A stretch of 64,000 nucleotides of DNA. It comes from an uncultured Paracoccaceae bacterium. Lineage in GTDB: Bacteria > Pseudomonadota > Alphaproteobacteria > Rhodobacterales > Rhodobacteraceae. Below are positions 1 to 64,000 of the stretch, in pieces. The DNA lies in the NCBI GenBank assembly GCA_947488605.1, contig CANKZJ010000001.1, positions 806,001 through 870,000 on the forward strand. The letters run 5' to 3'. The number at the start of each line of letters is the position of its first letter. The stretch's first letter is position 1. A program made the translations under genes and the position numbers. The notes beneath the pieces were generated by a model. It had not been told where the DNA came from and did no database searches. It saw only the letters and a list, made by a program, of their open reading frames with translations.

Positions 1-8
1 TCAACGCG

Positions 9-3000
9 ATGCAAGACTATCAGGCGATGCTTGATGCCACCCGTGACGGCATGATCAAGCGCGAGATGTCCGAGATCCCCGATGATCTGCGGGAACGATC
101 CAACCACCTCAAATCATTCGGTTATTATTGCGATGCCAGCATGGTTGGGGTCTGTGCCATTCCCGACGAGGCTTGGCTCACGACGCCACTTGCGAACCCC
201 GATGTTGATCGCTTGGCGGACAAACTCCGCACGATCCAGCCCAAGTCTCTGGCCGCGGGCATCGACGTGATCATGGCTGGCCTGCGCGACAGCATGGCGC
301 TGCCCCCTGTGGATTGTCGCCATCACACGCATGCTTTGGTGTTTCTCTACGATCATCCCCGTGCGCCCAAAACGTCCGAGAAAGGCACCACTTGGATCAA
401 AGACGCCCTGCCACAGCGCGCCTGTTTGCGCGGCATGGAGACGGCCGTCACGCTTGCCAGTTACATCCGCACGCTGGGGTATGATGCGCGCGCGCATTCG
501 ATGGCCGCATCGGACGTGCATTTGGGGGCCTTGGCCTGTCAGGCCGGATTGGTCGCCCTTGAAGACGGTGCATTGCTGAGCCCATTCACCAGGGACAGAT
601 ACGGGCTGGCAGCGATCACGACAACGCTTGCGATGGCACCTGACCAGCCACTTGTTGCGAAGCAAAAACCGCCTCTTGGGTATCAGACCGGATTAGGTGC
701 CCATGCAAAGTCGCAGCGCACCCGCGATCCTTTTGCCAAACGCGATTTCGCAGCAGGACCGCATCCGTTTGAAACGCTTAAACGCGTGGATCAGCCCACG
801 ACATATATTGACCGCCCCAATGTCGCGCGCGTGCCAAAGCGTGCCAACATGTTTGCCCGCGGTCTTTTTGGCGACATGGGCAAACACGTCCAAGAGGCCA
901 CAAAGAACGGCAACTATGTCCGCAAGTCTGCTGCTGCTTACGCATTTCGCCCCTCTTTGGGGGCGTTTGTGTTGCTGCAAGACGGGGAGGCCGCATCCGA
1001 TAAGGTCACGGGAAGCGCACAGGAAAACGCCGACAACATCAAGGCTGCACTTTACTTTCTGGGCGTTGACGCTGTTGGTCTGTCGGCCTGCCCGGACTGG
1101 GTATACTATAGCCACGATGCAAGCGGCGCGCCGATTACGCCTTACCATGATAACGCCATTTCGATGATCATCGACCAAGGCCATGAGACGATGGAAGGCG
1201 CATCTGGCGATGACTGGATCGCCTGCGCACAATCCATGCGGGCCTACTTGCGGTTTTCGCTGTTAGGTGGGGTATTGGCCCAGCATCTGCGCAATCTGGG
1301 ATACACTGCACGGGTGCATTCGGTCATGGACGACGAGGTGCTGCATCCGCCCCTGTTATTGCTATCAGGTCTGGGCGAGGTCAGTCGCATTGGCGAGGTG
1401 ATCTTGAACCCCTTCCTTGGGCCACGGCTTAAGTCCGGTGTCGTTACCACAAATATGCCAATGACCCACGACAAGCCGATTGATTTCGGCCTGCAAAAGT
1501 TCTGTGATGCTTGCAATAAATGCGCCCGCGAATGTCCATCCGGTGCGATCACCGCTGGACCGAAACTGATGTTCAACGGTTATGAAATCTGGAAATCAGA
1601 CAGCCAGAAATGCACAACCTACCGCGTCAGCCAAAAGAACGGCGCGATGTGTGGGCGCTGCATGAAGACCTGCCCATGGAACCTTGAAGGTTTGTTCGCA
1701 GAAGCACCATTTCGCAAGCTGGCGATGACAGTACCACAAGCGGCCAAATCGCTTGCCGCGCTCGACGATAAATTGGGTAAAGGCCGCATTAACCCCGTTA
1801 AGAAATGGTGGTGGGATCTTGAGATGGAAGATGACGGCGCCTACCGCCCCTCGCGTCATCCGGTCAACGCCCGCGATCTGCAAACCGACCTTAGTCTTAA
1901 GTTTGCTGATCAAACCTTGGCAGTCTACCCCGCCACGCTTGCACCACCGCCCTACCCTTGGCCCGCGCCAATGGACCGCGAAGCAGGCATTGCCGCCTAC
2001 GCCGCCATGATCCCAGCGGTCGAGCACCGCAAAAGGCGCGCGGCAGGCACCCCGCCAGAGCATGTCTACACGCCCTCAAAAGGTGATGCGCCAGTAATCC
2101 AAGTCGTGATCAGCAAGGCCGAAAAAATGACTGCTGCGGTCACCAAATACGAGTTTTCGCTGCCTGATGGCGGTAATTTGCCCCCAGTCACTGCGGGCGC
2201 GCATATTGATGTTGTCGTCGCACCAGAATTCTTCCGGCAGTACTCTCTGAGCGGGGATCCCGCGGACCGCGGCAAGTATCAAATCGCGGTTTTGCGCGAA
2301 GATACGGGGCGCGGCGGATCAAAGCTGATGCACCGGGTTTTTGAGGAAGGGCGGCGCGTGTTTATCTCGCGCCCGATCAATCATTTTCCATTGGTAGAAG
2401 ACGCGACCAAGACGTTTTTGATGGGCGGCGGCATCGGGATTACCCCAATGATTGCGATGGCCCATCGATTGCATGCGATTGGGGCTGATTTCGCCATGCA
2501 CTATAGTATGCGCAAGCGGCAGGATGCCGGCTTTTTGGACGATCTGGCAAAAGTCCCTTGGGCGAATAAAGTGCATTTGCATATCTCGGCGGAAGACACC
2601 CGCGCTGACCTTGCAAAGGTTCTGACCTATCAAGATGGCGCGCATGTCTATACCTGCGGACCCGATGCCTATATGACCGCTGTTATTGAAACAGCTACGA
2701 CAAACGGTTTTCCAGAAGCCGCGCGCCATTTGGAATATTTCGCGGTTCCTGAACAGCCAGACTATGAAAATCATCCCTTTACGCTTGTCCTGAATGATGG
2801 CCGCGAGGTTGCCGTTTCTACCGACGAGACAGCATCGGACGCGCTTCTTGCGGCGGGCGTTCATGTTGATGTCAAATGTGCCGATGGGCTTTGTGGTGTC
2901 TGCAAATGCGGGATTGTTGCGGGTGACATCGAACACCGAGATTTCGTGCTTTCAAAGGCGCAGCAAGACCGTCAAATCATCCTGTGCCAAAGCCGCGCAC

Positions 3001-3035
3001 GCGATGCAGGTGGCATCATCAGAATCGATCTCTAG
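9..3035 (+). CDS. rdhA: Self-sufficient reductive dehalogenase (RdhA-reductase fusion)
   Basis: Predicted cytoplasmic, respiration-independent reductive dehalogenase: a corrinoid and two Fe-S clusters would remove halogen from an organohalide with electrons from NAD(P)H. Residues 1 to about 490 resemble the NpRdhA/BhbA corrinoid domain. Ferredoxin cysteines follow at C499, C502, C505, C509 and C548, C551, C555. From about residue 690 there is a phthalate-dioxygenase-reductase-like module with flavin motif RQYSLSG (743-749), nucleotide motif GGGIGITP (806-813) and a plant-type 2Fe-2S site at C957, C962, C965 and C993. No Tat signal, membrane segment or RdhB anchor is present, unlike respiratory RdhA. 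The substrate is unknown; brominated aromatics are the BhbA precedent. The window starts 8 bases before the ATG, so an earlier start is possible. Its stop shares CTAG with the convergent neighbour. Confidence 0.85.
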   Translation: MQDYQAMLDATRDGMIKREMSEIPDDLRERSNHLKSFGYYCDASMVGVCAIPDEAWLTTPLANPDVDRLADKLRTIQPKSLAAGIDVIMAGLRDSMALPPVDCRHHTHALVFLYDHPRAPKTSEKGTTWIKDALPQRACLRGMETAVTLASYIRTLGYDARAHSMAASDVHLGALACQAGLVALEDGALLSPFTRDRYGLAAITTTLAMAPDQPLVAKQKPPLGYQTGLGAHAKSQRTRDPFAKRDFAAGPHPFETLKRVDQPTTYIDRPNVARVPKRANMFARGLFGDMGKHVQEATKNGNYVRKSAAAYAFRPSLGAFVLLQDGEAASDKVTGSAQENADNIKAALYFLGVDAVGLSACPDWVYYSHDASGAPITPYHDNAISMIIDQGHETMEGASGDDWIACAQSMRAYLRFSLLGGVLAQHLRNLGYTARVHSVMDDEVLHPPLLLLSGLGEVSRIGEVILNPFLGPRLKSGVVTTNMPMTHDKPIDFGLQKFCDACNKCARECPSGAITAGPKLMFNGYEIWKSDSQKCTTYRVSQKNGAMCGRCMKTCPWNLEGLFAEAPFRKLAMTVPQAAKSLAALDDKLGKGRINPVKKWWWDLEMEDDGAYRPSRHPVNARDLQTDLSLKFADQTLAVYPATLAPPPYPWPAPMDREAGIAAYAAMIPAVEHRKRRAAGTPPEHVYTPSKGDAPVIQVVISKAEKMTAAVTKYEFSLPDGGNLPPVTAGAHIDVVVAPEFFRQYSLSGDPADRGKYQIAVLREDTGRGGSKLMHRVFEEGRRVFISRPINHFPLVEDATKTFLMGGGIGITPMIAMAHRLHAIGADFAMHYSMRKRQDAGFLDDLAKVPWANKVHLHISAEDTRADLAKVLTYQDGAHVYTCGPDAYMTAVIETATTNGFPEAARHLEYFAVPEQPDYENHPFTLVLNDGREVAVSTDETASDALLAAGVHVDVKCADGLCGVCKCGIVAGDIEHRDFVLSKAQQDRQIILCQSRARDAGGIIRIDL

Positions 3036-3310
3036 GTCCAATGGACGCTTTCTGCACCGGGTAAGGCGTAGCGCGCGCGCAGGGGCTGATCATAGCCGAT
3101 TTCGGTGCTATCGCAAAATGCGATGACCCAATCATCGTCCATCGTGATAAATTCAAGCACCGCTGCCAGAAAAGCAGGATCAGACGCCCGGTTGCGTAGG
3201 TCCTCAACTGAACCACCTGATGCCCCAAGAAACATTGGGCAAAGCTCGTCATTGCCAGCCAACCAAGCTAGCCCTTGCAAGGCAATCACCTCTGCCTGTT
3301 CAGCCTGCAT
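3032..3310 (-). CDS. DUF3572 family protein
   Basis: Small 92-residue protein of the alphaproteobacterial DUF3572 family; function unknown. It is acidic and predicted soluble, with no signal peptide or membrane segment. The N-terminal helix (EQAEVIALQGLAWLAG) and the central FLGASGG element are what I recognise of the family. The start is supported by an AAGGAT ribosome site just upstream. It is convergent with the dehalogenase and shares a 4-base CTAG stop with it. It is divergent from pleD, an arrangement I recall as common in Rhodobacterales. Confidence 0.75.
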   Translation of the reverse strand: MQAEQAEVIALQGLAWLAGNDELCPMFLGASGGSVEDLRNRASDPAFLAAVLEFITMDDDWVIAFCDSTEIGYDQPLRARYALPGAESVHWT

Positions 3311-3404
3311 CTCTTATCCTTAAGCCCATCGAAACTGTTTCTTAACCATTATTGCAGATTTTGTCCCTCATATTCCGGGCCCCGCCCATGAGAGGATTGC
3401 ATCC

Positions 3405-4793
3405 ATGACTGCGCGAATTCTGATTGTCGATAGCATCGCAACTAATCGGATTGTTTTGAAGGTTAAAATGATCGCCGCCCAATTTGTCGTCGACGCCTGT
3501 GCGACCCGCGCAGAGGCGGAAGACGCCATTGCCCAACATCATCCCGATCTTGTCTTACTTAACCTCTCTGATCAGGACGGCGACCGACACGGGTTCTGCA
3601 AAATGCTGCGCAACCTGCCTGCATCCGCCTCAATTGCAATTATTGCAGTCGGGGTAGCCGATACTGCGCAGGCACGCTTTGCAGCACTTGATGCAGGTGC
3701 CGATGATGTCTTGTCTCATCCGATCAACGACACTCTTATGATGGCACGTATCCGTAGCCTTTTGCGGGTGCGCAGCGTTGGTCAAGAACTCGTCTTGCGC
3801 GATAGCACCAGCAAGGCCTTGGGGTTCGAGGAAGCCACAGCGCGTTTTCAGGCTGCTGCGAATGTGGCGTTCGTCTCATCTCAAATTGGCGAACCGACGC
3901 AATGGCTTAGCGCGTTCCGCAAGGTAACATCGCATAAAACACGGCTACTGGACCCAGATGGGGTCTTGGGTGCTACCGATCTGAGGCCGGTGCCTGATCT
4001 GTTTATTCTTGATGCGACCAAAGGTGATTTGCAGCAAAACAGCTTCTTGAATTTGATCTCTGATCTGCGGTCACGCTCTGAAACACGGCTGGCGGCACAG
4101 CTGATCGTTCTTGGGCCAGATCAAGCCGAACTTGCCGCGATGTGCCTTGATCTAGGTGCAGACGACGTGGTCAGTGCGACAGCGGACCCCAAAGAGATGA
4201 AACACCGGGCCAATGTGCTGATCGGACGCAAACAGCAACATGATCGGCTCCGCGATACTGTGCGGTCAGGACTGCATGCCGCGATCACTGACCCGCTTAC
4301 CGGGCTTTATAACAGGCGCTACGCGGTTCCGCATCTGAACCGAATGGCCGCGGAATCTACAAAACTGGAAAGACCATTTGCGATCATGATGATCGATATC
4401 GATCATTTCAAGGCCGTGAATGATACTTACGGCCATGCCGCCGGTGACGCGGTGTTGGTGCAGCTGTCGGATCGGCTCCGCGAGAACTTGCGCGCGATTG
4501 ATTTCGTCGCACGCATGGGCGGTGAGGAATTCTTGATCGCAATGCCCCGAACATCAGTGCGACGCGCCAAATTGGCCGCTGATCGTTTGCGCCGATTGGT
4601 CAATAAAGCACCGTTCAACTATGCAGAAGGGAAATCCGTGGATGTGACAGTTTCGGTCGGTGTCGCTGTCAGCGGCATTCCCGGCGAGGACATCTTGGGC
4701 CGTGAGGTCATGTGTGATCTCGCTGATCAAGCCCTCTATGAGGCGAAAGCAGCTGGCAGAAATCAAGTTGCAATGTGCGCTTCAGCCGCCTGA
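3405..4793 (+). CDS. pleD: PleD-like diguanylate cyclase (REC-REC-GGDEF)
   Basis: Makes cyclic di-GMP from two GTP. The 462 residues fit the PleD layout: two receiver-like domains (about 1-120 and 150-280) and a GGDEF domain (about 290-458). The cyclase signature is intact (GGEEF at 372-376) with the inhibitory I-site R363-x-x-D366 five residues before it. The first receiver is degenerate: by alignment to PleD, D9 is kept but D10 is Ser, phosphoacceptor D53 is Asn, T83 is Gly and K105 is His, so phosphoryl control is unlikely. The second receiver is an adaptor even in classical PleD. A GAGAGG site precedes the ATG. The 3' end overlaps the convergent Spy-like gene by 12 bases. Confidence 0.88.
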   Translation: MTARILIVDSIATNRIVLKVKMIAAQFVVDACATRAEAEDAIAQHHPDLVLLNLSDQDGDRHGFCKMLRNLPASASIAIIAVGVADTAQARFAALDAGADDVLSHPINDTLMMARIRSLLRVRSVGQELVLRDSTSKALGFEEATARFQAAANVAFVSSQIGEPTQWLSAFRKVTSHKTRLLDPDGVLGATDLRPVPDLFILDATKGDLQQNSFLNLISDLRSRSETRLAAQLIVLGPDQAELAAMCLDLGADDVVSATADPKEMKHRANVLIGRKQQHDRLRDTVRSGLHAAITDPLTGLYNRRYAVPHLNRMAAESTKLERPFAIMMIDIDHFKAVNDTYGHAAGDAVLVQLSDRLRENLRAIDFVARMGGEEFLIAMPRTSVRRAKLAADRLRRLVNKAPFNYAEGKSVDVTVSVGVAVSGIPGEDILGREVMCDLADQALYEAKAAGRNQVAMCASAA

Positions 4794-5276
4794 CGGCGCA
4801 CGCTGGCGGTTGGGTCTATCTTTGGCCAGTTCTTCACGCAATTGATCCGCAAAAATGGCACGGCGTTCCGGGGTCATCTCTGACAAAACCGTAACAAATG
4901 CATCTTGCGCTTTGCCTTGCACCTCCGATAATCGTGCCGCATGTTCATCAAGAAGCATCCGCAATGCCGCCTCGTCAAAGGGATCTTGTTTAAGAGTGGC
5001 GACAATCCTATCAACGCGCCCACGCAGATCAACGTTCCGCAAGACGCGGTCTTGTCGCAAACTCCGGCCAATATCGCGCCGCTCTTCAGGAGCGAGTGCG
5101 CGAGACATCGGACCAAGCCCGAGATCAAAACTGCGCGGTGGGCCGTCACCCAACCGCCCCGAAACTAACGCGCCGCCAATAAGCCCAACAACGCAAAGGT
5201 TAAGCGCCAGCGAGATCACAAGCACAATCCGCCAAAGCTTCTTAGGCTTTGCGGGGGTATTGTCCTGTTCAACCAT
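4782..5276 (-). CDS. Periplasmic Spy/CpxP-like heavy-metal sensor protein
   Basis: 164 residues. A single N-terminal membrane anchor (about 14-38) is followed by a helical periplasmic domain with paired LTxEQ-like segments (ALAPEERRDI and EMTPERRAIF), typical of the Spy/CpxP/CnrX 'periplasmic heavy-metal sensor' group. Such proteins bind metals or unfolded proteins and feed an envelope-stress regulator. It is last in an operon with an ECF sigma factor and a one-TM protein, overlapping the latter by 8 bases, so it probably senses the signal that releases the sigma factor. The inducing signal cannot be read from the sequence. Confidence 0.7.
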   Translation of the reverse strand: MVEQDNTPAKPKKLWRIVLVISLALNLCVVGLIGGALVSGRLGDGPPRSFDLGLGPMSRALAPEERRDIGRSLRQDRVLRNVDLRGRVDRIVATLKQDPFDEAALRMLLDEHAARLSEVQGKAQDAFVTVLSEMTPERRAIFADQLREELAKDRPNRQRAPSGG

Positions 5277-5631
5277 CTACAAAATCTCCTGCGGCAAATC
5301 CAAAATCAGACGAGAAAAGATCAACACTCACCTCATCCCCCATGAATGATGCCGTGATGTCTTCGACCGATGAGGGCGGTGCGACCCCGATCCAGATACC
5401 CGCGACGGTCGCGGCAGCCAGTCCGCTCACTGCAGGCCAGCCCCCGATGACATCCATGAATTGCGCCCACATGCCAAGGCGAGCCTTTTGGACGGATTGC
5501 GACTTGGGCTGCGCAGCTTCCGCATCTGCCAGAACACGCGCCATCAAGGCATCGCTGGGTGCCACCTTGAACGCGCGCGCATCCGCAAACAGATCATCGA
5601 GCATTTTGTCGTTTGGGTCAGTCATCATCAT
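5269..5631 (-). CDS. Small membrane protein, probable anti-sigma factor
   Basis: 120 residues: a soluble N-terminal part of about 60 residues beginning MMMTDPNDKMLDDLF, one hydrophobic segment (about 63-85) and an acidic C-terminal tail. It is not a recognisable ZAS anti-sigma domain. Its place between an ECF sigma gene (overlap 14 bases) and a Spy-like sensor (overlap 8 bases), together with a cytoplasmic-TM-periplasmic layout, makes an anti-sigma or accessory role likely; that is inference from context. The first three codons are all ATG, so the exact start is uncertain. Confidence 0.5.
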   Translation of the reverse strand: MMMTDPNDKMLDDLFADARAFKVAPSDALMARVLADAEAAQPKSQSVQKARLGMWAQFMDVIGGWPAVSGLAAATVAGIWIGVAPPSSVEDITASFMGDEVSVDLFSSDFGFAAGDFVDG

Positions 5632-6205
5632 ACCCCAGTTCTGCCTTTCGCCCCGCCATGATGTCTGCCAAGGCGCGTTTCCCGCGTGCTGTGAGACTCT
5701 CTACGGACCGCACGCTGATGTCCATAATTTGCGCAATCTCGGGATTAGGTAACCCCTCGAGGTGGCGCAACGCTACCGCTTGTGCTTGCCTGTCAGGCAA
5801 TTGTGCCAGCGCATCTGAAAGTGCGGCCATGCGTGCATTCGTCTGCATCTGCGCCGCCACGCTAGGTGTGCCGTCCAAAGGTTCTGCCACCTGATCCAAG
5901 GACACCGCACCGCGCCTTTTGCGCAATCGGTCGGTGCATAGATTGGCAACAACGCGGTAGAGCCATGTGCTGATCTGTGCTTCGCCTTGGCGCCACTCCG
6001 GCGCAATCTTCCAAAGACGCATCATCGCATCTTGCGCCACATCCTCGGCCTCGCTTGGGTTGCCCAACATCCGGGTCGCCTGCGCCAAGACCCGAGGCAA
6101 GAGCCGCGTTGTCAAAAAACGCGCAGCTTGGCCGTCGCCATTGGCGAAGGCCACCAAAAGCGCCTCGTCTGGAGCGCCCGCAAAAGGGTCTGGCTGTGCG
6201 TTCAT
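5618..6205 (-). CDS. ECF-type RNA polymerase sigma factor
   Basis: 195-residue sigma-70 family protein with region 2 (DVAQDAMMRLWK, about 56-67) and region 4 (LPDRQAQAVALRH, followed by a helix-turn-helix around PEIAQIMDIS). It lacks regions 1 and 3, as expected of an extracytoplasmic-function sigma factor. It heads an operon of sigma, one-TM protein and Spy-like sensor. This three-gene arrangement recurs in Rhodobacterales, often near EF-hand genes such as the one immediately upstream. The regulon probably includes its own operon, but I could not identify a cognate promoter. Confidence 0.85.
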   Translation of the reverse strand: MNAQPDPFAGAPDEALLVAFANGDGQAARFLTTRLLPRVLAQATRMLGNPSEAEDVAQDAMMRLWKIAPEWRQGEAQISTWLYRVVANLCTDRLRKRRGAVSLDQVAEPLDGTPSVAAQMQTNARMAALSDALAQLPDRQAQAVALRHLEGLPNPEIAQIMDISVRSVESLTARGKRALADIMAGRKAELGYDDD

Positions 6206-6280
6206 CTGTCAAAGAGCTAGCGAGAATACCATTCAGAGGCAATCGGCAGGAGAACGAGACGCCCCCTGCCAAATCGCGGT

Positions 6281-6739
6281 TTAGCCACGATCACGCTTGC
6301 CATGATCACGGCGTCCGCCGTGGCGTTCTTTGGCGGCCTCGAATTCTTCTTGCGAGATCACACCGTCTTCGTCTGCGTCAACACGCTCGAACATCCGCGC
6401 GGCGCGGTCTTGGCCGCGGGTTGGCATTTCGTCTTGTTGCAAAACACCGTCGCCGTTTTCGTCCAAGCGTTCGATCATGCGTGCAGCACGATCTTCTGCG
6501 CGACCCTCGGCAGCAGCGATCAGTTCTTCGGCAGAGATTGCGCCATCGCCGTTTGCGTCAATATTGGCGAAACGCGCCGCGCGCTGTGCCTGCAACTCTT
6601 CCAAGCTTAGGCCGCCGTCACCGTTCAAATCAAGCGTCGCAAAATCGGGGCGCTCGCGTGGTTCGTCTTGTGCCTGTGCCGCACCTGCGGTTGCTACAAG
6701 ACTTGCAAGAACCGCTGCCATCAAAATCTTCGTCTTCAT
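6281..6739 (-). CDS. Secreted protein with four EF-hands (calcium binding)
   Basis: 152 residues with a Sec signal peptide (MKTKILMAAVLASLVATAGAA) and a mature protein that is almost entirely four canonical EF-hand loops at 37-48, 61-72, 93-104 and 121-132. Each loop has Asp at position 1 and Glu at position 12, so all four should bind Ca2+. The C-terminus is basic and His/Gly-rich (KERHGGRRDHGKRDRG). The start is set by the signal peptide; a longer frame reaching 6889 would bury it. It lies 75 bases upstream of the sigma gene on the same strand. Periplasmic calcium buffering or sensing is an inference. Confidence 0.8.
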   Translation of the reverse strand: MKTKILMAAVLASLVATAGAAQAQDEPRERPDFATLDLNGDGGLSLEELQAQRAARFANIDANGDGAISAEELIAAAEGRAEDRAARMIERLDENGDGVLQQDEMPTRGQDRAARMFERVDADEDGVISQEEFEAAKERHGGRRDHGKRDRG

Positions 6740-6926
6740 TGTTCTTTCCTTTTCTTTGGGTGTTGCAGCTGTTTTGCGCTGCTGACCCTCCTTCAACGCA
6801 CCGCCCTCAGGCTTCCGTCGGCATTTTTTGATGTTTTTTTGCGGGGCGCCAAAAAACGTAGGCAAACACCCCCTTTTCAAGCCAGCCATGATCCGTCATG
6901 TGATAATGAGACGCCGGAGACGCCTG

Positions 6927-7316
6927 ATGTCAGATATGCATATTCAAATTGATGACCGCCCGACAAAACCTGCGCTTTTGCGTGGTTTGCAATGCCGATG
7001 CCCCAACTGCGGTCAGGGCAAAATGTTCGGCAAGTACCTGCAGGTCGTCAACACCTGTACGCAATGTGACGAAGAACTGTTCCATCACCGTGCGGATGAT
7101 GGGCCTGCTTACCTCACGATTTTGCTTGTCGCACATATCATCGGTTTTGCGGTCCATATCATGTGGGTGCAATTGCGCCCTGATCCCTTGGTGATGGCCA
7201 CCGTCTTGGCCACCGGCGCTGTGGCACTTTCGCTTTGGCTTTTGCCGCGGATGAAAGGCATGGTTGTCGGCATTCAATGGGCCCGCCGAATGCACGGGTT
7301 TGGTCAAAACGGTTGA
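6927..7316 (+). CDS. DUF983 family membrane protein
   Basis: 129 residues. An N-terminal zinc-ribbon (CRCPNC, then CTQC about 20 residues later) precedes two hydrophobic segments (AYLTILLVAHIIGFAVHIMW and a second ending LSLWLLP). This is the DUF983 layout; the family has no established biochemical function and is widespread in alphaproteobacteria. I chose the ATG at 6927 because a GGAG site precedes it; the frame is open back to 6828 but that part is arginine-rich and unlike the family. Its TGA stop overlaps a possible TTG start of the next gene, suggesting coupling. Confidence 0.8.
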   Translation: MSDMHIQIDDRPTKPALLRGLQCRCPNCGQGKMFGKYLQVVNTCTQCDEELFHHRADDGPAYLTILLVAHIIGFAVHIMWVQLRPDPLVMATVLATGAVALSLWLLPRMKGMVVGIQWARRMHGFGQNG

Positions 7317-7993
7317 TCGATAAATCTGCCATACGCGATGCCGCCACATTGATCGTATTGCGGGACGCATCGACCACACCTTCCGTGTTGATGGGGCAGC
7401 GCGGTGCTTTGGCTGCTTTCATGCCCGGCAAGTTCGTCTTTCCTGGTGGGGCGGTTGACGCCAATGACAGCCATGTGCCAACCACACCCATCAGCGATCT
7501 GGACGCCGCGCGGCTGCAAAGTGAAAGTGCTGTGACGCCATCAGGTCTTGCCGCGGCAGCCATTCGCGAGCTTTGGGAAGAAACCGGACAAATCCTTGGA
7601 TCAACAGCAGATTGGGAAAATGCCCCACAAGGGTGGCGCGGTTTTGCGGCCACGGGGCATCAGCCCAATGCTGCAGCACTTCAGTTCTTTTTTCGCGCCG
7701 TCACACCGAAAGGCCGTCCGCGCCGCTTTGATGCGCGGTTCTTTCTGGCCTCCGCCGAGGACCTTGTGACAAACCCCGATGATTTTTCACATGCAGAAGA
7801 CGAGTTAGCGCATCTGCAATGGGTGCCTCTGACAAAAGCGCGCCAATTTGATCTGCCCTTTATCACAAAAGTGGTCTTGGCAGAGCTGGTCCACCACATC
7901 AAACGCGGCGGCCCGCCCGCCAGCGTGCCATTCTTTCGCAATGATGATGAGACCCATTTGGTGAGCAGGCTCAGCGGAAAAAGTCCGCTTTAA
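7313..7993 (+). CDS. Nudix hydrolase
   Basis: Hydrolyses a nucleoside-diphosphate-linked substrate (possibly CoA or a nucleotide sugar; not predictable here). The Nudix box core RELWEETGQI is present with its metal-binding Glu residues, preceded by the FPGGAVD loop seen in Nudix proteins of the CoA-pyrophosphatase type. The start is uncertain. TTG at 7313 overlaps the upstream stop and gives a 226-residue protein beginning at LIDKSAIRDAATLIVL, which fits the family. ATG codons at 7277 and 7235 are in frame but run inside the DUF983 gene. The 3' end shares TTAA with the convergent transporter. Confidence 0.8.
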   Translation: MIDKSAIRDAATLIVLRDASTTPSVLMGQRGALAAFMPGKFVFPGGAVDANDSHVPTTPISDLDAARLQSESAVTPSGLAAAAIRELWEETGQILGSTADWENAPQGWRGFAATGHQPNAAALQFFFRAVTPKGRPRRFDARFFLASAEDLVTNPDDFSHAEDELAHLQWVPLTKARQFDLPFITKVVLAELVHHIKRGGPPASVPFFRNDDETHLVSRLSGKSPL

Positions 7994-8892
7994 AGCGCCA
8001 GCACCAAAACAACGATACTGATCGTTAACAAGATCAGACCTTGCCATTCACGCGCCCCTATTTTTTCGCCAAAAACGAATGCGCCTATGATCAGCGAGAA
8101 CAGCAACTCGATTTGCCCCACCGCATTCACATAGGCTGCGTTTTGCATCGTGAATGCCGTGAACCAACAGATCGACCCCACCATGCTGGTCAGCCCCACC
8201 AGTCCGGCAACACGCCACGCGGCCAAGACGCGCATCACCTCACCACGCTCACGCCACACCAGCCAAAGTGCCATGACAACCGTTTGGAAGACCGTGACAA
8301 AGGCAAGCGTCACGATTGCGCGGTAGAACACATCGCCATCCCCCAAAGATAATGACGCCCCGCGATAGCCGTTACCTGAGATCCCAAACAAGATACCTGC
8401 GCCAAGCCCCAATGCCGTCGCACGGTTGAAAATGCGTTGATGCCAAGGTCCGACACCACCGGGCGGGTCCGACAGCAGCAACACACCAACAAGGCCAATC
8501 AGCATGGCAGCGATGGTCAGACCTGTGAATGTGTCGCCCAATATGATGAACCCAAAAAGCGCACTTAGCAGCACCTCGGTTTTCTTGAACGTAATGCCCA
8601 CTGCAAAGTTGCGATGGCTGAACAGGGCAACCACACACATTGTCGCCAAAATCTGCGATGTGCCGCCTGCGAGCATATAAGGCCAGAACGTCACAGGCAC
8701 ATCGGGGCGGCCTTGGTCCGAGATTGTCGCATAAAGAAGCGCAATTATGACAACCAATGGCGAGGAATAGATGAACCGTGCAAAAGTGGCACCTGCGGTT
8801 GACAGTGCCATGCCCTTAAGCCGCTTTTGCAACATAAACCGGATCGTTTGCGCAGTGGCTGCGCCAATCGTGATTGGGATCCAGAATTCCAT
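7990..8892 (-). CDS. EamA/DMT-family transporter
   Basis: About 300 residues, ten predicted hydrophobic segments in two EamA repeats, matching the drug/metabolite transporter superfamily. The substrate is unknown. I start it at MEFWIPITIG (8892), where a membrane segment begins at once and an AGGGATC-like site lies upstream; the frame extends to 8961 with a charged stretch that is probably untranslated. Convergent with the Nudix gene, sharing the four bases TTAA at the stops. Confidence 0.8.
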   Translation of the reverse strand: MEFWIPITIGAATAQTIRFMLQKRLKGMALSTAGATFARFIYSSPLVVIIALLYATISDQGRPDVPVTFWPYMLAGGTSQILATMCVVALFSHRNFAVGITFKKTEVLLSALFGFIILGDTFTGLTIAAMLIGLVGVLLLSDPPGGVGPWHQRIFNRATALGLGAGILFGISGNGYRGASLSLGDGDVFYRAIVTLAFVTVFQTVVMALWLVWRERGEVMRVLAAWRVAGLVGLTSMVGSICWFTAFTMQNAAYVNAVGQIELLFSLIIGAFVFGEKIGAREWQGLILLTISIVVLVLAL

Positions 8893-8915
8893 CCGATCCC
8901 TATGCCTGTATTTAC

Positions 8916-9803
8916 TTAACGCCGCCAGAGCGGATGGGCGACAGGGTCTTTGGGCGTCCACAGGTATCGGCGGATGACCTCGCCATAGGACCGAAAGAAA
9001 TAGCCACCGTTACGCTTTTGGTAGTGATCCTTGCGCGATCGATAGAGGGTTGGCAGTCGGTACCACGCAACACGCGGGTGCATGTGATGCACGACATGCA
9101 GATTGTTGTTGAGAAAGAGTAATCCCAAAAGGCCGGCATTCTCTACAATCACGCTGCGGCCACTTGCGCGGTCATGGGCCTGATGTTCAAGGAATGTCCT
9201 TAGCTTCAGCAATGACATTCCAAAATACATCGCAGCCAGATAAGCCCAGATCGGCATAGGTGACATCCAGACAGCACCAAGAACCAGCGCCACCGCAGGA
9301 ACATGCAAAAGCCAATCTCGCAGAGCCTTGAGATCGCGACAGCGCCATTCGCATAGGACAAACGCAACCGTTCCGATCAGTGGCCCCAACGTCAGCCTAC
9401 CAGCAACCGTATTGTTCAACCACAAAACGCTACGGACAAATCGGGGCAACTTGTTCCAAACCGCAGGATCAAGGTAGTTGCTTTCAGGGTCATCATAAGG
9501 GTCGGTGATCACCTCATCATTGTGGTGCGCAAGATGCGTCGCCTTGAACCGCACGAAGGGTACCGTCAACATCAGCGGCGGCCAAACCAAAATCTCGCTC
9601 AGCCATTGCGCTTGAAACGGGTGTCCGTGGATGACCTCGTGCTGTAATGAGGAATGCAGCGCAATCGCGAGACCCCCAATTACAATCCCCAATGTCAGCG
9701 GTAACCACCACAGGGCCGCACCCCAGAATGCATAACACGCACAAATCAGTAAGAGTGTTGGCCATTCAATGCCAGCACGGGCTTTCTTCTTATCCTGTCC
9801 CAT
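8916..9803 (-). CDS. Membrane fatty acid desaturase
   Basis: 295-residue integral-membrane di-iron desaturase/hydroxylase. The three histidine clusters are visible: HSSLQHEVIHGH, HLAHH and HVVHHMHP, with several hydrophobic segments between them. It would introduce a double bond or hydroxyl group into an acyl chain or carotenoid-like substrate at the inner membrane, using O2. Regiospecificity cannot be told from the sequence. It is divergent from an XRE regulator about 95 bases away, which may control it, though no operator is evident. Confidence 0.85.
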   Translation of the reverse strand: MGQDKKKARAGIEWPTLLLICACYAFWGAALWWLPLTLGIVIGGLAIALHSSLQHEVIHGHPFQAQWLSEILVWPPLMLTVPFVRFKATHLAHHNDEVITDPYDDPESNYLDPAVWNKLPRFVRSVLWLNNTVAGRLTLGPLIGTVAFVLCEWRCRDLKALRDWLLHVPAVALVLGAVWMSPMPIWAYLAAMYFGMSLLKLRTFLEHQAHDRASGRSVIVENAGLLGLLFLNNNLHVVHHMHPRVAWYRLPTLYRSRKDHYQKRNGGYFFRSYGEVIRRYLWTPKDPVAHPLWRR

Positions 9804-9898
9804 ACTGACATTCCTAGGTGAGCACGGCGGTCAGGACCATTCTGACAGTAGTTCACAAAAGCCAAAAAGTGTGTATAAATCATCTAATGTTGACAATT

Positions 9899-10747
9899 AT
9901 GGACAAACGCGAACGCGCAAAGCTTTTCAGGGATCGTTTGGGCGTTGCAATGGTGCATGCACAAATCAATCAAAGCGCGCTCGCCCGGTTGGCGAAGGTC
10001 GACCGCTCTACCCTATCGCAATTGATCAAGGATGATGGCGCCCGATTGCCCAACGCGCAACTGGTCGCTGCCTGCGCCGCAGCTTTGGGTGTCAGCGCGG
10101 ATTATCTGTTGGGCCTTTCAGACAGACCCGAGCAAGCCGCCGATCTGGTTGCAACCGCAATTTCCATGACGGAAGCACCGCGCGCAATGGTCGACGACCA
10201 GATCTTTGCATGGCACCAAGAGGCGGCGGGTTACAAGATTAGACATGTCCCGGCAGCTCTCCCTGATATGCTCAAGACAGTGGATATGCTACGATGGGAA
10301 TATGCCCCGTCGCTTGGCAAGACCATTGAACAGGCCATCAACGCCAGCACCGACCGCTTGAACTGGATGCGTAGCGCGCGGTCTGACTATGAAATTGCTA
10401 TCCCACTGTCAGAACTTGACGCGTTTGCACGCGCTGAAGGCTACTATGCGGGCTTATCATCAGAGCTTCGCCGCACCCAGCTTGCGCAGTTCCGCGATCT
10501 GCATGATCAGCTATATCCCGCACTCAGACTGCATCTTTATGACCAGAGAAAGCTGTTTTCCGCACCTGTCACCGTCTTTGGCCCGCTCCTTGCAGTGATA
10601 TACATTGGTCGCAATTATCTCGTCTTTCGCGACACTGAACGCGTGGTGGCAATCACCACGCATTTCGATCAACTGGTGCGCGAAGCAAGCATTAGCCAAC
10701 GTGATCTGACGCCGTATTTTGACCGTCTCATTGCGCGCGCGGGTTAG
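9899..10747 (+). CDS. XRE-family transcriptional regulator
   Basis: 282 residues. The N-terminal Cro/C1-type helix-turn-helix (about 10-75) has the recognition region QSALARLAKVDRSTLSQLI, followed by GVSADYLLGLSDRPE, common in this family. The remaining 200 residues are a conserved but uncharacterised effector region. I start at MDKRERAKLF (9899); the frame is open back to 9818 but that part is unlike the family. A TTGACA hexamer (9889-9894) sits just before the start and may belong to either divergent promoter. The stop shares TTAG with the convergent carnitine dehydrogenase gene. Confidence 0.8.
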   Translation: MDKRERAKLFRDRLGVAMVHAQINQSALARLAKVDRSTLSQLIKDDGARLPNAQLVAACAAALGVSADYLLGLSDRPEQAADLVATAISMTEAPRAMVDDQIFAWHQEAAGYKIRHVPAALPDMLKTVDMLRWEYAPSLGKTIEQAINASTDRLNWMRSARSDYEIAIPLSELDAFARAEGYYAGLSSELRRTQLAQFRDLHDQLYPALRLHLYDQRKLFSAPVTVFGPLLAVIYIGRNYLVFRDTERVVAITTHFDQLVREASISQRDLTPYFDRLIARAG

Positions 10748-12204
10748 CTGCGCACGCCAACGGCCTTGCCTGCCCCGGCGGGCATTGGCAAATCAGCATG
10801 TGCCTTTGCGACGCGCTCAAGCGTCGCGGCAACCGCAGGTCCAGGATCGGAGGCTTTGCGGGTCTCAAGGCTGACGTGGATCATCATGTGCTCGCCTGTG
10901 GCAAGTTCGCGGGTGCCTTCATACATGCGATGAAACAGATGCATTTTCTTGCCCGCACCGGCGATAATTTGCGTTTCAATGCGGATCACTGCGCCTGCAT
11001 GGACTTCATCCAAATGACGGATATGCGTCTCGGCAGTAAAGTAGCTGCCACCCGTCGCGATGTAGTCCGCATCGCATCCCACAAGAAGCATCATCCGGTC
11101 CGTCGCATCCCCAAAAGCTTGCAAATACCGCGCCTCGTTCATGTGACCGTTGTAGTCGGTCCAATCGAGCGGGATTGCGCGTTCAACCGTCACGATCGGC
11201 GTGCCGAGATCGTCGGGCAGGCAAATCACACCTTCAACGCGTCGGTCTTGTGCGTTGAGGAGTTTGCCCGCACCCCAATCCTGCGCCTTGAGACCACGCA
11301 AGATCGCCACAAGATTATCATCACGTGCGCGTTCAAGTTCGCGGATGCTCAGGTGGCCAGACTGTGCGTCAGATTGGTCTGCGACTGCATCGATCAACGC
11401 GTCCGTCAGTTCAGGCACATCCATCAACTTGGTCCAAGGCCATTCAAGGCAGGGGCCGAATTGTTCGATGAAATGACGCATTCCGGCCTCGCCTCCGGCA
11501 ATTCGGTAGGTTTCAAAAAGACCCATCTGCGCCCAGCGCAGACCAAAGCCATAGCGGATCGCATCATCGATTTCTTCTGTGGTCGCAATGCCGTCTTTGA
11601 TCAACCAAAGCGCCTCGCGCCAAACCGCCTCAAGGAAACGATCAGCGATATGTGCATCTATTTCGGCACGCACATGTAGCGGATGCATACCAATCTCGGT
11701 CAATATCTCTTTGGCTTTGGCGACAATCTCAGGCGCGGTTTCAGCGCTTGGAACCAGTTCGACCAAAGGCAGAAGATACACAGGGTTGAAGGGGTGTGTG
11801 ACGATAATCTGTTCAGGGCGGGTCGCACATCCTTGCAACTCCGAGGGTTTAAAACCGCTTGTCGATGAACCAATGACTGCATCCATCGGACAATGCTCTT
11901 GCAAAGTCTGGTAGACTTTACGCTTCAAATCCAGCCGCTCTGGCACGCTTTCTTGAATCCATGCCACACCGTCAACGGCTGATGAGATGGTGTCGTGAAA
12001 GCTCATCTTTCCTTCAGCGGGTAATGCGACATCGGATAGGCCAGGCAGCGAGCGGCGCGCGTTACTTAAGACCTCTGCAATCTTTCGTTCGGCGTCGGGG
12101 TCTGGGTCGAAAACGCGCACATCCCAACCCATCAACAAGAACCTTGCGGCCCAACCGCCACCGATTACGCCACCACCAATGATCGCCGCTGCCCTTTGTG
12201 TCAT
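10744..12204 (-). CDS. lcdH: L-carnitine dehydrogenase / betainyl-CoA thioesterase fusion
   Basis: Bifunctional enzyme at both ends of a carnitine pathway. The N-terminal half (about 1-320) is a 3-hydroxyacyl-CoA-dehydrogenase-like NAD domain (IGGGVIGGGWAARF) that oxidises L-carnitine to 3-dehydrocarnitine. The C-terminal part (about 335-470) is a hotdog thioesterase with active-site motif DWTDYNGHMNEARY (about 346-359), assigned in this fusion family to hydrolysis of betainyl-CoA to glycine betaine. It is last in a tight four-gene operon with a BKACE enzyme that performs the middle step, which makes carnitine rather than hydroxybutyryl-CoA the likely substrate. Confidence 0.85.
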   Translation of the reverse strand: MTQRAAAIIGGGVIGGGWAARFLLMGWDVRVFDPDPDAERKIAEVLSNARRSLPGLSDVALPAEGKMSFHDTISSAVDGVAWIQESVPERLDLKRKVYQTLQEHCPMDAVIGSSTSGFKPSELQGCATRPEQIIVTHPFNPVYLLPLVELVPSAETAPEIVAKAKEILTEIGMHPLHVRAEIDAHIADRFLEAVWREALWLIKDGIATTEEIDDAIRYGFGLRWAQMGLFETYRIAGGEAGMRHFIEQFGPCLEWPWTKLMDVPELTDALIDAVADQSDAQSGHLSIRELERARDDNLVAILRGLKAQDWGAGKLLNAQDRRVEGVICLPDDLGTPIVTVERAIPLDWTDYNGHMNEARYLQAFGDATDRMMLLVGCDADYIATGGSYFTAETHIRHLDEVHAGAVIRIETQIIAGAGKKMHLFHRMYEGTRELATGEHMMIHVSLETRKASDPGPAVAATLERVAKAHADLPMPAGAGKAVGVRS

Positions 12205-12207
12205 CGC

Positions 12208-12459
12208 TTAGCTCGCTGGTTTGCTGTCGGGATGATCGAACTCGTCGGCTGGCACAGGTTCGCGGCGGATCGTGGGATCACAGGCGACCATTGCCGTATC
12301 GGTATCGCGAATGATAAGCCCGCCCCGCGCGCGGCAATCTTCAAACGACATGCGGTTGCCGATCACCATGAATTCGCGCATGCCACCGCCGCCGCCCATC
12401 GCACCTGTACTTTCGCAAGCGGCCAAAACCAAAACACTGCCCAAAATCAAACGTTTCAT
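12208..12459 (-). CDS. Small lipoprotein, unknown function
   Basis: 83 residues with a lipoprotein signal peptide and lipobox LVLAAC, so it is probably lipid-anchored in the cell envelope. The mature part has a glycine run and two further cysteines (FEDCRARGG and VACDPT) that might form a disulfide. I recognise no family. It lies between the lipocalin gene (stop and start overlap in ATGA) and the carnitine dehydrogenase fusion (3-base gap), so it is almost surely co-transcribed with them; a direct role in carnitine use is unproven. Confidence 0.65.
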   Translation of the reverse strand: MKRLILGSVLVLAACESTGAMGGGGGMREFMVIGNRMSFEDCRARGGLIIRDTDTAMVACDPTIRREPVPADEFDHPDSKPAS

Positions 12460-12989
12460 TGGGGAACCTCCACTAGTCGGCTTAGATCATAACCATTGAA
12501 TTTCAAAATCGCACGCGCTGCATTCAACCGATCCGGCGGGATTTGAGGATCACGGTTCAAAATCCATCCTGACCGCCCATTGGGCGCGCCAACCACAGCA
12601 GTGCGGTAGGTCTCATCAGTCCACAGCACCCAGTAGTCCGCAGCAACAAAGGGCACCGATGGAAACCGGACTTTCAGCCGCCCCGGTCCCACAATTTCAG
12701 CAGTGCCTTCGATACGCGACCGCTCCGAGCCGTCCGGATTACGACAAATGTTCAAGACAGACAGCAAGCCATCTTCGCGCAAGCCATATTCTGCGGTGAC
12801 GCCAACGCAACCCGCCTCAAAGGGCACCGGGTATCGGGCCACCTCATACCAAAGCCCCGCGTAACGGTCCGGCTCAAAGACGGCTTTGGACGCAATCGGC
12901 GCGTCGGTATCGCGGTAGACCGAGAAGAAGCCGCCGCTGTCTTGGGTCGCGCATCCCGCCAACAAAAGCACGAAAGCTAGCGCCCTCAC
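12456..12989 (-). CDS. blc: Lipocalin (Blc-type outer-membrane lipoprotein)
   Basis: 177-residue bacterial lipocalin. The signal peptide ends in lipobox LLLAGC; the family signature G-x-W is in DRYAGLWYEVARYP, and late elements DYWVLW and GRSGWILNRDP match Blc proteins. Blc binds fatty acids or lysophospholipids and helps membrane maintenance. Here it sits inside a carnitine operon, overlapping both neighbours by the 4 bases ATGA, which raises the possibility of handling acylcarnitine-derived lipids; that is inference. Confidence 0.85.
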   Translation of the reverse strand: MRALAFVLLLAGCATQDSGGFFSVYRDTDAPIASKAVFEPDRYAGLWYEVARYPVPFEAGCVGVTAEYGLREDGLLSVLNICRNPDGSERSRIEGTAEIVGPGRLKVRFPSVPFVAADYWVLWTDETYRTAVVGAPNGRSGWILNRDPQIPPDRLNAARAILKFNGYDLSRLVEVPQ

Positions 12990-13900
12990 TTTGCGACCGG
13001 CAGCTGTTTGGTCAGCCCCAATTTGGCACGGACCTGTGCCGGACCAATGACCTTGGCACCAAGGTTTTCGATGATACCTGCGGCCCGTTCAACAAGTTGC
13101 GCATTGGTGGCCAGCACGCCACGATCAAGCATCAAGTTGTCTTCCAATCCGACACGCACATTGCCGCCTGCCAAAACAGATGCCGCCACATAAGGCATCT
13201 GGCTACGCCCCAGCCCAAAGGCCGAGAACGTCCAATCATCGGGCACGTTATTCACCATCGCCATAAAGGTGTTTAAATCATCCGGCGCACCCCACGGCAC
13301 GCCGATGCAAAGCTGGACCAACGCAGGGCTGTCCAAAACACCGTCTTTCACCAACTGTTTCGCGTACCAAAGATGACCGGTGTCAAAGGCTTCGATTTCG
13401 GGCTTCACACCAAGATCCGTCATCATCCGCCCCATTGCCGTCAACATGCCGGGCGTGTTTGTCATCACGTAATCGGCTTCGGCAAAATTCATTGTGCCGC
13501 AATCAAGCGTGCAAATCTCGGGCAGGCATTCGGCGACATGCGCCACCCTTTCGGTCGCACCGACCATATCGGTGCCAGCAACAGTCGGCAGCGGCTTTTC
13601 CGTGCCGCCAAAAACGATGTCACCGCCCATGCCCGCGGTTAAGTTCAGGACGACATCAACCTCTGCATCCCGAATGCGGTCCGTGACTTCGCGGTAGAGT
13701 GCGAGATCACGTGATGGCGTTCCTGTCTCAGGATCACGCACATGGCAATGCACGACGGCAGCACCTGCTTTGGCTGCGTCAATTGCACTTTGAGCGATCT
13801 GTTGCGGGGAACGTGGAACATGCGGGCTGCGGTCTTGGGTGGATCCAGACCCCGTAACGGCGCAAGTGATAAAGACCTCTCGGTTCATCTCCAGTGGCAT
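12986..13900 (-). CDS. BKACE enzyme (DUF849), probable 3-dehydrocarnitine cleavage
   Basis: 304-residue beta-keto acid cleavage enzyme. These Zn2+ TIM-barrel proteins condense a beta-keto acid with acetyl-CoA to give acetoacetate and a new CoA ester. The zinc motif HCHVRDP and the family element FDTGHLWYA are visible. Co-transcription with a carnitine dehydrogenase-thioesterase fusion indicates dehydrocarnitine as substrate and betainyl-CoA as product, a known BKACE subgroup. The start MPLEMNREVF is set by a GGGAGG ribosome site; the frame is open to 13963 without such a site. First gene of the operon, overlapping the lipocalin start in ATGA. Confidence 0.85.
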   Translation of the reverse strand: MPLEMNREVFITCAVTGSGSTQDRSPHVPRSPQQIAQSAIDAAKAGAAVVHCHVRDPETGTPSRDLALYREVTDRIRDAEVDVVLNLTAGMGGDIVFGGTEKPLPTVAGTDMVGATERVAHVAECLPEICTLDCGTMNFAEADYVMTNTPGMLTAMGRMMTDLGVKPEIEAFDTGHLWYAKQLVKDGVLDSPALVQLCIGVPWGAPDDLNTFMAMVNNVPDDWTFSAFGLGRSQMPYVAASVLAGGNVRVGLEDNLMLDRGVLATNAQLVERAAGIIENLGAKVIGPAQVRAKLGLTKQLPVAK

Positions 13901-14162
13901 GGACGTCCTCCCTTTGGTGTCGCGCATTGGGTGGACATTTGCTGAATTCGGCGCACCGCACAAGGCGGAATTCTTGACATGACCGGTTCTTGTCTGGCAA
14001 CAGGTGAGAATGAACAGAACACTGCACCCAGCAACGGTCTATTTTACCAGCGTCACATAACGGCGGCTGGGCTTTTTCGATGACAACTGAATGCAACAGC
14101 CGCCCGTGAGGGTGTGCTGCAACTGTGCGTCCTTGCGGGCCCTACGCCAAAGGATCACACCG

Positions 14163-14618
14163 ATGCCCGATATAACCCACGCTACTCCCAAAGACATGAC
14201 CGATTTGCTGCATATGATCGGCAAACTTTGTGCGTTTCATGGCGACATATGCCAGATGGGGTTGGCAGACGCGCAAGCTCAATTCACGCACGGCCCGCTG
14301 TCGGCTTTCATCGCGCGTGAAAACGGACGGGCCGTCGGATACTGCGTGATTGAGCCGCATTGGCGCCCAATGGAAACGGGCCCGATGCTGGATATTGCAC
14401 ATCTGTTTGTCGAAGAGGCTTTGCGTGGACGCGGGATTGGCAAAGCATTGATTGATACCGCGATTTCATACGCCAGCGCGCAAGGAGCGTCGCGGCTAAC
14501 GATTGGGACATCACCGGATAATCCCGCAGCCGCCGCCGCTTACAGGCGGATGGGGCATACGGAAATCACATTCACACCCGGACCTAGGTTTGAGATCGCG
14601 TTGGATGCGCAAGAGTAG
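14163..14618 (+). CDS. GNAT-family N-acetyltransferase
   Basis: 151 residues with the acetyl-CoA loop GRGIGKAL, preceded by the strand LDIAHLFVEEALR, and a C-terminal NPAAAAAYRRMG segment typical of small-molecule or protein acetyltransferases. The substrate is unknown. I use the ATG at 14163 (MPDITHATPKD), preceded by AAGGA, rather than an in-frame codon at 14091. Its stop codon lies inside a REP palindrome that fills the gap to the convergent aldo/keto reductase gene. Confidence 0.8.
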   Translation: MPDITHATPKDMTDLLHMIGKLCAFHGDICQMGLADAQAQFTHGPLSAFIARENGRAVGYCVIEPHWRPMETGPMLDIAHLFVEEALRGRGIGKALIDTAISYASAQGASRLTIGTSPDNPAAAAAYRRMGHTEITFTPGPRFEIALDAQE

Positions 14619-14640
14619 CCTGGGTCATGATCCACCCTAC
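14615..14640 (-). repeat. REP palindrome copy 1
   Basis: 26-base imperfect palindrome with GTAG at both ends. The minus-strand reading starts GTAGGGTGGATCA and its other arm is GTAGCCTGGGTCA (three mismatches). It contains the TAG stop of the GNAT gene and directly abuts the stop of the aldo/keto reductase gene. One of four copies of the family GTAnGGTGGRTC in the window. Confidence 0.7.
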
Positions 14641-15684
14641 TTAGAACGGCATTGGATGCTCTCGATGCACAGCGTCAATTTGCGCAATCAATGCGTCGGA
14701 CAGCACCACGTCTTTGCCCGCTAGAATCTGCGTCAACTGCTCGGAGTTCGTGGCACCAAAAATCGCAGAGACCGCAAAGGGCCGTGTACGTTGCCACGCC
14801 ATCGCCATATGCACGGGGTCAAGATCATGTTCGGCCGCCAGATCAAGATAGGCCTGCACAACAGGCCAAAGTCTATCCGTCACACGGCCACCAAGATCGC
14901 TGTTGATCGACAAACGACTGCCTTCCGGGATCGCACCATTTTGATACTTTCCCGTGAGCAAGCCGCAAGCCAAGGGCGAAAACGACAGCAGCGTCACGTC
15001 TTCATTCACGGCCATTTCGGCCATATCGGTATCGTAGAGGCGGCATAGCAATGAATACTCGTTCTGGACGGATGCCATCCGCGGCAAGCCAGCGCTTTGT
15101 GCCTGATCGACCCATTTTGTCATGCCCCAGGCACTTTCATTGGACATGCCAATGCTGCGGATTTTGCCTGCTTTGACCATATCGCCCAGCGCCTCAAGCA
15201 CGTCCATCATGTGGTCCATTGTCTGCTGGCGGTCCTGTCCGGATGGATCATATGTCCAATTCTGGCGGAACATATAGGAGCCGCGGATCGGCCAGTGCAT
15301 CTGGTAAAGGTCGATTACATCCGTTTGCAGTCGCTTAAGTGATGTATCAACAGCTTCGCGGATCACCGCACTATCATAACCGCGCCCGTCGCGCACCCAA
15401 CCGGGATTGTTGCCGGATACTTTTGTGGCAATCACGACTTCATCGCGACGACCCGTTTTTGTGAGCCAGTTGCCGACGGTTTGCTCGGATAGTCCGATCG
15501 TTTCAGCACGAATAGGGTTCACCGGGTACATCTCGGCCGTATCAATAAAATTGATCCCTGCATCTAAAGACATATCAATCTGGCGATGCGCGTCATCCTG
15601 CGGTGTTTGATTGCCAAAAGTCATTGTGCCTAGGCACCATTCGCTGACCATGATGTCGGTACGGCCAAGGGGAAGTTGCTTCAT
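14641..15684 (-). CDS. Aldo/keto reductase (Tas-like)
   Basis: 347-residue NADP(H)-dependent oxidoreductase of the AKR superfamily. Catalytic elements are visible: DTAEMYP (Asp and Tyr), IATKV (Lys) and YQMHWP (His). The length and overall pattern, including an insertion near NWTYDPSGQDRQQTMDHMM, resemble E. coli Tas. The physiological substrate is unknown. MKQLPLGRTDIMVSEW is the natural N-terminus; the frame continues to 15798 without family similarity. Stop abuts a REP palindrome. Confidence 0.85.
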   Translation of the reverse strand: MKQLPLGRTDIMVSEWCLGTMTFGNQTPQDDAHRQIDMSLDAGINFIDTAEMYPVNPIRAETIGLSEQTVGNWLTKTGRRDEVVIATKVSGNNPGWVRDGRGYDSAVIREAVDTSLKRLQTDVIDLYQMHWPIRGSYMFRQNWTYDPSGQDRQQTMDHMMDVLEALGDMVKAGKIRSIGMSNESAWGMTKWVDQAQSAGLPRMASVQNEYSLLCRLYDTDMAEMAVNEDVTLLSFSPLACGLLTGKYQNGAIPEGSRLSINSDLGGRVTDRLWPVVQAYLDLAAEHDLDPVHMAMAWQRTRPFAVSAIFGATNSEQLTQILAGKDVVLSDALIAQIDAVHREHPMPF

Positions 15685-15816
15685 CGGGTACTGCCTCAAT
15701 CTGATGTTCGCGCCAGACCCTAATGTGAAGCGCACTGAGGGCAAGGGCACAAACGCGACAAGCAGAGGTCGAATATGGCCTAGTATCAATGACCCCACAG
15801 GCGCATAGCTTGCACT

Positions 15817-17040
15817 ATGCGGATGATTATTTCCTTTGCGGCCCTCTTTTTGTCAGTTGCCTTGTTGCAGCTTTCGTCAGGCGGCGTTGGCCCATTGGAT
15901 GCTTTGACCGGGCTTGAGCTCGGGTTTACGCAATCTCAGGTCGGTTTTCTGGGGTCAGCGCATTTTGTCGGGTTCTTCATTGGCTGTTGGTGGGCACCAC
16001 GGTTAATGGGCAGCGTCGGGCATAGCCGCGCTTTCGCGACATTCACTGCGATGGGTGCCATCGGCCTTGCTGCGCATATCATCGTCGTTGACCCGCTCGC
16101 TTGGGCATTTTTTCGCATTGGGTCCGGTATCTGTGTGGCAGGATGTTACACTGTGATCGAGGCATGGTTGCAGGCCAAGGTCACCAATGAGACCCGTGGG
16201 CGGGCGATTGCAACCTACCGCATGGCCGATACTGGCGCATCCTTTGTCGCCCAGTTCATGATTGGCGCGCTGGCCAGTGTTGAGACCTACATAGCTTACA
16301 ATATCCTGACCATCCTGTGCTGTGCCTCGCTGTTGCCGCTGACGCTGACGCGTGTGCCGCAGCCTCAAACGCCTTCGGCCACACGGTTGCGACCTGCTTT
16401 GGCGTGGGCTTGCTCGCCTTTGGCAGTCGCTGCCGTGCTAGTTGCCGCACTTTCAAGCGCGTCGTTCCGAATGGTTGGTCCGATCTACGGACAAGAAGTG
16501 GGACTAACTGCAAATCAGATCGGCTCATTTCTTGCGGCCTTTGTGGCGGGCGGCGCGATTGCGCAATATCCGGTGGGTTGGCTTGCCGACAAATACGACC
16601 GCCGTTGGGTCATGATCTGGCTGTCGGTTGCGGCGGTATTGGCATGCTCATTCACGGTTCTGACGGCAGGCCAAGGGACCGCGACCATTCTTACGGCATC
16701 GTTCCTGTTTGGTTTGACCACTTTCCCAATTTATTCGGTCGCGACCGCCCACGCGCATGACTTTGCCACGTCGGATCAGCGTGTTGAGTTATCTGCAGCG
16801 TTGATGTTCTTCTTCGCTGTCGGCGCGATTGCGGCACCTTATTCCACATCCGCACTGATTGGACTTTATGGCCCCGAAGCCTTGTTTTACTTTATCTCGG
16901 TCGGACATGTGATCTTGGTGATCTTTGGCCTTAGTCGGATGCGTGTGCGCAAAGCACCTGAAGAGCGGACGCGCTATATTTATGCACCGCGCACCAGTTT
17001 CAGCATCGGACGTCTGCTTGGCCGTAGCCGCGACCGCTAG
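15817..17040 (+). CDS. MFS transporter (YcaD-like)
   Basis: 407 residues, twelve predicted membrane segments, of the major facilitator superfamily. The cytoplasmic loop ADKYDRRWVM after the seventh segment is a degenerate MFS motif A. Sequence resembles YcaD-type sugar/metabolite carriers; the substrate is unknown. The start could be 15817 or the ATG six bases later; neither has a clear ribosome site. It is divergent from the aldo/keto reductase and convergent with the outer-membrane protein gene (shared CTAG). Confidence 0.8.
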   Translation: MRMIISFAALFLSVALLQLSSGGVGPLDALTGLELGFTQSQVGFLGSAHFVGFFIGCWWAPRLMGSVGHSRAFATFTAMGAIGLAAHIIVVDPLAWAFFRIGSGICVAGCYTVIEAWLQAKVTNETRGRAIATYRMADTGASFVAQFMIGALASVETYIAYNILTILCCASLLPLTLTRVPQPQTPSATRLRPALAWACSPLAVAAVLVAALSSASFRMVGPIYGQEVGLTANQIGSFLAAFVAGGAIAQYPVGWLADKYDRRWVMIWLSVAAVLACSFTVLTAGQGTATILTASFLFGLTTFPIYSVATAHAHDFATSDQRVELSAALMFFFAVGAIAAPYSTSALIGLYGPEALFYFISVGHVILVIFGLSRMRVRKAPEERTRYIYAPRTSFSIGRLLGRSRDR

Positions 17041-17498
17041 AAGTTGTAGAGAACCGCAACCCGTGTCGTTGTGATTGCTTCGGTAAAGGTATTATCCATA
17101 AAATCACGGATCAATTCACCGCGCAGGGTCAGGTTGGGCGAGATATCCCGCTCAGCACCAAGGCCGAAGTTGAAGCCGCCTGATGTATCATCCTCGAAAT
17201 AATACTCTGAAATACCACCTGCGAAACGGAACGTATAATCGGACCAGTCATAACTCAGCCAGCCACGGACACGTGCCGTGTCATAGTCGTTGTCACCTGC
17301 GACCCGCAGACCGTATTCGGCCTCGGCCCCGATCCCGAAAAGCCCTGCGTCAAAGCCTAGACCGCCCATGACAGAAGTCACTGTCTGCGCATCGCCTGAA
17401 TGCGGAAAGTGATAATCGACGCCAGCACCCAGATAGGCATCTTGCGCGGCGGCTGTTGTGCCAAATGTGACCGCAGCCAAAATAGCAAATAGGCATTT
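17037..17498 (-). CDS. Outer-membrane beta-barrel protein, unknown role
   Basis: 153 residues with a Sec signal peptide (MKCLFAILAAVTFGTTAAA) and alternating amphipathic strands rich in Gly, Asp and aromatic residues, ending in VAVLYNF. The terminal Phe is the usual sorting signal of outer-membrane barrels, and the size suggests an eight-stranded barrel. The start is chosen by the signal peptide and an AGGAGAG ribosome site; a codon seven residues earlier is less likely. Confidence 0.7.
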   Translation of the reverse strand, partial: KCLFAILAAVTFGTTAAAQDAYLGAGVDYHFPHSGDAQTVTSVMGGLGFDAGLFGIGAEAEYGLRVAGDNDYDTARVRGWLSYDWSDYTFRFAGGISEYYFEDDTSGGFNFGLGAERDISPNLTLRGELIRDFMDNTFTEAITTTRVAVLYNF

Positions 17499-17636
17499 CA
17501 TCAGAACTCTCCTAACCAAATCGGTGTTGTACCTTGTGTACTGTTGGGCAGTTCAAAATGCCAGCATGTCTGCAACATCTGGCATCTGGCCCGTCACCCC
17601 GCTAGATAGGCTGCAAATCTGCAAGGACACGCCCCC

Positions 17637-19358
17637 ATGGCCCGCCATCTGATCACTTCTGCGATTCCCTATATCAACGGGATCAAACACCTTGGAAACC
17701 TTGTGGGCAGCCAACTGCCCGCTGACCTTTATGCCCGCTATCTGCGGCAACGCGGTCATGAGGTTTTGTTTTTATGCGCCACGGATGAACACGGCACCCC
17801 TGCCGAGCTTGCTGCGGCCAAAGCGGGCAAGCCAGTCGCAGAGTATTGCGCCGAGATGCATGCGGTCCAGTCAGAGATCGCCGATGGGTTCCGCCTGTCG
17901 TTTGATCATTTTGGTCGTTCATCAAGCCCACAAAACCACAAGCTGACCCAAGCATTTGCGTCGCGGTTGGCTGATGTGGGGCTGATCAAGGAAGTCACCG
18001 AGGAACAGGTCTATTCCGTCGCTGACGGGCGGTTCTTGCCGGACCGCTATATTGAGGGCACCTGCCCCAACTGTGGGTTTGAATCCGCCCGCGGTGATCA
18101 ATGCGATAACTGCACCAAACAGTTGGATCCAACTGATCTGATTGATGCGCATTCGACAATCTCTGGGTCGACCGAATTAGAAGTCCGCGAGACAAAGCAT
18201 CTTTATTTGCGTCAATCCGAGTTGAAAGGCGATTTGGCTGCTTGGATCGAAAGCAAAACAGACTGGCCTATCCTGACAACATCGATTGCAAAGAAGTGGC
18301 TGAACGACGGTGATGGTCTGCAAGACCGCGGCATTACGCGTGATTTGGATTGGGGCGTTGCCGTTAAGAAAGACGGCGACGTCTGGCCTGGCATGGAGGG
18401 CAAAGTATTCTACGTCTGGTTTGATGCCCCCATCGAATACATCGCCTGCGCACAGGAATGGGAAGACGCGGGCAAGGGCACAGATTGGGCGCGCTGGTGG
18501 CGCACCGATCAAGGTGCCGCTGACGTGACCTACACCCAGTTCATGGGCAAAGATAACGTACCGTTCCACACACTGTCATTCCCCGCCACGATTTTGGGCA
18601 GCCAGGAGCCGTGGAAATTGGTCGATTACATCAAATCGTTTAACTATCTGAACTATGATGGCGGCCAATTCAGCACCTCGCGCGGGCGCGGTGTATTCAT
18701 GGACCAAGCGCTGGAGCTTTTACCGCCAGACTATTGGCGTTGGTGGCTTTTATCGCATGCCCCGGAATCCTCGGATGCCGAATTCACATGGGAAAACTTC
18801 CAAACTGACGTGAATAAAGACCTCGCAGATGTTTTGGGGAACTTTGTTAGCCGCATTACTAAGTTTTGTCGCTCAAAGTTCGGTGAAGCTGTGCCTGAAG
18901 GCGGCACCTATGGTCCGGCAGAAGAGCAACTGATCGCCGATCTAACCACACGCGTGCGCGCCTATGAAGGCCACATGGACGCGATGGAAGTCCGCAAATC
19001 CGCCGCAGAACTGCGCGCCATTTGGGTGTTGGGCAACGAATATCTGCAAGCCAACGCGCCTTGGACAACCTTTAAGACCGACCCGGACACCGCAGCAATG
19101 CAGGTCCGTTTGGCCTTAAACCTGATCCGCATTTATGCGGTGCTGTCTGCGGGTTTCATCCCCGATGCGTCCAAGACCATGATTGCAGCAATGCAAACAG
19201 ACGATGATGCATGGCCAAGCGATGTCGCCACAGCTTTGCAGGCTTTGCCAGCGGGTCACGCCTTTACGGTTCCTGAAAACCTGTTCCGCAAGATCACTGA
19301 TGACGAGCGTGAAGACTGGTCCGCCCGGTTCGCCGGAACACGCGACGACGGAGAGTAA
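17637..19358 (+). CDS. metG: Methionyl-tRNA synthetase
   Basis: Charges tRNA-Met. The 573 residues include the class I signature as [11 protein letters not shown] near the N-terminus, a zinc knuckle (CPNCGFES, then CDNC) and the KMSKS-equivalent FSTSRG at 345-350. It lacks the C-terminal tRNA-binding dimer domain, as usual for alphaproteobacteria. Only 3 bases separate its stop from a nonulosonate cytidylyltransferase whose ribosome site lies in the metG 3' end, so a housekeeping gene and a surface-glycan gene appear coupled. Confidence 0.97.
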
Positions 19359-19361
19359 ATC

Positions 19362-20075
19362 ATGATCATCGGTCACATTGGCGCACGCGCAGGCAGCAAA
19401 GGCGTTCCCAACAAGAATTTCCGCATCCTGCACGGCAAGCATTTGATCGATTGGTCATTGGATCAGCTTATCGCATCGGCACGTGTAGATCATGTTGTGG
19501 TCTCAACGGACTCGCCGGAAATGTATGAACATGGGCTTAAGCGTGGTTGCCTTGATATCGGGCTGCGGCCTGCCGAGCTTGCGACTGACACGGCCGCAAA
19601 ATGGCACGTTTGGCAACATGCTTTGGGCGAAGTGGAAAAGCAAACAGGTCCCACAAGTGCGTTTCTGGATCTTGATTGCACGTCGCCGCTACGACTACCT
19701 CAGGACATTGACGCAGGCCTTGATCTTTTTGAAGACCAGCAACCCGACATGGTGATGTCTTGCTGCGAAAGCCGCAAGAACCCCTATTTCAATATGCTGG
19801 AAACAGATGAAGACGGCGCGCTTCATGTCTCGAAACCGTTGCCGCACGGCGTTGTTGCGCGCCAGCAGGCGCCGATGGTCTATGACCATGTAGGATTGGT
19901 CTATGTGGTAAAGCCCGATTATTTGCGGACCGCAAAGAGCCTCTTTGACGGCCATGTCATTCCATTGGTGCTGCCAAATGAGCGTGGGCTGGATGTCGAC
20001 AGCCCATTTGACTGGGATGTGATCGACTACTTACTTGGCAAACAAATCGCAGATGGTGTCCGGGATCCTGCTTGA
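19362..20075 (+). CDS. Acylneuraminate cytidylyltransferase-like (NeuA family)
   Basis: 237-residue enzyme that would activate a nonulosonic acid as its CMP derivative. The nucleotide-binding signature GARAGSKGVPNKNF opens the protein and VVSTDSPE follows, both typical of NeuA/KdsB-like transferases. A NeuB-type synthase lies 850 bases downstream on the same strand. The product (Neu5Ac, legionaminate, pseudaminate or KDN type) cannot be decided, and no NeuC epimerase is in view. Translationally coupled to metG. Confidence 0.8.
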   Translation: MIIGHIGARAGSKGVPNKNFRILHGKHLIDWSLDQLIASARVDHVVVSTDSPEMYEHGLKRGCLDIGLRPAELATDTAAKWHVWQHALGEVEKQTGPTSAFLDLDCTSPLRLPQDIDAGLDLFEDQQPDMVMSCCESRKNPYFNMLETDEDGALHVSKPLPHGVVARQQAPMVYDHVGLVYVVKPDYLRTAKSLFDGHVIPLVLPNERGLDVDSPFDWDVIDYLLGKQIADGVRDPA

Positions 20076-20089
20076 GCAAATGCCCGGCG

Positions 20090-20797
20090 CTAGCGCCACC
20101 CTTGCCAAAACCTTAGACCCGCCTGTTTCGCGACAAAGCTTTCGGTGAGCGCGGCAGGGTCATATTCGGTCTTGATCCACTCTGTGATGGCAATCGGCGA
20201 CCGGGCATTTCGCGCAGCGTAAACATCAAGAAAATGATCAAGAATGCCAGTGTCCGTTCTGCGAATATGCAAAAAACGGAAACTTAGCTGACGACGCGCT
20301 TGCTCGACGGGTTCGCCCAATTGGGTCATCAAATAAAGCGTCGCTACCAACCCCGTGCGGTCCGCCCCTGATTTGCAATGCATCAGAAACGGCTTTTGCA
20401 TGGTTTCAAAGGCCGCGATTACATCCGTGAGCTGTTTGACCTTCGGCGCCTTACGCGCACCCATTTGAATAGTGACAAGCTCAAGTCCCAATGCCGCGCA
20501 GCTTTCCACCTCGAATAAATAATGCGGTTGTTGCGCGACGCCGCGCAGATTGAGAACCGTTTTGATGCCAAGCGCAGCATAGGCCTCAAAACGTTTGTGA
20601 TCGGGGTGATTGGACCGGTAGACACCATCAGCGACCTGTTCGAAATTATGCCAAAATGTGCGGAAGATACCGTGATCGAGCCAACGCACATGCTGATACG
20701 ACCGTTTGCGTTCAACAGGATCGGTGATGTCATGACCAAAGGAACGGCGCAGCGCACGTTCCTTTTCATCGAGTTTCTTTAAAATCTTACGGATCAT
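20090..20797 (-). CDS. Tyrosine/dual-specificity phosphatase-like protein
   Basis: Cys-based phosphatase of about 235 residues with the P-loop HCKSGADRTG (Cys-x5-Arg) and upstream NLRGVAQ, resembling the bacterial DSP/Siw14-like group. The N-terminal 50 residues are helical and basic (MIRKILKKLDEKERALRRSFG), perhaps for membrane contact. It faces the opposite way between the neuA- and neuB-like genes. It might regulate surface polysaccharide export as other PTPs do; this is only contextual. The start may be the ATG at 20836. Confidence 0.7.
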   Translation of the reverse strand: MIRKILKKLDEKERALRRSFGHDITDPVERKRSYQHVRWLDHGIFRTFWHNFEQVADGVYRSNHPDHKRFEAYAALGIKTVLNLRGVAQQPHYLFEVESCAALGLELVTIQMGARKAPKVKQLTDVIAAFETMQKPFLMHCKSGADRTGLVATLYLMTQLGEPVEQARRQLSFRFLHIRRTDTGILDHFLDVYAARNARSPIAITEWIKTEYDPAALTESFVAKQAGLRFWQGWR

Positions 20798-20926
20798 TTG
20801 CGCTATTCTTGGCCTAAGGAAAGTGACTTGGACCATGGGCCGTCACATTGCAATGGTTGACCAGCAATTGCCCCGGTGACCGAAACCCCATAAACACATT
20901 TTAACGATCAAACTAGGAGCAGACCC

Positions 20927-21958
20927 ATGGAAATCGCTGGCCGCAAAATTGGACCCGAGCATCCTCCCTTGGTCATTGCAGAGATCGGGATCAACCATGG
21001 TGGTGACCTTGCGGTTGCCAAAGAGATGGTGCGTCTGGCCGCCGGTGCAGGGTGCGAGATGATCAAGCACCAAACCCACATCATCGAAGACGAGATGACC
21101 GAAGAAGCCAAGCAGATATTCCCGCCCAACGCGGATGTGTCAATTTGGGACGTGATGGCTGCTTGCGCGCTCTCGTTGGACGATGAGGCGGAGCTAAAGC
21201 GCTATACTGAGAGCCTTGGTATGATCTGGATATCGACGCCGTTTTCGCGCGCTGCCGCTGATTTCCTGCATGATCTGGAAGTGCCCGCCTTCAAGATTGG
21301 GTCAGGCGAAGCCGATAATCTGCCCTTGATCCGCCACATCGCCCGGATGGGGAAACCAATCATTATGTCGACCGGTATGCAAAGCATCGAAACGATCCGG
21401 GCGTCTGTCGATATTCTGGATCAATCAGGTGTGGAATATGCCTTGCTGGAGTGCACAAACTTGTACCCGTCCCCGCCCGAAATTGTGTCGCTGCAAGGTG
21501 TCACCGACCTGCGTAATGCTTTCCCAAATGCTGTCGTCGGGTTCTCAGATCACTCCATCGGGCCTGATATGGCGCTGGCCTCTGTGGCACTGGGTGCCTG
21601 CATTCTTGAGCGGCACTACACTGACACGCGCTACCGCAAAGGCCCTGATATCATCAATTCTATGGACCCGGCAGAATTGCGCCACGTCATTGATCGTTCG
21701 CGTGAAATTCACATCGCGTTACATAATCCCAAGCAGCGTACATCAGCCGAAGAAGACGTCTACCGCTTTGCCCGTGCCTCCGTCGTGGCAGATGCAGACC
21801 TTGCCGCCGGTCATGTCATCACAGAAGCCGATATTTGGGCGCGCCGCCCCGGATCGGGAGAGATCGCCGGATATGATTTTGACAAAGTTGTCGGCAAAAC
21901 GCTGACGCGCGCGGTGACCCGCAACACCCAACTGACATGGGCGGATTTGGATGGCTGA
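20927..21958 (+). CDS. neuB: N-acetylneuraminate/nonulosonate synthase (NeuB family)
   Basis: 343 residues: an N-terminal NeuB TIM barrel (about 1-275; VIAEIGINHGGD, then IMSTGMQS, then GFSDHSIGPDMA) and a C-terminal SAF/antifreeze-like domain (about 285-343). It condenses phosphoenolpyruvate with an N-acyl hexosamine to form a nonulosonic acid. AGGAG precedes the ATG. It overlaps the next gene, a capsule-synthesis-like protein, by 8 bases. Sialic acid itself is not certain; legionaminate-type or related products use the same family. Confidence 0.88.
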   Translation: MEIAGRKIGPEHPPLVIAEIGINHGGDLAVAKEMVRLAAGAGCEMIKHQTHIIEDEMTEEAKQIFPPNADVSIWDVMAACALSLDDEAELKRYTESLGMIWISTPFSRAAADFLHDLEVPAFKIGSGEADNLPLIRHIARMGKPIIMSTGMQSIETIRASVDILDQSGVEYALLECTNLYPSPPEIVSLQGVTDLRNAFPNAVVGFSDHSIGPDMALASVALGACILERHYTDTRYRKGPDIINSMDPAELRHVIDRSREIHIALHNPKQRTSAEEDVYRFARASVVADADLAAGHVITEADIWARRPGSGEIAGYDFDKVVGKTLTRAVTRNTQLTWADLDG

Positions 21959-23093
21959 GCCATTCACATTTACCTGCCTTGATCCACGCAAGACAAAACG
22001 CGCCCATATCGCCGGTTTGCTTGGGCCAATTGGATCATTGCAGTGGATGCGTTTTCCCAAGATGAGTGCGCGCAATTGGCCCGAAACCCAAGACCGCGCC
22101 GAAACGGCGCTGATGGCCGCGCGCAACATCCCGGAACCGGGGTTCAAGCGCCGGATTTGGAGCCGGGTCCTGCAAATGCAATACAATGGCATGCGGCGAT
22201 ATTTTAAAGATCACCCAGGGCAGGTAGCGGTCGCTTGGAATGGGCTGAACGGATCACGCCGGGTGTTTATGGATGCTGCCAAGGACGCAGGGGCGCAGAC
22301 GCTGTTTTTTGAGCTGAGCCCGTTCCCCGGGCGCATAACCGTTGACCGCAAAGGGGTGAACAACGCCAACGCACTACCGCGCGATGCGGCACCTTATCTG
22401 GATTGGCTCGCTGGATCAGGTTGTGATCCAACGGCATGGCGCGCGCTTGGTGCTGCAATCAAACAACGCACGCCCGATCAACCGCCCGCTCCGACCGCAG
22501 GGCTACCCCCTCTCACCGACCCATTTATCTTTGTTCCACTGCAAGTTCCCGGCGACAGCCAATTGCGGCTTTTCGGAGGGGCGTTCAAGTCGGTCGAAAG
22601 CTTTGTTCAAGCGCTTGTCTCGGCAGCAGATCACCTGCCAGACGGTTGGCATCTGCGCTTGAAAGAACACCCAAGCACACCCGCCTTCGTAGCGCAGATG
22701 TTGCGCGATGTGCGCGCACCCATCGTCCTCGACAACACTAGCGATACTTTCGCGCAGGTCGCTGCCAGCAAAGGTGTCGCCACTATCAATTCATCGGTGG
22801 GGCTGGAAGCAATGTTCTTTGACAAGCCGGTCATTGCCTGTGGTGAATGCTTCTGGGCGATCCCCGGCATGGCAGATCGTGCACCCAACCCTGATGCACT
22901 AGCAACGATGATGACCCGTGCAGATCAATGGGCCTTTGATGCTGATGTGCGCAATGCCGTCCTAAGCTTTCTGGATCAGGTCTATTATCCCCACGTCCAA
23001 ACGCCCGCAGCGGCATCTGCGATGATTACCGACATGCTATTGGGCCGCGACCTTCTTGCACCCAAGAACGCGCCGACCAAGGAGCATACATAA
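21951..23093 (+). CDS. Capsular polysaccharide synthesis protein (KpsS/LipB-like)
   Basis: 380 residues resembling the Capsule_synth family (KpsC/KpsS, Kdo transferases that build the lipid linker of exported polysaccharides). Visible elements are the IFVPLQVPGDSQL strand, the HLRLKEHPSTP motif and INSSVGLEA, the sugar-nucleotide-binding end. It overlaps neuB by 8 bases and the next glycosyltransferase by 1 base, so the three are one unit. The acceptor and donor are not known; a role with the CMP-nonulosonate made by its neighbours is inferred. Confidence 0.7.
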   Translation: MAEPFTFTCLDPRKTKRAHIAGLLGPIGSLQWMRFPKMSARNWPETQDRAETALMAARNIPEPGFKRRIWSRVLQMQYNGMRRYFKDHPGQVAVAWNGLNGSRRVFMDAAKDAGAQTLFFELSPFPGRITVDRKGVNNANALPRDAAPYLDWLAGSGCDPTAWRALGAAIKQRTPDQPPAPTAGLPPLTDPFIFVPLQVPGDSQLRLFGGAFKSVESFVQALVSAADHLPDGWHLRLKEHPSTPAFVAQMLRDVRAPIVLDNTSDTFAQVAASKGVATINSSVGLEAMFFDKPVIACGECFWAIPGMADRAPNPDALATMMTRADQWAFDADVRNAVLSFLDQVYYPHVQTPAAASAMITDMLLGRDLLAPKNAPTKEHT

Positions 23094-24010
23094 TGTGGCC
23101 ATTTCGCGCGCGGATTCCCAAGCTGGCAACACGCATCACTGTCGAGCCGCCACAGCCGAGCGCGCAACGCGCTGCATTGGCGATTGTCCTGATTGCCCGC
23201 AATGAAAGCGCGCGCATCTTGGACTGGTTGGCGTTTCATGCGCTGGCTGGTGTCACGGATGTGCTGCTTTATGACAATGGATCGAGAGATAACACTGTAG
23301 CAATGGCGCTTAATTTCAAAGGATGCCGCGTGCGCGTCATTCCGTGGAGTTTAAAGGCTGGAGAAGCAAAAACGGGCATGCAACTGCACCAACAGGTCGT
23401 GGCCTATGCCCATGCGGTGTGCACATTCGGCGGTCAGTTTGAACGGATGGCCTTTATCGATACTGACGAATATCTCGTGCCAAAAGAGGCAATGACCCTT
23501 CCGGACGCTTTACGTGACCTGCCGCACCCCAATATTTCGCTGCCTTGGACTATGTTCGGTCATGGCGGGCATGATGCAGCCCCCGTTGACGCCGTGCCTT
23601 TCGCTTTTCAAGAACGCGCGCCCGTGAGCGAGGGGCCGTTGCTGAATTTCAAATGCATCGTTGATCCATGCGAAGTGACCTGCGTCAATCCCCATCGGTT
23701 TGAGACCAAAAGCCATGGCAATGTCAGCGCCAACACCGCAGGGACGCTCGCCCCCAATAAAGGGCGCGGTGCCAACTTCGTTTGTCATGAGGTAATCCAA
23801 CTGAACCATTACTACCTGATGTCAAAACAGGAAATGGACGCCAAGATCGGTGGGCCTGCCGTGTCACGCTCACCGCACGAACAGCGCAAAGCGGCCGTTT
23901 TGCGCAAAGCGGCTTTGATTGAGGCGCACCCGATCGCTGATCAAAGTGCGGTTACATTTCTTATGCGACATGGAATCTCGAACTCAGAAGAACTGCGCAA
24001 GCTGTTTTAG
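23093..24010 (+). CDS. Glycosyltransferase, GT2/GT92-like
   Basis: 305-residue GT-A-type transferase of the 'Glyco_tranf_2_4' group: IVLIARNESARILDWLAFH, DVLLYDNGSRDNT and the metal-binding DTDEYLVP are all present. It probably adds a sugar to a surface glycan. Start and upstream stop overlap (TAATG), so translation is coupled to the KpsS-like gene. It ends the neuB unit; a 57-base gap separates it from the radical SAM gene. Confidence 0.78.
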   Translation: MWPFRARIPKLATRITVEPPQPSAQRAALAIVLIARNESARILDWLAFHALAGVTDVLLYDNGSRDNTVAMALNFKGCRVRVIPWSLKAGEAKTGMQLHQQVVAYAHAVCTFGGQFERMAFIDTDEYLVPKEAMTLPDALRDLPHPNISLPWTMFGHGGHDAAPVDAVPFAFQERAPVSEGPLLNFKCIVDPCEVTCVNPHRFETKSHGNVSANTAGTLAPNKGRGANFVCHEVIQLNHYYLMSKQEMDAKIGGPAVSRSPHEQRKAAVLRKAALIEAHPIADQSAVTFLMRHGISNSEELRKLF

Positions 24011-24067
24011 CATCGCTGCGACAACATTGATCTTGCCCCGACCCGTATGAGAACATAACATGAACAA

Positions 24068-25303
24068 ATGGCAAAACTTGATCTCACCCAAAAGCTTGCA
24101 ATCCTCAGTGATGCGGCCCGCTATGACGCCTCTTGCGCGTCCAGCGGCACGACACGCCGTGATAGCCGCGATGGCAAAGGGTTAGGGTCAACCGAAGGTT
24201 CGGGCATTTGCCATGCCTATGCACCAGACGGACGCTGCATCAGCCTGCTAAAGATCCTGATGACGAATTTCTGCATCTATGACTGCGCCTATTGCATCAA
24301 TCGCGTGTCCTCGAATGTGCAGCGTGCACGGTTCTCCGTGGATGAGGTCGTGCAGCTGACCATCGAATTTTACCGCCGCAACTACATCGAAGGCCTATTT
24401 CTGTCGTCGGGCATCATTCAATCGCCTGACAAAACGATGGAAGACATGCTGCGGATCGCCAAACGCTTGCGCGAGGTCGAGAATTTTCGCGGCTATATCC
24501 ACCTTAAGACGATACCCGATGCTGCCCCTGAACTGATTGAACAGGCGGGGCTTTATGCGGACCGGCTATCCATCAACGTTGAACTGCCGACAGATAACAG
24601 CGTCAAAGCCTATGCGCCTGAAAAGAACCCCGCGACGATCCGAAAAGCGATGGGTGACGTCAAAGCGCGCAAGGACGTGGCAGGCGAGCGCAGCTACACT
24701 GGCAAACGCGGCAAGCGGTTTGTGCCGGCAGGCCAATCGACACAGATGATTGTGGGGGCAGATGCGTCGACCGATGCAACGATCCTTAGCCACTCTACCC
24801 GGCTTTATGGCGACTATAAGCTGAAGCGCGTTTACTATTCTGCTTTCTCGCCAATACCTGATGCCACGGTGAAATTACCGCTGATCAAACCACCTTTGGT
24901 GCGTGAACACCGGCTTTATCAGGCCGATTGGTTGTTGCGGTTCTATGGGTTCGGTGTTGATGAAATCACAGCCTCCCGCCCCGATGGTAACCTTGATCTG
25001 GACGTCGACCCCAAACTGGCGTGGGCGTTGCAGAACCGCGCAGGGTTTCCGGTGAATGTGAACAAGGCAAGCAAGGAAATGCTATTGCGTGTGCCAGGCT
25101 TTGGTACGCGCACTGTAGGGCGCATCTTATCGACAAGGCGGCACCGCAGCTTGCGCTATGAGGATCTGTTGCGCATGGGGGCATCTCTGAAAAAGGCCAA
25201 AGCGTTTATCACGGCACTTGATTGGTCGCCCGGTGGACTGACCGACAGCGCTGATTTGCGTGCGCGGTTCGCCCCGCCCCCAGAACAGTTGAGCCTTTTT
25301 TGA
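24068..25303 (+). CDS. Putative DNA modification/repair radical SAM protein
   Basis: 411 residues matching the radical SAM family linked to uracil-DNA glycosylase-like proteins (TIGR03916 type); activity unknown. The 4Fe-4S/SAM cysteines are C69, C73 and C76 in FCIYDCAYCINR. A C-terminal helix-hairpin-helix DNA-binding region follows (NVNKASKEMLLRVPGFGTRT, about 335-385). The last five residues, QLSLF, match the beta sliding-clamp binding consensus QL[S/D]LF exactly. The stop overlaps the next start by one base (TGATG), coupling it to a DUF4130 partner. No uracil-DNA glycosylase gene is next to it. Confidence 0.85.
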   Translation: MAKLDLTQKLAILSDAARYDASCASSGTTRRDSRDGKGLGSTEGSGICHAYAPDGRCISLLKILMTNFCIYDCAYCINRVSSNVQRARFSVDEVVQLTIEFYRRNYIEGLFLSSGIIQSPDKTMEDMLRIAKRLREVENFRGYIHLKTIPDAAPELIEQAGLYADRLSINVELPTDNSVKAYAPEKNPATIRKAMGDVKARKDVAGERSYTGKRGKRFVPAGQSTQMIVGADASTDATILSHSTRLYGDYKLKRVYYSAFSPIPDATVKLPLIKPPLVREHRLYQADWLLRFYGFGVDEITASRPDGNLDLDVDPKLAWALQNRAGFPVNVNKASKEMLLRVPGFGTRTVGRILSTRRHRSLRYEDLLRMGASLKKAKAFITALDWSPGGLTDSADLRARFAPPPEQLSLF

Positions 25304-26142
25304 TGTATACGGTGCCCCTGCCCCGGATCGGCACTGATATCGCGTGGCGTGATGCCGCCAAGCGGCTGATCAGTGCAGGCGTGTCTCCTGATCAGGTGCT
25401 GTGGGATTTCGACAATGAAATGGGCGAGCTTTTTGCCAATGCCACGCCGCTGCCACCCCTTGTCCGGCGGATCAAGGCACCAAAAAGCTTTGTTGAAATG
25501 GCCGATTGGGTGGTCTGGCATAATGACCCGCAACGTTTTGCACGGCTTTATGCGCTTCTTTGGCGGTTGCGCCATCAAAACGGTCTGATGCAAGATCGCG
25601 CTGATCCTGAGCTTGCCAAGTTGCGGCAAATGGAAAAAGGCGTGCATCGCTGCAAACATAAGATGAAGGCGTTCGTGCGGTTTCGTGACCTGCGCCGGAA
25701 CAATGAGCGCCGTAGTTTTGCGGCATGGTTTGAACCGACCCACCATACCGTTGAACCCACGGCGCCATTTTTTGCGCGCCGTTTTGCAGATATGGATTGG
25801 ATGATCGCCACACCTGATGTGACGGCGCAATTCGTCGACGGCAACCTATCCTTTCATCCTGGCCAACCCAAACCGGACCTGCCCGAAGACGCAGCAGAGG
25901 CGCTTTGGGGAACGTATTTTTGCAATATCTTTAACCCTGCCCGATTGAAGGTCAGCGCAATGACCTCTGAGATGCCCAAAAAATACTGGAAGAACCTTCC
26001 AGAAGCCCAGCACATCCACGGGCTGATTGCTGGTGCCGAAGCAAAAGTGCAGCAAATGCGCGACGCGGCACCCACATTGCCCCCAGAGCGGGCTGCAAAG
26101 ATCAAGCGACAGCTGCGGGATGATCAGGCAGACGATGTCTAG
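25303..26142 (+). CDS. DUF4130 DNA-metabolism protein, partner of radical SAM
   Basis: 279-residue protein of the TIGR03915/DUF4130 type, a family that almost always sits beside the preceding radical SAM protein. In other bacteria it is often fused at its C-terminus to a uracil-DNA glycosylase domain (UdgX-like). Here it ends after a short Arg/Lys-rich tail (PPERAAKIKRQLRDDQ) with no UDG motifs. Conserved segments are VWDFDNE-like, MEKGVHRCKHKMKAFVRFR and RFADMDWMIATPD. Start ATG at 25303 overlaps the upstream stop; TTG three bases earlier is an alternative. Confidence 0.82.
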   Translation: MYTVPLPRIGTDIAWRDAAKRLISAGVSPDQVLWDFDNEMGELFANATPLPPLVRRIKAPKSFVEMADWVVWHNDPQRFARLYALLWRLRHQNGLMQDRADPELAKLRQMEKGVHRCKHKMKAFVRFRDLRRNNERRSFAAWFEPTHHTVEPTAPFFARRFADMDWMIATPDVTAQFVDGNLSFHPGQPKPDLPEDAAEALWGTYFCNIFNPARLKVSAMTSEMPKKYWKNLPEAQHIHGLIAGAEAKVQQMRDAAPTLPPERAAKIKRQLRDDQADDV

Positions 26143-26226
26143 CTGCGCATTGCGGTTTGCACTGGTCTGCGCTTAAGGTCCAAGCAGACCTGCCGGTCTT
26201 GGCAGGACGCAAAGGAGCAATCCCCC

Positions 26227-27075
26227 GTGACCACCACCGTCTTTCTCGCCGTCATCGGGGCTGCGATTTTACACGCATCATGGAATGCATTGGTCAAAGG
26301 TAGTGCCGACAAGTTAGTGTCGTTATCAGCGGTCATGCTCGGCCACACGCCCTTCGCAGTTGTTGCTGTGCTGATGTCACCGCCTTTGGCATCCGAAGCG
26401 CTCCCGTTTTTGGCCGCAGGGATACTACTGCATTTGGGCTATCAGCTATTTCTACTTTATTCATACGGGGCTGGCGACTTGACCCAAGTTTACCCGATTG
26501 CCCGCGGCTCCGCGCCTTTGATCGTTGTGATGGTCTCGATCACTGTGCTGGGCGTGACGCTTGAAAGGATAGAGCTTTTTGCGGTGTTCATCATTGGCAT
26601 CGGCATTGTAAGCCTCGCCCTGGTGCGGCGCGCGGACGGATTGCGCAACGGCAAGGCGGCGATGTTTGCGCTGATCACGGGCTGCTTTATCGCTGGATAC
26701 TCTATCGTGGACGGTATGGGCGCGCGCGCAGGCGGCACTTCATTGGGATATTTTGGATGGCTGGCCATTGGGAATTCATTGGCGCTGGGGGCCATCATTG
26801 CCGTGCGCGCACCGCAGACCTACGGCAAGCTTTGGCGCGGCAGCCATAGCTTGTTTTGGCTTGGCGGCGGAGCGTCGTTTATTGCCTACGCCATTGTCAC
26901 TTGGGCCTTTACGCAAGCCCCTATCGCATTGGTCACTGCGCTGCGTGAAACCAGCATTGTTTTCGCGCTGCTGATCGGTGTGTTCTTTTTAAAAGAGCGC
27001 TTGGACCTCATAAAAGTCCTATCCACAATGACGGTACTTATCGGTGCTGCATTGCTGCGGCTTGCCCGCCCTTAG
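26227..27075 (+). CDS. EamA/DMT-family transporter
   Basis: 282 residues with ten hydrophobic segments in two EamA repeats. The late element VTALRETSIVFALLIG is the repeat signature. The start codon is GTG at 26227, supported by an AAAGGAG ribosome site eight bases before it. Substrate unknown. Its stop shares TTAG with convergent ychF. Confidence 0.82.
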   Translation: MTTTVFLAVIGAAILHASWNALVKGSADKLVSLSAVMLGHTPFAVVAVLMSPPLASEALPFLAAGILLHLGYQLFLLYSYGAGDLTQVYPIARGSAPLIVVMVSITVLGVTLERIELFAVFIIGIGIVSLALVRRADGLRNGKAAMFALITGCFIAGYSIVDGMGARAGGTSLGYFGWLAIGNSLALGAIIAVRAPQTYGKLWRGSHSLFWLGGGASFIAYAIVTWAFTQAPIALVTALRETSIVFALLIGVFFLKERLDLIKVLSTMTVLIGAALLRLARP

Positions 27076-28169
27076 GTGTTGAACAAGAAATGCATCACGT
27101 CGCCGTCCTTGACGATGTAAGCCTTGCCTTCAGCACGCATTTTGCCCGCCTCTTTCGCAGGTTGCTCACCGCCAAGCGACACGAAGTCATCATAGGCAAT
27201 CGTTTCCGCCCGGATAAAGCCACGCTCAAAATCACCGTGAATAACACCCGCGGCTTGCGGCGCCGAGGTGCCTTCTTTGATCGTCCACGCGCGGGCCTCT
27301 TTGGGGCCGACTGTGAAATAGGTTTGCAGGTGTAACAGCTCGTATCCTGCACGGATCAAACGGTCGAGGCCTGCTTCCTCCAGACCCATTTCGCCAAGGA
27401 ACATCTCGGCCTCGTCAGGTTCGAGCTGGCTGATTTCCTCTTCGATGCGCGCAGAGATCACGACGTGCGAATTGCCCTGTGCCGCGGCCATTTCAGCCAC
27501 GCGCGCGGACTGGCTGTTGCCGGACCCAGCGCTGTCTTCTTCGACGTTGCAAACATAAAGCACGGGTTTAGTGGTCAACAATTGCAGCATTTTCCACTGC
27601 TTGGCATCTTCGGCATCCACCTCGACAGTGCGAGCAGGTTTACCCTCTTCAAGTGCAGCTTGCGCCATTTCAAGCAAGCGCACCTGCTGCACTGCTTCTT
27701 TATCGCCGCCGCGCACTTTGCGGGTCAGGTTCTGCATACGCTTCTCAATGCTTTCCAGATCCGACAGCATCAACTCTGTCTCGATCACGTCGGCATCCTC
27801 AACCGGATCAACACGGCCTTCGACATGGGTGATGTCGTCATCCTCAAAGCAGCGCAGCACATGGGCAATCGCATCGCATTCACGGATGTTAGCAAGGAAC
27901 TGGTTGCCAAGGCCTTCGCCTTGGCTGGCACCCTTCACCAAACCCGCGATATCGACAAACGTCATCCGCGTTGGGATGATCTGCTTGGACGTTGCAATCG
28001 CTGCAAGCTTATCAAGACGCGCGTCCGGGACGGCCACATCACCGACATTGGGTTCAATGGTGCAGAACGGAAAGTTAGCAGCTTGTGCCGCCGCGGTTTT
28101 CGTCAATGCATTAAACAAGGTTGATTTGCCCACATTTGGCAAACCGACAATACCCATCTTGAAACCCAT
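27072..28169 (-). CDS. ychF: Redox-regulated ATPase YchF (OBG family)
   Basis: 365-residue P-loop protein that binds ribosomes and hydrolyses ATP in preference to GTP. Walker A is [14 protein letters not shown], switch/G3 region [17 protein letters not shown], and a TGS domain closes the C-terminus ([12 protein letters not shown]). Often found near pth and rplY; here it is 13 kb from pth with unrelated genes between. Divergent from trpA. Confidence 0.95.
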
Positions 28170-28307
28170 AACGGCTCTCCTTTGATCCTAGCCGCGCTTC
28201 TAGGGGGGGAAAGCGTAAGGCGCAAGCGACATGCAAAACACACTCTGCCATTGATTTTCTGCGTCCCTTCAAGCAAACCGAGCAGAGTTTGCAGACCGGG
28301 GACCAAG

Positions 28308-29099
28308 ATGAGCAGAATCGACGCTAAATTCGCGCAGTTGCGCCGCGAGGAAAAGAAGGCTTTCGTGGCCTATGTGATGGCGGGTGACCCGAACTATGAG
28401 ACTGGTCTTGAAATCGTCAAAGGCCTGCCAGCAGCAGGCGTTGACATCATTGAGTTGGGCATGCCGTTCACCGATCCGATGGCAGACGGCACCACCATCC
28501 AATTGGCTGGACAGCGCGCACTTGCGGCGGGACAGGACCTTGAAAAAACGCTGGAATATGCGCGCGAGCTTCGCAAAACGGATGACACAACGCCGATTGT
28601 GATGATGGGCTACTATAACCCGATCTATTCGCGCGGCGTTGATGCGTTCTTAGTGGATGCCAAAGCCGCTGGCATTGACGGGTTGATCATCGTTGACCTA
28701 CCACCCGAAGAAGACGAAGAGCTTTGCATTCCGGCCCAAGCGATGGGCATCAACTTTATCCGGCTCGCAACACCAACGACAGACAACAAGCGCCTGCCCA
28801 CCGTCCTGCAAAATACGTCTGGTTTTGTCTACTACGTCTCCGTGACGGGTATCACCGGCACCGCAGAGGCACAGGCGGCGGACGTGGCCCCAGAAGTTGC
28901 GCGCATCAAATCACAAACCGACCTGCCGGTGATTGTTGGCTTTGGCATCAGGACACCAGACGCTGCAGAAGGCATTGCCAAGATTGCAGATGGTGCGGTT
29001 GTCGGTTCGGCGATTGTGGAAAAGATTGGTGCGGGCGAAAGCGTCGCAGATGTCTTGGCATTTGTGAAATCCCTCGCCGATGGCACGCACCGCGGCTAG
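28308..29099 (+). CDS. trpA: Tryptophan synthase alpha subunit
   Basis: Cleaves indole-3-glycerol phosphate to indole and glyceraldehyde-3-phosphate in the last step of tryptophan synthesis. The catalytic region [13 protein letters not shown] and the phosphate loop VGFGIRTPD are intact. The 263-residue length from the ATG at 28308 is standard; the frame is open to 28182 without family similarity. It stands alone, about 14 kb from trpB-trpF, which are on the opposite strand. Confidence 0.95.
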
Positions 29100-29190
29100 C
29101 GGGGGGCCGCCAAGTTGACCCAGATCAACGCGCCTCTTGCGCGAACCCTCTAAATCGGTAACAAATAATTACCAATTTGAGGATTTCGCC

Positions 29191-30354
29191 ATGCCTGTCA
29201 TTACCACCATCGATGATCTTAAGCGTCTTCATAAGCGGCGTACGCCCAAGATGTTCTATGACTACGCTGAAAGCGGTAGTTGGACAGAACAGACTTTTCG
29301 CGAAAACACCTCTGACTTTGACCAGATCCGCCTGCGTCAGCGGATTGCGGTGGATATGACCAATCGCACGACAGCCAGCCAGATGATCGGGCAAGATGTC
29401 TCCATGCCTGTCGCCCTCGCCCCTGTTGGACTGACCGGCATGCAATGTGCGGATGGCGAGATCAAAGCGGCACGTGCTGCGGAAAAATTTGGTGTCCCAT
29501 TCACGTTATCCACAATGTCGATTTGCTCGATTGAGGATGTGGCAGAAAATACCGACAAACCGTTCTGGTTTCAGGTCTACACGCTGAAAGACGACGACTT
29601 TATGCAGCGGTTATTCGACCGCGCCCGTGATGCGGGTTGTTCAGCAATGGTAATCACGCTTGATCTGCAAATCTTGGGCCAACGGCACAAAGACCTGAAA
29701 AACGGTCTGTCTGCCCCGCCCAAATTCACCGTCGCCAGTATGGCTGATCTGGCAACCAAGTGGTCATGGGGGCTGGGGATGCTGGGCACTAAACGCCGAT
29801 TCTTTGGCAATATTGTTGGGCACGCAAAAGGCGTGTCAGATCCATCCTCATTGGCGTCATGGACAGCCGAGGCGTTTGATCACGCGCTGGATTGGAACCG
29901 TGTCGCGCAATTGATGAAAATGTGGGGCGGGCCCGTCATCCTCAAAGGTATTCTTGACGTCGACGACGCCAAGAAAGCCGCCGAGTTGGGTGCAGATGCG
30001 ATTATTGTATCCAATCACGGTGGGCGGCAGCTTGATGGTGCGTTGTCATCGATCCGCGCCTTGCCCGCCATTATGGATGCGGTTGGCGACAAGGTCGAAG
30101 TGCATTTGGATAGCGGTATACGCTCTGGCCAAGACGTGTTGAAGGCGCTCGCGATGGGAGCCAAAGGCACTTACATCGGGCGCGCTTTCGTCAACGGGTT
30201 GGGTGCAATGGGTGAAAAAGGCGTGACCACCGCGCTTGAGGTTATCCATAAGGAACTCGACACCACCATGGCCCTGTGCGGACGGCGCGATGTGAATACG
30301 CTGGACCGCGACGTCTTGTTGGTGCCCGAAAACTTCGAAGGCCGCTGGGCTTAG
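29191..30354 (+). CDS. lldD: FMN-dependent L-lactate dehydrogenase-like enzyme
   Basis: 387-residue alpha-hydroxy-acid dehydrogenase (LldD family). FMN and substrate residues are in IIVSNHGGRQLDGA (catalytic His and Arg) with HLDSGIRSGQD following. It would oxidise L-lactate to pyruvate, passing electrons to quinone. The start MPVITTIDDLKRLH is set by a TTGAGGA ribosome site. A second, more divergent paralogue sits in the sulfonate cluster at 33.6 kb. Its stop shares TTAG with the convergent MFS gene. Confidence 0.88.
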   Translation: MPVITTIDDLKRLHKRRTPKMFYDYAESGSWTEQTFRENTSDFDQIRLRQRIAVDMTNRTTASQMIGQDVSMPVALAPVGLTGMQCADGEIKAARAAEKFGVPFTLSTMSICSIEDVAENTDKPFWFQVYTLKDDDFMQRLFDRARDAGCSAMVITLDLQILGQRHKDLKNGLSAPPKFTVASMADLATKWSWGLGMLGTKRRFFGNIVGHAKGVSDPSSLASWTAEAFDHALDWNRVAQLMKMWGGPVILKGILDVDDAKKAAELGADAIIVSNHGGRQLDGALSSIRALPAIMDAVGDKVEVHLDSGIRSGQDVLKALAMGAKGTYIGRAFVNGLGAMGEKGVTTALEVIHKELDTTMALCGRRDVNTLDRDVLLVPENFEGRWA

Positions 30355-31508
30355 GTCTCGACAGCGGCATCGTGGCGCGGTTGCCGCTTTACTAGCAACG
30401 CCAATGGCAATGCCGTCAGCAGCAGCACAGCGACGCCCAAGAACGCCATACGCAAACCGAACGCTTCTGACATGAGGCCCATCAACATGGGCGCGAAAAA
30501 GAAGCCTGAAAAACCAATGACGGCTGTACGGCTGATCGCTTCGGTGCGCAGATGAGGGGCGACCAACTTGCCGACCAAGGCCAAACCCATCGGGCCAATG
30601 ACCGACACGCCAAGACCCAAGATACCGAAACCAACATAGGCCACGAGCGGGGTCGGTGCGAAAGCGGCAATGACCGCTCCCGTCGCGGAAATCACCGACG
30701 CACCGATCACGACTGAAACCTCTCGCAGCCGCTCGGCCACGGCTTGCCCAGAGAACCGCCCGATTGCCATCGTAATGCCCAACATTGCTGGACCCAAAGC
30801 ACCCTCGGCAGCACCACCGCCCAGCGTGCGCTCGACGTGCAGGGCTGACCATGCCTCAACTGTCGCCTCTGACATAAAGGCCACCAGCACGATTGCACCG
30901 CAAAGCACAATCGGCCAAAGCGGATAGCGTCCCGCATAGCCTTCTTCGGCAGCGACATAGGTCACATCCATCCGCATCATGGGCAACAACAACAATGCAA
31001 CCACTCCAAAGGCCGCGAACACTGGTGTTGGTGGTAGGCCTGCCTCACGTGTGAAGCTGACAACAATGGCACCCACGGCATAGGCTACCGAAAACATCGC
31101 ATGATTGGCGTTCATTAAGGGGCGGTTGTGTTTGGCTTCCAACTCGCTCACGCGGGCATTCATCACAACATCAAGCAATCCAGATGCAAGGCCCACCAAG
31201 GCCATCGTCAGCGCAAAAACCAAAGGGGCGGTTATCTGTCCGGGCAGCAACCACGCGAACGCAAGAAATGCTGTCCCCACCTGCATACTGCGCGCGCCCA
31301 ACAGACGGTCCGCGCGTGGTGCGAGCCACATCGCAGAAACAAGACCAGTCGCAGAACCCAGCAGCAAAGTGCCAAAAAGCGCATCCGACGCCGCAAGTTG
31401 GTCCTTGATCACAGGAACATAAGCCGCAAAGCAGCCCCAAAACATGCCAATGACCACAAAAGCCGTAGCGGGGCGCCGGGACAGTGAAAGGGCACTTAAT
31501 ACAGACAT
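30351..31508 (-). CDS. MFS transporter
   Basis: About 385 residues with twelve predicted membrane segments and the MFS loop LAPRADRLLGAR between segments 2 and 3. No substrate can be assigned. MSVLSALSLSRRPATAF (31508) is the more natural start; the frame is open for another 12 codons. Convergent with lldD, sharing four bases. Confidence 0.78.
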   Translation of the reverse strand: MSVLSALSLSRRPATAFVVIGMFWGCFAAYVPVIKDQLAASDALFGTLLLGSATGLVSAMWLAPRADRLLGARSMQVGTAFLAFAWLLPGQITAPLVFALTMALVGLASGLLDVVMNARVSELEAKHNRPLMNANHAMFSVAYAVGAIVVSFTREAGLPPTPVFAAFGVVALLLLPMMRMDVTYVAAEEGYAGRYPLWPIVLCGAIVLVAFMSEATVEAWSALHVERTLGGGAAEGALGPAMLGITMAIGRFSGQAVAERLREVSVVIGASVISATGAVIAAFAPTPLVAYVGFGILGLGVSVIGPMGLALVGKLVAPHLRTEAISRTAVIGFSGFFFAPMLMGLMSEAFGLRMAFLGVAVLLLTALPLALLVKRQPRHDAAVET

Positions 31509-31571
31509 GCCAGCATGCCTGCCCGCGTTTTTCATCCAAAGCAAGTTTCAAAGTTAGCGCGGCAGAATTGC

Positions 31572-31931
31572 TTAAGCGCCGTCTTGTTGATCGCACCAAA
31601 AAACGATGATTTTAGTCAGCTCATCGGCTTTATCTTCCAGATCATCCAGTGACATGACTTTGAAGCTTCGCGCCTCTTTGCCGTCGCCTGACAAGTTGGG
31701 AAAGTCACCGCGAATTTCGGCCCCTTTGTGAAACATAAGTGAAGCGTGTTGCTTGGCCTTGGGAAAGAAACTGGCAATGTTGCCCTTATAGATAAAGGTG
31801 GGTGACTGCCATTTGATTGCCTCGGTCACACGTGGATCGGCCTTCAGGATCAGTGCCCTCATCGCGGCAACAACAGGTTTCATTGGGTTATCGTACGCAT
31901 CCATCCATGCATCAACATCCGGGTTCTTCAT
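31572..31931 (-). CDS. DUF1801 family protein
   Basis: 119 residues of the DUF1801 (YdhG-like) fold: AWMDAYDNPMKPVVAAMRAL, then EAIKWQSPTFIYKG and a final VMSLDDLEDKADELTKII. The family has no settled function. It starts at MKNPDVDAW (31931), overlapping the SnoaL-like gene stop in ATGA, so the two are co-translated. Confidence 0.8.
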   Translation of the reverse strand: MKNPDVDAWMDAYDNPMKPVVAAMRALILKADPRVTEAIKWQSPTFIYKGNIASFFPKAKQHASLMFHKGAEIRGDFPNLSGDGKEARSFKVMSLDDLEDKADELTKIIVFWCDQQDGA

Positions 31932-32299
31932 AATTCTTGCCCCATATCCAATGTCGTGGTCAGCGACGCGATCAAACCATCGCGCATAACAAACACGTTC
32001 ATGCCGCTGCCCTGCCCGCCGGGGATCGCCTGCGAGATGCAGGTCCATGTGACAGTGATCACTTCGCCATTCACCTCAACTGCGCCCAACTGAATAACAG
32101 CATCATTGAAGGCATCTGTGCGGCTGGCATCAAATGCAGCTATGATTGCATCGCGCCCCTTATGCGGTGTGCTTTGACCGGAGAAAGGTTCTGAATACAC
32201 AGCATCAGGCGCGAAAATATCGCGGAGCTTGTCCAAGCCAGAAGGCCCCGCTTGCATTGCGAGAAAGAAATTGGTGATCTGAAGCGGCATCTGGTTCAT
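31928..32299 (-). CDS. SnoaL-like / NTF2-fold protein
   Basis: 123 residues with the NTF2-like pattern (FFLAMQAGPSGLDKLRDIFAPDAVYSEP split over the first half, then GRDAIIAAFD and GEVITVTWTC). Members are small-molecule isomerases, cyclases or binding proteins; no substrate is evident. First gene of a two-gene unit with DUF1801 and divergent, 17 bases away, from a LuxR-type regulator that may control it. Confidence 0.75.
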   Translation of the reverse strand: MNQMPLQITNFFLAMQAGPSGLDKLRDIFAPDAVYSEPFSGQSTPHKGRDAIIAAFDASRTDAFNDAVIQLGAVEVNGEVITVTWTCISQAIPGGQGSGMNVFVMRDGLIASLTTTLDMGQEL

Positions 32300-32316
32300 T
32301 AGAAAAGGCCTTACTT

Positions 32317-32721
32317 ATGTCTGTACGTCCTGACGTCTTAGCGGCATTAGCGGCATCCGTGCGTGACCTGCGGGACGAACCGCAAACGCCGATCCCGGTC
32401 GCTGTTATCGCTGCTTTGGCAAATGTCGCCAGACCGGGCGTGACACTGAAAATCGACTTCGCGGCAAGTGCGACCATAGGTGCCCCGCTTGTGATGGTGA
32501 CAAAGCAAACTGACGAAGTCGCTGTTTTTGCCTGCCTGACACCGCGCCAACGCAGCGTTGCGGCCCTGTTGGCGGAAGGCCGCTCCAATAAACAGATAGC
32601 CGGGGATTTGGGCATCTCTGTCAGCACCGTTAAGGACCATGTGCACGCTATTTTGCATCGTCTTGACCTTCCTTCGCGCGGTGCTGTCATCGCCGCGGCG
32701 CATTCTGTGGGGTCAGCCTAA
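32317..32721 (+). CDS. LuxR-type helix-turn-helix regulator
   Basis: 134 residues. The C-terminal 65 residues are a LuxR/FixJ DNA-binding domain ([20 protein letters not shown] and [17 protein letters not shown]). The N-terminal 65 residues contain no recognisable receiver or autoinducer domain. Divergent from the SnoaL-like/DUF1801 pair with only 17 bases between start codons, so their expression must be linked. Confidence 0.82.
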
Positions 32722-32876
32722 AAGCCCCTGTAGCGTCGCACAATCCATCCAAAGATGGATGCAGCACCCATACGCCGCAAAAACGGCTTTCCAAAAACCC
32801 GAATCCCCCCTATACGGCGGGCTTCATCGGGCTCGGACACCCTTGGAGGCGGGCCCCTACATTAAGGAATATTACT

Positions 32877-33542
32877 ATGGCTGGAAAGATCCCAGATCTT
32901 AACGCCAAGGTACGCGCGGGGACAGGCAAGGGGGCCGCCCGCCAAGCTCGCCGTGATGGCGACGTACCTGGCATTGTTTATGGCGGCGGTGTTGACCCGC
33001 AAGCTATTAGCATCCCATTCAACTACCTTCTGACAAAATTGCGCAAGGGTGGCTTTATGTCCACGCTGCACAACCTCAAGATTGAGGGCGAAGAAGACGT
33101 CCGCGTGATCTGCCGTGGCGTTCAGCGCGACGTGGTCAAGGACTTGCCACGTCACATCGACCTGATGCGCCTAAAGCGCACAAGCCGTGTGAAAATCTTT
33201 ATCCCTGTTGAGTTCCTCAACGCGGATACATGCCCCGGCGTGAAAAAAGGTGGCGTTCTGACTGTTGTTCGTAACGAAGTCGAACTTGATGTTCTGGCCG
33301 GCGACATTCCAGAGCACATCGAGATTGATCTGGCGAACGTCGAAATCGGTGACACCATCTCGATCAGCGACGTCACACTGCCAGAAGGTGCGACACCTGC
33401 CATCACTGACCGTGACTTTGTCATTGCCAATGTTTCTGCACCACGTGCATTGCTTGCTGACGATGATGATGATGAAGGCGAAGAGGTCGCAGCAGACGCT
33501 GTACCAACTGCTGGTGACGAAGAAGCTGCCGCAGAAGAGTAA
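32877..33542 (+). CDS. rplY: 50S ribosomal protein L25/general stress protein Ctc
   Basis: 221 residues: an N-terminal L25 5S-rRNA-binding domain (about 1-95), a C-terminal beta domain (TL5/CTC type) and a highly acidic tail ([13 protein letters not shown]). It binds 5S rRNA in the large subunit. AAGGAA precedes the ATG. A strong terminator follows the stop. rplY usually adjoins pth; here about 7 kb of sulfonate genes lies between them. Confidence 0.95.
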
Positions 33543-33569
33543 TCAACACCAATCGTGTTGCAAAATTCA

Positions 33570-33599
33570 AAAGGGCATCCCAATCGGGATGCCCTTTTT
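33570..33599 (+). terminator. Rho-independent terminator of rplY
   Basis: Perfect 9-bp stem GGGCATCCC / GGGATGCCC (33573-33581 and 33586-33594) with loop AATC and a T5 run after it, 30 bases past the rplY stop. The flanking A and T runs could serve the convergent lldD-like gene in the other direction as well. Confidence 0.92.
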
Positions 33600-33621
33600 C
33601 GTTGCTCATGAGTGGTTTCGT

Positions 33622-34719
33622 CTAGTTGGGCTGGTTTAATAGATCGCGCTGTCCAACTTGCGCGAGGGTAATGCTGGTCTCTGAGCGCAACACATTCCAT
33701 AGCTCTTGCAGGCCTTCTTCGCCGCCTGCGGCAATGGCGAATTGCAAGACCCGCCCGAAGAATGTGAAGTTGGCCCCTTGGTGGTAGGCTTTGACGACAT
33801 CTTCGCCGCTGCGCAGACCGGTGTCGTAAAAAAGCGGATAGTCAGCACCGACCGCCTGTCTGATCTTGGCTAATTCCAGGATCGGTGGCGGCGCACTGTC
33901 GAGTTGCCGTGATCCGTGACTGGACACTTGAACGGCATCGACGCCCGCCCCCTTGAGTGCGACCGCGTCATCAGCATCCAAGACGCCTTTGACCACCAGT
34001 TTACCCGGCCACATCTGTCGTAGCTTGGTCAAAGTATCCCAGTCAGCCTTTGCACGGCTTTCGGTGCGATCAAAGTCATAGCCCGGCATGTCGAAATTCG
34101 CCATTTGCGGTTTGCCCGCAAACAGTGACGTCAGCGACCAGCGTGGGTGAAGCGCGAAATCCATGAATTGCCTAGGGCCGATCTTGAACGGCATCGTAAA
34201 GCCGTGACGCAACTCACGCGGGCGACGGCCCACTTCGGCGACGTCAACAGTCAGAACGATCGTTTCATAGCCCGCAGCCTTGGCGCGTTCGACCAATTTA
34301 AACGTGCCTTCGCCATCACCAGAAAAATAGAGCTGAAACCACGCGTTGCCCTCAGCGGCTTCGATCAATGGCTCCATCGCGGTGGATGCGACGGTGGATA
34401 CACCCAATGGCACGTTTTCACGCGCGGCCAACCGCGCCAGCATCATGTCTGCGCCGGGGCCAGACAGGTTGCACATACCCATCGGGCTGATGCCAAAGGG
34501 TGCATTCGTGGGTTTGTCCCAAAGCGGAACAGACAGCGACCGATCACTGACGTCACGCAAAATGCGTGGACGTAACTCCAGATTGTCAAAGGCCGCACGA
34601 TTACGCGCGGCCCCTGTTTCGGCGCCAGCGGCGCCATCAATATAATCAAAAACCATCCAAGGAAGACGCTTGCGGGCAAGCCTGCGGGCGTCCTCGCTTG
34701 AATGAATCTTTGCAGCCAT
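33622..34719 (-). CDS. FMN 2-hydroxyacid dehydrogenase, possible sulfolactate dehydrogenase
   Basis: 365-residue LldD-family flavoprotein. Catalytic His and Arg are kept in SSHGSRQLDSAPPPI, though the usual SNHGGRQLD is altered. It begins directly after the comE stop (0-base gap) and ends the sulfonate operon. Operon position between HpsN (product sulfolactate) and ComDE (substrate sulfopyruvate) points to oxidation of sulfolactate to sulfopyruvate, a step done in other bacteria by SlcC/ComC or SlcD; this is inference. Plain lactate or mandelate-type activity is the alternative. Confidence 0.75.
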   Translation of the reverse strand: MAAKIHSSEDARRLARKRLPWMVFDYIDGAAGAETGAARNRAAFDNLELRPRILRDVSDRSLSVPLWDKPTNAPFGISPMGMCNLSGPGADMMLARLAARENVPLGVSTVASTAMEPLIEAAEGNAWFQLYFSGDGEGTFKLVERAKAAGYETIVLTVDVAEVGRRPRELRHGFTMPFKIGPRQFMDFALHPRWSLTSLFAGKPQMANFDMPGYDFDRTESRAKADWDTLTKLRQMWPGKLVVKGVLDADDAVALKGAGVDAVQVSSHGSRQLDSAPPPILELAKIRQAVGADYPLFYDTGLRSGEDVVKAYHQGANFTFFGRVLQFAIAAGGEEGLQELWNVLRSETSITLAQVGQRDLLNQPN

Positions 34720-35274
34720 TTAGCTGGCCACAGCTTTCATGAAACGATCACGGATCACGACCGGATCCATTGTGATAACTGGCAGCTTGATATTGCCGCT
34801 GTCGCACTTGCTGACGATGATCGTCATCTGTTTGCTGTCGATCGCCGCTTGCAGCGTTTTGCCAGTGTCTACGTCTTGGCACACAACAACGTTTTCACAG
34901 CCACAAGCTGTCGCCACGTTCTCAAGCTTGGTTTTCATGCCAGCGTATGTTGGCTGGTCACCAGTTGAGCCGTAGGAGCCGTTGTCGATGATCAACAGAA
35001 CAAAGTTGTCAGCAACGTTGTTGGCAATCGTTGGCAGCGTGCCAAGGTTGGTCAAAACAGAACCGTCGCCATCGATAGAGATGACAGTCTTATCTTGTGC
35101 CAAAGCAAGGCCAAGACCAATTGATGATGACAGGCCCATTGTGCCCAGCATGTAAAAGTTCTTTTCGTTATCATCGATCATGTGCAGCTCTTGGCTGGGC
35201 AGACCGATGTTACAAACGACAAGGTTGTCATGAAGGATTGGCGCGATTTCGCGCAGGATTTCAGAACGGATCAT
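34720..35274 (-). CDS. comE: Sulfopyruvate decarboxylase, beta subunit
   Basis: 184-residue thiamine-diphosphate-binding half of sulfopyruvate decarboxylase, which makes sulfoacetaldehyde and CO2. The TPP motif starts ISIDGDGSVLTNLG and closes with IIDNGSYGSTGDQP. The start MIRSEILREIAP overlaps the comD stop in ATGA; a longer frame to 35616 is only antisense-like sequence inside comD. Subunit splitting as ComD/ComE is standard for this enzyme. Confidence 0.9.
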   Translation of the reverse strand: MIRSEILREIAPILHDNLVVCNIGLPSQELHMIDDNEKNFYMLGTMGLSSSIGLGLALAQDKTVISIDGDGSVLTNLGTLPTIANNVADNFVLLIIDNGSYGSTGDQPTYAGMKTKLENVATACGCENVVVCQDVDTGKTLQAAIDSKQMTIIVSKCDSGNIKLPVITMDPVVIRDRFMKAVAS

Positions 35275-35777
35275 TGGTCGCCGTAGCCTCCCCAGAAAGA
35301 TGCATCGGTCAGGATTGCGACCGGCTTGTTGCACATGAATGTGTACTTCAGGATTGCGTCCAGCTCGTCTGCGTCGCTTTCCTTGTGGAAGTGATAGGTC
35401 GGGATGTTCAGCTGGTTCAGCAGTGCCTTGGTGTGCACGGCCATTTCGACCTGACACGCCACAGGTTCGCGCAACTCGCCACGGTAGCTGATCAGCATTG
35501 GCAACGGCATGCGGTAATACTGGGTCAGTGTGGCCAGGGTATTGATTGTCACACCAATCGCCGTGTTCTGCATAATGATCGCAGGACGCTTGCCGCCCAT
35601 GAACGCACCAGCGCAAAGGCCCATGCCCTCGTCTTCCTTGTTGGACGGGATGTGGAAAATCTCGGGGCGTGCTTCAACTTCTTCGATAACACCTGCCAGC
35701 TGCTTGCAAGGCACAGTGGTGATAAATGATACATCGTTGGCGACAAGGTCGTCGACGATCTTCTTGCTGATGTCCAA
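35271..35777 (-). CDS. comD: Sulfopyruvate decarboxylase, alpha subunit
   Basis: 168-residue Pyr-type half of the thiamine-diphosphate enzyme: FITTVPCKQLAGVIEEVEA, then IPSNKEDEGMGLCAGAFMGG with the catalytic Glu. Works as a heteromer with ComE encoded immediately after. It follows the universal-stress gene by 60 bases in the same operon. Confidence 0.9.
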   Translation of the reverse strand: MDISKKIVDDLVANDVSFITTVPCKQLAGVIEEVEARPEIFHIPSNKEDEGMGLCAGAFMGGKRPAIIMQNTAIGVTINTLATLTQYYRMPLPMLISYRGELREPVACQVEMAVHTKALLNQLNIPTYHFHKESDADELDAILKYTFMCNKPVAILTDASFWGGYGDQ

Positions 35778-35837
35778 GGTCTTAGGTCTCCTGATTGCGC
35801 CCTTGAAAGAGGGGCGTTGGTTCTGGGTAAAACGGGG

Positions 35838-36251
35838 TTAAGCGGGGTAGCGGGCGACGTGCACGGCACATGGGGCGTGCTGCACAACGCGCGCTGCGGT
35901 TGAGCCAAGCAAATAGTCAATAAGACCGGGTTTATGGGATCCCAGCACAATGCAGTCTGCTTTCAACGAGGTTGCGGTATCGACAATCGTGCGACCACTG
36001 TGGCCTTGCACAGTAACGGCTTGCACGCCGTCCATGTCAGCGACACGCTGGTTCATTTCTGTCTCGGCACGGCTGAATGCGTTCTTCATCACGCTTTCAT
36101 CCACATAGGCACCGACAGAGTTATTGGGGGCTTCATGGACGTGCAAAGCAGTGATCTGACCGCCCTCAGCCAATAGCGTGCGCGCGATTTGCATCGTGAT
36201 GTCAGCGATCCCGTGATCAAGCGCCATAGGGACGAGGATATGCTTATACAT
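35838..36251 (-). CDS. Universal stress protein (UspA family)
   Basis: 137-residue Usp domain. The ATP-binding loop is seen in VLGSHKPGLIDYLLGSTA and the family start is ILVPMALD. It is embedded in the sulfonate operon between the zinc alcohol dehydrogenase (27-base gap) and comD (60-base gap). A link to sulfite or aldehyde stress during sulfonate use is conceivable but unproven. Confidence 0.88.
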   Translation of the reverse strand: MYKHILVPMALDHGIADITMQIARTLLAEGGQITALHVHEAPNNSVGAYVDESVMKNAFSRAETEMNQRVADMDGVQAVTVQGHSGRTIVDTATSLKADCIVLGSHKPGLIDYLLGSTAARVVQHAPCAVHVARYPA

Positions 36252-36278
36252 GTGAAATCTCCTTGGTGTTTTGCTTTA

Positions 36279-37259
36279 TTAGGGCCGCAGAATGATCTTT
36301 GGTGCGGCCACGACGCCTGCGCGTATGTCGGCGAAGGCTTGTCCACCCTCCGACAAGGGCCGTTCTTCTGTCCAGTCCAGTGCACCAAGGCGCCCGTCGA
36401 AAATCGCCGCTGCGGTGTCGCGGAAATCTTGTGCGGTATAGGTGTACGTACCGATGAATGTGATTTCTTGCAGCGTCATCCGGCGAATATTCAGCCCGCC
36501 TTCGCCTTCGCCTAAGCCGATGTGCATGATGACACCGCCGGGGCGCGTCATCTCTGTCGCATCCGCGCGAGTTGCGGCATAACCGACGCCATCAATCACC
36601 AGATCGGCCTCGGTCACCGTGCCGGGTTCAACGGCCGCAAACCCATCGATAGTATCGAGGGTCGCGCGGCGCACTGCGTTAGGCTCAATCACGAGAATAT
36701 CCGTGGCCCCAAATGCCCTTAGGCTAAGCGCCGCACCAACGCCAATCGCGCCACCACCGATGACAACGCAGCGCGCATCAGCGAGCTCAATATCCAGCGC
36801 ATCAGCACCCAATCGCACTGCGTGCCAGCCACACGCAAGCGGCTCGGCCAATGCGGCCTTCGCAAGCGGTACATCGTCGGGGACTTCGACAAGGTTGCGG
36901 TCGGCCATGATCACCAACTCGCCAAAGGCACCTTCGCGCGGCGGCATCGAGATGATCATACGGTCAGCGCACAGATTGTCGCGGCCCGCCTTACAAGCAG
37001 CGCAGAGGCCACAGGTCGTGAGTGGGTTGATGGTGACGCGCTTACCATCCAGCTTGCCGCCAACGACAACCCCCGCGGCCTCATGACCAAGGATCAGCGG
37101 CGAAGGTCGACGTTCGTCGTGGCCGAGATACGCGTGCATATCAGAGCCGCAGATGCCGGACGCTTCGACCCTGATCAGGCTTTGACCCAATGCTGGCACC
37201 GGGTCGGGCATGTAGCGATAAACAAGCGTTTCCACATCATCATAAACCAGTGCTTTCAT
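36279..37259 (-). CDS. Zinc-dependent alcohol dehydrogenase, DHPS cluster
   Basis: 326-residue medium-chain dehydrogenase (threonine/sorbitol dehydrogenase-like). Catalytic zinc region GICGSDMHAY and GHEAAGVV; structural zinc cysteines in CGLCAACKAGRDNLC; NAD loop VIGGGAIGVGAAL. In known DHPS clusters two extra dehydrogenases (HpsO and HpsP) interconvert DHPS enantiomers through the 2-keto form; this and the adjacent SDR probably fill those roles. Which is which I cannot say. Start overlaps the SDR stop in ATGA. Confidence 0.78.
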   Translation of the reverse strand: MKALVYDDVETLVYRYMPDPVPALGQSLIRVEASGICGSDMHAYLGHDERRPSPLILGHEAAGVVVGGKLDGKRVTINPLTTCGLCAACKAGRDNLCADRMIISMPPREGAFGELVIMADRNLVEVPDDVPLAKAALAEPLACGWHAVRLGADALDIELADARCVVIGGGAIGVGAALSLRAFGATDILVIEPNAVRRATLDTIDGFAAVEPGTVTEADLVIDGVGYAATRADATEMTRPGGVIMHIGLGEGEGGLNIRRMTLQEITFIGTYTYTAQDFRDTAAAIFDGRLGALDWTEERPLSEGGQAFADIRAGVVAAPKIILRP

Positions 37260-38017
37260 TTGGCGGTATATCCTCCATCAACCATCAAGACTTGCCCGGT
37301 CACATAGGCGGACGCGTTCGAGCAAAGAAAAAGCAGCGGGCCATCAATGTCAGACAGATCGCCGTTGCGACCGATACACGTGTTGGCCGCGTTACGAGCT
37401 GCGCGCTCTGGATCGGCAAAAACCGGGCCTGTTAGTTCGGTCGGGAAAAATCCCGGTCCAATCGCATTGGCATTGATGCCGTCTTTGGACCACGCCTCGG
37501 ACATCGCGCGGGTCAACTGGCCGATGCCCGCCTTGGACGCGCCGTAAGCAATGCCGCCCGGAAATGCGCGGGTTGTTTGCAGAGACGCAAAGTTCACAAT
37601 CCGGCCCCAACCCTTTGCCTTCATTGCAGGCGCAAAGGCTTGGCTAAGAAAGAACGGTGCAGCCAAATTCAGGTTCATTGTGACGTCCCAACCTTCGGCT
37701 GTCACCTCATCTGCGGTTTCGCGTGTGTTGATACCCGCAGCATGCACAAGAATATCTGGTGCGCCAAAAGGTGCGGAAATTTTCTTTGCAATCTCTTCGA
37801 TTTGATCACGCTGAGACAGGTCAGCGGCAGCAACAGCCGCCTGTGGCCCAATTGCGGCGGCCCAAGCGTCCAATGCTTCTGCGCGTCGCGCAACGCCCAC
37901 GACTTTGGCACCGGCCGCAGCCAATGCCATCGCAGAGCGCTGCCCAAGGCCGGCGCTTGCGCCAGTGACGCAAGCAACACGACCCGTCAGGTCCAAGAGA
38001 TCACGTGGATCAGCCAT
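37256..38017 (-). CDS. Short-chain dehydrogenase (SDR), DHPS cluster
   Basis: 253-residue classical SDR: cofactor loop VTGASAGLGQRSAMA, active-site region NFASLQTTRAFPGGIAYGASKAG with Tyr and Lys, and the closing TGQVLMVDGGYTAK. Likely NAD-dependent. Overlaps the HpsN-like gene by 8 bases and the zinc dehydrogenase start by 4, so the three enzymes are co-translated. Probably one of the two DHPS 2-dehydrogenases; inference from context. Confidence 0.8.
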   Translation of the reverse strand: MADPRDLLDLTGRVACVTGASAGLGQRSAMALAAAGAKVVGVARRAEALDAWAAAIGPQAAVAAADLSQRDQIEEIAKKISAPFGAPDILVHAAGINTRETADEVTAEGWDVTMNLNLAAPFFLSQAFAPAMKAKGWGRIVNFASLQTTRAFPGGIAYGASKAGIGQLTRAMSEAWSKDGINANAIGPGFFPTELTGPVFADPERAARNAANTCIGRNGDLSDIDGPLLFLCSNASAYVTGQVLMVDGGYTAK

Positions 38018-39317
38018 GCGGCGTCAGGTCAAAGTTTTCACCGGGGAAGTATTTGGCCAAACGCACATCGGCTGCGCGCGCATGACCTTCCATCCCCTCA
38101 AGGCGGGAAATGCGGGCTGTTGCTTCTGCGACACGCTTGGACCCATCACGTGTGGCTTGCTGCCATGTCACGATCTTCATGTACTTATGAACTGACAGAC
38201 CGCCTGTGTAGGATGCGGCACCAGATGTCGGCAGGACGTGGTTTGTACCAGAGGCTTTGTCACCATATGACACTGTTGTCTCTTCGCCCAAGAAAAGCGA
38301 GCCATAGCAGCTTAGGCGCTCCAACCACCAAGGCAGGTCTTCGGCTTGCACGGTCAGGTGCTCTGGCGCGTATTCATCAGAACAAGCAGCCATATCTTCA
38401 CGGTCTGCACAAACGATGACCTCAGCGTAATCACGCCATGCAGCTGCTGCGTTGTCACGGTTCACTTCTGGCAGATCGGCAATCAGGTCAGGCACGCGGT
38501 TCATCACGTCCTCAGCCATTTCGCGGCTGTCTGTGACCAACCAAACGGGTGAGTTATACCCATGCTCGGCTTGGCTAACGAGGTCGGTCGCCACGATATG
38601 TGGATCAGCTGTCTTATCCGCAAGGACAAGGCTGTCTGTTGGACCCGCGATCATGTCGATACCAACGCGTCCAAACAGAATGCGTTTGGCTTCGGCAACG
38701 AACTGGTTACCAGGGCCAACCAGAATATTCGCCTTTGGCAGGCCAAACAAACCGAACGTCATCGCAGCAACACCCTGCACACCACCCATCGCCAAGATCG
38801 TATCAGCACCACAAATGTGGGCGGCATAGATAATTGCGGGTGCGACGCCGACCTCGGGACGTGGAGGTGAGGCAACAGAGATATGCTTGCATCCCGCAAC
38901 CTTCGCAGTTGTCACAGTCATGATCGCTGACGCGATGTGGCTGTAACGGCCGCCAGGCACATAGCAGCCTGCAACATCAACGGGGATCGCCTTTTGACCG
39001 GCGATCAGACCGGGTACAATTTCATATTCGACGTCGCTGACCGTTGCTTTTTGCGCTTCTGCGAAACGCTTCACGTTGTCATGGGCAAACTGAATATCTT
39101 CTTTGAGCTTTTGCGGAACGAGCGCGCTCGCAGCTTCGATCTCTTGGGCCGTCAGGATCACAGCGCCATCGTATTTGTCGAACTTGGCTGCATATTCCAT
39201 CGCCTTGGCGTCGCCGCCTTCTTCGATGTCATTCAAAATACCCTGAACGAGATCATGAACGTCGGACGCACCGGACTGAGCCGTAAGCGTCGCCTTTTTG
39301 AGATATTCGCGTGCCAT
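38010..39317 (-). CDS. hpsN: Sulfopropanediol 3-dehydrogenase (HpsN), HisD-family
   Basis: 435 residues of the histidinol dehydrogenase family. It oxidises the terminal alcohol of 2,3-dihydroxypropane-1-sulfonate in two NAD steps to sulfolactate. Family elements: VPGGRYSHIASAIM, ILVGPGNQFVAEAKR, IAGPTDSLVLAD, VSQAEHGYNS and GGLSVHKYMKIVTWQ. I prefer HpsN over HisD because the operon contains ComDE and two further dehydrogenases and no other his genes, and because the HisD motif AGPSE is AGPTD. First gene of a seven-gene unit, divergent from a LacI regulator with twin operators between. Confidence 0.85.
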   Translation of the reverse strand: MAREYLKKATLTAQSGASDVHDLVQGILNDIEEGGDAKAMEYAAKFDKYDGAVILTAQEIEAASALVPQKLKEDIQFAHDNVKRFAEAQKATVSDVEYEIVPGLIAGQKAIPVDVAGCYVPGGRYSHIASAIMTVTTAKVAGCKHISVASPPRPEVGVAPAIIYAAHICGADTILAMGGVQGVAAMTFGLFGLPKANILVGPGNQFVAEAKRILFGRVGIDMIAGPTDSLVLADKTADPHIVATDLVSQAEHGYNSPVWLVTDSREMAEDVMNRVPDLIADLPEVNRDNAAAAWRDYAEVIVCADREDMAACSDEYAPEHLTVQAEDLPWWLERLSCYGSLFLGEETTVSYGDKASGTNHVLPTSGAASYTGGLSVHKYMKIVTWQQATRDGSKRVAEATARISRLEGMEGHARAADVRLAKYFPGENFDLTPHG

Positions 39318-39469
39318 ATAAGGTTTGCCTTAAGTTAAGAAAACAGACTGAGTTTCAAGAGAAGCTGCAAGGTGGGCGGGTTGTTGGCGAAGATGTCGTG
39401 TTCTGCGTCAGAAGCGGATCACAAGCATCGCGTGGCCTCCCCTCCTGCCGCGGTCTTGATTCGTCGTTA

Positions 39470-39485
39470 ATGTAAGCCTTTACAT
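39470..39485. promoter_or_regulatory. LacI-type operator 1
   Basis: Palindrome ATGTAAGCCTTTACAT; with flanks the arms TAATGTAA and TTACATTA (39468-39475 and 39480-39487) are perfectly inverted around GCCT. It lies in the 270-base divergent region between hpsN and the LacI-family gene, and has the form typical of LacI-family operators. Confidence 0.7.
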
Positions 39486-39492
39486 TACCACT

Positions 39493-39508
39493 ATGCAAGC
39501 GTTTACAT
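39493..39508. promoter_or_regulatory. LacI-type operator 2
   Basis: ATGCAAGCGTTTACAT, a near-copy of operator 1 with the central CG usual for LacI-family sites. Its centre is 23 bases from the centre of operator 1, about two helical turns, so two dimers could bind on the same DNA face. Confidence 0.7.
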
Positions 39509-39587
39509 TGACCTAAGGGAAATTTACTGTTCCTTTCAAATCTGCAATATTAATCAATGACTTTGAGCAAATCGCACTGGGCAATTC

Positions 39588-40613
39588 ATGACAACTTCGC
39601 GTCACGCACCAACACTGCATGATGTCGCTGAGACCGCAGGTGTCTCGACGGCGACGGTGTCGCGGTGCCTTAACTTCCCCGATAAAGTCGCCCCTGCCAC
39701 CCGCGAAAAGGTAACCAACGCTATCGCAGATTTGGGATACTCGCCAAATTTCGGCGCCAAAGTAATGGCTGCAAAACGCACCAATACGATTGGCGCGATT
39801 ATCCCCACAATGGACAACGCAATCTTCGCGCGCGGGCTGCAAGCCTTTCAAGAAGAGCTAAGGCAGCACGGATACACGATGCTGGTGGCCAGCACGACTT
39901 ATCAACCCGCCATCGAAGAAGAGCAAATCCGTGCGCTGGTCGCGCGCGGTGCAGATGCGCTTTTGTTGATCGGCCATGCGCGTGCGCCCGACATCTATGA
40001 CTTTCTTGCCACGCAAGACGTCCCTGCCCTTGTGACCTGGGCCTTTGATCCAAGAATTGACAGGCCATCAGTGGGCTTTGACAACAAGGCCGCGATGCAG
40101 CGCATGGCCGAAGAAGTCCTGCGGTTGGGCCATCAAAGACTGGCTTTCATATCGGCTCCCACCGAACAAAACGACCGGGCCTCCGCACGGCTTGCCGGGA
40201 TCATATCTGCCATGGCACAACATGATATTGATCCAGCGACGCTTCAAACAGTCGAGACACATTATACCATCGAAAACGGTGCTGCCAGTTTTGCTAAACT
40301 GATGGCGCAAAAACCGCATCCCACGGCTGTTCTTTGTGGCAATGATGTCCTTGCCGTCGGGGCGTTGCGACAGGCCCAAGCCATGCAGATCAGCGTTCCA
40401 GATCAAGTTTCAATCGTCGGTTTCGATGACATTGAGTTGGCGCAAATCACCTATCCGGCCCTTTCGACAGTGCATGTCCCCCACACCGAAATGGGCCAAA
40501 ATGCAGCGCGCGCATTGGTGGCCGTATTGCGCGATGGTACGCCAATGGCGTCCATCGAACTTGAGACCTATCTTGTGCTACGCGATACGTTGGGTCCCGC
40601 GCCAAAGCCTTGA
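39588..40613 (+). CDS. LacI-family transcriptional regulator of the sulfonate operon
   Basis: 341 residues: N-terminal LacI helix-turn-helix (TLHDVAETAGVSTATVSRCL, about 9-28, with hinge LGYSPNF) and a periplasmic-binding-protein-like effector domain (about 65-335). It resembles GntR/IdnR-type members of the family. Divergent from hpsN with two operator-like palindromes between, so it probably represses the sulfonate genes until a sulfonate intermediate binds. The effector is unknown. Confidence 0.85.
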   Translation: MTTSRHAPTLHDVAETAGVSTATVSRCLNFPDKVAPATREKVTNAIADLGYSPNFGAKVMAAKRTNTIGAIIPTMDNAIFARGLQAFQEELRQHGYTMLVASTTYQPAIEEEQIRALVARGADALLLIGHARAPDIYDFLATQDVPALVTWAFDPRIDRPSVGFDNKAAMQRMAEEVLRLGHQRLAFISAPTEQNDRASARLAGIISAMAQHDIDPATLQTVETHYTIENGAASFAKLMAQKPHPTAVLCGNDVLAVGALRQAQAMQISVPDQVSIVGFDDIELAQITYPALSTVHVPHTEMGQNAARALVAVLRDGTPMASIELETYLVLRDTLGPAPKP

Positions 40614-40670
40614 ATACGCAATCAAAAGCTACAACTGGCGCTGCGCTGCGGCATAATGTAGAGTGTCCCC

Positions 40671-41348
40671 ATGAAATTGCTTGTTGGTCTTGGAAATCCG
40701 GGTGCGAAATACGCGCACAACCGTCACAATATTGGTTTTATGGCGTTGGATCGCATCGCTGCCGACCACGGGTTCAGCGGATGGCGGTCCAAGTTTCAGG
40801 GGCAAATCGCCGAAGGGCGTTTTGGATCCACCAAAGTTACACTGCTCAAGCCTGAAACATTTATGAATTTGTCTGGCCAATCCGTTGGTGAGGCGATGCG
40901 GTATCTCAAGGTGTCGCCCGAAGACATCATTGTTTTTCATGACGAAATTGATCTCGCGCCCGGTAAGGTACGTCTTAAGACGGGCGGTGGCCATGCGGGG
41001 CACAATGGCCTGCGCTCGATTCATGGCCATATAGGGCCGGATTACAATCGTGTCCGCATGGGCGTTGGCCATCCAGGTCACAAAGATGCGGTTCCAGGCT
41101 ATGTCTTGCGCGATTTCCCCAAGGCGGATGCTGAATGGCTCGATGATGAATTACGCGGGATCAGTGATGGTATCGCGCACTTGATCGATGGTGACGGCGG
41201 CAAGTTCCTAAACGCGATTGCGTTGCGCGTTGCACCATCCCGGTCGTCCAAGTCCACCGCGAAAGCGAAACCTGCCAACCCAGCACCGGCGGAACCTGCG
41301 ACTGACGAACGCTCGACAATGCAAAAGCTCGTGGACCGTTTTCGGTGA
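40671..41348 (+). CDS. pth: Peptidyl-tRNA hydrolase
   Basis: Releases tRNA from prematurely ended peptidyl-tRNA. 225 residues with signature LLVGLGNPGAKYAHNRHNIG, catalytic HDEIDL, and GGGHAGHNGLRSI. The C-terminal 35 residues are a Lys/Ala/Pro-rich extension (KSTAKAKPANPAPAEP). Its TGA overlaps the GTG start of the DUF2332 gene (GTGA). Confidence 0.95.
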   Translation: MKLLVGLGNPGAKYAHNRHNIGFMALDRIAADHGFSGWRSKFQGQIAEGRFGSTKVTLLKPETFMNLSGQSVGEAMRYLKVSPEDIIVFHDEIDLAPGKVRLKTGGGHAGHNGLRSIHGHIGPDYNRVRMGVGHPGHKDAVPGYVLRDFPKADAEWLDDELRGISDGIAHLIDGDGGKFLNAIALRVAPSRSSKSTAKAKPANPAPAEPATDERSTMQKLVDRFR

Positions 41349-42388
41349 CGCCGGTCAACATCCAAGACGCTTTTCTGCATCAATCGAAAGCCTGTGAGAA
41401 CCTTGGCTCGCCCTTTATGGGGCAATTGATGCGCCTATGCGGGACACAGGATTGGCCCCAAGGGTCCGTGCGCGACCGCATTTTTGGCTGGGAAGGTGAT
41501 ATCAGTCCGGGCGGTCAATCCGTTCCTTTGCGGCTGGCTGGCGCACTGCACGCCTTGCACCTGCAAGGGCATGCGGGATTGGAGACAGTTTACCCACCGC
41601 ACCAGACAGATGACACGGAGCTTTGGGGTGCCGTCTCTAAAGCAATTCTGACAGACGCTGACCATATCAACACTTGGCTTGAGAGCCCGCCACAAACAAA
41701 TGAAGTCCGGCGCTCTGCCGTGCTGATTGCCGTTGGACATATACTTGCTGATCGTTTTGGATTGCCAATGCGTACATCTGAATTGGGCGCAAGCGGCGGA
41801 CTTAATCTGCACTGGGATTGCTATGGATTGGAAGTGAAGGAGCGTGCATTTGGCTATGCCAATCCGGCCTTAACGCTTTCACCAGACTGGACCGGGCCAC
41901 AGCTGCCTGCAACCTTGCCAACCGTCGTTGAGCGCGCAGGTGTTGATCTTAACCCACTTGATCCAACCAACCCCGAAGATGCGTTACGCTTGCAAGCCTA
42001 TCTCTGGCCGGATCAAGCGCATCGCATGACCCTCACAAAGGCCGCGATCAAAGCGGCGAAGACACCCGTTGCGAAAGACGACGCCATTGATTGGCTATCT
42101 AGGCGCTTGGATCATAACGAAGGTCAACTTCACCTGATCTACAGCACTGTGGCTTGGCAGTATTTCCCGAACGACAAACAAGCGCTTGGCACTAAGCTCA
42201 TTGAAGACGCAGGGCGTGCAGCGACACCGCGCGCGCCGCTGGCGTGGTTTGGCATGGAAAACGATGGCGGCGCGCGCGGGGCGGCACTGACGCTCCGGCT
42301 CTGGCCCGGCGACCTAACGATTGACCTTGGACGGGCAGATTTCCACGGTCGCTGGATTGCTTGGAACGGCATGCCCACTTTAGGATAG
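41345..42388 (+). CDS. DUF2332 family protein
   Basis: 347 residues of the DUF2332 family, unknown function, common beside pth in alphaproteobacteria. Soluble, with the conserved stretches ELGASGGLNLHWDCYGL and HLIYSTVAWQYFP and a C-terminal LTLRLWPG. The glycine-containing ELGAS loop suggests a SAM-methyltransferase-like fold, which I have not confirmed. GTG start overlaps the pth stop. Confidence 0.82.
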   Translation: MTPVNIQDAFLHQSKACENLGSPFMGQLMRLCGTQDWPQGSVRDRIFGWEGDISPGGQSVPLRLAGALHALHLQGHAGLETVYPPHQTDDTELWGAVSKAILTDADHINTWLESPPQTNEVRRSAVLIAVGHILADRFGLPMRTSELGASGGLNLHWDCYGLEVKERAFGYANPALTLSPDWTGPQLPATLPTVVERAGVDLNPLDPTNPEDALRLQAYLWPDQAHRMTLTKAAIKAAKTPVAKDDAIDWLSRRLDHNEGQLHLIYSTVAWQYFPNDKQALGTKLIEDAGRAATPRAPLAWFGMENDGGARGAALTLRLWPGDLTIDLGRADFHGRWIAWNGMPTLG

Positions 42389-42459
42389 CGGTGGACGTCA
42401 CATCCGACTGACCTACCTCAGCACTGACACAGATTTACAAATAACAAGCGGGCTACATC

Positions 42460-42840
42460 ATGGAAAAAGATCCATCATTCAATGTTCTTGGTAGCACTCT
42501 CTCACCGTGCTCTACCGACCCGATGACAGGTTTCTTCCGCAACGGCGCTTGCGATACCTGTGCGGCTGATCAGGGTAGCCACACGGTCTGCGCTGTGATG
42601 ACAGATGAATTCCTGGCCTTCTCAAAATACGTCGGTAACGACCTGAGCACACCACGCCCGGAGTTCGGATTTCCGGGGCTCAAGGCAGGCGACGGCTGGT
42701 GTCTGTGTGCAAGCAGGTTCTTGCAAGCCCATGAAGAAGGCTGCGCGCCTAATGTCGACCTTCATGCCACGCACGTTCGCGCTTTGGAGATCGTCTCAAT
42801 CGAGGTGCTCCGCGCACATGCGACGGACACCTCAGACTGA
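42460..42840 (+). CDS. DUF2237 family protein
   Basis: 126 residues matching DUF2237: NVLGSTLSPCSTDPMTGFFRNG at the start, then VCAVMTDEFLAFSKYVGNDL and GDGWCLCASRF. Several conserved cysteines. Function unknown. Its TGA abuts the stop of convergent trpB with no base between. Confidence 0.85.
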   Translation: MEKDPSFNVLGSTLSPCSTDPMTGFFRNGACDTCAADQGSHTVCAVMTDEFLAFSKYVGNDLSTPRPEFGFPGLKAGDGWCLCASRFLQAHEEGCAPNVDLHATHVRALEIVSIEVLRAHATDTSD

Positions 42841-44067
42841 TCAGGCGCTCATGTCAAAGCCAAGGTGCTTGGCGACTGTAAAGATGTCTTTGTCACCGCG
42901 CCCACACATGTTCATCACCAACAGATGATCCTTGGGTAATTCAGGTGCGATCTTCATGACATGCGCCAGCGCATGTGATGGTTCAAGCGCAGGAATGATC
43001 CCCTCTTGCGCGCAACAAAGCTGAAACGCCTCTAACGCCTCAACGTCAGTGATTGAGACATATTGCGCACGGCCAATGTCATGCAACCATGCATGCTCTG
43101 GCCCGATACCCGGATAATCGAGCCCGGCAGAGATACTGAACCCTTCCAGAATTTGACCCACATCATCCTGCAACAGATATGTCCGATTGCCGTGTAAAAC
43201 GCCGGGACGCCCACCCGTCAGTGAAGCGCAGTGTTCCATCTTGGCGTTGACGCCTTTGCCTCCGGCCTCGACACCGATGATGTTGACGTCTTTGTCGTCA
43301 AGGAAGGGGTAAAACAGGCCCATCGCGTTAGATCCGCCACCAATCGCGGCGATCAGCGTATCTGGCAAGCGGCCTTCGGCGGCGTGCATTTGCTCTTTGG
43401 TTTCTTTACCGATGATCGCTTGAAAATCGCGAACCATCGCGGGGTACGGATGCGGACCTGCAACTGTACCAATGCAATAGAAAGTGTCACGCACGTTTGT
43501 GACCCAGTCGCGCAGTGCATCGTTCATGGCATCCTTAAGCGTGCCACGACCAGACGTGACCGCGATCACCTCTGCCCCCAGCAAACGCATGCGGAACACA
43601 TTCGGTGCTTGGCGCTCAACATCGTGCGCGCCCATATAGACGACACACTTGAGACCGAACTTTGCGCAAACGGTTGCGGTGGCAACACCGTGCTGGCCTG
43701 CACCCGTCTCTGCGATGATCCGGGTTTTACCCATGCGACGGGCCAGAATGATCTGTCCCAATACATTGTTGATCTTATGCGCGCCGGTGTGGTTCAGCTC
43801 GTCCCGCTTGAGGTAGATTTTTGCACCACCCAGATGCTCGGTCAGTCGTTCGGCATGATAAAGCGGGCTGGGGCGGCCAACGTAATGGGTCCACAGGTAA
43901 TGCATCTCGGCCCAAAAGCTGTCATCCGTCTTGGCATGCTCGTACTGCTCTTCCAATTCAAGGATCAGCGGCATCAGTGTTTCCGAGACAAAACGCCCCC
44001 CGAATTCACCAAAACGCCCCTTTTCGTCGGGACCGGTCATGAAGCTGTTGAAGAGATCGTTTGCCAT
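42841..44067 (-). CDS. trpB: Tryptophan synthase beta subunit
   Basis: PLP enzyme joining indole and serine to tryptophan. 408 residues from [12 protein letters not shown] lysine in [12 protein letters not shown], phosphate-binding [11 protein letters not shown] frame five codons longer exists (44082). Follows trpF by about 100 bases on the same strand; its partner trpA is elsewhere (28.3 kb). Confidence 0.96.
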
Positions 44068-44166
44068 AGGACACCTGTTCATTACGCGTTGGTCTGGATT
44101 AGCGCCAACAAAGAGAATGGTAAAGCCGCCATCCGGTCGCAGAAGTCTTATGCAGACCCAGAATGG

Positions 44167-44814
44167 CTAGTTGGAAACCGCGGCGCGACAAAACCGCTCC
44201 ATAAGTGCGGCATCCTTTTGGCCAGGTGCAGTTTCAACACCGGATGAGACATCAACTTGTGCCGCACCTGTCAAAGAAATGGCCTCCGCGACGTTTTCAG
44301 GCGTTAAACCACCGGCAAGCATCCACGGCACAGGCCATTTCCGCCCAGCAATCAAACGCCAGTCAAAGGCCAGTCCATTGCCACCAGGAAGATCAGCATT
44401 CTTTGGCGGCTTCGCATCTACGAGTAGCTGATCCGCAACTTTCCCGTAAGCATCCAGATCGGCCAAATCTGCGGCATCCGCGACGCCAACGGCCTTCATC
44501 ACAGGCAGCCCATAGCGTGCTTTAATCTCCGCGACGCGTTGCGGGGTTTCGTGCCCATGCAATTGTAGAATGTCCAAAGGAACATTTGCGGTTATTGCAT
44601 CAAGCATGGCATCATCCGCATCAACAACAAGCGCAACCTTCGCGACCCCGAGTGGCACGGCACTTGCCACGCCTGAGGCGTGTTCGATCGTGACATTGCG
44701 GGGTGATTTAAGAAAAAAGACCAAGCCTACGTAGGACGCGCCCGCAGACACAGCTGCGTCCATCATGGCGGCATCACGTAGCCCGCAGATTTTGACCCGT
44801 GTTTGGGACGACAT
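44167..44814 (-). CDS. trpF: Phosphoribosylanthranilate isomerase
   Basis: 215-residue TIM barrel for the third step of tryptophan synthesis. N-terminal [12 protein letters not shown] carries the catalytic Cys; [15 protein letters not shown] is the C-terminal phosphate loop with the catalytic Asp. The ATG overlaps the lapA stop by one base (TGATG), coupling the two. Confidence 0.95.
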
Positions 44815-45170
44815 CAGCCCGTCTTTTCAAGAAGTGCCAATACATCATCATCGCTTTTTGCACCTGCAGCCGCACCACGCAGCTGATCGACTTCGCGCTG
44901 CAAGCTGGCGACTTCGCGCGCCTTGCCACGTGCATCTGCGCGAATACGGTGCTCGCGCACCCACTCCCACAAAAAGCCAAGCATCAAACCTGCGCCAACG
45001 CTGATGAAAATAATCACGAAGAGCGGAAGTTGCATATCAGGCGATAGCCCAAGTAATTCGCCCAATGCTTCGGGCATTGCGCGCACAGTGACAACATCGC
45101 GATTGGCCAAACCAATCAGGATAAGACAGAGGCCAACAATGGCCCAAAAGGAATAGCGAATAGTTTTCAT
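44814..45170 (-). CDS. lapA: LapA-domain (DUF1049) membrane protein
   Basis: 118 residues with two membrane segments (about 5-25 and 55-78) and a C-terminal cytoplasmic coiled coil ([17 protein letters not shown]). Related to LapA, which in E. coli works with LapB in LPS quality control; the function here is inferred. Sits between ihfB and trpF, a usual Rhodobacterales order. The start MKTIRYSFW fits the family better than a codon nine residues upstream. Confidence 0.8.
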
Positions 45171-45247
45171 AGCACTCTCATAGCGCAGATGGCACACACG
45201 TTGAACAGGTTTTCACAAATTTCGGTGCGGCAAAGACAGCGTCGATA

Positions 45248-45529
45248 TCAGTTGCCGTTTAAACGGTCACGCAGCAACTTACCGGTCTTAAAGAATGGCA
45301 CGTGCTTTTCTTCAACTTCGACGGCCTCGCCAGTGCGCGGGTTACGCCCAATACGCTGATCACGTTTCTTGACTGAAAAAGCGCCAAAGCCGCGAAGTTC
45401 AACGCGATCACCACGGGCCATTGCTTCGATGATTTCGTCAAAGATCGTATTCACAATCTTTTCGACGTCTCGTTGGTAAAGGTGTGGGTTCTCGTCGGCG
45501 AGTTTCTGGATCAGTTCAGAACGGATCAT
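45248..45529 (-). CDS. ihfB: Integration host factor subunit beta
   Basis: 93-residue DNA-bending protein of the HU/IHF family; forms a heterodimer with IhfA. Signature [12 protein letters not shown] and the arm [15 protein letters not shown]. Start [11 protein letters not shown] is supported by a GGGAGG site. It lies directly downstream of rpsA, the same order as in E. coli, but has its own upstream region after the rpsA terminator. Confidence 0.95.
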
Positions 45530-45749
45530 AATTTGGCCTCCCAACCAGGACGTAGAAATTCATTGCAAGTTTATACCTGCTTTTCAGCAGACTATAGGCT
45601 TTTCGACGGCGTGAAGAAACACTGCGTTTGTGCTGAATCATAGCGAAAATGGGGGATAAAAGTCGTTTTATCTGCAGCGAATCACGCTTCAGGCCCAAAA
45701 GTTGCGCGCCACGCGTTTGCAGTAGGCGGTGATTCGCCGAAATCTCACA

Positions 45750-45788
45750 CAAAAGAAAACCCCCGCCGCAGTGTCCTGCGGCGGGGGT
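45750..45788 (-). terminator. Rho-independent terminator of rpsA
   Basis: Perfect 13-bp GC-rich stem (ACCCCCGCCGCAG at 45759-45771 and its complement at 45776-45788) with loop TGTC, followed on the minus strand by TTTTCTTTT. It lies 27 bases past the rpsA stop, separating rpsA from ihfB. Confidence 0.92.
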
Positions 45789-45815
45789 CAAATGTTCAAA
45801 CCGAAAGGCGAGGGC

Positions 45816-47492
45816 TTAGTCGTCGTCTTTTTTCAAAGCCGCACCAAGGATATCGCCCAAGGATGCACCGGAATCAGATGAGCCGAACTGCTCAACTGCT
45901 TCCTTCTCTTCTGCGATCTCGCGTGCTTTGATCGACAGACCCAACTTGCGGGTCTTGCTGTCGATCGCTGTGACACGAACGTCGACTTTGTCGCCAACGC
46001 CGAAACGCTCTGGGCGCTGCTCGGCACGGTCACGGGACAGATCAGAACGACGGATAAAGGATTTCGCACCTTCATAGTCGACTTCAACGCCGCCATCTTC
46101 GATCTTGGTCACTTCAACAGTAATGATTGATCCGCGCTTAACGCCGCCAACAGCTTCTGCGAACGGATCATTGTCGAGCGCCTTGATCGAGAGCGAGATG
46201 CGCTCTTTTTCAACGTCAACTTCAGCCACTTTAGCCTGAACCATGTCACCTTTGCGGAAATCGCCGATGACGTCTTCCCCGCGGCCTTCCCATGTCAGGT
46301 CAGACAAGTGAACCATGCCGTCGATGTCGCCTTCGAGGCCAACAAACAGACCGAATTCGGTGATGTTTTTGACTTCGCCTTCGACTTCAGTGCCCTCAGG
46401 GAACTGCTCAGCAAAGACTTCCCACGGGTTACGCTGTGTCTGCTTGAGACCAAGGGAAACACGACGCTTGGCGCTATCGATTTCCAGAACCATGACTTCA
46501 ACTTCCTGAGAAGTAGACACGATCTTGCCGGGGTGTACGTTCTTCTTTGTCCAAGACATTTCAGAGACGTGGACCAGACCTTCAACGCCAGCTTCCAGTT
46601 CAACAAACGCACCGTAGTCGGTGATGTTTGTCACGCGGCCTTGGTGTACGGAACCAAGGCTGAACTTAGCTTCAACAGCATCCCAAGGATCATCCTGCAG
46701 CTGCTTCATGCCAAGGCTGATACGGTGGGTTTCCTTGTTGATCTTGATGACCTGCACCTTGATCGTCTCACCAATGGTCAGGATCTCGGATGGGTGGTTC
46801 ACGCGGCGCCATGCCATGTCAGTGACGTGCAACAGACCGTCAACACCGCCCAGATCAACGAACGCACCGTATTCGGTGATGTTCTTGACGACGCCGTCAA
46901 CTTCCTGGCCTTCGGTCAGGTTGCCGATGACTTCGGCGCGCTGTTCGGCACGTGATTCTTCGAGGATTGCACGGCGGGACACAACGATGTTGCCACGACG
47001 ACGGTCCATTTTCAGAATCTGGAACGGCTGCTTAAGACCCATCAACGGGCCTGCGTCGCGCACAGGGCGGACATCAACCTGAGAGCCCGGCAAGAACGCT
47101 ACAGCGCCGCCGAGGTCCACAGTGAAACCACCTTTAACGCGGCCAAAGATTGCGCCATCGACGCGCTCTTCGTCAGCATATGCTTTTTCCAAACGATCCC
47201 AAGCTTCTTCACGGCGCGCCATCTCACGAGAGATAACAGCTTCGCCGCGGGCGTTTTCAACCTGACGCAGAAACACTTCGACAGTGTCACCAACGGCCAG
47301 TTCAGCCTCTTCACCGGGATTTGCGAATTCTTTAATATCAACGCGGCCTTCCATCTTGTAGCCGACATCGATGATGGCTTGTCCCGCTTCGATTGCGATG
47401 ACTTTGCCTTTGACAACAGACCCTTCAGCGGGCGTGTCCATTTCGAAGCTTTCGTTCAAGAGTGCTTCAAACTCTTCCATAGTATTAGCCAT
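45816..47492 (-). CDS. rpsA: 30S ribosomal protein S1
   Basis: 558 residues with six S1 RNA-binding repeats; recurring elements are VKNITEYGAFVDLGGVDGLL, VTNITDYGAFVELE and VKNITEFGLFVGL. It helps load mRNA on the 30S subunit. The start MANTMEEFEALLNES has an AGGAAAA site 14 bases before it; the frame continues to 47615 but that is leader sequence. Acidic C-terminal tail ALKKDDD. Confidence 0.96.
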   Translation of the reverse strand: MANTMEEFEALLNESFEMDTPAEGSVVKGKVIAIEAGQAIIDVGYKMEGRVDIKEFANPGEEAELAVGDTVEVFLRQVENARGEAVISREMARREEAWDRLEKAYADEERVDGAIFGRVKGGFTVDLGGAVAFLPGSQVDVRPVRDAGPLMGLKQPFQILKMDRRRGNIVVSRRAILEESRAEQRAEVIGNLTEGQEVDGVVKNITEYGAFVDLGGVDGLLHVTDMAWRRVNHPSEILTIGETIKVQVIKINKETHRISLGMKQLQDDPWDAVEAKFSLGSVHQGRVTNITDYGAFVELEAGVEGLVHVSEMSWTKKNVHPGKIVSTSQEVEVMVLEIDSAKRRVSLGLKQTQRNPWEVFAEQFPEGTEVEGEVKNITEFGLFVGLEGDIDGMVHLSDLTWEGRGEDVIGDFRKGDMVQAKVAEVDVEKERISLSIKALDNDPFAEAVGGVKRGSIITVEVTKIEDGGVEVDYEGAKSFIRRSDLSRDRAEQRPERFGVGDKVDVRVTAIDSKTRKLGLSIKAREIAEEKEAVEQFGSSDSGASLGDILGAALKKDDD

Positions 47493-47857
47493 GTGGCGTC
47501 GTTTTCCTAACGTTTGGTTTTTATACGGGCCGTGCGGTTGTCTCCGCCGGTCTTTGGATTTCAATTGGTCGCAAGCGCCATTGCGGAACATAAAACAACA
47601 GGGCCGGTTACTCACCGACCCCGCTCAAGTCTCACGTCCGCGCCTGTCTCGACACTTCGACAGGGCGGCGTATAGGCCGGTTTTACCATGTTTGCAAGGG
47701 GGTTTGCTTGCAGATGAGGCAACGTGCGGCCTCTTACTATTCGTCCCCAGCAGGTCCGCAAAGTTGACGTTGTGATAAATCCCTTAGTCGGGTTAACAGG
47801 GGCGACGCGACGGGTCGGTCTTGTGCCCGTTGTTGTAGTGAAGAAAGCCAAAAATCA
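47493..47857. other. 365-base region between rpsA and trmL
   Basis: Divergent region holding the rpsA leader on one side and the trmL promoter on the other. I see no reading frame with coding character and no clear -10/-35 pair. A TTGACG hexamer (47765-47770) on the plus strand lacks a good -10. S1 genes are autoregulated in other bacteria, so a structured leader is possible but not shown. Confidence 0.5.
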
Positions 47858-48331
47858 ATGTCTGATGGTCAAATGAAAATTGTACTGGTGACCCCGGAAA
47901 TACCCTACAATACTGGGGCCATTGGGCGAACCTGCCTTGCGCTCGACCTTGAGTTGATATTGATCAAACCTTACGGATTTTCCCTTGAAGAAAAGGCTGT
48001 TCGGCGTGCCGGAATGGACTATTGGAAACATGTCGACCTCAGCCAATATGACGACTGGAACAGCTTCTTAGACATTCGTAGTCCATCTCGCGAAAGCCTG
48101 TACTTCTTTGAAGAACACGGCGCTGAAAGCGTTTTTACGCCCGCATACCAACAAGACGCTTATTTGGTCTTTGGTTGCGAATCCAAGGGTCTGCCTGCGG
48201 ACGTACTAGGCGGCATGGATGACCGCGTCTTTCATTTGCCCATGCGCAATCCGCTTGTACGCTCGCTCAATTTGGCAAATGTCGCCACAGCCGTTGTGTA
48301 TCAAGCGATGCGCACGCAATTGGGCGGCTAA
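47858..48331 (+). CDS. trmL: tRNA (cytidine(34)-2'-O)-methyltransferase
   Basis: 157-residue SPOUT methyltransferase that methylates the wobble nucleotide of leucine tRNAs. Family elements: PEIPYNTGAIGRTC, LVFGCESKGLP and the knotted C-terminal RSLNLANVATAVVYQ. Stop shares CTAA with the convergent acetyltransferase gene. Confidence 0.93.
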   Translation: MSDGQMKIVLVTPEIPYNTGAIGRTCLALDLELILIKPYGFSLEEKAVRRAGMDYWKHVDLSQYDDWNSFLDIRSPSRESLYFFEEHGAESVFTPAYQQDAYLVFGCESKGLPADVLGGMDDRVFHLPMRNPLVRSLNLANVATAVVYQAMRTQLGG

Positions 48332-48954
48332 ACCGCGTCCAAAGCGCTCTGCGCGGCTAAAAAATACGCCCCGACCTGCGCACCGTCTACCAACGCATGA
48401 TGCACCTCAAGCGTCATTGCCATGTCCCAACGTCCGTCACGTTCGACGAATTTGCCCCAACTGACACGCGGAATGCAGTCACCTGGTCCGGGCAGTGCAT
48501 TGTTGATCGATGTGTAATCCAACCACGGCATACATGACAAATACGCTAGATCGTCACGCTCGCCGCTATTGGCTTGCAACGCGCCACCTTCGGTAACCTC
48601 ATCGATCAACGCTTTCGCTTGGGCATCAAAGGTCACAAAATCAGCAGTATACGGCACATAGGCATAGCCGAAACTGCCCGCATCCGTTGGCACCGTCATC
48701 GATAACGTAATCATCTCATGAGCCACGACAACGTCATCGCGAAAGCGCATACAAAGCTCGGGAACCGCATGTATTCCAGCGCCAATTGCATAAAGGCAAG
48801 CCCGATAAGGCGATACTCCATCACCCTTTCGTTTTATCAAATGGGTTACATCCAACCGGCTTGTAACCGCATAATGCGGTTTGTCGTAAGTACGGAAGAA
48901 GCGAAATTGTGCGGCGCGCGGCCAAGTCTCAAGATCAACGATGTGATGTGTCAT
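48328..48954 (-). CDS. Chloramphenicol acetyltransferase-like protein
   Basis: 208 residues with the catalytic HHALVDG motif and the family N-terminus (WPRAAQFRFFRTYDKPHY). It aligns with type A CAT enzymes, trimeric cytosolic acetyl-CoA-dependent O-acetyltransferases. Chromosomal homologues outside known resistance plasmids often have unknown natural substrates, so chloramphenicol resistance is possible, not assured. It sits among housekeeping genes between cmk and rpsA. Confidence 0.85.
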   Translation of the reverse strand: MTHHIVDLETWPRAAQFRFFRTYDKPHYAVTSRLDVTHLIKRKGDGVSPYRACLYAIGAGIHAVPELCMRFRDDVVVAHEMITLSMTVPTDAGSFGYAYVPYTADFVTFDAQAKALIDEVTEGGALQANSGERDDLAYLSCMPWLDYTSINNALPGPGDCIPRVSWGKFVERDGRWDMAMTLEVHHALVDGAQVGAYFLAAQSALDAV

Positions 48955-48966
48955 AAACCGTTGATG

Positions 48967-49485
48967 TCAAATATCCTGCCCACGTTCCAGCAGTTCTTCA
49001 ATCAGGTCGCGCTGCAGCCCACCACTATCACCACCGCCGAACTGCGTCGCACCCCCTGTATAGAGTGACCCGTATGTCTTGGCTATATTCACAGTTTGCG
49101 CGATGCCAGAAATTAGCTGATCACGCTCTAACTCTTTGAAAGGGTGAATGAAAACACCCCATAAGCGTTCTTGCGCAATGGCATAACGTGCATCCAGAGC
49201 ACTGTCGAAATTTGCCTGCATAACACGCTGCATTTCCTCGGCTGTCATTGTATCGGCAGAGCGGATCGGAACCATCGCGCGCATCCGGTTTGCGCTGATA
49301 TCAGTGACGATCAAAACAGGAATATCATCAATCACGAAGCTAAACCCCGGCCCCGCAACAGCAGCCTCAGGATCAAGCGCCAGCACGATCTGTGCCATAC
49401 GGCCGATCGTCATATGAGGCTCGGCATCTTGGGCCTGTGCCGTGACGGGCAAAAGCAGAGTGAGAAAAGCAAGGATACGGATCAT
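48967..49485 (-). CDS. Secreted protein, YbjN-like domain
   Basis: 172 residues with a Sec signal peptide (MIRILAFLTLLLPVTAQAQ) and a mature domain reminiscent of YbjN / type III chaperone-like folds (MTIGRMAQIVLALDP, later MQRVMQANFDSALDARY). C-terminus has a Gly-rich stretch. Probably periplasmic; function unknown. The start is set by the signal peptide and a GGAG site; upstream the frame overlaps cmk and is not coding-like. 12 bases before the CAT-like gene. Confidence 0.65.
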   Translation of the reverse strand: MIRILAFLTLLLPVTAQAQDAEPHMTIGRMAQIVLALDPEAAVAGPGFSFVIDDIPVLIVTDISANRMRAMVPIRSADTMTAEEMQRVMQANFDSALDARYAIAQERLWGVFIHPFKELERDQLISGIAQTVNIAKTYGSLYTGGATQFGGGDSGGLQRDLIEELLERGQDI

Positions 49486-49570
49486 GGGGCAAACTCCTGT
49501 TGCCACAACCTTAGGAAATCCCGCACATCCTGCCAAACCACGGTTTGGTGAAAGCCTGCAATATCTTGGT

Positions 49571-50179
49571 CTAAGACATGCGATCCGCAATAATCGCAAT
49601 CGCCGCCGCAATCGCCTGATCAATTGTCAGATCAGAGGTATCCAGCATATACGCGTCATCCGCAGGCACCAAAGGCGATGCAGCACGATTACGATCGCGA
49701 GCATCGCGCTCTTTGACGTCTGCAATCACATCGTCCAAGGCAACGTCCATGCCTTTGGCGACCAATTCGTCAAACCTGCGTGTTGCGCGGCGTTCTGGGC
49801 TGGCAGTGACAAACAGCTTTGCATCTGCGAGTGGGCAAACAACGGTGCCAATATCACGGCCGTCCAAAACTGCCCCCTGCCCGCGCGCGGCAAAGTTGCG
49901 CTGAAAATCCACCAATGCGTCGCGCACCTGCGCAATCACAGCAACTTCGCTGGCGGCTTGGGCCACTGCGGGGGTCCGCAAACTATCATCTTCTAGGTCA
50001 ACCGGATCCAGCGCGCGTGCGGCTTCAATCGGTGATGCACCGGCCAGAACCTTGGCACCGACCGCACGGTATAACAGCCCTGTGTCCAAGTGCGCGAAAC
50101 CGAAATGCGCGGCAACCGCCTTTGAGATTGTCCCCTTGCCAGCTGCGGCGGGTCCATCAATCGCGACGGTAAAGCTCAT
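49571..50179 (-). CDS. cmk: Cytidylate kinase
   Basis: 202-residue (d)CMP kinase. P-loop [14 protein letters not shown], the [11 protein letters not shown] region and [11 protein letters not shown] are diagnostic. ATG overlaps the aroA stop in ATGA. The usual aroA-cmk-rpsA order is kept but two genes on this strand plus divergent trmL lie between cmk and rpsA. Confidence 0.95.
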
Positions 50180-51528
50180 GCTGTTTCGCGCACCAACTGC
50201 GCACCCAGATCACCCATCAGGCGTTCAAAGATAGGGAACGAGGTTGCAATAGGACCTCCATCATCAACGCGCATTGGGTCCTGGGTCGCCATGCCCATCA
50301 CCATAAAGGCCATCGCAATTCGGTGATCCAATGCGCTGGCCACTGTCACGCCTCCGGGCACATTACCGTGGCCAAGACCGGTGACTCTCCACCAATCAGT
50401 GCCTTCGTCGACCGTTACGCCAGCAGCGCGAAGACCTTTTGCCATCGCATCAATGCGGTCGCTTTCCTTGACACGCAATTCTTTCACACCCTGCATATCC
50501 GTGACGCCAGCAGCAAAGCTCGCGACGACAGATAGAACAGGATACTCATCGATCATGCTGGCAGCACGCGCGGGTGGCACAGCAATCCCTTTGAGGTCCG
50601 GTGAATACTTCGCGCGCAGATCAGCAACTGGCTCACCGCCTTCTTCGCGCACATTTTCAAAGGTGAGGTCCGCGCCCATCTCTTGCAGCGTTGTAAACAA
50701 CCCCGCCCGGGTCGGGTTCAACCCGATATTGGGCACCAAGACATCAGACCCCGGGACGATAATTGCGGCACATACCGGAAACGCGGCGGAGGACGGATCG
50801 CGAGGTACGACAATCGTTTGCGGCGCAAGTTCGGGCTGGCCATCGAGCGTAATGACCCTGCCCTCGTCGGTGTCCGCTACAGTCAGTGTCGCACCGAACC
50901 CCTGCAACATGCGTTCGGTATGATCGCGGGTGGCTTCTTTTTCGACCACCACCGTCTGGCCGGGGGCATTCAAACCCGCTAGTAGGACCGCTGACTTCAC
51001 CTGTGCGGACGGTACAGGCACTGTGTATCGCACGGGAACGGGATCAGCCGCACCAACCAATGTCATCGGCAAACGACCACCTTGGCGGCCAACGGTTTGC
51101 GTTCCAAAAAGTGCTAACGGGTCGGTAACGCGGCCCATCGGGCGACCGTTGAGCGATGCATCACCCGTGAATGTGACGGTAATCGGTGACGTTGCCATCG
51201 CCCCCATGATCAACCGCACACCGGTGCCAGAGTTGCCACAATCGATCACCTGATCAGGCTCGGCAAACCCACCAACCCCGACACCAGAGACCGTCCATTT
51301 ACCGCCACCATGATCAGTAACTGTCGCACCAAACGCCTGCATGGCCTTGGCGGTATCCAGTACATCTTCTCCCTCCAGTAGTCCGGTGATGTGCGTCTCA
51401 CCCACACACATCGCCCCAAGGATCAAAGACCGGTGCGAAATCGATTTGTCACCCGGCACATGTGCCTCACCTTGCAAGGGGCCGCATGGGCGTGAAATCA
51501 TGGGGGTGGGCGTGCCGTGACCGGACAT
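50176..51528 (-). CDS. aroA: EPSP synthase (3-phosphoshikimate 1-carboxyvinyltransferase)
   Basis: 450-residue shikimate-pathway enzyme. [15 protein letters not shown] near the N-terminus, [16 protein letters not shown] in the middle and [16 protein letters not shown] later are EPSP-synthase signatures. An Ala replaces the usual Gly in the NAGTA-equivalent region (NSGTGVRL), a pattern known from class II, glyphosate-tolerant AroA; tolerance itself is inferred. Translationally coupled to cmk. Confidence 0.94.
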
Positions 51529-51635
51529 AAATGGCGTTCCTTCATTGTTGCGCGGAGTGATAACGCAGCGGCATTGCAGCGTCCATCGCCCCGCACTGCA
51601 AACTTTGCAAAAACTACGCTAAGGGGGGCACGCCC

Positions 51636-52349
51636 TCAAATCCTGCGGAAGGTCAGGTAGTGCGGGGTGCGGCCTTCACGCAGGGCCTTTTGCTCGTAGC
51701 GGGTCGAAATCCAATCATCCCATGGATTACGCCAGTCCGCCGGACCTTCGGCAAGCCATTCGAACCCATGCCGCGGCACCTGCTCGAGCGTTTGGCGCAC
51801 ATAGTCTTGGATATCTGTTGCGACGCGCAACTCTGCACCGGGCTTCATGACGCGGTGCAATGGCGCCAAATGTTCGGGCGTGACGAAGCGCCGGCGGTGA
51901 TGGCGTTTCTTGGGCCAGGGATCCGGGTAATTCAAAAAGACTTTGCTCAAGGTATTATCAGGCAGCACGTCGAAAAGATCACGCACATCGCCCGGATGGA
52001 CGCGCAGATTTTCAACTTGCGACTTGCGGATTTTCCCCAACAGCATAGCAACGCCATTGATAAAGGGCTCACAACCGATCAATCCAATTTCAGGATTGCG
52101 TTCGGCCATATGCACCAAATGTTCGCCACCCCCGAAACCTATTTCGAGCCAGATGTCTTTGCTGTCAAAAACGGGCGATAGATCAAGCGTCGTGCGATCT
52201 GGGTTTTCTTCCCAACTGATCGGCCCCGGCGAAAGCGGTTTCAGATCATTTTCGAGATAGTCGTTTTGCGAAGCCCGAATGGTTTTTCCGCGAAAACGGC
52301 CATAGAAGTTGCGCCAAGGTGCGCCCGAAGGGTGGTTTGTCTTGCTCAT
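51636..52349 (-). CDS. trmB: tRNA (guanosine(46)-N7)-methyltransferase
   Basis: 237 residues, Rossmann-fold SAM enzyme. The motif EIGFGGGEHLVHMA binds SAM and FLNYPDPWPKKRHHRRRFV is the TrmB signature. Start MSKTNHPSG; the frame continues 12 codons upstream. Follows metK with a REP palindrome in the short gap. Confidence 0.94.
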   Translation of the reverse strand: MSKTNHPSGAPWRNFYGRFRGKTIRASQNDYLENDLKPLSPGPISWEENPDRTTLDLSPVFDSKDIWLEIGFGGGEHLVHMAERNPEIGLIGCEPFINGVAMLLGKIRKSQVENLRVHPGDVRDLFDVLPDNTLSKVFLNYPDPWPKKRHHRRRFVTPEHLAPLHRVMKPGAELRVATDIQDYVRQTLEQVPRHGFEWLAEGPADWRNPWDDWISTRYEQKALREGRTPHYLTFRRI

Positions 52350-52387
52350 GATTGTGGCTTTACCAAGCACGTCTTCAATGCGCAACG

Positions 52388-52413
52388 CGCGGGTGGGTCT
52401 TGACCCACCCTAC
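52388..52413 (-). repeat. REP palindrome copy 2
   Basis: Minus-strand reading GTAGGGTGGGTCAAGACCCACC. Perfect 9-bp arms (52391-52399 and 52402-52410) around TT, with the GTAG end 3 bases after the metK stop codon. It may also act as a transcription attenuator between metK and trmB. Confidence 0.75.
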
Positions 52414-52416
52414 CCA

Positions 52417-53598
52417 TTAAACGGCAGCTTTGAGCGCCTCGACCAGATCGGTCCGTTCCCAGCTGAACCCGCCATCCGCCTCCGGCGCGCGGCCAAAATG
52501 TCCGTAAGCCGCAGTGCGCTCGTAGATTGGTTTGTTCAAGCCAAGGTGCTGGCGAATACCGCGTGGCGTAAGATCCATAATCTGATCAATTGCGCGTTCA
52601 ATCGCTGCAGGGTCGACGTCGCCGGTCCCATGCGTTTCGGCGTAAATCGACAAGGGCTTAGCCACACCAATCGCGTAGCTTAGCTGGATCGTGCAACGTT
52701 CAGCCATGCCAGCCGCCACTACATTCTTGGCTAGATAGCGAGCAACATAAGCAGCCGAACGGTCAACTTTCGTCGGATCCTTTCCAGAGAAAGCACCACC
52801 GCCATGCGGTGCTGCACCGCCATACGTATCCACAATGATCTTGCGGCCTGTCAGGCCGGCATCACCATCCGGTCCGCCGATGACGAATGTGCCCGTCGGG
52901 TTCACCCACCATTCGGTTTTCGGTGTAATCAGGCCATCGGGGAGCACTTCAAGAATGTAGGGTTCAACAATTGCGCGAATATCGTCGCTGGTCTGGCTCT
53001 CATGCGCGTGCTGGGTCGACAGGACAATCGATGTCACTTCGACGGGTTTGCCACCAGCATAACGCAATGACACCTGACTTTTGGCGTCCGGGCGCAGACT
53101 AGGCTGTTCACCGGATTTGCGCACTTCTGCCAGACGCCGCAAGATTGCATGCGCATATTGAATTGGCGCTGGCATCAGTTCTTCTGTTTCTGTCGTCGCG
53201 TAGCCAAACATGATGCCTTGGTCGCCAGCGCCCTCATCTTTGTTGTCCGCAGCATCGACACCTTGGGCGATATGCGCTGATTGCTCGTGCAAGAGGTTTG
53301 TCACTTCGCAGGTCGCATGATGGAACTTGTCTTGCTCGTACCCGATATCTTTGATGCAACTGCGCGCGATACCCTCGACCTTGCCCATGTAATCCTTGAG
53401 CTTTGTTTGATCCGACAAACCAACTTCGCCGCCGATCACCACGCGGTTGGTCGTCGCGAAAGTCTCGCAAGCGACCCGCGCCTCTGGTTCTTGGCTAAGG
53501 AATGCGTCCAGAACTGCGTCTGAGATACGGTCGCATACCTTATCAGGATGCCCCTCCGAGACGGACTCAGAAGTAAAAACGTAATCTTGTCTTGCCAT
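52417..53598 (-). CDS. metK: S-adenosylmethionine synthetase
   Basis: Makes SAM from methionine and ATP. 393 residues; signatures [30 protein letters not shown] and [19 protein letters not shown]. The start [11 protein letters not shown] lies 10 bases after GGAG, which is itself part of the SAM/SAH riboswitch just upstream, so translation should fall when SAM is plentiful. Confidence 0.97.
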
Positions 53599-53605
53599 GG
53601 GGATG

Positions 53606-53651
53606 TGCTCCAATAAAAATTACTGCCACGTCAGGAAGCCGTTGTGACAGA
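53606..53651 (-). promoter_or_regulatory. SAM/SAH riboswitch of metK
   Basis: Minus strand reads TGTCACAACGGCTTCCTGAC then GTGGCA, about a dozen A/T-rich bases, then TTGGAGCA. TGTCAC pairs with GTGGCA as the 6-bp stem, and GGCTTCC can pair with GGAGC as the pseudoknot that hides the Shine-Dalgarno sequence. This matches the compact SAM/SAH class known upstream of metK in Rhodobacterales, including the GTCACAACGGCTTCCTG core. Confidence 0.93.
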
Positions 53652-53686
53652 ACCGATTACCCGCATAGGGGGTGCCCGTGAGAACG

Positions 53687-55186
53687 TCAATCACTATCAC
53701 GTTGGTGCAATCCGTAGCGCAAAGCCGTCAACAAAATCAGAACAATAATGACGGGCCAATCGCCATAGCGGCTGTAGAATGTCTCGCTTAATGCAGGCGG
53801 GAGGGCCGCATCAATGGCCCCCTCCACATCCAAAGCCAGCGAGGCGGTAATCCGCCCTTTTGCGTCAATCATTGCGCTGATCCCGGTATTTGCGACACGG
53901 ACCATCGGCAAGCCTTGCTCAATTGCGCGTAGCCTTGCCTGGGCGAGGTGTTGGTGCGGCCCCGCTGCTTTGCCAAACCAAGCGTCATTGGTGATCAACA
54001 AAAGCAGCCGGGGCCGCGTATCACCGTAGTCGATTTCCTCGGCAAAGATGCCTTCATAGCAGATCAGCATCACCGCCGGACCAATCCCTGGCAAATCCAA
54101 AGGACCGGGTTCCTCGCCTTTGGAAAAGCCTATCCCAAGGTTTCCCGCCAATCCTGTCGCACCCATTTGTCCCAACAGCCGCGCACCGGGAATGTATTCG
54201 CCAAAGGGCACCAGATGTCGCTTGTCATAGATACTTTGCACCGCGCCACCCGGACCCATGACCACCAGACTATTAAACGCGCGGAATTCGGTATCACGCC
54301 GCTGAATACCAAACACCAATGGCGCACCACGCGCGGCACCTGACAGCAGACTCAGATCATCCTCAATATGGTTCAACAAAAACGGGATCGCGGTTTCAGG
54401 CCAGACAACCAGATCTGGCACGGCACCTTCGCTTGTCATCCGCACCAACCGGTCGACGAAAACATCACGGTACAATGGATCCCATTTTTGATTTTGCGGT
54501 GCATTTGGTTGCACAAGACGCACAATCGGCATGTCATCCGGCAGAGACCCAGCCGATCCCGGGCGCAGCACAAATGACAAAGCCACAAGCAAACCAAGCG
54601 TCGCAAGGCCAATGATGCGGTCCCGCGACAATAGCAACGTACAGGCCCATGCCGCCAGAACGACCAGCAAAGTCAATAAATGCGGACCGCCCCATGCCGA
54701 GGCTTGCGCAATACCGGTATTGACCCAGACATGTCCCAACAACGCCCACGGAAACCCGGTGAGGATCAAGGATCGCAAGACCTCGGCAGCGACAATCATC
54801 AACGCGAGCATCACAACGCTGCGCGGCGCAATGCGCTGTGCCAGCCATCCCGCAAGCCCCCAAAAAATCGCGGCACCCGAAGCCATCAAAATCAAAGCAA
54901 AGGGCGCCATCCAACCATGGCGTGCGATATCAACCAAAAAGGGTTCAATGATCCAACGCAGGCTAAAGGCAAAATAGCCCGCACCGAAGCACCAAGCCTG
55001 CATGGCCGCCTGTCTTGGCGATATGACATTGCGGTGCAGCACAAAAAGCAAAGCGAGAGCCAAGATCGTCGCAGGCCACCAATCGGTCGGCGCCTGCCCC
55101 AAACCCGCACAGACCCCCAAAAGACCTAACACCAAACAGCGCTGCCACTGCGGCCACTGCGCAAAGCGCCGCAAGATATCAGCCAT
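53687..55186 (-). CDS. lnt: Apolipoprotein N-acyltransferase
   Basis: 499-residue inner-membrane enzyme that adds the third acyl chain to lipoproteins. About six N-terminal membrane segments precede a nitrilase domain with Glu (VVWPETAIPFLL), Lys (IYDKRHLVPFGEY) and Cys (MLICYEGIF). Overlaps the corC-like gene by 8 bases. Supports the lipoproteins predicted in this window. Confidence 0.94.
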   Translation of the reverse strand: MADILRRFAQWPQWQRCLVLGLLGVCAGLGQAPTDWWPATILALALLFVLHRNVISPRQAAMQAWCFGAGYFAFSLRWIIEPFLVDIARHGWMAPFALILMASGAAIFWGLAGWLAQRIAPRSVVMLALMIVAAEVLRSLILTGFPWALLGHVWVNTGIAQASAWGGPHLLTLLVVLAAWACTLLLSRDRIIGLATLGLLVALSFVLRPGSAGSLPDDMPIVRLVQPNAPQNQKWDPLYRDVFVDRLVRMTSEGAVPDLVVWPETAIPFLLNHIEDDLSLLSGAARGAPLVFGIQRRDTEFRAFNSLVVMGPGGAVQSIYDKRHLVPFGEYIPGARLLGQMGATGLAGNLGIGFSKGEEPGPLDLPGIGPAVMLICYEGIFAEEIDYGDTRPRLLLLITNDAWFGKAAGPHQHLAQARLRAIEQGLPMVRVANTGISAMIDAKGRITASLALDVEGAIDAALPPALSETFYSRYGDWPVIIVLILLTALRYGLHQRDSD

Positions 55187-56069
55187 TTGTCTTTGCAGTG
55201 GCCAGACGCACGCGCAGTCGTTTTACTCGCCTTGGATCGGCATCGACGACTTCGAATTCAGGACCATCGGGATGGACGATGACCTCGCCTCTTGCGGGCA
55301 AATGCCCGGCCAGCATCGTGACCAAACCACCCAGCGTATCAATTTCTTCTTCATCGATTTCGGCGGGATTGGTCAGCGTCATTCCGATCTCTTCTTCGAA
55401 ATCATCAAGATCAGTCCGGGCTTGCGCCAAGTAACAGCCCGGCTTTTCCATGACCCAGCTTTTGGCCTCTTCGATGTCGTGTTCATCTTCGATTTCGCCA
55501 ACAACCTGTTCAATCAGATCCTCGATCGTCACCAGACCGTCAGTGCCACCATATTCATCAATCACAAGCGCCATGTGAATGCGTTCTGCCTGCATCTTTT
55601 GCAGCAAGACACCCAATGGCATTGAGGGTGGTACATAAATCAACGGACGCACCATTTCGCGCAGGTCAAGCTTTTGACGGTTCCCATTGAAGCCGTGTCG
55701 CAGCGCAAAATCTTTCAAGTTTGCGATCCCGATCGGTGTATCAAGCGTGCCGTCGTAAACCGGGATACGTGTTAGGCCACTGTCACGAAAGGTCTTTACC
55801 AATCCATCTTTGGTGATTGTCACGGGGACTGCAACGATATCAGGCTTTGGGACCGCCACATCCTCTACGCGCATCCGGCGCAGGTTCAGCATACCAAGAA
55901 CGGAGCCCGCAGCCCGTACCGATTCCACAGGCGCATCCTCATGAACTTCGGGCATGGCAGGTGGGCGAAACGCATGTCGCAGACGGGTCAACAAACCCGG
56001 TGTAGTGTTCGTCTGATCCTCTTGCGCGCTTTGCGCTGCAATAGATGGACCGTCGCTGGTATCGCCCAT
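55179..56069 (-). CDS. corC: HlyC/CorC-family CBS-domain protein
   Basis: 296 residues: a CBS pair (about 75-200; [15 protein letters not shown] and [19 protein letters not shown]) and a C-terminal CorC_HlyC transporter-associated domain (about 215-290). No membrane segment, like E. coli YbeX/CorC, whose gene also lies between lnt and ybeY. A role in Mg/Co homeostasis or ribosome maturation is by analogy. Confidence 0.9.
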
Positions 56070-56102
56070 TTTATCCTTACCTATGCGGGTCTTCTGACCC
56101 TG

Positions 56103-56591
56103 TTATGCCTTATATGGGTCACTTAACCCTAATTTGCCAAGTATCTCTATCTCAAGCCCTTCCATCAAGGCTGCATCACGGTCGCGTTCGTGGTCAAACC
56201 CCAATAGATGCAATGTGCCATGAACAAGTAAATGAAGCGTATGATCATGCATCGTTTTGCCTGCCTCGGCGGCCTCGCGTTTACAAGTCTCAAAGGCAAT
56301 TGCAATATCGCCCAATTCGGTATCGGGACCCGGTCGCGGCGCAAGCGGCATCTCGCCATCAACTGCAGCAGCCCGTTCATCCGATGGCCAGCTAAGCACG
56401 TTTGTCGGCTGCGGCTTGCCACGAAAGTCTTCGTTCAGCGCGGCAATGCGCGCGTCGTTGCAAGCCAAAAGACTGATTTCAAACGCCGAAGGCTCAATTC
56501 CCAGACGTTCCAATGTCGCATCAGTTGCGAGCTGCGCGAGCGCATCAAAATCGCCCCAGCGTTTGTCCTCAACCAAACAATCTACTGTCAC
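56103..56591 (-). CDS. ybeY: Endoribonuclease YbeY (rRNA maturation factor)
   Basis: 162-residue zinc metalloprotein; the metal motif HGTLHLLGFDHERD is intact. It acts in 16S rRNA 3'-end maturation and ribosome quality control. ATGA overlap with phoH; follows the standard phoH-ybeY-corC-lnt order. Confidence 0.95.
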   Translation of the reverse strand: MTVDCLVEDKRWGDFDALAQLATDATLERLGIEPSAFEISLLACNDARIAALNEDFRGKPQPTNVLSWPSDERAAAVDGEMPLAPRPGPDTELGDIAIAFETCKREAAEAGKTMHDHTLHLLVHGTLHLLGFDHERDRDAALMEGLEIEILGKLGLSDPYKA

Positions 56592-57601
56592 TTTGGATCG
56601 TCAGCCTCGTAAGCTTCAATGATGGCCGCCACCAACGGATGGCGCACAACATCTTTGGAGGTAAAATAATTGAAACTGATCTTTGGGATATGCTTCAGCA
56701 AACGCTCTGCATCCCAAAGGCCGGAATTGACACCGCGCGGCAAATCTATCTGAGTGCGATCGCCGGTGATCACCATGCGCGAACCTTCGCCCAATCGGGT
56801 CAAAAACATCTTCATCTGCATCGTGGTGGCATTCTGCGCTTCGTCCAAGACGACAAAAGCATTCGACAATGTGCGTCCACGCATAAAGGCCAAAGGTGCG
56901 ATTTCGATCACCTTTTCCTCCATCATTTTGGCAGATTGCTTGCCCGGCAAGAAATCATTCAGCGCATCATAAAGCGGCTGCATATAGGGATCGACCTTGT
57001 CCTTCATATCGCCGGGCAGATAGCCAAGCTTTTCGCCCGCCTCAACAGCCGGACGGGACAGAATGATCTTATCAACATGGCCACTAATCAGCATGTTCAC
57101 ACCAACCGCGACAGCCAGATATGTCTTACCCGTACCTGCCGGACCAATGCCAAAGGCAAGTTCGTTGTCGAAAAGCGATTTCACATAGGCCTTTTGCGCG
57201 TCTGTGCGGGGCTCAACCAACTTCTTACGCGTCTTAATCTCAACGCGCGCGGTTTCCGCCTTGAACAACTCAATCTGATCACCGTTCTCGTTCAGCATGA
57301 TTTCCGTGTCCGGCGCCATACGCAACTCACGGTCCAAATCACCAGGTTCCAATGACCGGCCCGCCTCAAGACGCCTATAGAGCGCTTGCAGAACTTGGGT
57401 TGCCTCATGGCGTGCATCAGCATCGCCAATCACCGCAAGCTGATTGCCGCGCCGCAAAATCTGGACGCCAAGCTTATCTTCGATGGTGGTCAAGTTGCGG
57501 TCATATTCGCCGCAAAGATCGATCAGCAGAAAGTTATCTGGAAATTCCAACAGGGCTTCTGTGGACGCTTCAACGGGTGGGGTCAGGGCACCAGTGGCCA
57601 A
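56588..57601 (-). CDS. phoH: PhoH-like ATPase
   Basis: 337 residues. A KH-like N-terminal region is followed by a P-loop GPAGTGKTYLAVAVG and Walker B FVVLDEAQNA. Works with YbeY in RNA metabolism by genetic context. First gene of the phoH-ybeY-corC-lnt run. Confidence 0.92.
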   Translation of the reverse strand: MATGALTPPVEASTEALLEFPDNFLLIDLCGEYDRNLTTIEDKLGVQILRRGNQLAVIGDADARHEATQVLQALYRRLEAGRSLEPGDLDRELRMAPDTEIMLNENGDQIELFKAETARVEIKTRKKLVEPRTDAQKAYVKSLFDNELAFGIGPAGTGKTYLAVAVGVNMLISGHVDKIILSRPAVEAGEKLGYLPGDMKDKVDPYMQPLYDALNDFLPGKQSAKMMEEKVIEIAPLAFMRGRTLSNAFVVLDEAQNATTMQMKMFLTRLGEGSRMVITGDRTQIDLPRGVNSGLWDAERLLKHIPKISFNYFTSKDVVRHPLVAAIIEAYEADDPK

Positions 57602-57725
57602 TCAGATCTCCTTTATTCTCTAAGTACCGTTATCGTGACAACTCAGACCACGACGCGCAAGGCGTCAAAGGCAATTGTCACGGTATTGATACGAAATTAT
57701 TTTGGCTTTGCCGACGGTTTGATCA

Positions 57726-57751
57726 CTAAGGTGGATCTTGATCCACCTTAC
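57726..57751 (-). repeat. REP palindrome copy 3
   Basis: Perfect 11-bp arms TAAGGTGGATC / GATCCACCTTA around TT. Minus-strand reading GTAAGGTGGATCAAGATCC; the TAA inside it is the stop codon of miaB. Same family as the copies at 14.6, 52.4 and 60.6 kb. Confidence 0.75.
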
Positions 57752-59055
57752 AACAATTCACCCTTAAGCGAATTCGGGCTGTCTTGAACAATCTTCACAC
57801 GGCGGATTTGTCCCAACACATCTTGGGGCGCATCTGCATAAACAGCATGAAGATACTCCGACTTGCCGATCATCTGCCCGGTTTCGCGGCCAGCTTTTTC
57901 AAAAAGCACCTTCACTTCGCGCCCGACCATCGCCGCTTGCGTTTCGCGCTGCTGGTCGCGCAACAAAGCCTGAAGGCGCTGTAGACGCTCATTCATGACA
58001 TCCTCGGGCAGCTGCGGTTTTTCGGCGGCCGGCGTGCCGGGACGCGTTGAATACTTGAAGGAATAGGCCTGCCCGTAATGAACATCGCGGACCAACTGCA
58101 TGGTATCTTCAAAGTCTTGGTCCGTCTCTCCCGGGAAACCGACAATAAAGTCACCAGACAACAGCAAATCCGGACGCGCGGCCCGTATCCGCGCGATCAA
58201 ACGCACATAGCTTTCGCCGGTATGTTTGCGGTTCATCGCTTTGAGAATGCGATCCGATCCAGATTGCACCGGCAAATGCAGATAGGGCATCAATTTATCG
58301 CAAGTGCCATGCGCTTCGATCAAGGCATCATCCATGTCATTGGGGTGCGAGGTCGTAAAGCGGATGCGCTCCAGCCCGTCGACCTTGTCCAAAGCCCAGA
58401 TTAGTCCTGCCAAACCACCTTCGTGCCCGTGATAGGCATTCACGTTTTGGCCCAGCAGCGTGATCTCTCTTACGCCGCTTTCAACCAACTCTTGCGCCTC
58501 GCGGACAATGCGGTCCGCCGGACGTGAAACCTCCGCGCCGCGCGTATACGGCACCACACAAAATGCGCAAAACTTGTCGCAGCCTTCTTGAACGGTCAGA
58601 AATGCGGTTGGGCCACGTTTTGCCTTGGAACGTGTCTTGAGCGTATCGAACTTATCATCATCCGGAAAATCCGTATCGAGCGCCTTTTTCCCGGCCTGCA
58701 CAGCCTCTTCCATCGCTGGCAAACGGTGGTAACTCTGCGGTCCGACAACAAGGTCAACCATCGGCTGACGACGAATGATTTCTTCGCCCTCAGCCTGCGC
58801 GACACAGCCTGCAACACCAATTTTCAGATCAGGATTTTCAGCCTTCAGACCTTTGAAACGCCCCAACTCGGAATACACCTTTTCCGCAGCTTTTTCGCGA
58901 ATATGGCACGTGTTGAGCAGAATCATATCCGCATCATCTGGGGTCTTGGTTTCCACATATCCTTTGCCACCCAGCGCCTCGGCCATGCGTTCGCTGTCGT
59001 AGACATTCATCTGACAACCATACGTCTTAATATAAAGCTTCTTTGGCTCGGACAT
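57748..59055 (-). CDS. miaB: tRNA-2-methylthio-N6-dimethylallyladenosine synthase
   Basis: 435-residue radical SAM methylthiotransferase. N-terminal [15 protein letters not shown] holds a cluster cysteine, the SAM cluster is [15 protein letters not shown], and a C-terminal TRAM domain follows. Start at [13 protein letters not shown] (59055); another ATG lies four codons upstream. Stop codon is embedded in a REP. Confidence 0.95.
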
Positions 59056-59167
59056 CGGGACACTCATGTGCTGGAATAACGACCGCCTTCTAGCGGCTTG
59101 GGGCGTGGCTTGCAATGCGGCTGAATATAGCAGAATTTGAAGCCAGCTCAGCTGGATACGCGCACCG

Positions 59168-60031
59168 ATGCACTACCCCTCACTTTTGGCACTCACGAAC
59201 GATCGCAATGGCGCGGCCACAAAAGGCCCGGTGGCGTTAGTATTGATTGAAGATGAAGTCGATGTCGCGCGTACCTTGCACCACCATGCGAAGGCTGGTT
59301 TTGCCCAAATCATCGCGTTCTGCGCACCAACACTGACGTTCCCAACGGGCCTACCGGAAAACGTCAGCCGCGTTGATCATGATGTAAGTAGCGCTGGCAC
59401 CCTGCAAACGATCATCAATGCCATGATCAAGGCGCGTCCTGATTGCTGGCTTTATTATTGCTACAATGCTGAATACGTTTTCTACCCATTTTGCGAGCAC
59501 CGCAGTGTCGGCGAAATGCTCGGATTTATGCAAGAAGAGCGCCGTGATGTTGTTTTGACTTATGTCGTCGATCTGTATGCAAAGGATCTTGCGGCACATC
59601 CAACCGGGGTCGATCCGGACGGCGCCTACTTTGACAAATCCGGCTACTATGCGCTTGCGCGACAAGACAAAGATGGCGCAGCAATCGAGCGACAAGTCGA
59701 CGTCTTTGGTGGACTGCGTTGGCGTTTCGAAGAACATATCGCGCGTGATCGCCAACGCACAGATCGCGTTGCGTTCCTCCGCGCCCAACCGGGATTGGAA
59801 ATGTTGCCGGATCGGTCATTTAATATGGCCGAATACAACACCTACTCGTGCCCTTGGCACAATAACCTTTCTGCTGCGGTGGCGTCTTTTCGAACAGCCA
59901 AAGCGCTACGGCGAAACCCTGGCAGCCGTGCAGTCATTCATACATTTCATTGGCCGCAGTCAGAACCCTTTAACTGGCAATCTCGACAGCTTTTGGATTT
60001 GGGGCTGATGGAACCGGGGCAATGGTTTTAG
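59168..60031 (+). CDS. Glycosyltransferase-2-like protein, altered DxD site
   Basis: 287 residues resembling a Rhodobacterales group annotated as glycosyltransferase family 2. It has the N-terminal strand [20 protein letters not shown] and the [12 protein letters not shown] segment, but where GT-A enzymes carry a DxDE metal site it reads [10 protein letters not shown]. Activity is therefore uncertain. The strongly conserved C-terminus ([16 protein letters not shown]) is overlapped by 62 bases by the convergent transposase-like gene. Divergent from miaB. Confidence 0.65.
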
Positions 60032-60506
60032 GCAGAGGGCGCTGCATCTGATGGTGCAGCGATGAGAATGGCCAATCGCTTGCACGGCTGACAAGTCCCG
60101 CATGAAGTGGCGCTGACCTGATCAAATGCATGTGCGTGGCAAGATCATCATCATCACGGATCAAATGTTCCCAGAAACGGCGCTGCCATATCCCTTTTTC
60201 ACCACGTCTTGCGTGGTTGGGTGGTACATAGTCAGGCTGCGGCGCATGCCTTGAAAACGTTGATTTGATCATCCGCCAACGTTTGGAAAAATCAGCGTCT
60301 CCCTCAGGCAAAGTCCAGATCATGTGGGCTTTGTTAGGTAGGACAACGGCGGCATCAATCTCAAACGGCCAGCTTTTGCGGCAAAGGCGTGTCGCGTTGC
60401 GGAGCAGTTCAATATGCGAGACAAGCAGGTCTGACGTTTGATCGTGCAACCGAACAGTAAAGAAATAGGTGCCCCCAGGCACCAAGAGACGGCGATAATT
60501 TGACAT
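59970..60506 (-). CDS. REP-associated tyrosine transposase (RAYT), catalytic residues lost
   Basis: 178 residues of the Y1/HUH RAYT family: SNYRRLLVPGGTYFFTVRL, then FEIDAAVVLPNKAHMIWTLP and the IWQRRFWEH block. The HUH motif reads K59-A60-H61 instead of His-x-His, and at the position of the catalytic Tyr in the usual H-V-D-Y-I context it has H125-M-H-L128-I. Both residues needed for DNA cleavage thus appear replaced. The last 20 codons are antisense to the glycosyltransferase-like gene. A REP copy lies 52 bases upstream of its start. Confidence 0.82.
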   Translation of the reverse strand: MSNYRRLLVPGGTYFFTVRLHDQTSDLLVSHIELLRNATRLCRKSWPFEIDAAVVLPNKAHMIWTLPEGDADFSKRWRMIKSTFSRHAPQPDYVPPNHARRGEKGIWQRRFWEHLIRDDDDLATHMHLIRSAPLHAGLVSRASDWPFSSLHHQMQRPLPKTIAPVPSAPNPKAVEIAS

Positions 60507-60557
60507 GCCGCCAAACTGAAGCGGTAGAGTTAATTAAAGGTAAAACCGTGATAGCCC

Positions 60558-60583
60558 GTAAGATGGATCATGATCCACCATAC
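60558..60583 (-). repeat. REP palindrome copy 4
   Basis: 26-base near-palindrome between irr and the RAYT gene; minus-strand reading GTATGGTGGATCATGATCC, with a perfect 14-bp core TGGATCATGATCCA (60564-60577). It begins 12 bases after the irr stop, and in the other direction lies just upstream of the transposase-like gene. Confidence 0.75.
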
Positions 60584-60595
60584 CGCAGGCGCGAC

Positions 60596-61012
60596 TTATG
60601 TGCGCCGCAACCGGATCACGACATCAACCGATGCGATCTCAGCACCGGCAGGCGCATCAGGCAAATGACGGATGACTAACTGTTCTGCAGGCGCATCCGT
60701 TAGCGTCGCCGTATCTTCCCAGTAGAAATGTGGGTGATCAGTCATGTTGGTGTCAAAGTAACTTTTCGAGCCATCGACCGTAATCTCGCGCATCAGCCCA
60801 ACTTCGCAGAACGCACGCAATGTATTGTAGACCGTCGCAAGCGACACTTTCTCATCGGCATCTGACGCCGCTTCAAACAAGCTTTCCGCTGTCACATGAC
60901 GATCTTGACCGTCGCCCACAAGCAATGTGGCCAATGTCATACGTTGGCGCGTCGGCCGCAAGCCGGCACCCGCCAGCCAGTCCGAACTCCGCTGTGTTTC
61001 AATCTCTGCCAT
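60596..61012 (-). CDS. irr: Fur-family iron response regulator Irr
   Basis: 138 residues. Winged-helix region LRPTRQRMTLATLLVGDG to LATVYNTLRAFCEVGLM; the dimerisation part has the HPHFYWED element typical of Irr in place of Fur's HHDH. Irr represses iron-demanding pathways when heme is scarce. Start MAEIETQRSSDW fits the family; codons run to 61054. Divergent from fabA, a conserved Rhodobacterales order. Confidence 0.88.
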   Translation of the reverse strand: MAEIETQRSSDWLAGAGLRPTRQRMTLATLLVGDGQDRHVTAESLFEAASDADEKVSLATVYNTLRAFCEVGLMREITVDGSKSYFDTNMTDHPHFYWEDTATLTDAPAEQLVIRHLPDAPAGAEIASVDVVIRLRRT

Positions 61013-61160
61013 GGTCGCTCTTTTGCTGCCTACCCCCTTCATATGGGAAGTCATGGGCCCGGATCAAATGAAATTAAGCACAAAAACCGCAGACTTGCCC
61101 TCTTAATCCCCTCAGTGGTAGAGGTCGCGAGACGCAGTAGAGAAGAATGAGACCAGTAAT

Positions 61161-61670
61161 ATGGCAGAATATCCGACAAGTTTCGACAAAGAAGACCTGC
61201 TCAAATGCTCGCGCGGGGAGCTCTTTGGCGAAGGGAATGCCCAGCTTCCTGCCCCTCCTATGTTGATGATGGATCGGATCACCGACATTTCTGGCGATGG
61301 TGGCGAACACGGCAAAGGCCATGTGGTCGCAGAGTTTGATATCACGCCTGATCTTTGGTTTTTTGACTGCCATTTCCCCGGAAACCCAATCATGCCCGGT
61401 TGTCTTGGGCTTGATGGCTTGTGGCAGCTGACGGGCTTCAACCTCGGTTGGCGCGGCTGGCAGGGGCGCGGCTATGCGCTGGGTGTAGGTGAGGTGAAGC
61501 TGACAGGTATGGTGCGTCCAGACCGTAAGATGCTGACATATCGCATTAATTTCACCAAGGCGATCCAAACCCGCCGTTTAACGATGGGCGTGGCCAACGG
61601 AATCGTTGAGGCCGACGGCGACGTCATTTACCAAGTTACAGATATGAAGGTTGCCTTGTCAGAAAGCTGA
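61161..61670 (+). CDS. fabA: 3-hydroxydecanoyl-ACP dehydratase/isomerase
   Basis: 169 residues. Dehydrates 3-hydroxydecanoyl-ACP and isomerises the product to cis-3, starting unsaturated fatty acid synthesis. Active-site His in [20 protein letters not shown]. First of fabA-fabB-fabI, with 37 bases to fabB. This anaerobic-type route coexists with the oxygen-dependent desaturase gene at 9 kb. Confidence 0.96.
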
Positions 61671-61707
61671 TCTGGGACTTTACGTGGATTATGAAGGAGA
61701 GGTGCCT

Positions 61708-62937
61708 ATGCGCCGTGTTGTTGTCACCGGTCTAGGGATCGTGTCCCCCATCGGAAATAACGTAGATGAGGTCCTGACCTCGCTTAAAGCGGGCAAGTCC
61801 GGGATCGAAGCCTCGCCTGAAATGGTCGAACACGGGTTTCGCAGCCAGATTGCCGGTACTTTGAAAATCGACATCAAAGACCACGTTGATAAGCGCACCT
61901 TGCGCTTTATGGGACCGGGTGCGGCGTATGCACACATCGCGATGGGTCAAGCCATCGCAGACGCCGGATTGGACGAAGATCATGTCGTTAATCCGATGAC
62001 AGGGCTGATTGCAGGATCAGGTGGGCCATCCACATCTGCGATTCTTGCAGCACATGACGTTGTGAAAACCACTGGTGCCACGAAACGGATTGGGCCGTTT
62101 GCCGTGCCAAAGGCGATGTCATCGACCGTCAGCGCCAACCTTGCGACCGCCTACAAGATCAAGGGCATGAATTTTTCCATCACCTCGGCTTGTTCAACAT
62201 CGTTGCACTGCATTGGTATGGCGGCACAACAGGTGGCACTCGGCAATCAAGACATCATGTTCGCTGGCGGTGGTGAAGAGCTGGACTGGACGCTGTCGTG
62301 CCTGTTCGACGCGATGGGCGCGATGTCGTCAAAATATAACGACACGCCTGAACGGGCCAGCCGCGCGTTTGATGCGGGCCGCGATGGCTTTGTGATCGCT
62401 GGTGGCGGTGCCATGGTCGTGCTCGAAAGTCTCGAGAGCGCACAAGCACGCGGTGCTAAAATCTATGCCGAAGTGACAGGCTTCGCTGCTACATCTGATG
62501 GCGCTGACATGGTCGCCCCGTCTGGCGAAGGTGGAGAGCGTGCGATGCGCGGCGCGCTGAAGACGCTGCCTGAGGACCGCAAGGTCAGCTACATCAACGC
62601 ACACGGCACATCGACCCCCGTTGGCGATGTCGGCGAAGTCGAAGCCGTGCGCCGCGTCTTTGGGCAAGGCACGACGCCGCCAATCAGTTCAACAAAGTCG
62701 ATGACGGGCCACAGCCAAGGTGCTACGGGCGCACAAGAAGCAGTCTACTGCTTGCTGATGCTGGAGAACGATTTCATCGCGCCATCAATCAATGTGGAAA
62801 CGCTCGACCCTGCACTGGATCCTACCGAGATCGCAACCGATTTGGTCGAAAATGCGGGCCTAGATACCGTGATGACCAACTCTTTCGGATTTGGTGGCAC
62901 GAACGGCTCCATGCTGCTTTCAAAATTCAAAGGATAA
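61708..62937 (+). CDS. fabB: Beta-ketoacyl-ACP synthase I
   Basis: 409 residues; elongates the cis-unsaturated intermediate made by FabA. Catalytic Cys in ITSACSTSLHCIG, His residues in NAHGTSTPVGD and KSMTGHSQGATG. Start MRRVVVTGLGIVSP follows AAGGAGAGGTG; the frame is open to 61651, overlapping fabA. Confidence 0.96.
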   Translation: MRRVVVTGLGIVSPIGNNVDEVLTSLKAGKSGIEASPEMVEHGFRSQIAGTLKIDIKDHVDKRTLRFMGPGAAYAHIAMGQAIADAGLDEDHVVNPMTGLIAGSGGPSTSAILAAHDVVKTTGATKRIGPFAVPKAMSSTVSANLATAYKIKGMNFSITSACSTSLHCIGMAAQQVALGNQDIMFAGGGEELDWTLSCLFDAMGAMSSKYNDTPERASRAFDAGRDGFVIAGGGAMVVLESLESAQARGAKIYAEVTGFAATSDGADMVAPSGEGGERAMRGALKTLPEDRKVSYINAHGTSTPVGDVGEVEAVRRVFGQGTTPPISSTKSMTGHSQGATGAQEAVYCLLMLENDFIAPSINVETLDPALDPTEIATDLVENAGLDTVMTNSFGFGGTNGSMLLSKFKG

Positions 62938-62941
62938 ACCC

Positions 62942-63733
62942 ATGACACTTTCGATGCAGGGCAAGCGCGGGTTGATCATGGGCGTGGCCAACGAACGCTC
63001 CATCGCTTGGGGGATCGCCAAGGCGATGGCGGACGCGGGCGCAGAACTTGCCTTTACTTACCAGGGCGAAGCTTTTGGCAAGCGGTTGGAGCCTTTGGCG
63101 CAGTCTGTCGGCTCTGACATCATGGTCGATGTGGATGTGACCGATGACGCGAGCATGGATTTGGCATTTTCGACCCTCAAAGATCGTTGGGGCACGCTTG
63201 ATTTCGTCGTCCACGCCATCGCGTTTTCTGACAAGAACGAACTGACAGGACGTTTCATCAACACCAGCCGCGACAACTTTAAGAACTCGCTGGCGATCTC
63301 GTGCTATTCCTTCATTGACGTGGCCAACCGCGCGTCTCAGATGATGCCGGACGGCGGCACGCTGTTGACCCTGACCTATCAAGGTTCGAACCGCGTGACC
63401 CCGTTCTACAACGTTATGGGCGTGGCAAAGGCGGCGCTGGAATCAACGACCCGCTACCTTGCCAACGATCTTGGGCCACAAGGTATTCGCGTCAACGCGA
63501 TCAGCCCGGGCCCGATGAAGACCCTCGCAGGGGCCGCAATCGGCGGCGCGCGCAAGACCTACAAGCACACCAACATGAACGCGCCAATGCGTGCGAACGC
63601 AACGCTCGAAGCGGTCGGAGGCACCGCCGTTTATCTGGCATCAGATGCAGGCGCCTGCACAACGGGTGAAATCATCCGCGTTGATGGCGGCTTTCATGTT
63701 CTGGGCATGCCGCAACCAGACCATTTGGTTTAA
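62942..63733 (+). CDS. fabI: Enoyl-ACP reductase [NADH]
   Basis: 263-residue SDR-type reductase for the last step of each elongation cycle. NAD region GVANERSIAWGIAKAMADAG, active-site Tyr and Lys in YNVMGVAKAALES, and INAISPGPMKTLA. Target of triclosan-type inhibitors. Starts 4 bases after fabB. Confidence 0.96.
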   Translation: MTLSMQGKRGLIMGVANERSIAWGIAKAMADAGAELAFTYQGEAFGKRLEPLAQSVGSDIMVDVDVTDDASMDLAFSTLKDRWGTLDFVVHAIAFSDKNELTGRFINTSRDNFKNSLAISCYSFIDVANRASQMMPDGGTLLTLTYQGSNRVTPFYNVMGVAKAALESTTRYLANDLGPQGIRVNAISPGPMKTLAGAAIGGARKTYKHTNMNAPMRANATLEAVGGTAVYLASDAGACTTGEIIRVDGGFHVLGMPQPDHLV

Positions 63734-63744
63734 CGGCAGCCCTT

Positions 63745-63770
63745 GGGATGGGTGATTTCACCCATCCTTT
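63745..63770 (+). terminator. Hairpin terminator after fabI
   Basis: 10-bp perfect stem GGATGGGTGA / TCACCCATCC (63746-63755 and 63758-63767) around TT, with TTT after it, 12 bases past the fabI stop and before the convergent SlyD-like stop. It has a REP-like look but lacks the GTA end. Confidence 0.7.
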
Positions 63771-63776
63771 CGCTGC

Positions 63777-64000
63777 TTAAGCGGCATCAATCCCAACAAT
63801 CTCAATCGCAAAGTTCAAGTCTTGCCCTGCCAGCGGGTGGTTTGCATCCAACGTCACCTCGGTCTCTGTGACCTCGGCGACCGTCACGGGCATCACCTGA
63901 CCTTGCGGCGTTTGCATTTGCAACTGCGTGCCCACTTCGCATGGGATTTCCGCAGGGATCTGATCACGCGGCACCGCTTGGCGCGCATCCGGGTTCACTT
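63777..64000 (-). CDS. FKBP-type peptidyl-prolyl isomerase (SlyD-like), partial
   Basis: C-terminal part of a SlyD/FkpB-like isomerase; the gene runs out of the window, so its start is not seen. Visible are RQAVPRDQIP, the IF-domain segment VTVAEVTETEVTLDANHPLAG and the FKBP end LNFAIEIVGI. Whole proteins are about 140-150 residues; roughly half is here. Confidence 0.85.
   Translation of the reverse strand, partial: VNPDARQAVPRDQIPAEIPCEVGTQLQMQTPQGQVMPVTVAEVTETEVTLDANHPLAGQDLNFAIEIVGIDAA

Follow-up and report, generated by a model that had tools for sequence, protein, structure and literature searches.

A predicted self-sufficient reductive dehalogenase of the BhbA/JtRdhA type in a Rhodobacterales chromosome, and a candidate MarR regulator in its relatives

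Comparison with described reductive dehalogenases

JtRdhA of the marine bacterium Jhaorihella thermophila, purified and characterised in 2023, is an RdhA protein fused to a phthalate-dioxygenase-reductase module. In the passages of its description cited here it is driven by NADPH, works in air, couples NADPH to product 1:1 and debrominates or deiodinates phenols, the chloro- and fluoro-compounds tested being not accepted (PMC10463259). BhbA, which the original prediction had named as the main precedent, therefore no longer stands alone as one. It is encoded by the conjugative plasmid pBHB of Comamonas sp. 7D-2, where its neighbours are genes for protocatechuate 4,5-dioxygenase and for transport. 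NpRdhA of Nitratireductor pacificus (PDB 4ras, 6zxu, 6zy0 and 6zy1) is described as having no fused reductase module (PMC10463259); in its complexes, according to the cited part of PMC7565698, residues K488, R552 and S422 contact the substrate hydroxyl and Y426 is the proton donor. A further Roseobacter-group enzyme, Ros_A3X954 of Roseobacter sp. MED193, debrominates 2,6-dibromophenol and is reported to be oxygen-sensitive (PMC13101508).

The protein studied here (P0001) is an added member of this already described class. Like JtRdhA, as portrayed in the cited passages of PMC10463259, it is an RdhA fused to a phthalate-dioxygenase-reductase module, lacks a Tat signal, has a duplicated cobalamin domain and carries the same six key pocket residues; JtRdhA is a different protein, compared with P0001 through its published description. 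JtRdhA is about 39% identical to NpRdhA (PMC10463259) and P0001 46.4% over 575 aligned residues, two measures that possibly differ in kind. BhbA (locus L094) shares with P0001 the full-length architecture and the catalytic residues at 48.6% identity, but its plasmid setting is unlike that of the chromosomal gene. The likeness to NpRdhA comprises the RdhA part, the vestigial domain and Y426/K488/R552, and does not extend to the reductase module, which P0001 possesses. Ros_A3X954 also lacks a Tat signal, as stated in the cited part of PMC13101508; its 4Fe-4S motifs at 283-345 imply a shorter RdhA than P0001, and that part mentions no reductase module. What we add is the position of the true gene start, figures on how frequent the gene is, evidence for the unrelated nature of its neighbours, a candidate regulator and operator in relatives, and their apparent loss and rearrangement at the present locus.

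Extent of the gene

The window, i.e. the whole stretch of 64,000 nucleotides analysed, corresponds to C1:806001-870000 of the host genome. The dehalogenase gene had been placed at 9-3035. A frame of 1,008 codons is indeed open from the ATG at position 9 to the stop at 3035 in the ORF list of the window, but it does not represent the whole gene: the same frame is still open at the left edge, and the genome sequence extends it to the true ATG at C1:805850, 150 bases before the first base of the window. The predicted self-sufficient reductive dehalogenase gene thus occupies 1..3035 of the window (plus strand), and its full product, P0001, has 1,061 amino acids (C1:805850-809035). The 53 added N-terminal residues align with homologues, several of which (L009-L012 and L014) have the earliest start codon of the frame at precisely the residue of the upstream ATG. 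An in-frame TTG located 13 codons above this ATG is a less likely start.

Domain organization, cofactor ligands and fold

The TIGR02486 model of reductive dehalogenases matches P0001 with 196.5 bits (cut-off 160.35) over a catalytic corrinoid domain and 4Fe-4S region (1146..1685, plus strand). A second, N-terminal match to the same model is weak (29.6 bits, below the cut-off) and points to a vestigial copy of the cobalamin-binding domain (90..653, plus strand), a duplication which the cited text of PMC10463259 presents as an expected trait of catabolic RdhAs. TIGR02486 was used in place of the Pfam Dehalogenase model (PF13486), which matched nothing in the host genome and nothing in the control either, and is uninformative for that reason; among 14 control genomes, TIGR02486 gave weak matches in 11 and none above the cut-off.

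Fer4_7, Fer4_16 and Fer2 also exceed their cut-offs in P0001, and FAD- and NAD-binding Pfam models match below theirs. Two 4Fe-4S clusters (1503..1673, plus strand) would be held by eight cysteines (C552, C555, C558, C562, C588, C601, C604 and C608), all kept in 84/84 aligned rows. The phthalate-dioxygenase-reductase module (2085..3032, plus strand) was assigned from a PDB match and from conserved residues, namely R796, Y798 and S799 for flavin, G860-T865 for NAD(P)H and C1010, C1015, C1018 and C1046 for 2Fe-2S; each is present in all 84 rows, except for Y798 (79/84). The best PDB sequence matches of P0001 comprise NpRdhA (E 2.4e-160) and phthalate dioxygenase reductase (1e-51). Domain, PDB and ligand evidence therefore agree on a corrinoid/2x4Fe-4S RdhA module joined to a flavin/NAD/2Fe-2S reductase, as had been proposed.

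In a fold search with the predicted structure, P0001 matched the NpRdhA fold over residues 10-734, and the fold of phthalate dioxygenase reductase as well. The model has a mean pLDDT of 73.3, and it can be taken to back the fold and not the catalytic geometry, because active-site and cluster stretches (343-359, 449-453, 558-578 and 583-614) fall below 50.

The earlier statement that the protein has neither a Tat signal nor a membrane anchor holds for the full N-terminus as well. The only RR, at residue 42, has no hydrophobic stretch nearby, and no transmembrane-like segment was found, the top 19-residue Kyte-Doolittle mean being 1.41 overall and 0.33 near the N-terminus. Of the traits of respiratory reductive dehalogenases, the Tat signal is lacking in P0001 and an adjacent RdhB gene is lacking at the locus, where 61 bases separate the gene from a HAD hydrolase gene on one side and a DUF3572 gene overlaps its stop on the other.

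The cited part of PMC10463259 notes that QueG is a cobalamin enzyme related to RdhA, and the QueG model TIGR00276 does match P0001 weakly, so that a corrinoid reductase, epoxyqueuosine reductase-like or of another kind, has to be weighed against a dehalogenase. That match reaches 23 bits against a cut-off of 200, while the dehalogenase model lies above its own threshold, and the serine, lysine and arginine that bind the phenol hydroxyl are kept in 84/84 rows. Moreover, the host genome has another weak match to the dehalogenase model (C3:150152, 29.3 bits), which is probably the real QueG. QueG chains were absent among the best 50 matches listed in either fold search, to which we attach no weight. 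We give hardly any credence to an epoxyqueuosine reductase, which the original prediction had raised as the alternative: NpRdhA matches in both sequence and fold, and epoxyqueuosine reductase far more weakly.

Active site and predicted mechanism

The active-site residues of NpRdhA (F291, S422, M423, Y426, K488 and R552) are present in 84/84 aligned members, so the catalytic residues that were to be looked for are in place, as are the cluster ligands. The alignment yields the expected Tyr/Lys pair as Tyr466 (Y426 of NpRdhA, the proton donor; 1245..1247, plus strand) and Lys528 (K488; 1431..1433, plus strand), together with Arg592 (R552; 1623..1625, plus strand).

We propose that NADPH (or NADH) would reduce the flavin of the C-terminal module, from which electrons would pass to the 2Fe-2S cluster of this module, on to the two 4Fe-4S clusters and finally to the corrinoid. 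An ortho-halogenated phenol would sit over the cobalt, where S462, K528 and R592 would hold its hydroxyl; cleavage of the carbon-halogen bond, with Tyr466 giving the proton, would release bromide or iodide. The likely role is halogen removal from natural marine bromo- or iodophenols. The electron path, the presumed oxygen tolerance and the preference for bromo- and iodophenols are modelled on the characterised relatives.

The wall of the pocket differs from that of NpRdhA (F290M, F310Y, P311V, A419C and N452V; K307T is uncertain, as it adjoins a small gap), and five wall positions read F/S/V/S/A in BhbA versus M/Y/V/C/V in P0001. Among the 84 members Y356 is conserved in 78, V357 in 76, C459 in 71 and V492 in 81. 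A wall so conserved, yet unlike those of NpRdhA and BhbA, suggests one common natural substrate, which perhaps differs from the substrate of either enzyme; given the changed wall, the substrate of P0001 may accordingly not be that of NpRdhA. Taken further, the same hydrophobic, clade-conserved wall, together with the lack of the halophenol-catabolic neighbours seen on the BhbA plasmid, could mean that the reductive dehalogenase fold now acts on another natural substrate, which might be a non-phenolic halogenated metabolite or carry no halogen at all. Against this, the hydroxyl-holding and proton-donating residues are invariant, and JtRdhA, for which the same key residues are reported in the cited passages, accepts bromo- and iodophenols (PMC10463259). 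We consider such a change of substrate unlikely.

The best explanation, to which we assign a probability of roughly 0.88, is that P0001 is a cytosolic, self-sufficient catabolic reductive dehalogenase of the BhbA/JtRdhA type with the predicted halophenol mechanism. It builds on the domain order, cofactor ligands, active-site residues, fold match, purifying selection and distribution computed here. The predicted domains, residues and fold thereby support the original identification of a single-protein, NAD(P)H-driven reductive dehalogenase.

Genomic neighbourhood and host physiology

Upstream of the dehalogenase, on the opposite strand, lie the divergent HAD hydrolase gene, 61 bases away, and a gene of the MTTB family, which we take to be a family of corrinoid methyltransferases. 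Downstream, a convergent DUF3572 gene (3032..3310, minus strand) overlaps the dehalogenase stop by 4 bases and belongs to the chromosomal backbone, as does the response regulator-GGDEF gene that follows (3405..4793, plus strand), a neighbour used to locate empty sites. Of 76 loci with sufficient sequence to either side, 40 have HAD and DUF3572 flanking the dehalogenase. The two genes are also directly adjacent in 7/7 examined genus mates without the dehalogenase (G016 included, G020 left out) and in 3/3 examined carriers of the second type of dehalogenase (see below), with 12-94 bases between the HAD and DUF3572 matches at the empty sites. The dehalogenase is a presence/absence unit within a stable HAD/DUF3572 backbone, and its neighbours, which stay together without it, tell nothing of its substrate. 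We therefore reject a functional connection between dehalogenation and either HAD or DUF3572, and the seven empty sites agree with what had been assumed for DUF3572. A tie of MTTB to the dehalogenase was likewise rejected, MTTB standing beside that HAD gene in 2/7 empty-site stretches.

Other settings occur among the relatives: the BhbA and Nitratireductor OM-1 copies adjoin aromatic-ring-cleavage genes, and the plasmid copies of Aminobacter, Jannaschia and Yoonia SS1-5 adjoin MarR and TRAP or ABC transport genes.

The host genome encodes CobN, so it probably makes its own corrinoid cofactor. It gave no match to homogentisate dioxygenase (the control matched in Caulobacter) and none above the cut-off to 4-hydroxybenzoate hydroxylase; these searches lend no support to a dehalogenation product feeding homogentisate or protocatechuate. 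Judging from these two aromatic routes, growth on halophenols is no more likely than detoxification or halogen removal.

Two further gene groups were noted. On the minus strand of the window, 4782-6889 holds a Metal_resist protein (4782-5276, from the domain search) and, from reading of the translations, a sigma-factor-like ORF (5618-6205) with an overlapping short ORF (5269-5631) and an EF-hand protein (6281-6889), possibly an ECF sigma/anti-sigma metal-stress unit. Near the dehalogenase of relatives (e.g. L022:7279-9002), an HNOB protein and a GGDEF/HNOBA protein stand next to each other (26 and 28 of 87 loci, respectively) and might form a nitric-oxide-sensing pair.

A candidate MarR-family regulator in related loci and its absence here

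MarR-type control of rdh genes is known in Dehalococcoides (Rdh2R). The original prediction advised looking upstream for a regulator or uptake gene; the host locus has HAD and MTTB there and no MarR, but the search was rewarded in the relatives. Among loci with at least 2 kb of upstream sequence, 39/82 have a MarR-family gene on the same strand that ends no more than 200 bases before the dehalogenase frame (e.g. L021:2988-3458 and L096:7512-7967), the family being assigned by Pfam on one cluster representative and on the plasmid ones. Of 72,556 plasmid records, just 3 contain homologues of this MarR (E <= 1e-12), all three among the 8 with a dehalogenase; the other five have no such homologue.

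The palindrome TTGACNNNGTCAA, with at most one mismatch, is found around the start of the MarR gene in 29/41 loci (of 42, one dropped for too little upstream sequence) versus 0.2 expected from dinucleotide shuffles, an expectation which does not account for the pattern having been picked after viewing the same promoters. In a non-redundant set at 70% identity the figures are 15/25 and 0.125, and inside the MarR gene it occurs in 0/26. We predict that it is likely the autoregulatory operator of MarR, which probably represses the dehalogenase in about half of the related loci. MarR and its operator-like site offer a handle on what the enzyme sees, as the natural substrate, or a precursor of it, would be expected to act as the inducer.

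A FastTree phylogeny of 84 rows was used, in which 21/81 branch supports are below 80 and some inner branches are weak. Of its 81 rows scored for MarR, 40 have the gene and 41 lack it, a pattern that takes no fewer than 7 changes. By simple parsimony, MarR was already there in the common ancestor of a 74-row clade containing the window gene, and it is present in 0/20 scored rows of the 22-row clade of that gene; MarR was therefore most likely lost there, as well as in other branches. No orthologue was found elsewhere in the host genome, where the best match (33% over 95 residues, 33 bits) was judged a paralogue. A profile search at E <= 1e-20 gave 0/23 genus genomes, the host included, in a set with no known true positive. 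Its only match among 37 genomes (4.1e-21) came from G049, which gave no dehalogenase match; the association of this MarR family with dehalogenases is therefore not a strict one.

Inverted repeat at the promoter

In place of the MarR gene, just before the window, lies a perfect 10+10 inverted repeat, ATTGACACCG-N16-CGGTGTCAAT (L001:15810-15845, i.e. C1:805810-805845), which ends four bases before the true start codon. With up to 2 mismatches allowed, its 9-base-arm form is unique in the genome, six other places all having 3, and the 10-base-arm form appeared in 0/200 shuffles of a 20-kb stretch. A looser TTGACA-N22-TGTCAA is present in 16/21 examined loci of the clade (L088 left out); in six of the 16 the spacer and the inner bases of the left arm vary and ACGGTGTCAA is kept. 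The half-sites are those of the MarR operator, spaced 21 bp wider. The five members without the right arm retain TTGACA alone. As TTGACA is also the consensus -35 box, coincidence may account for half of the resemblance to the operator. Control in this clade is either exerted by another regulator on the candidate inverted-repeat site or absent.

A broader reading would combine these points: the dehalogenase would serve a widespread chromosomal function of Rhodobacterales, detoxifying or recycling marine bromo- and iodophenols and not supporting growth, and after the loss of MarR its half-sites (TTGACA/TGTCAA), moved 21 bp or about two helical turns apart, would overlap the promoter and be readable by another protein. 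As a whole we regard this combination as doubtful.

Distribution and selection

The closest named relatives by P0001 are Yoonia sp. F2084L (85%) and Roseobacter sp. CCS2 (84%), among the best 80 retained of 305 relatives in a scan of genome contigs; the genus name Yoonia for the host is inferred. In an even sample of the order, 186/390 genomes and 59/139 genera have a dehalogenase match at E <= 1e-80. Within the genus two types occur, 78-88% and 60-66% identical to P0001, and a member with a query coverage of 80% or more is present in 8 of 72,556 plasmid records, pBHB included. Among the titles listed in a literature search, none was a survey of such genes in Rhodobacterales or seawater. According to the cited part of PMC13101508, Chen et al. 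found bhbA homologues widespread in the Roseobacter clade, so the wide distribution was already reported and the counts alone are new. The same part states that the Roseobacter group can account for as much as 25% of the microbial communities in the sea (PMC13101508); with 186/390 genomes carrying the gene, bromophenol removal may be a routine activity in seawater and not a specialist trait.

The gene is present in 27/35 other genomes of the genus. Of the remaining eight, seven gave no match, and in G016 the match is confined to the reductase part. In addition, G017 has an apparent frameshift (G017:C2:1477513-1480694), one of three G033 copies has an in-frame stop, and the plasmid copy L099 was recovered only as two pieces. 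Taken with the presumed regulator being gone, this could describe a relic under relaxed constraint. However, dN/dS is 0.05-0.09 over the whole gene in eight comparisons and 0.016-0.051 in the core, rough figures with dS at 1.7-3.5 and near saturation, and the catalytic and cluster residues are intact. Selection on the gene appears to be purifying from these codon comparisons, which makes a relic very unlikely.

Separately, the broken or multiple copies in G017, G033 and L099 suggest repeated loss and transfer. A contig filed under Pimelobacter, Actinomycetota (L062), has a 73% identical gene with the same MarR, HAD and DUF3572; its dehalogenase groups with Maritimibacter, and the contig is probably misbinned.
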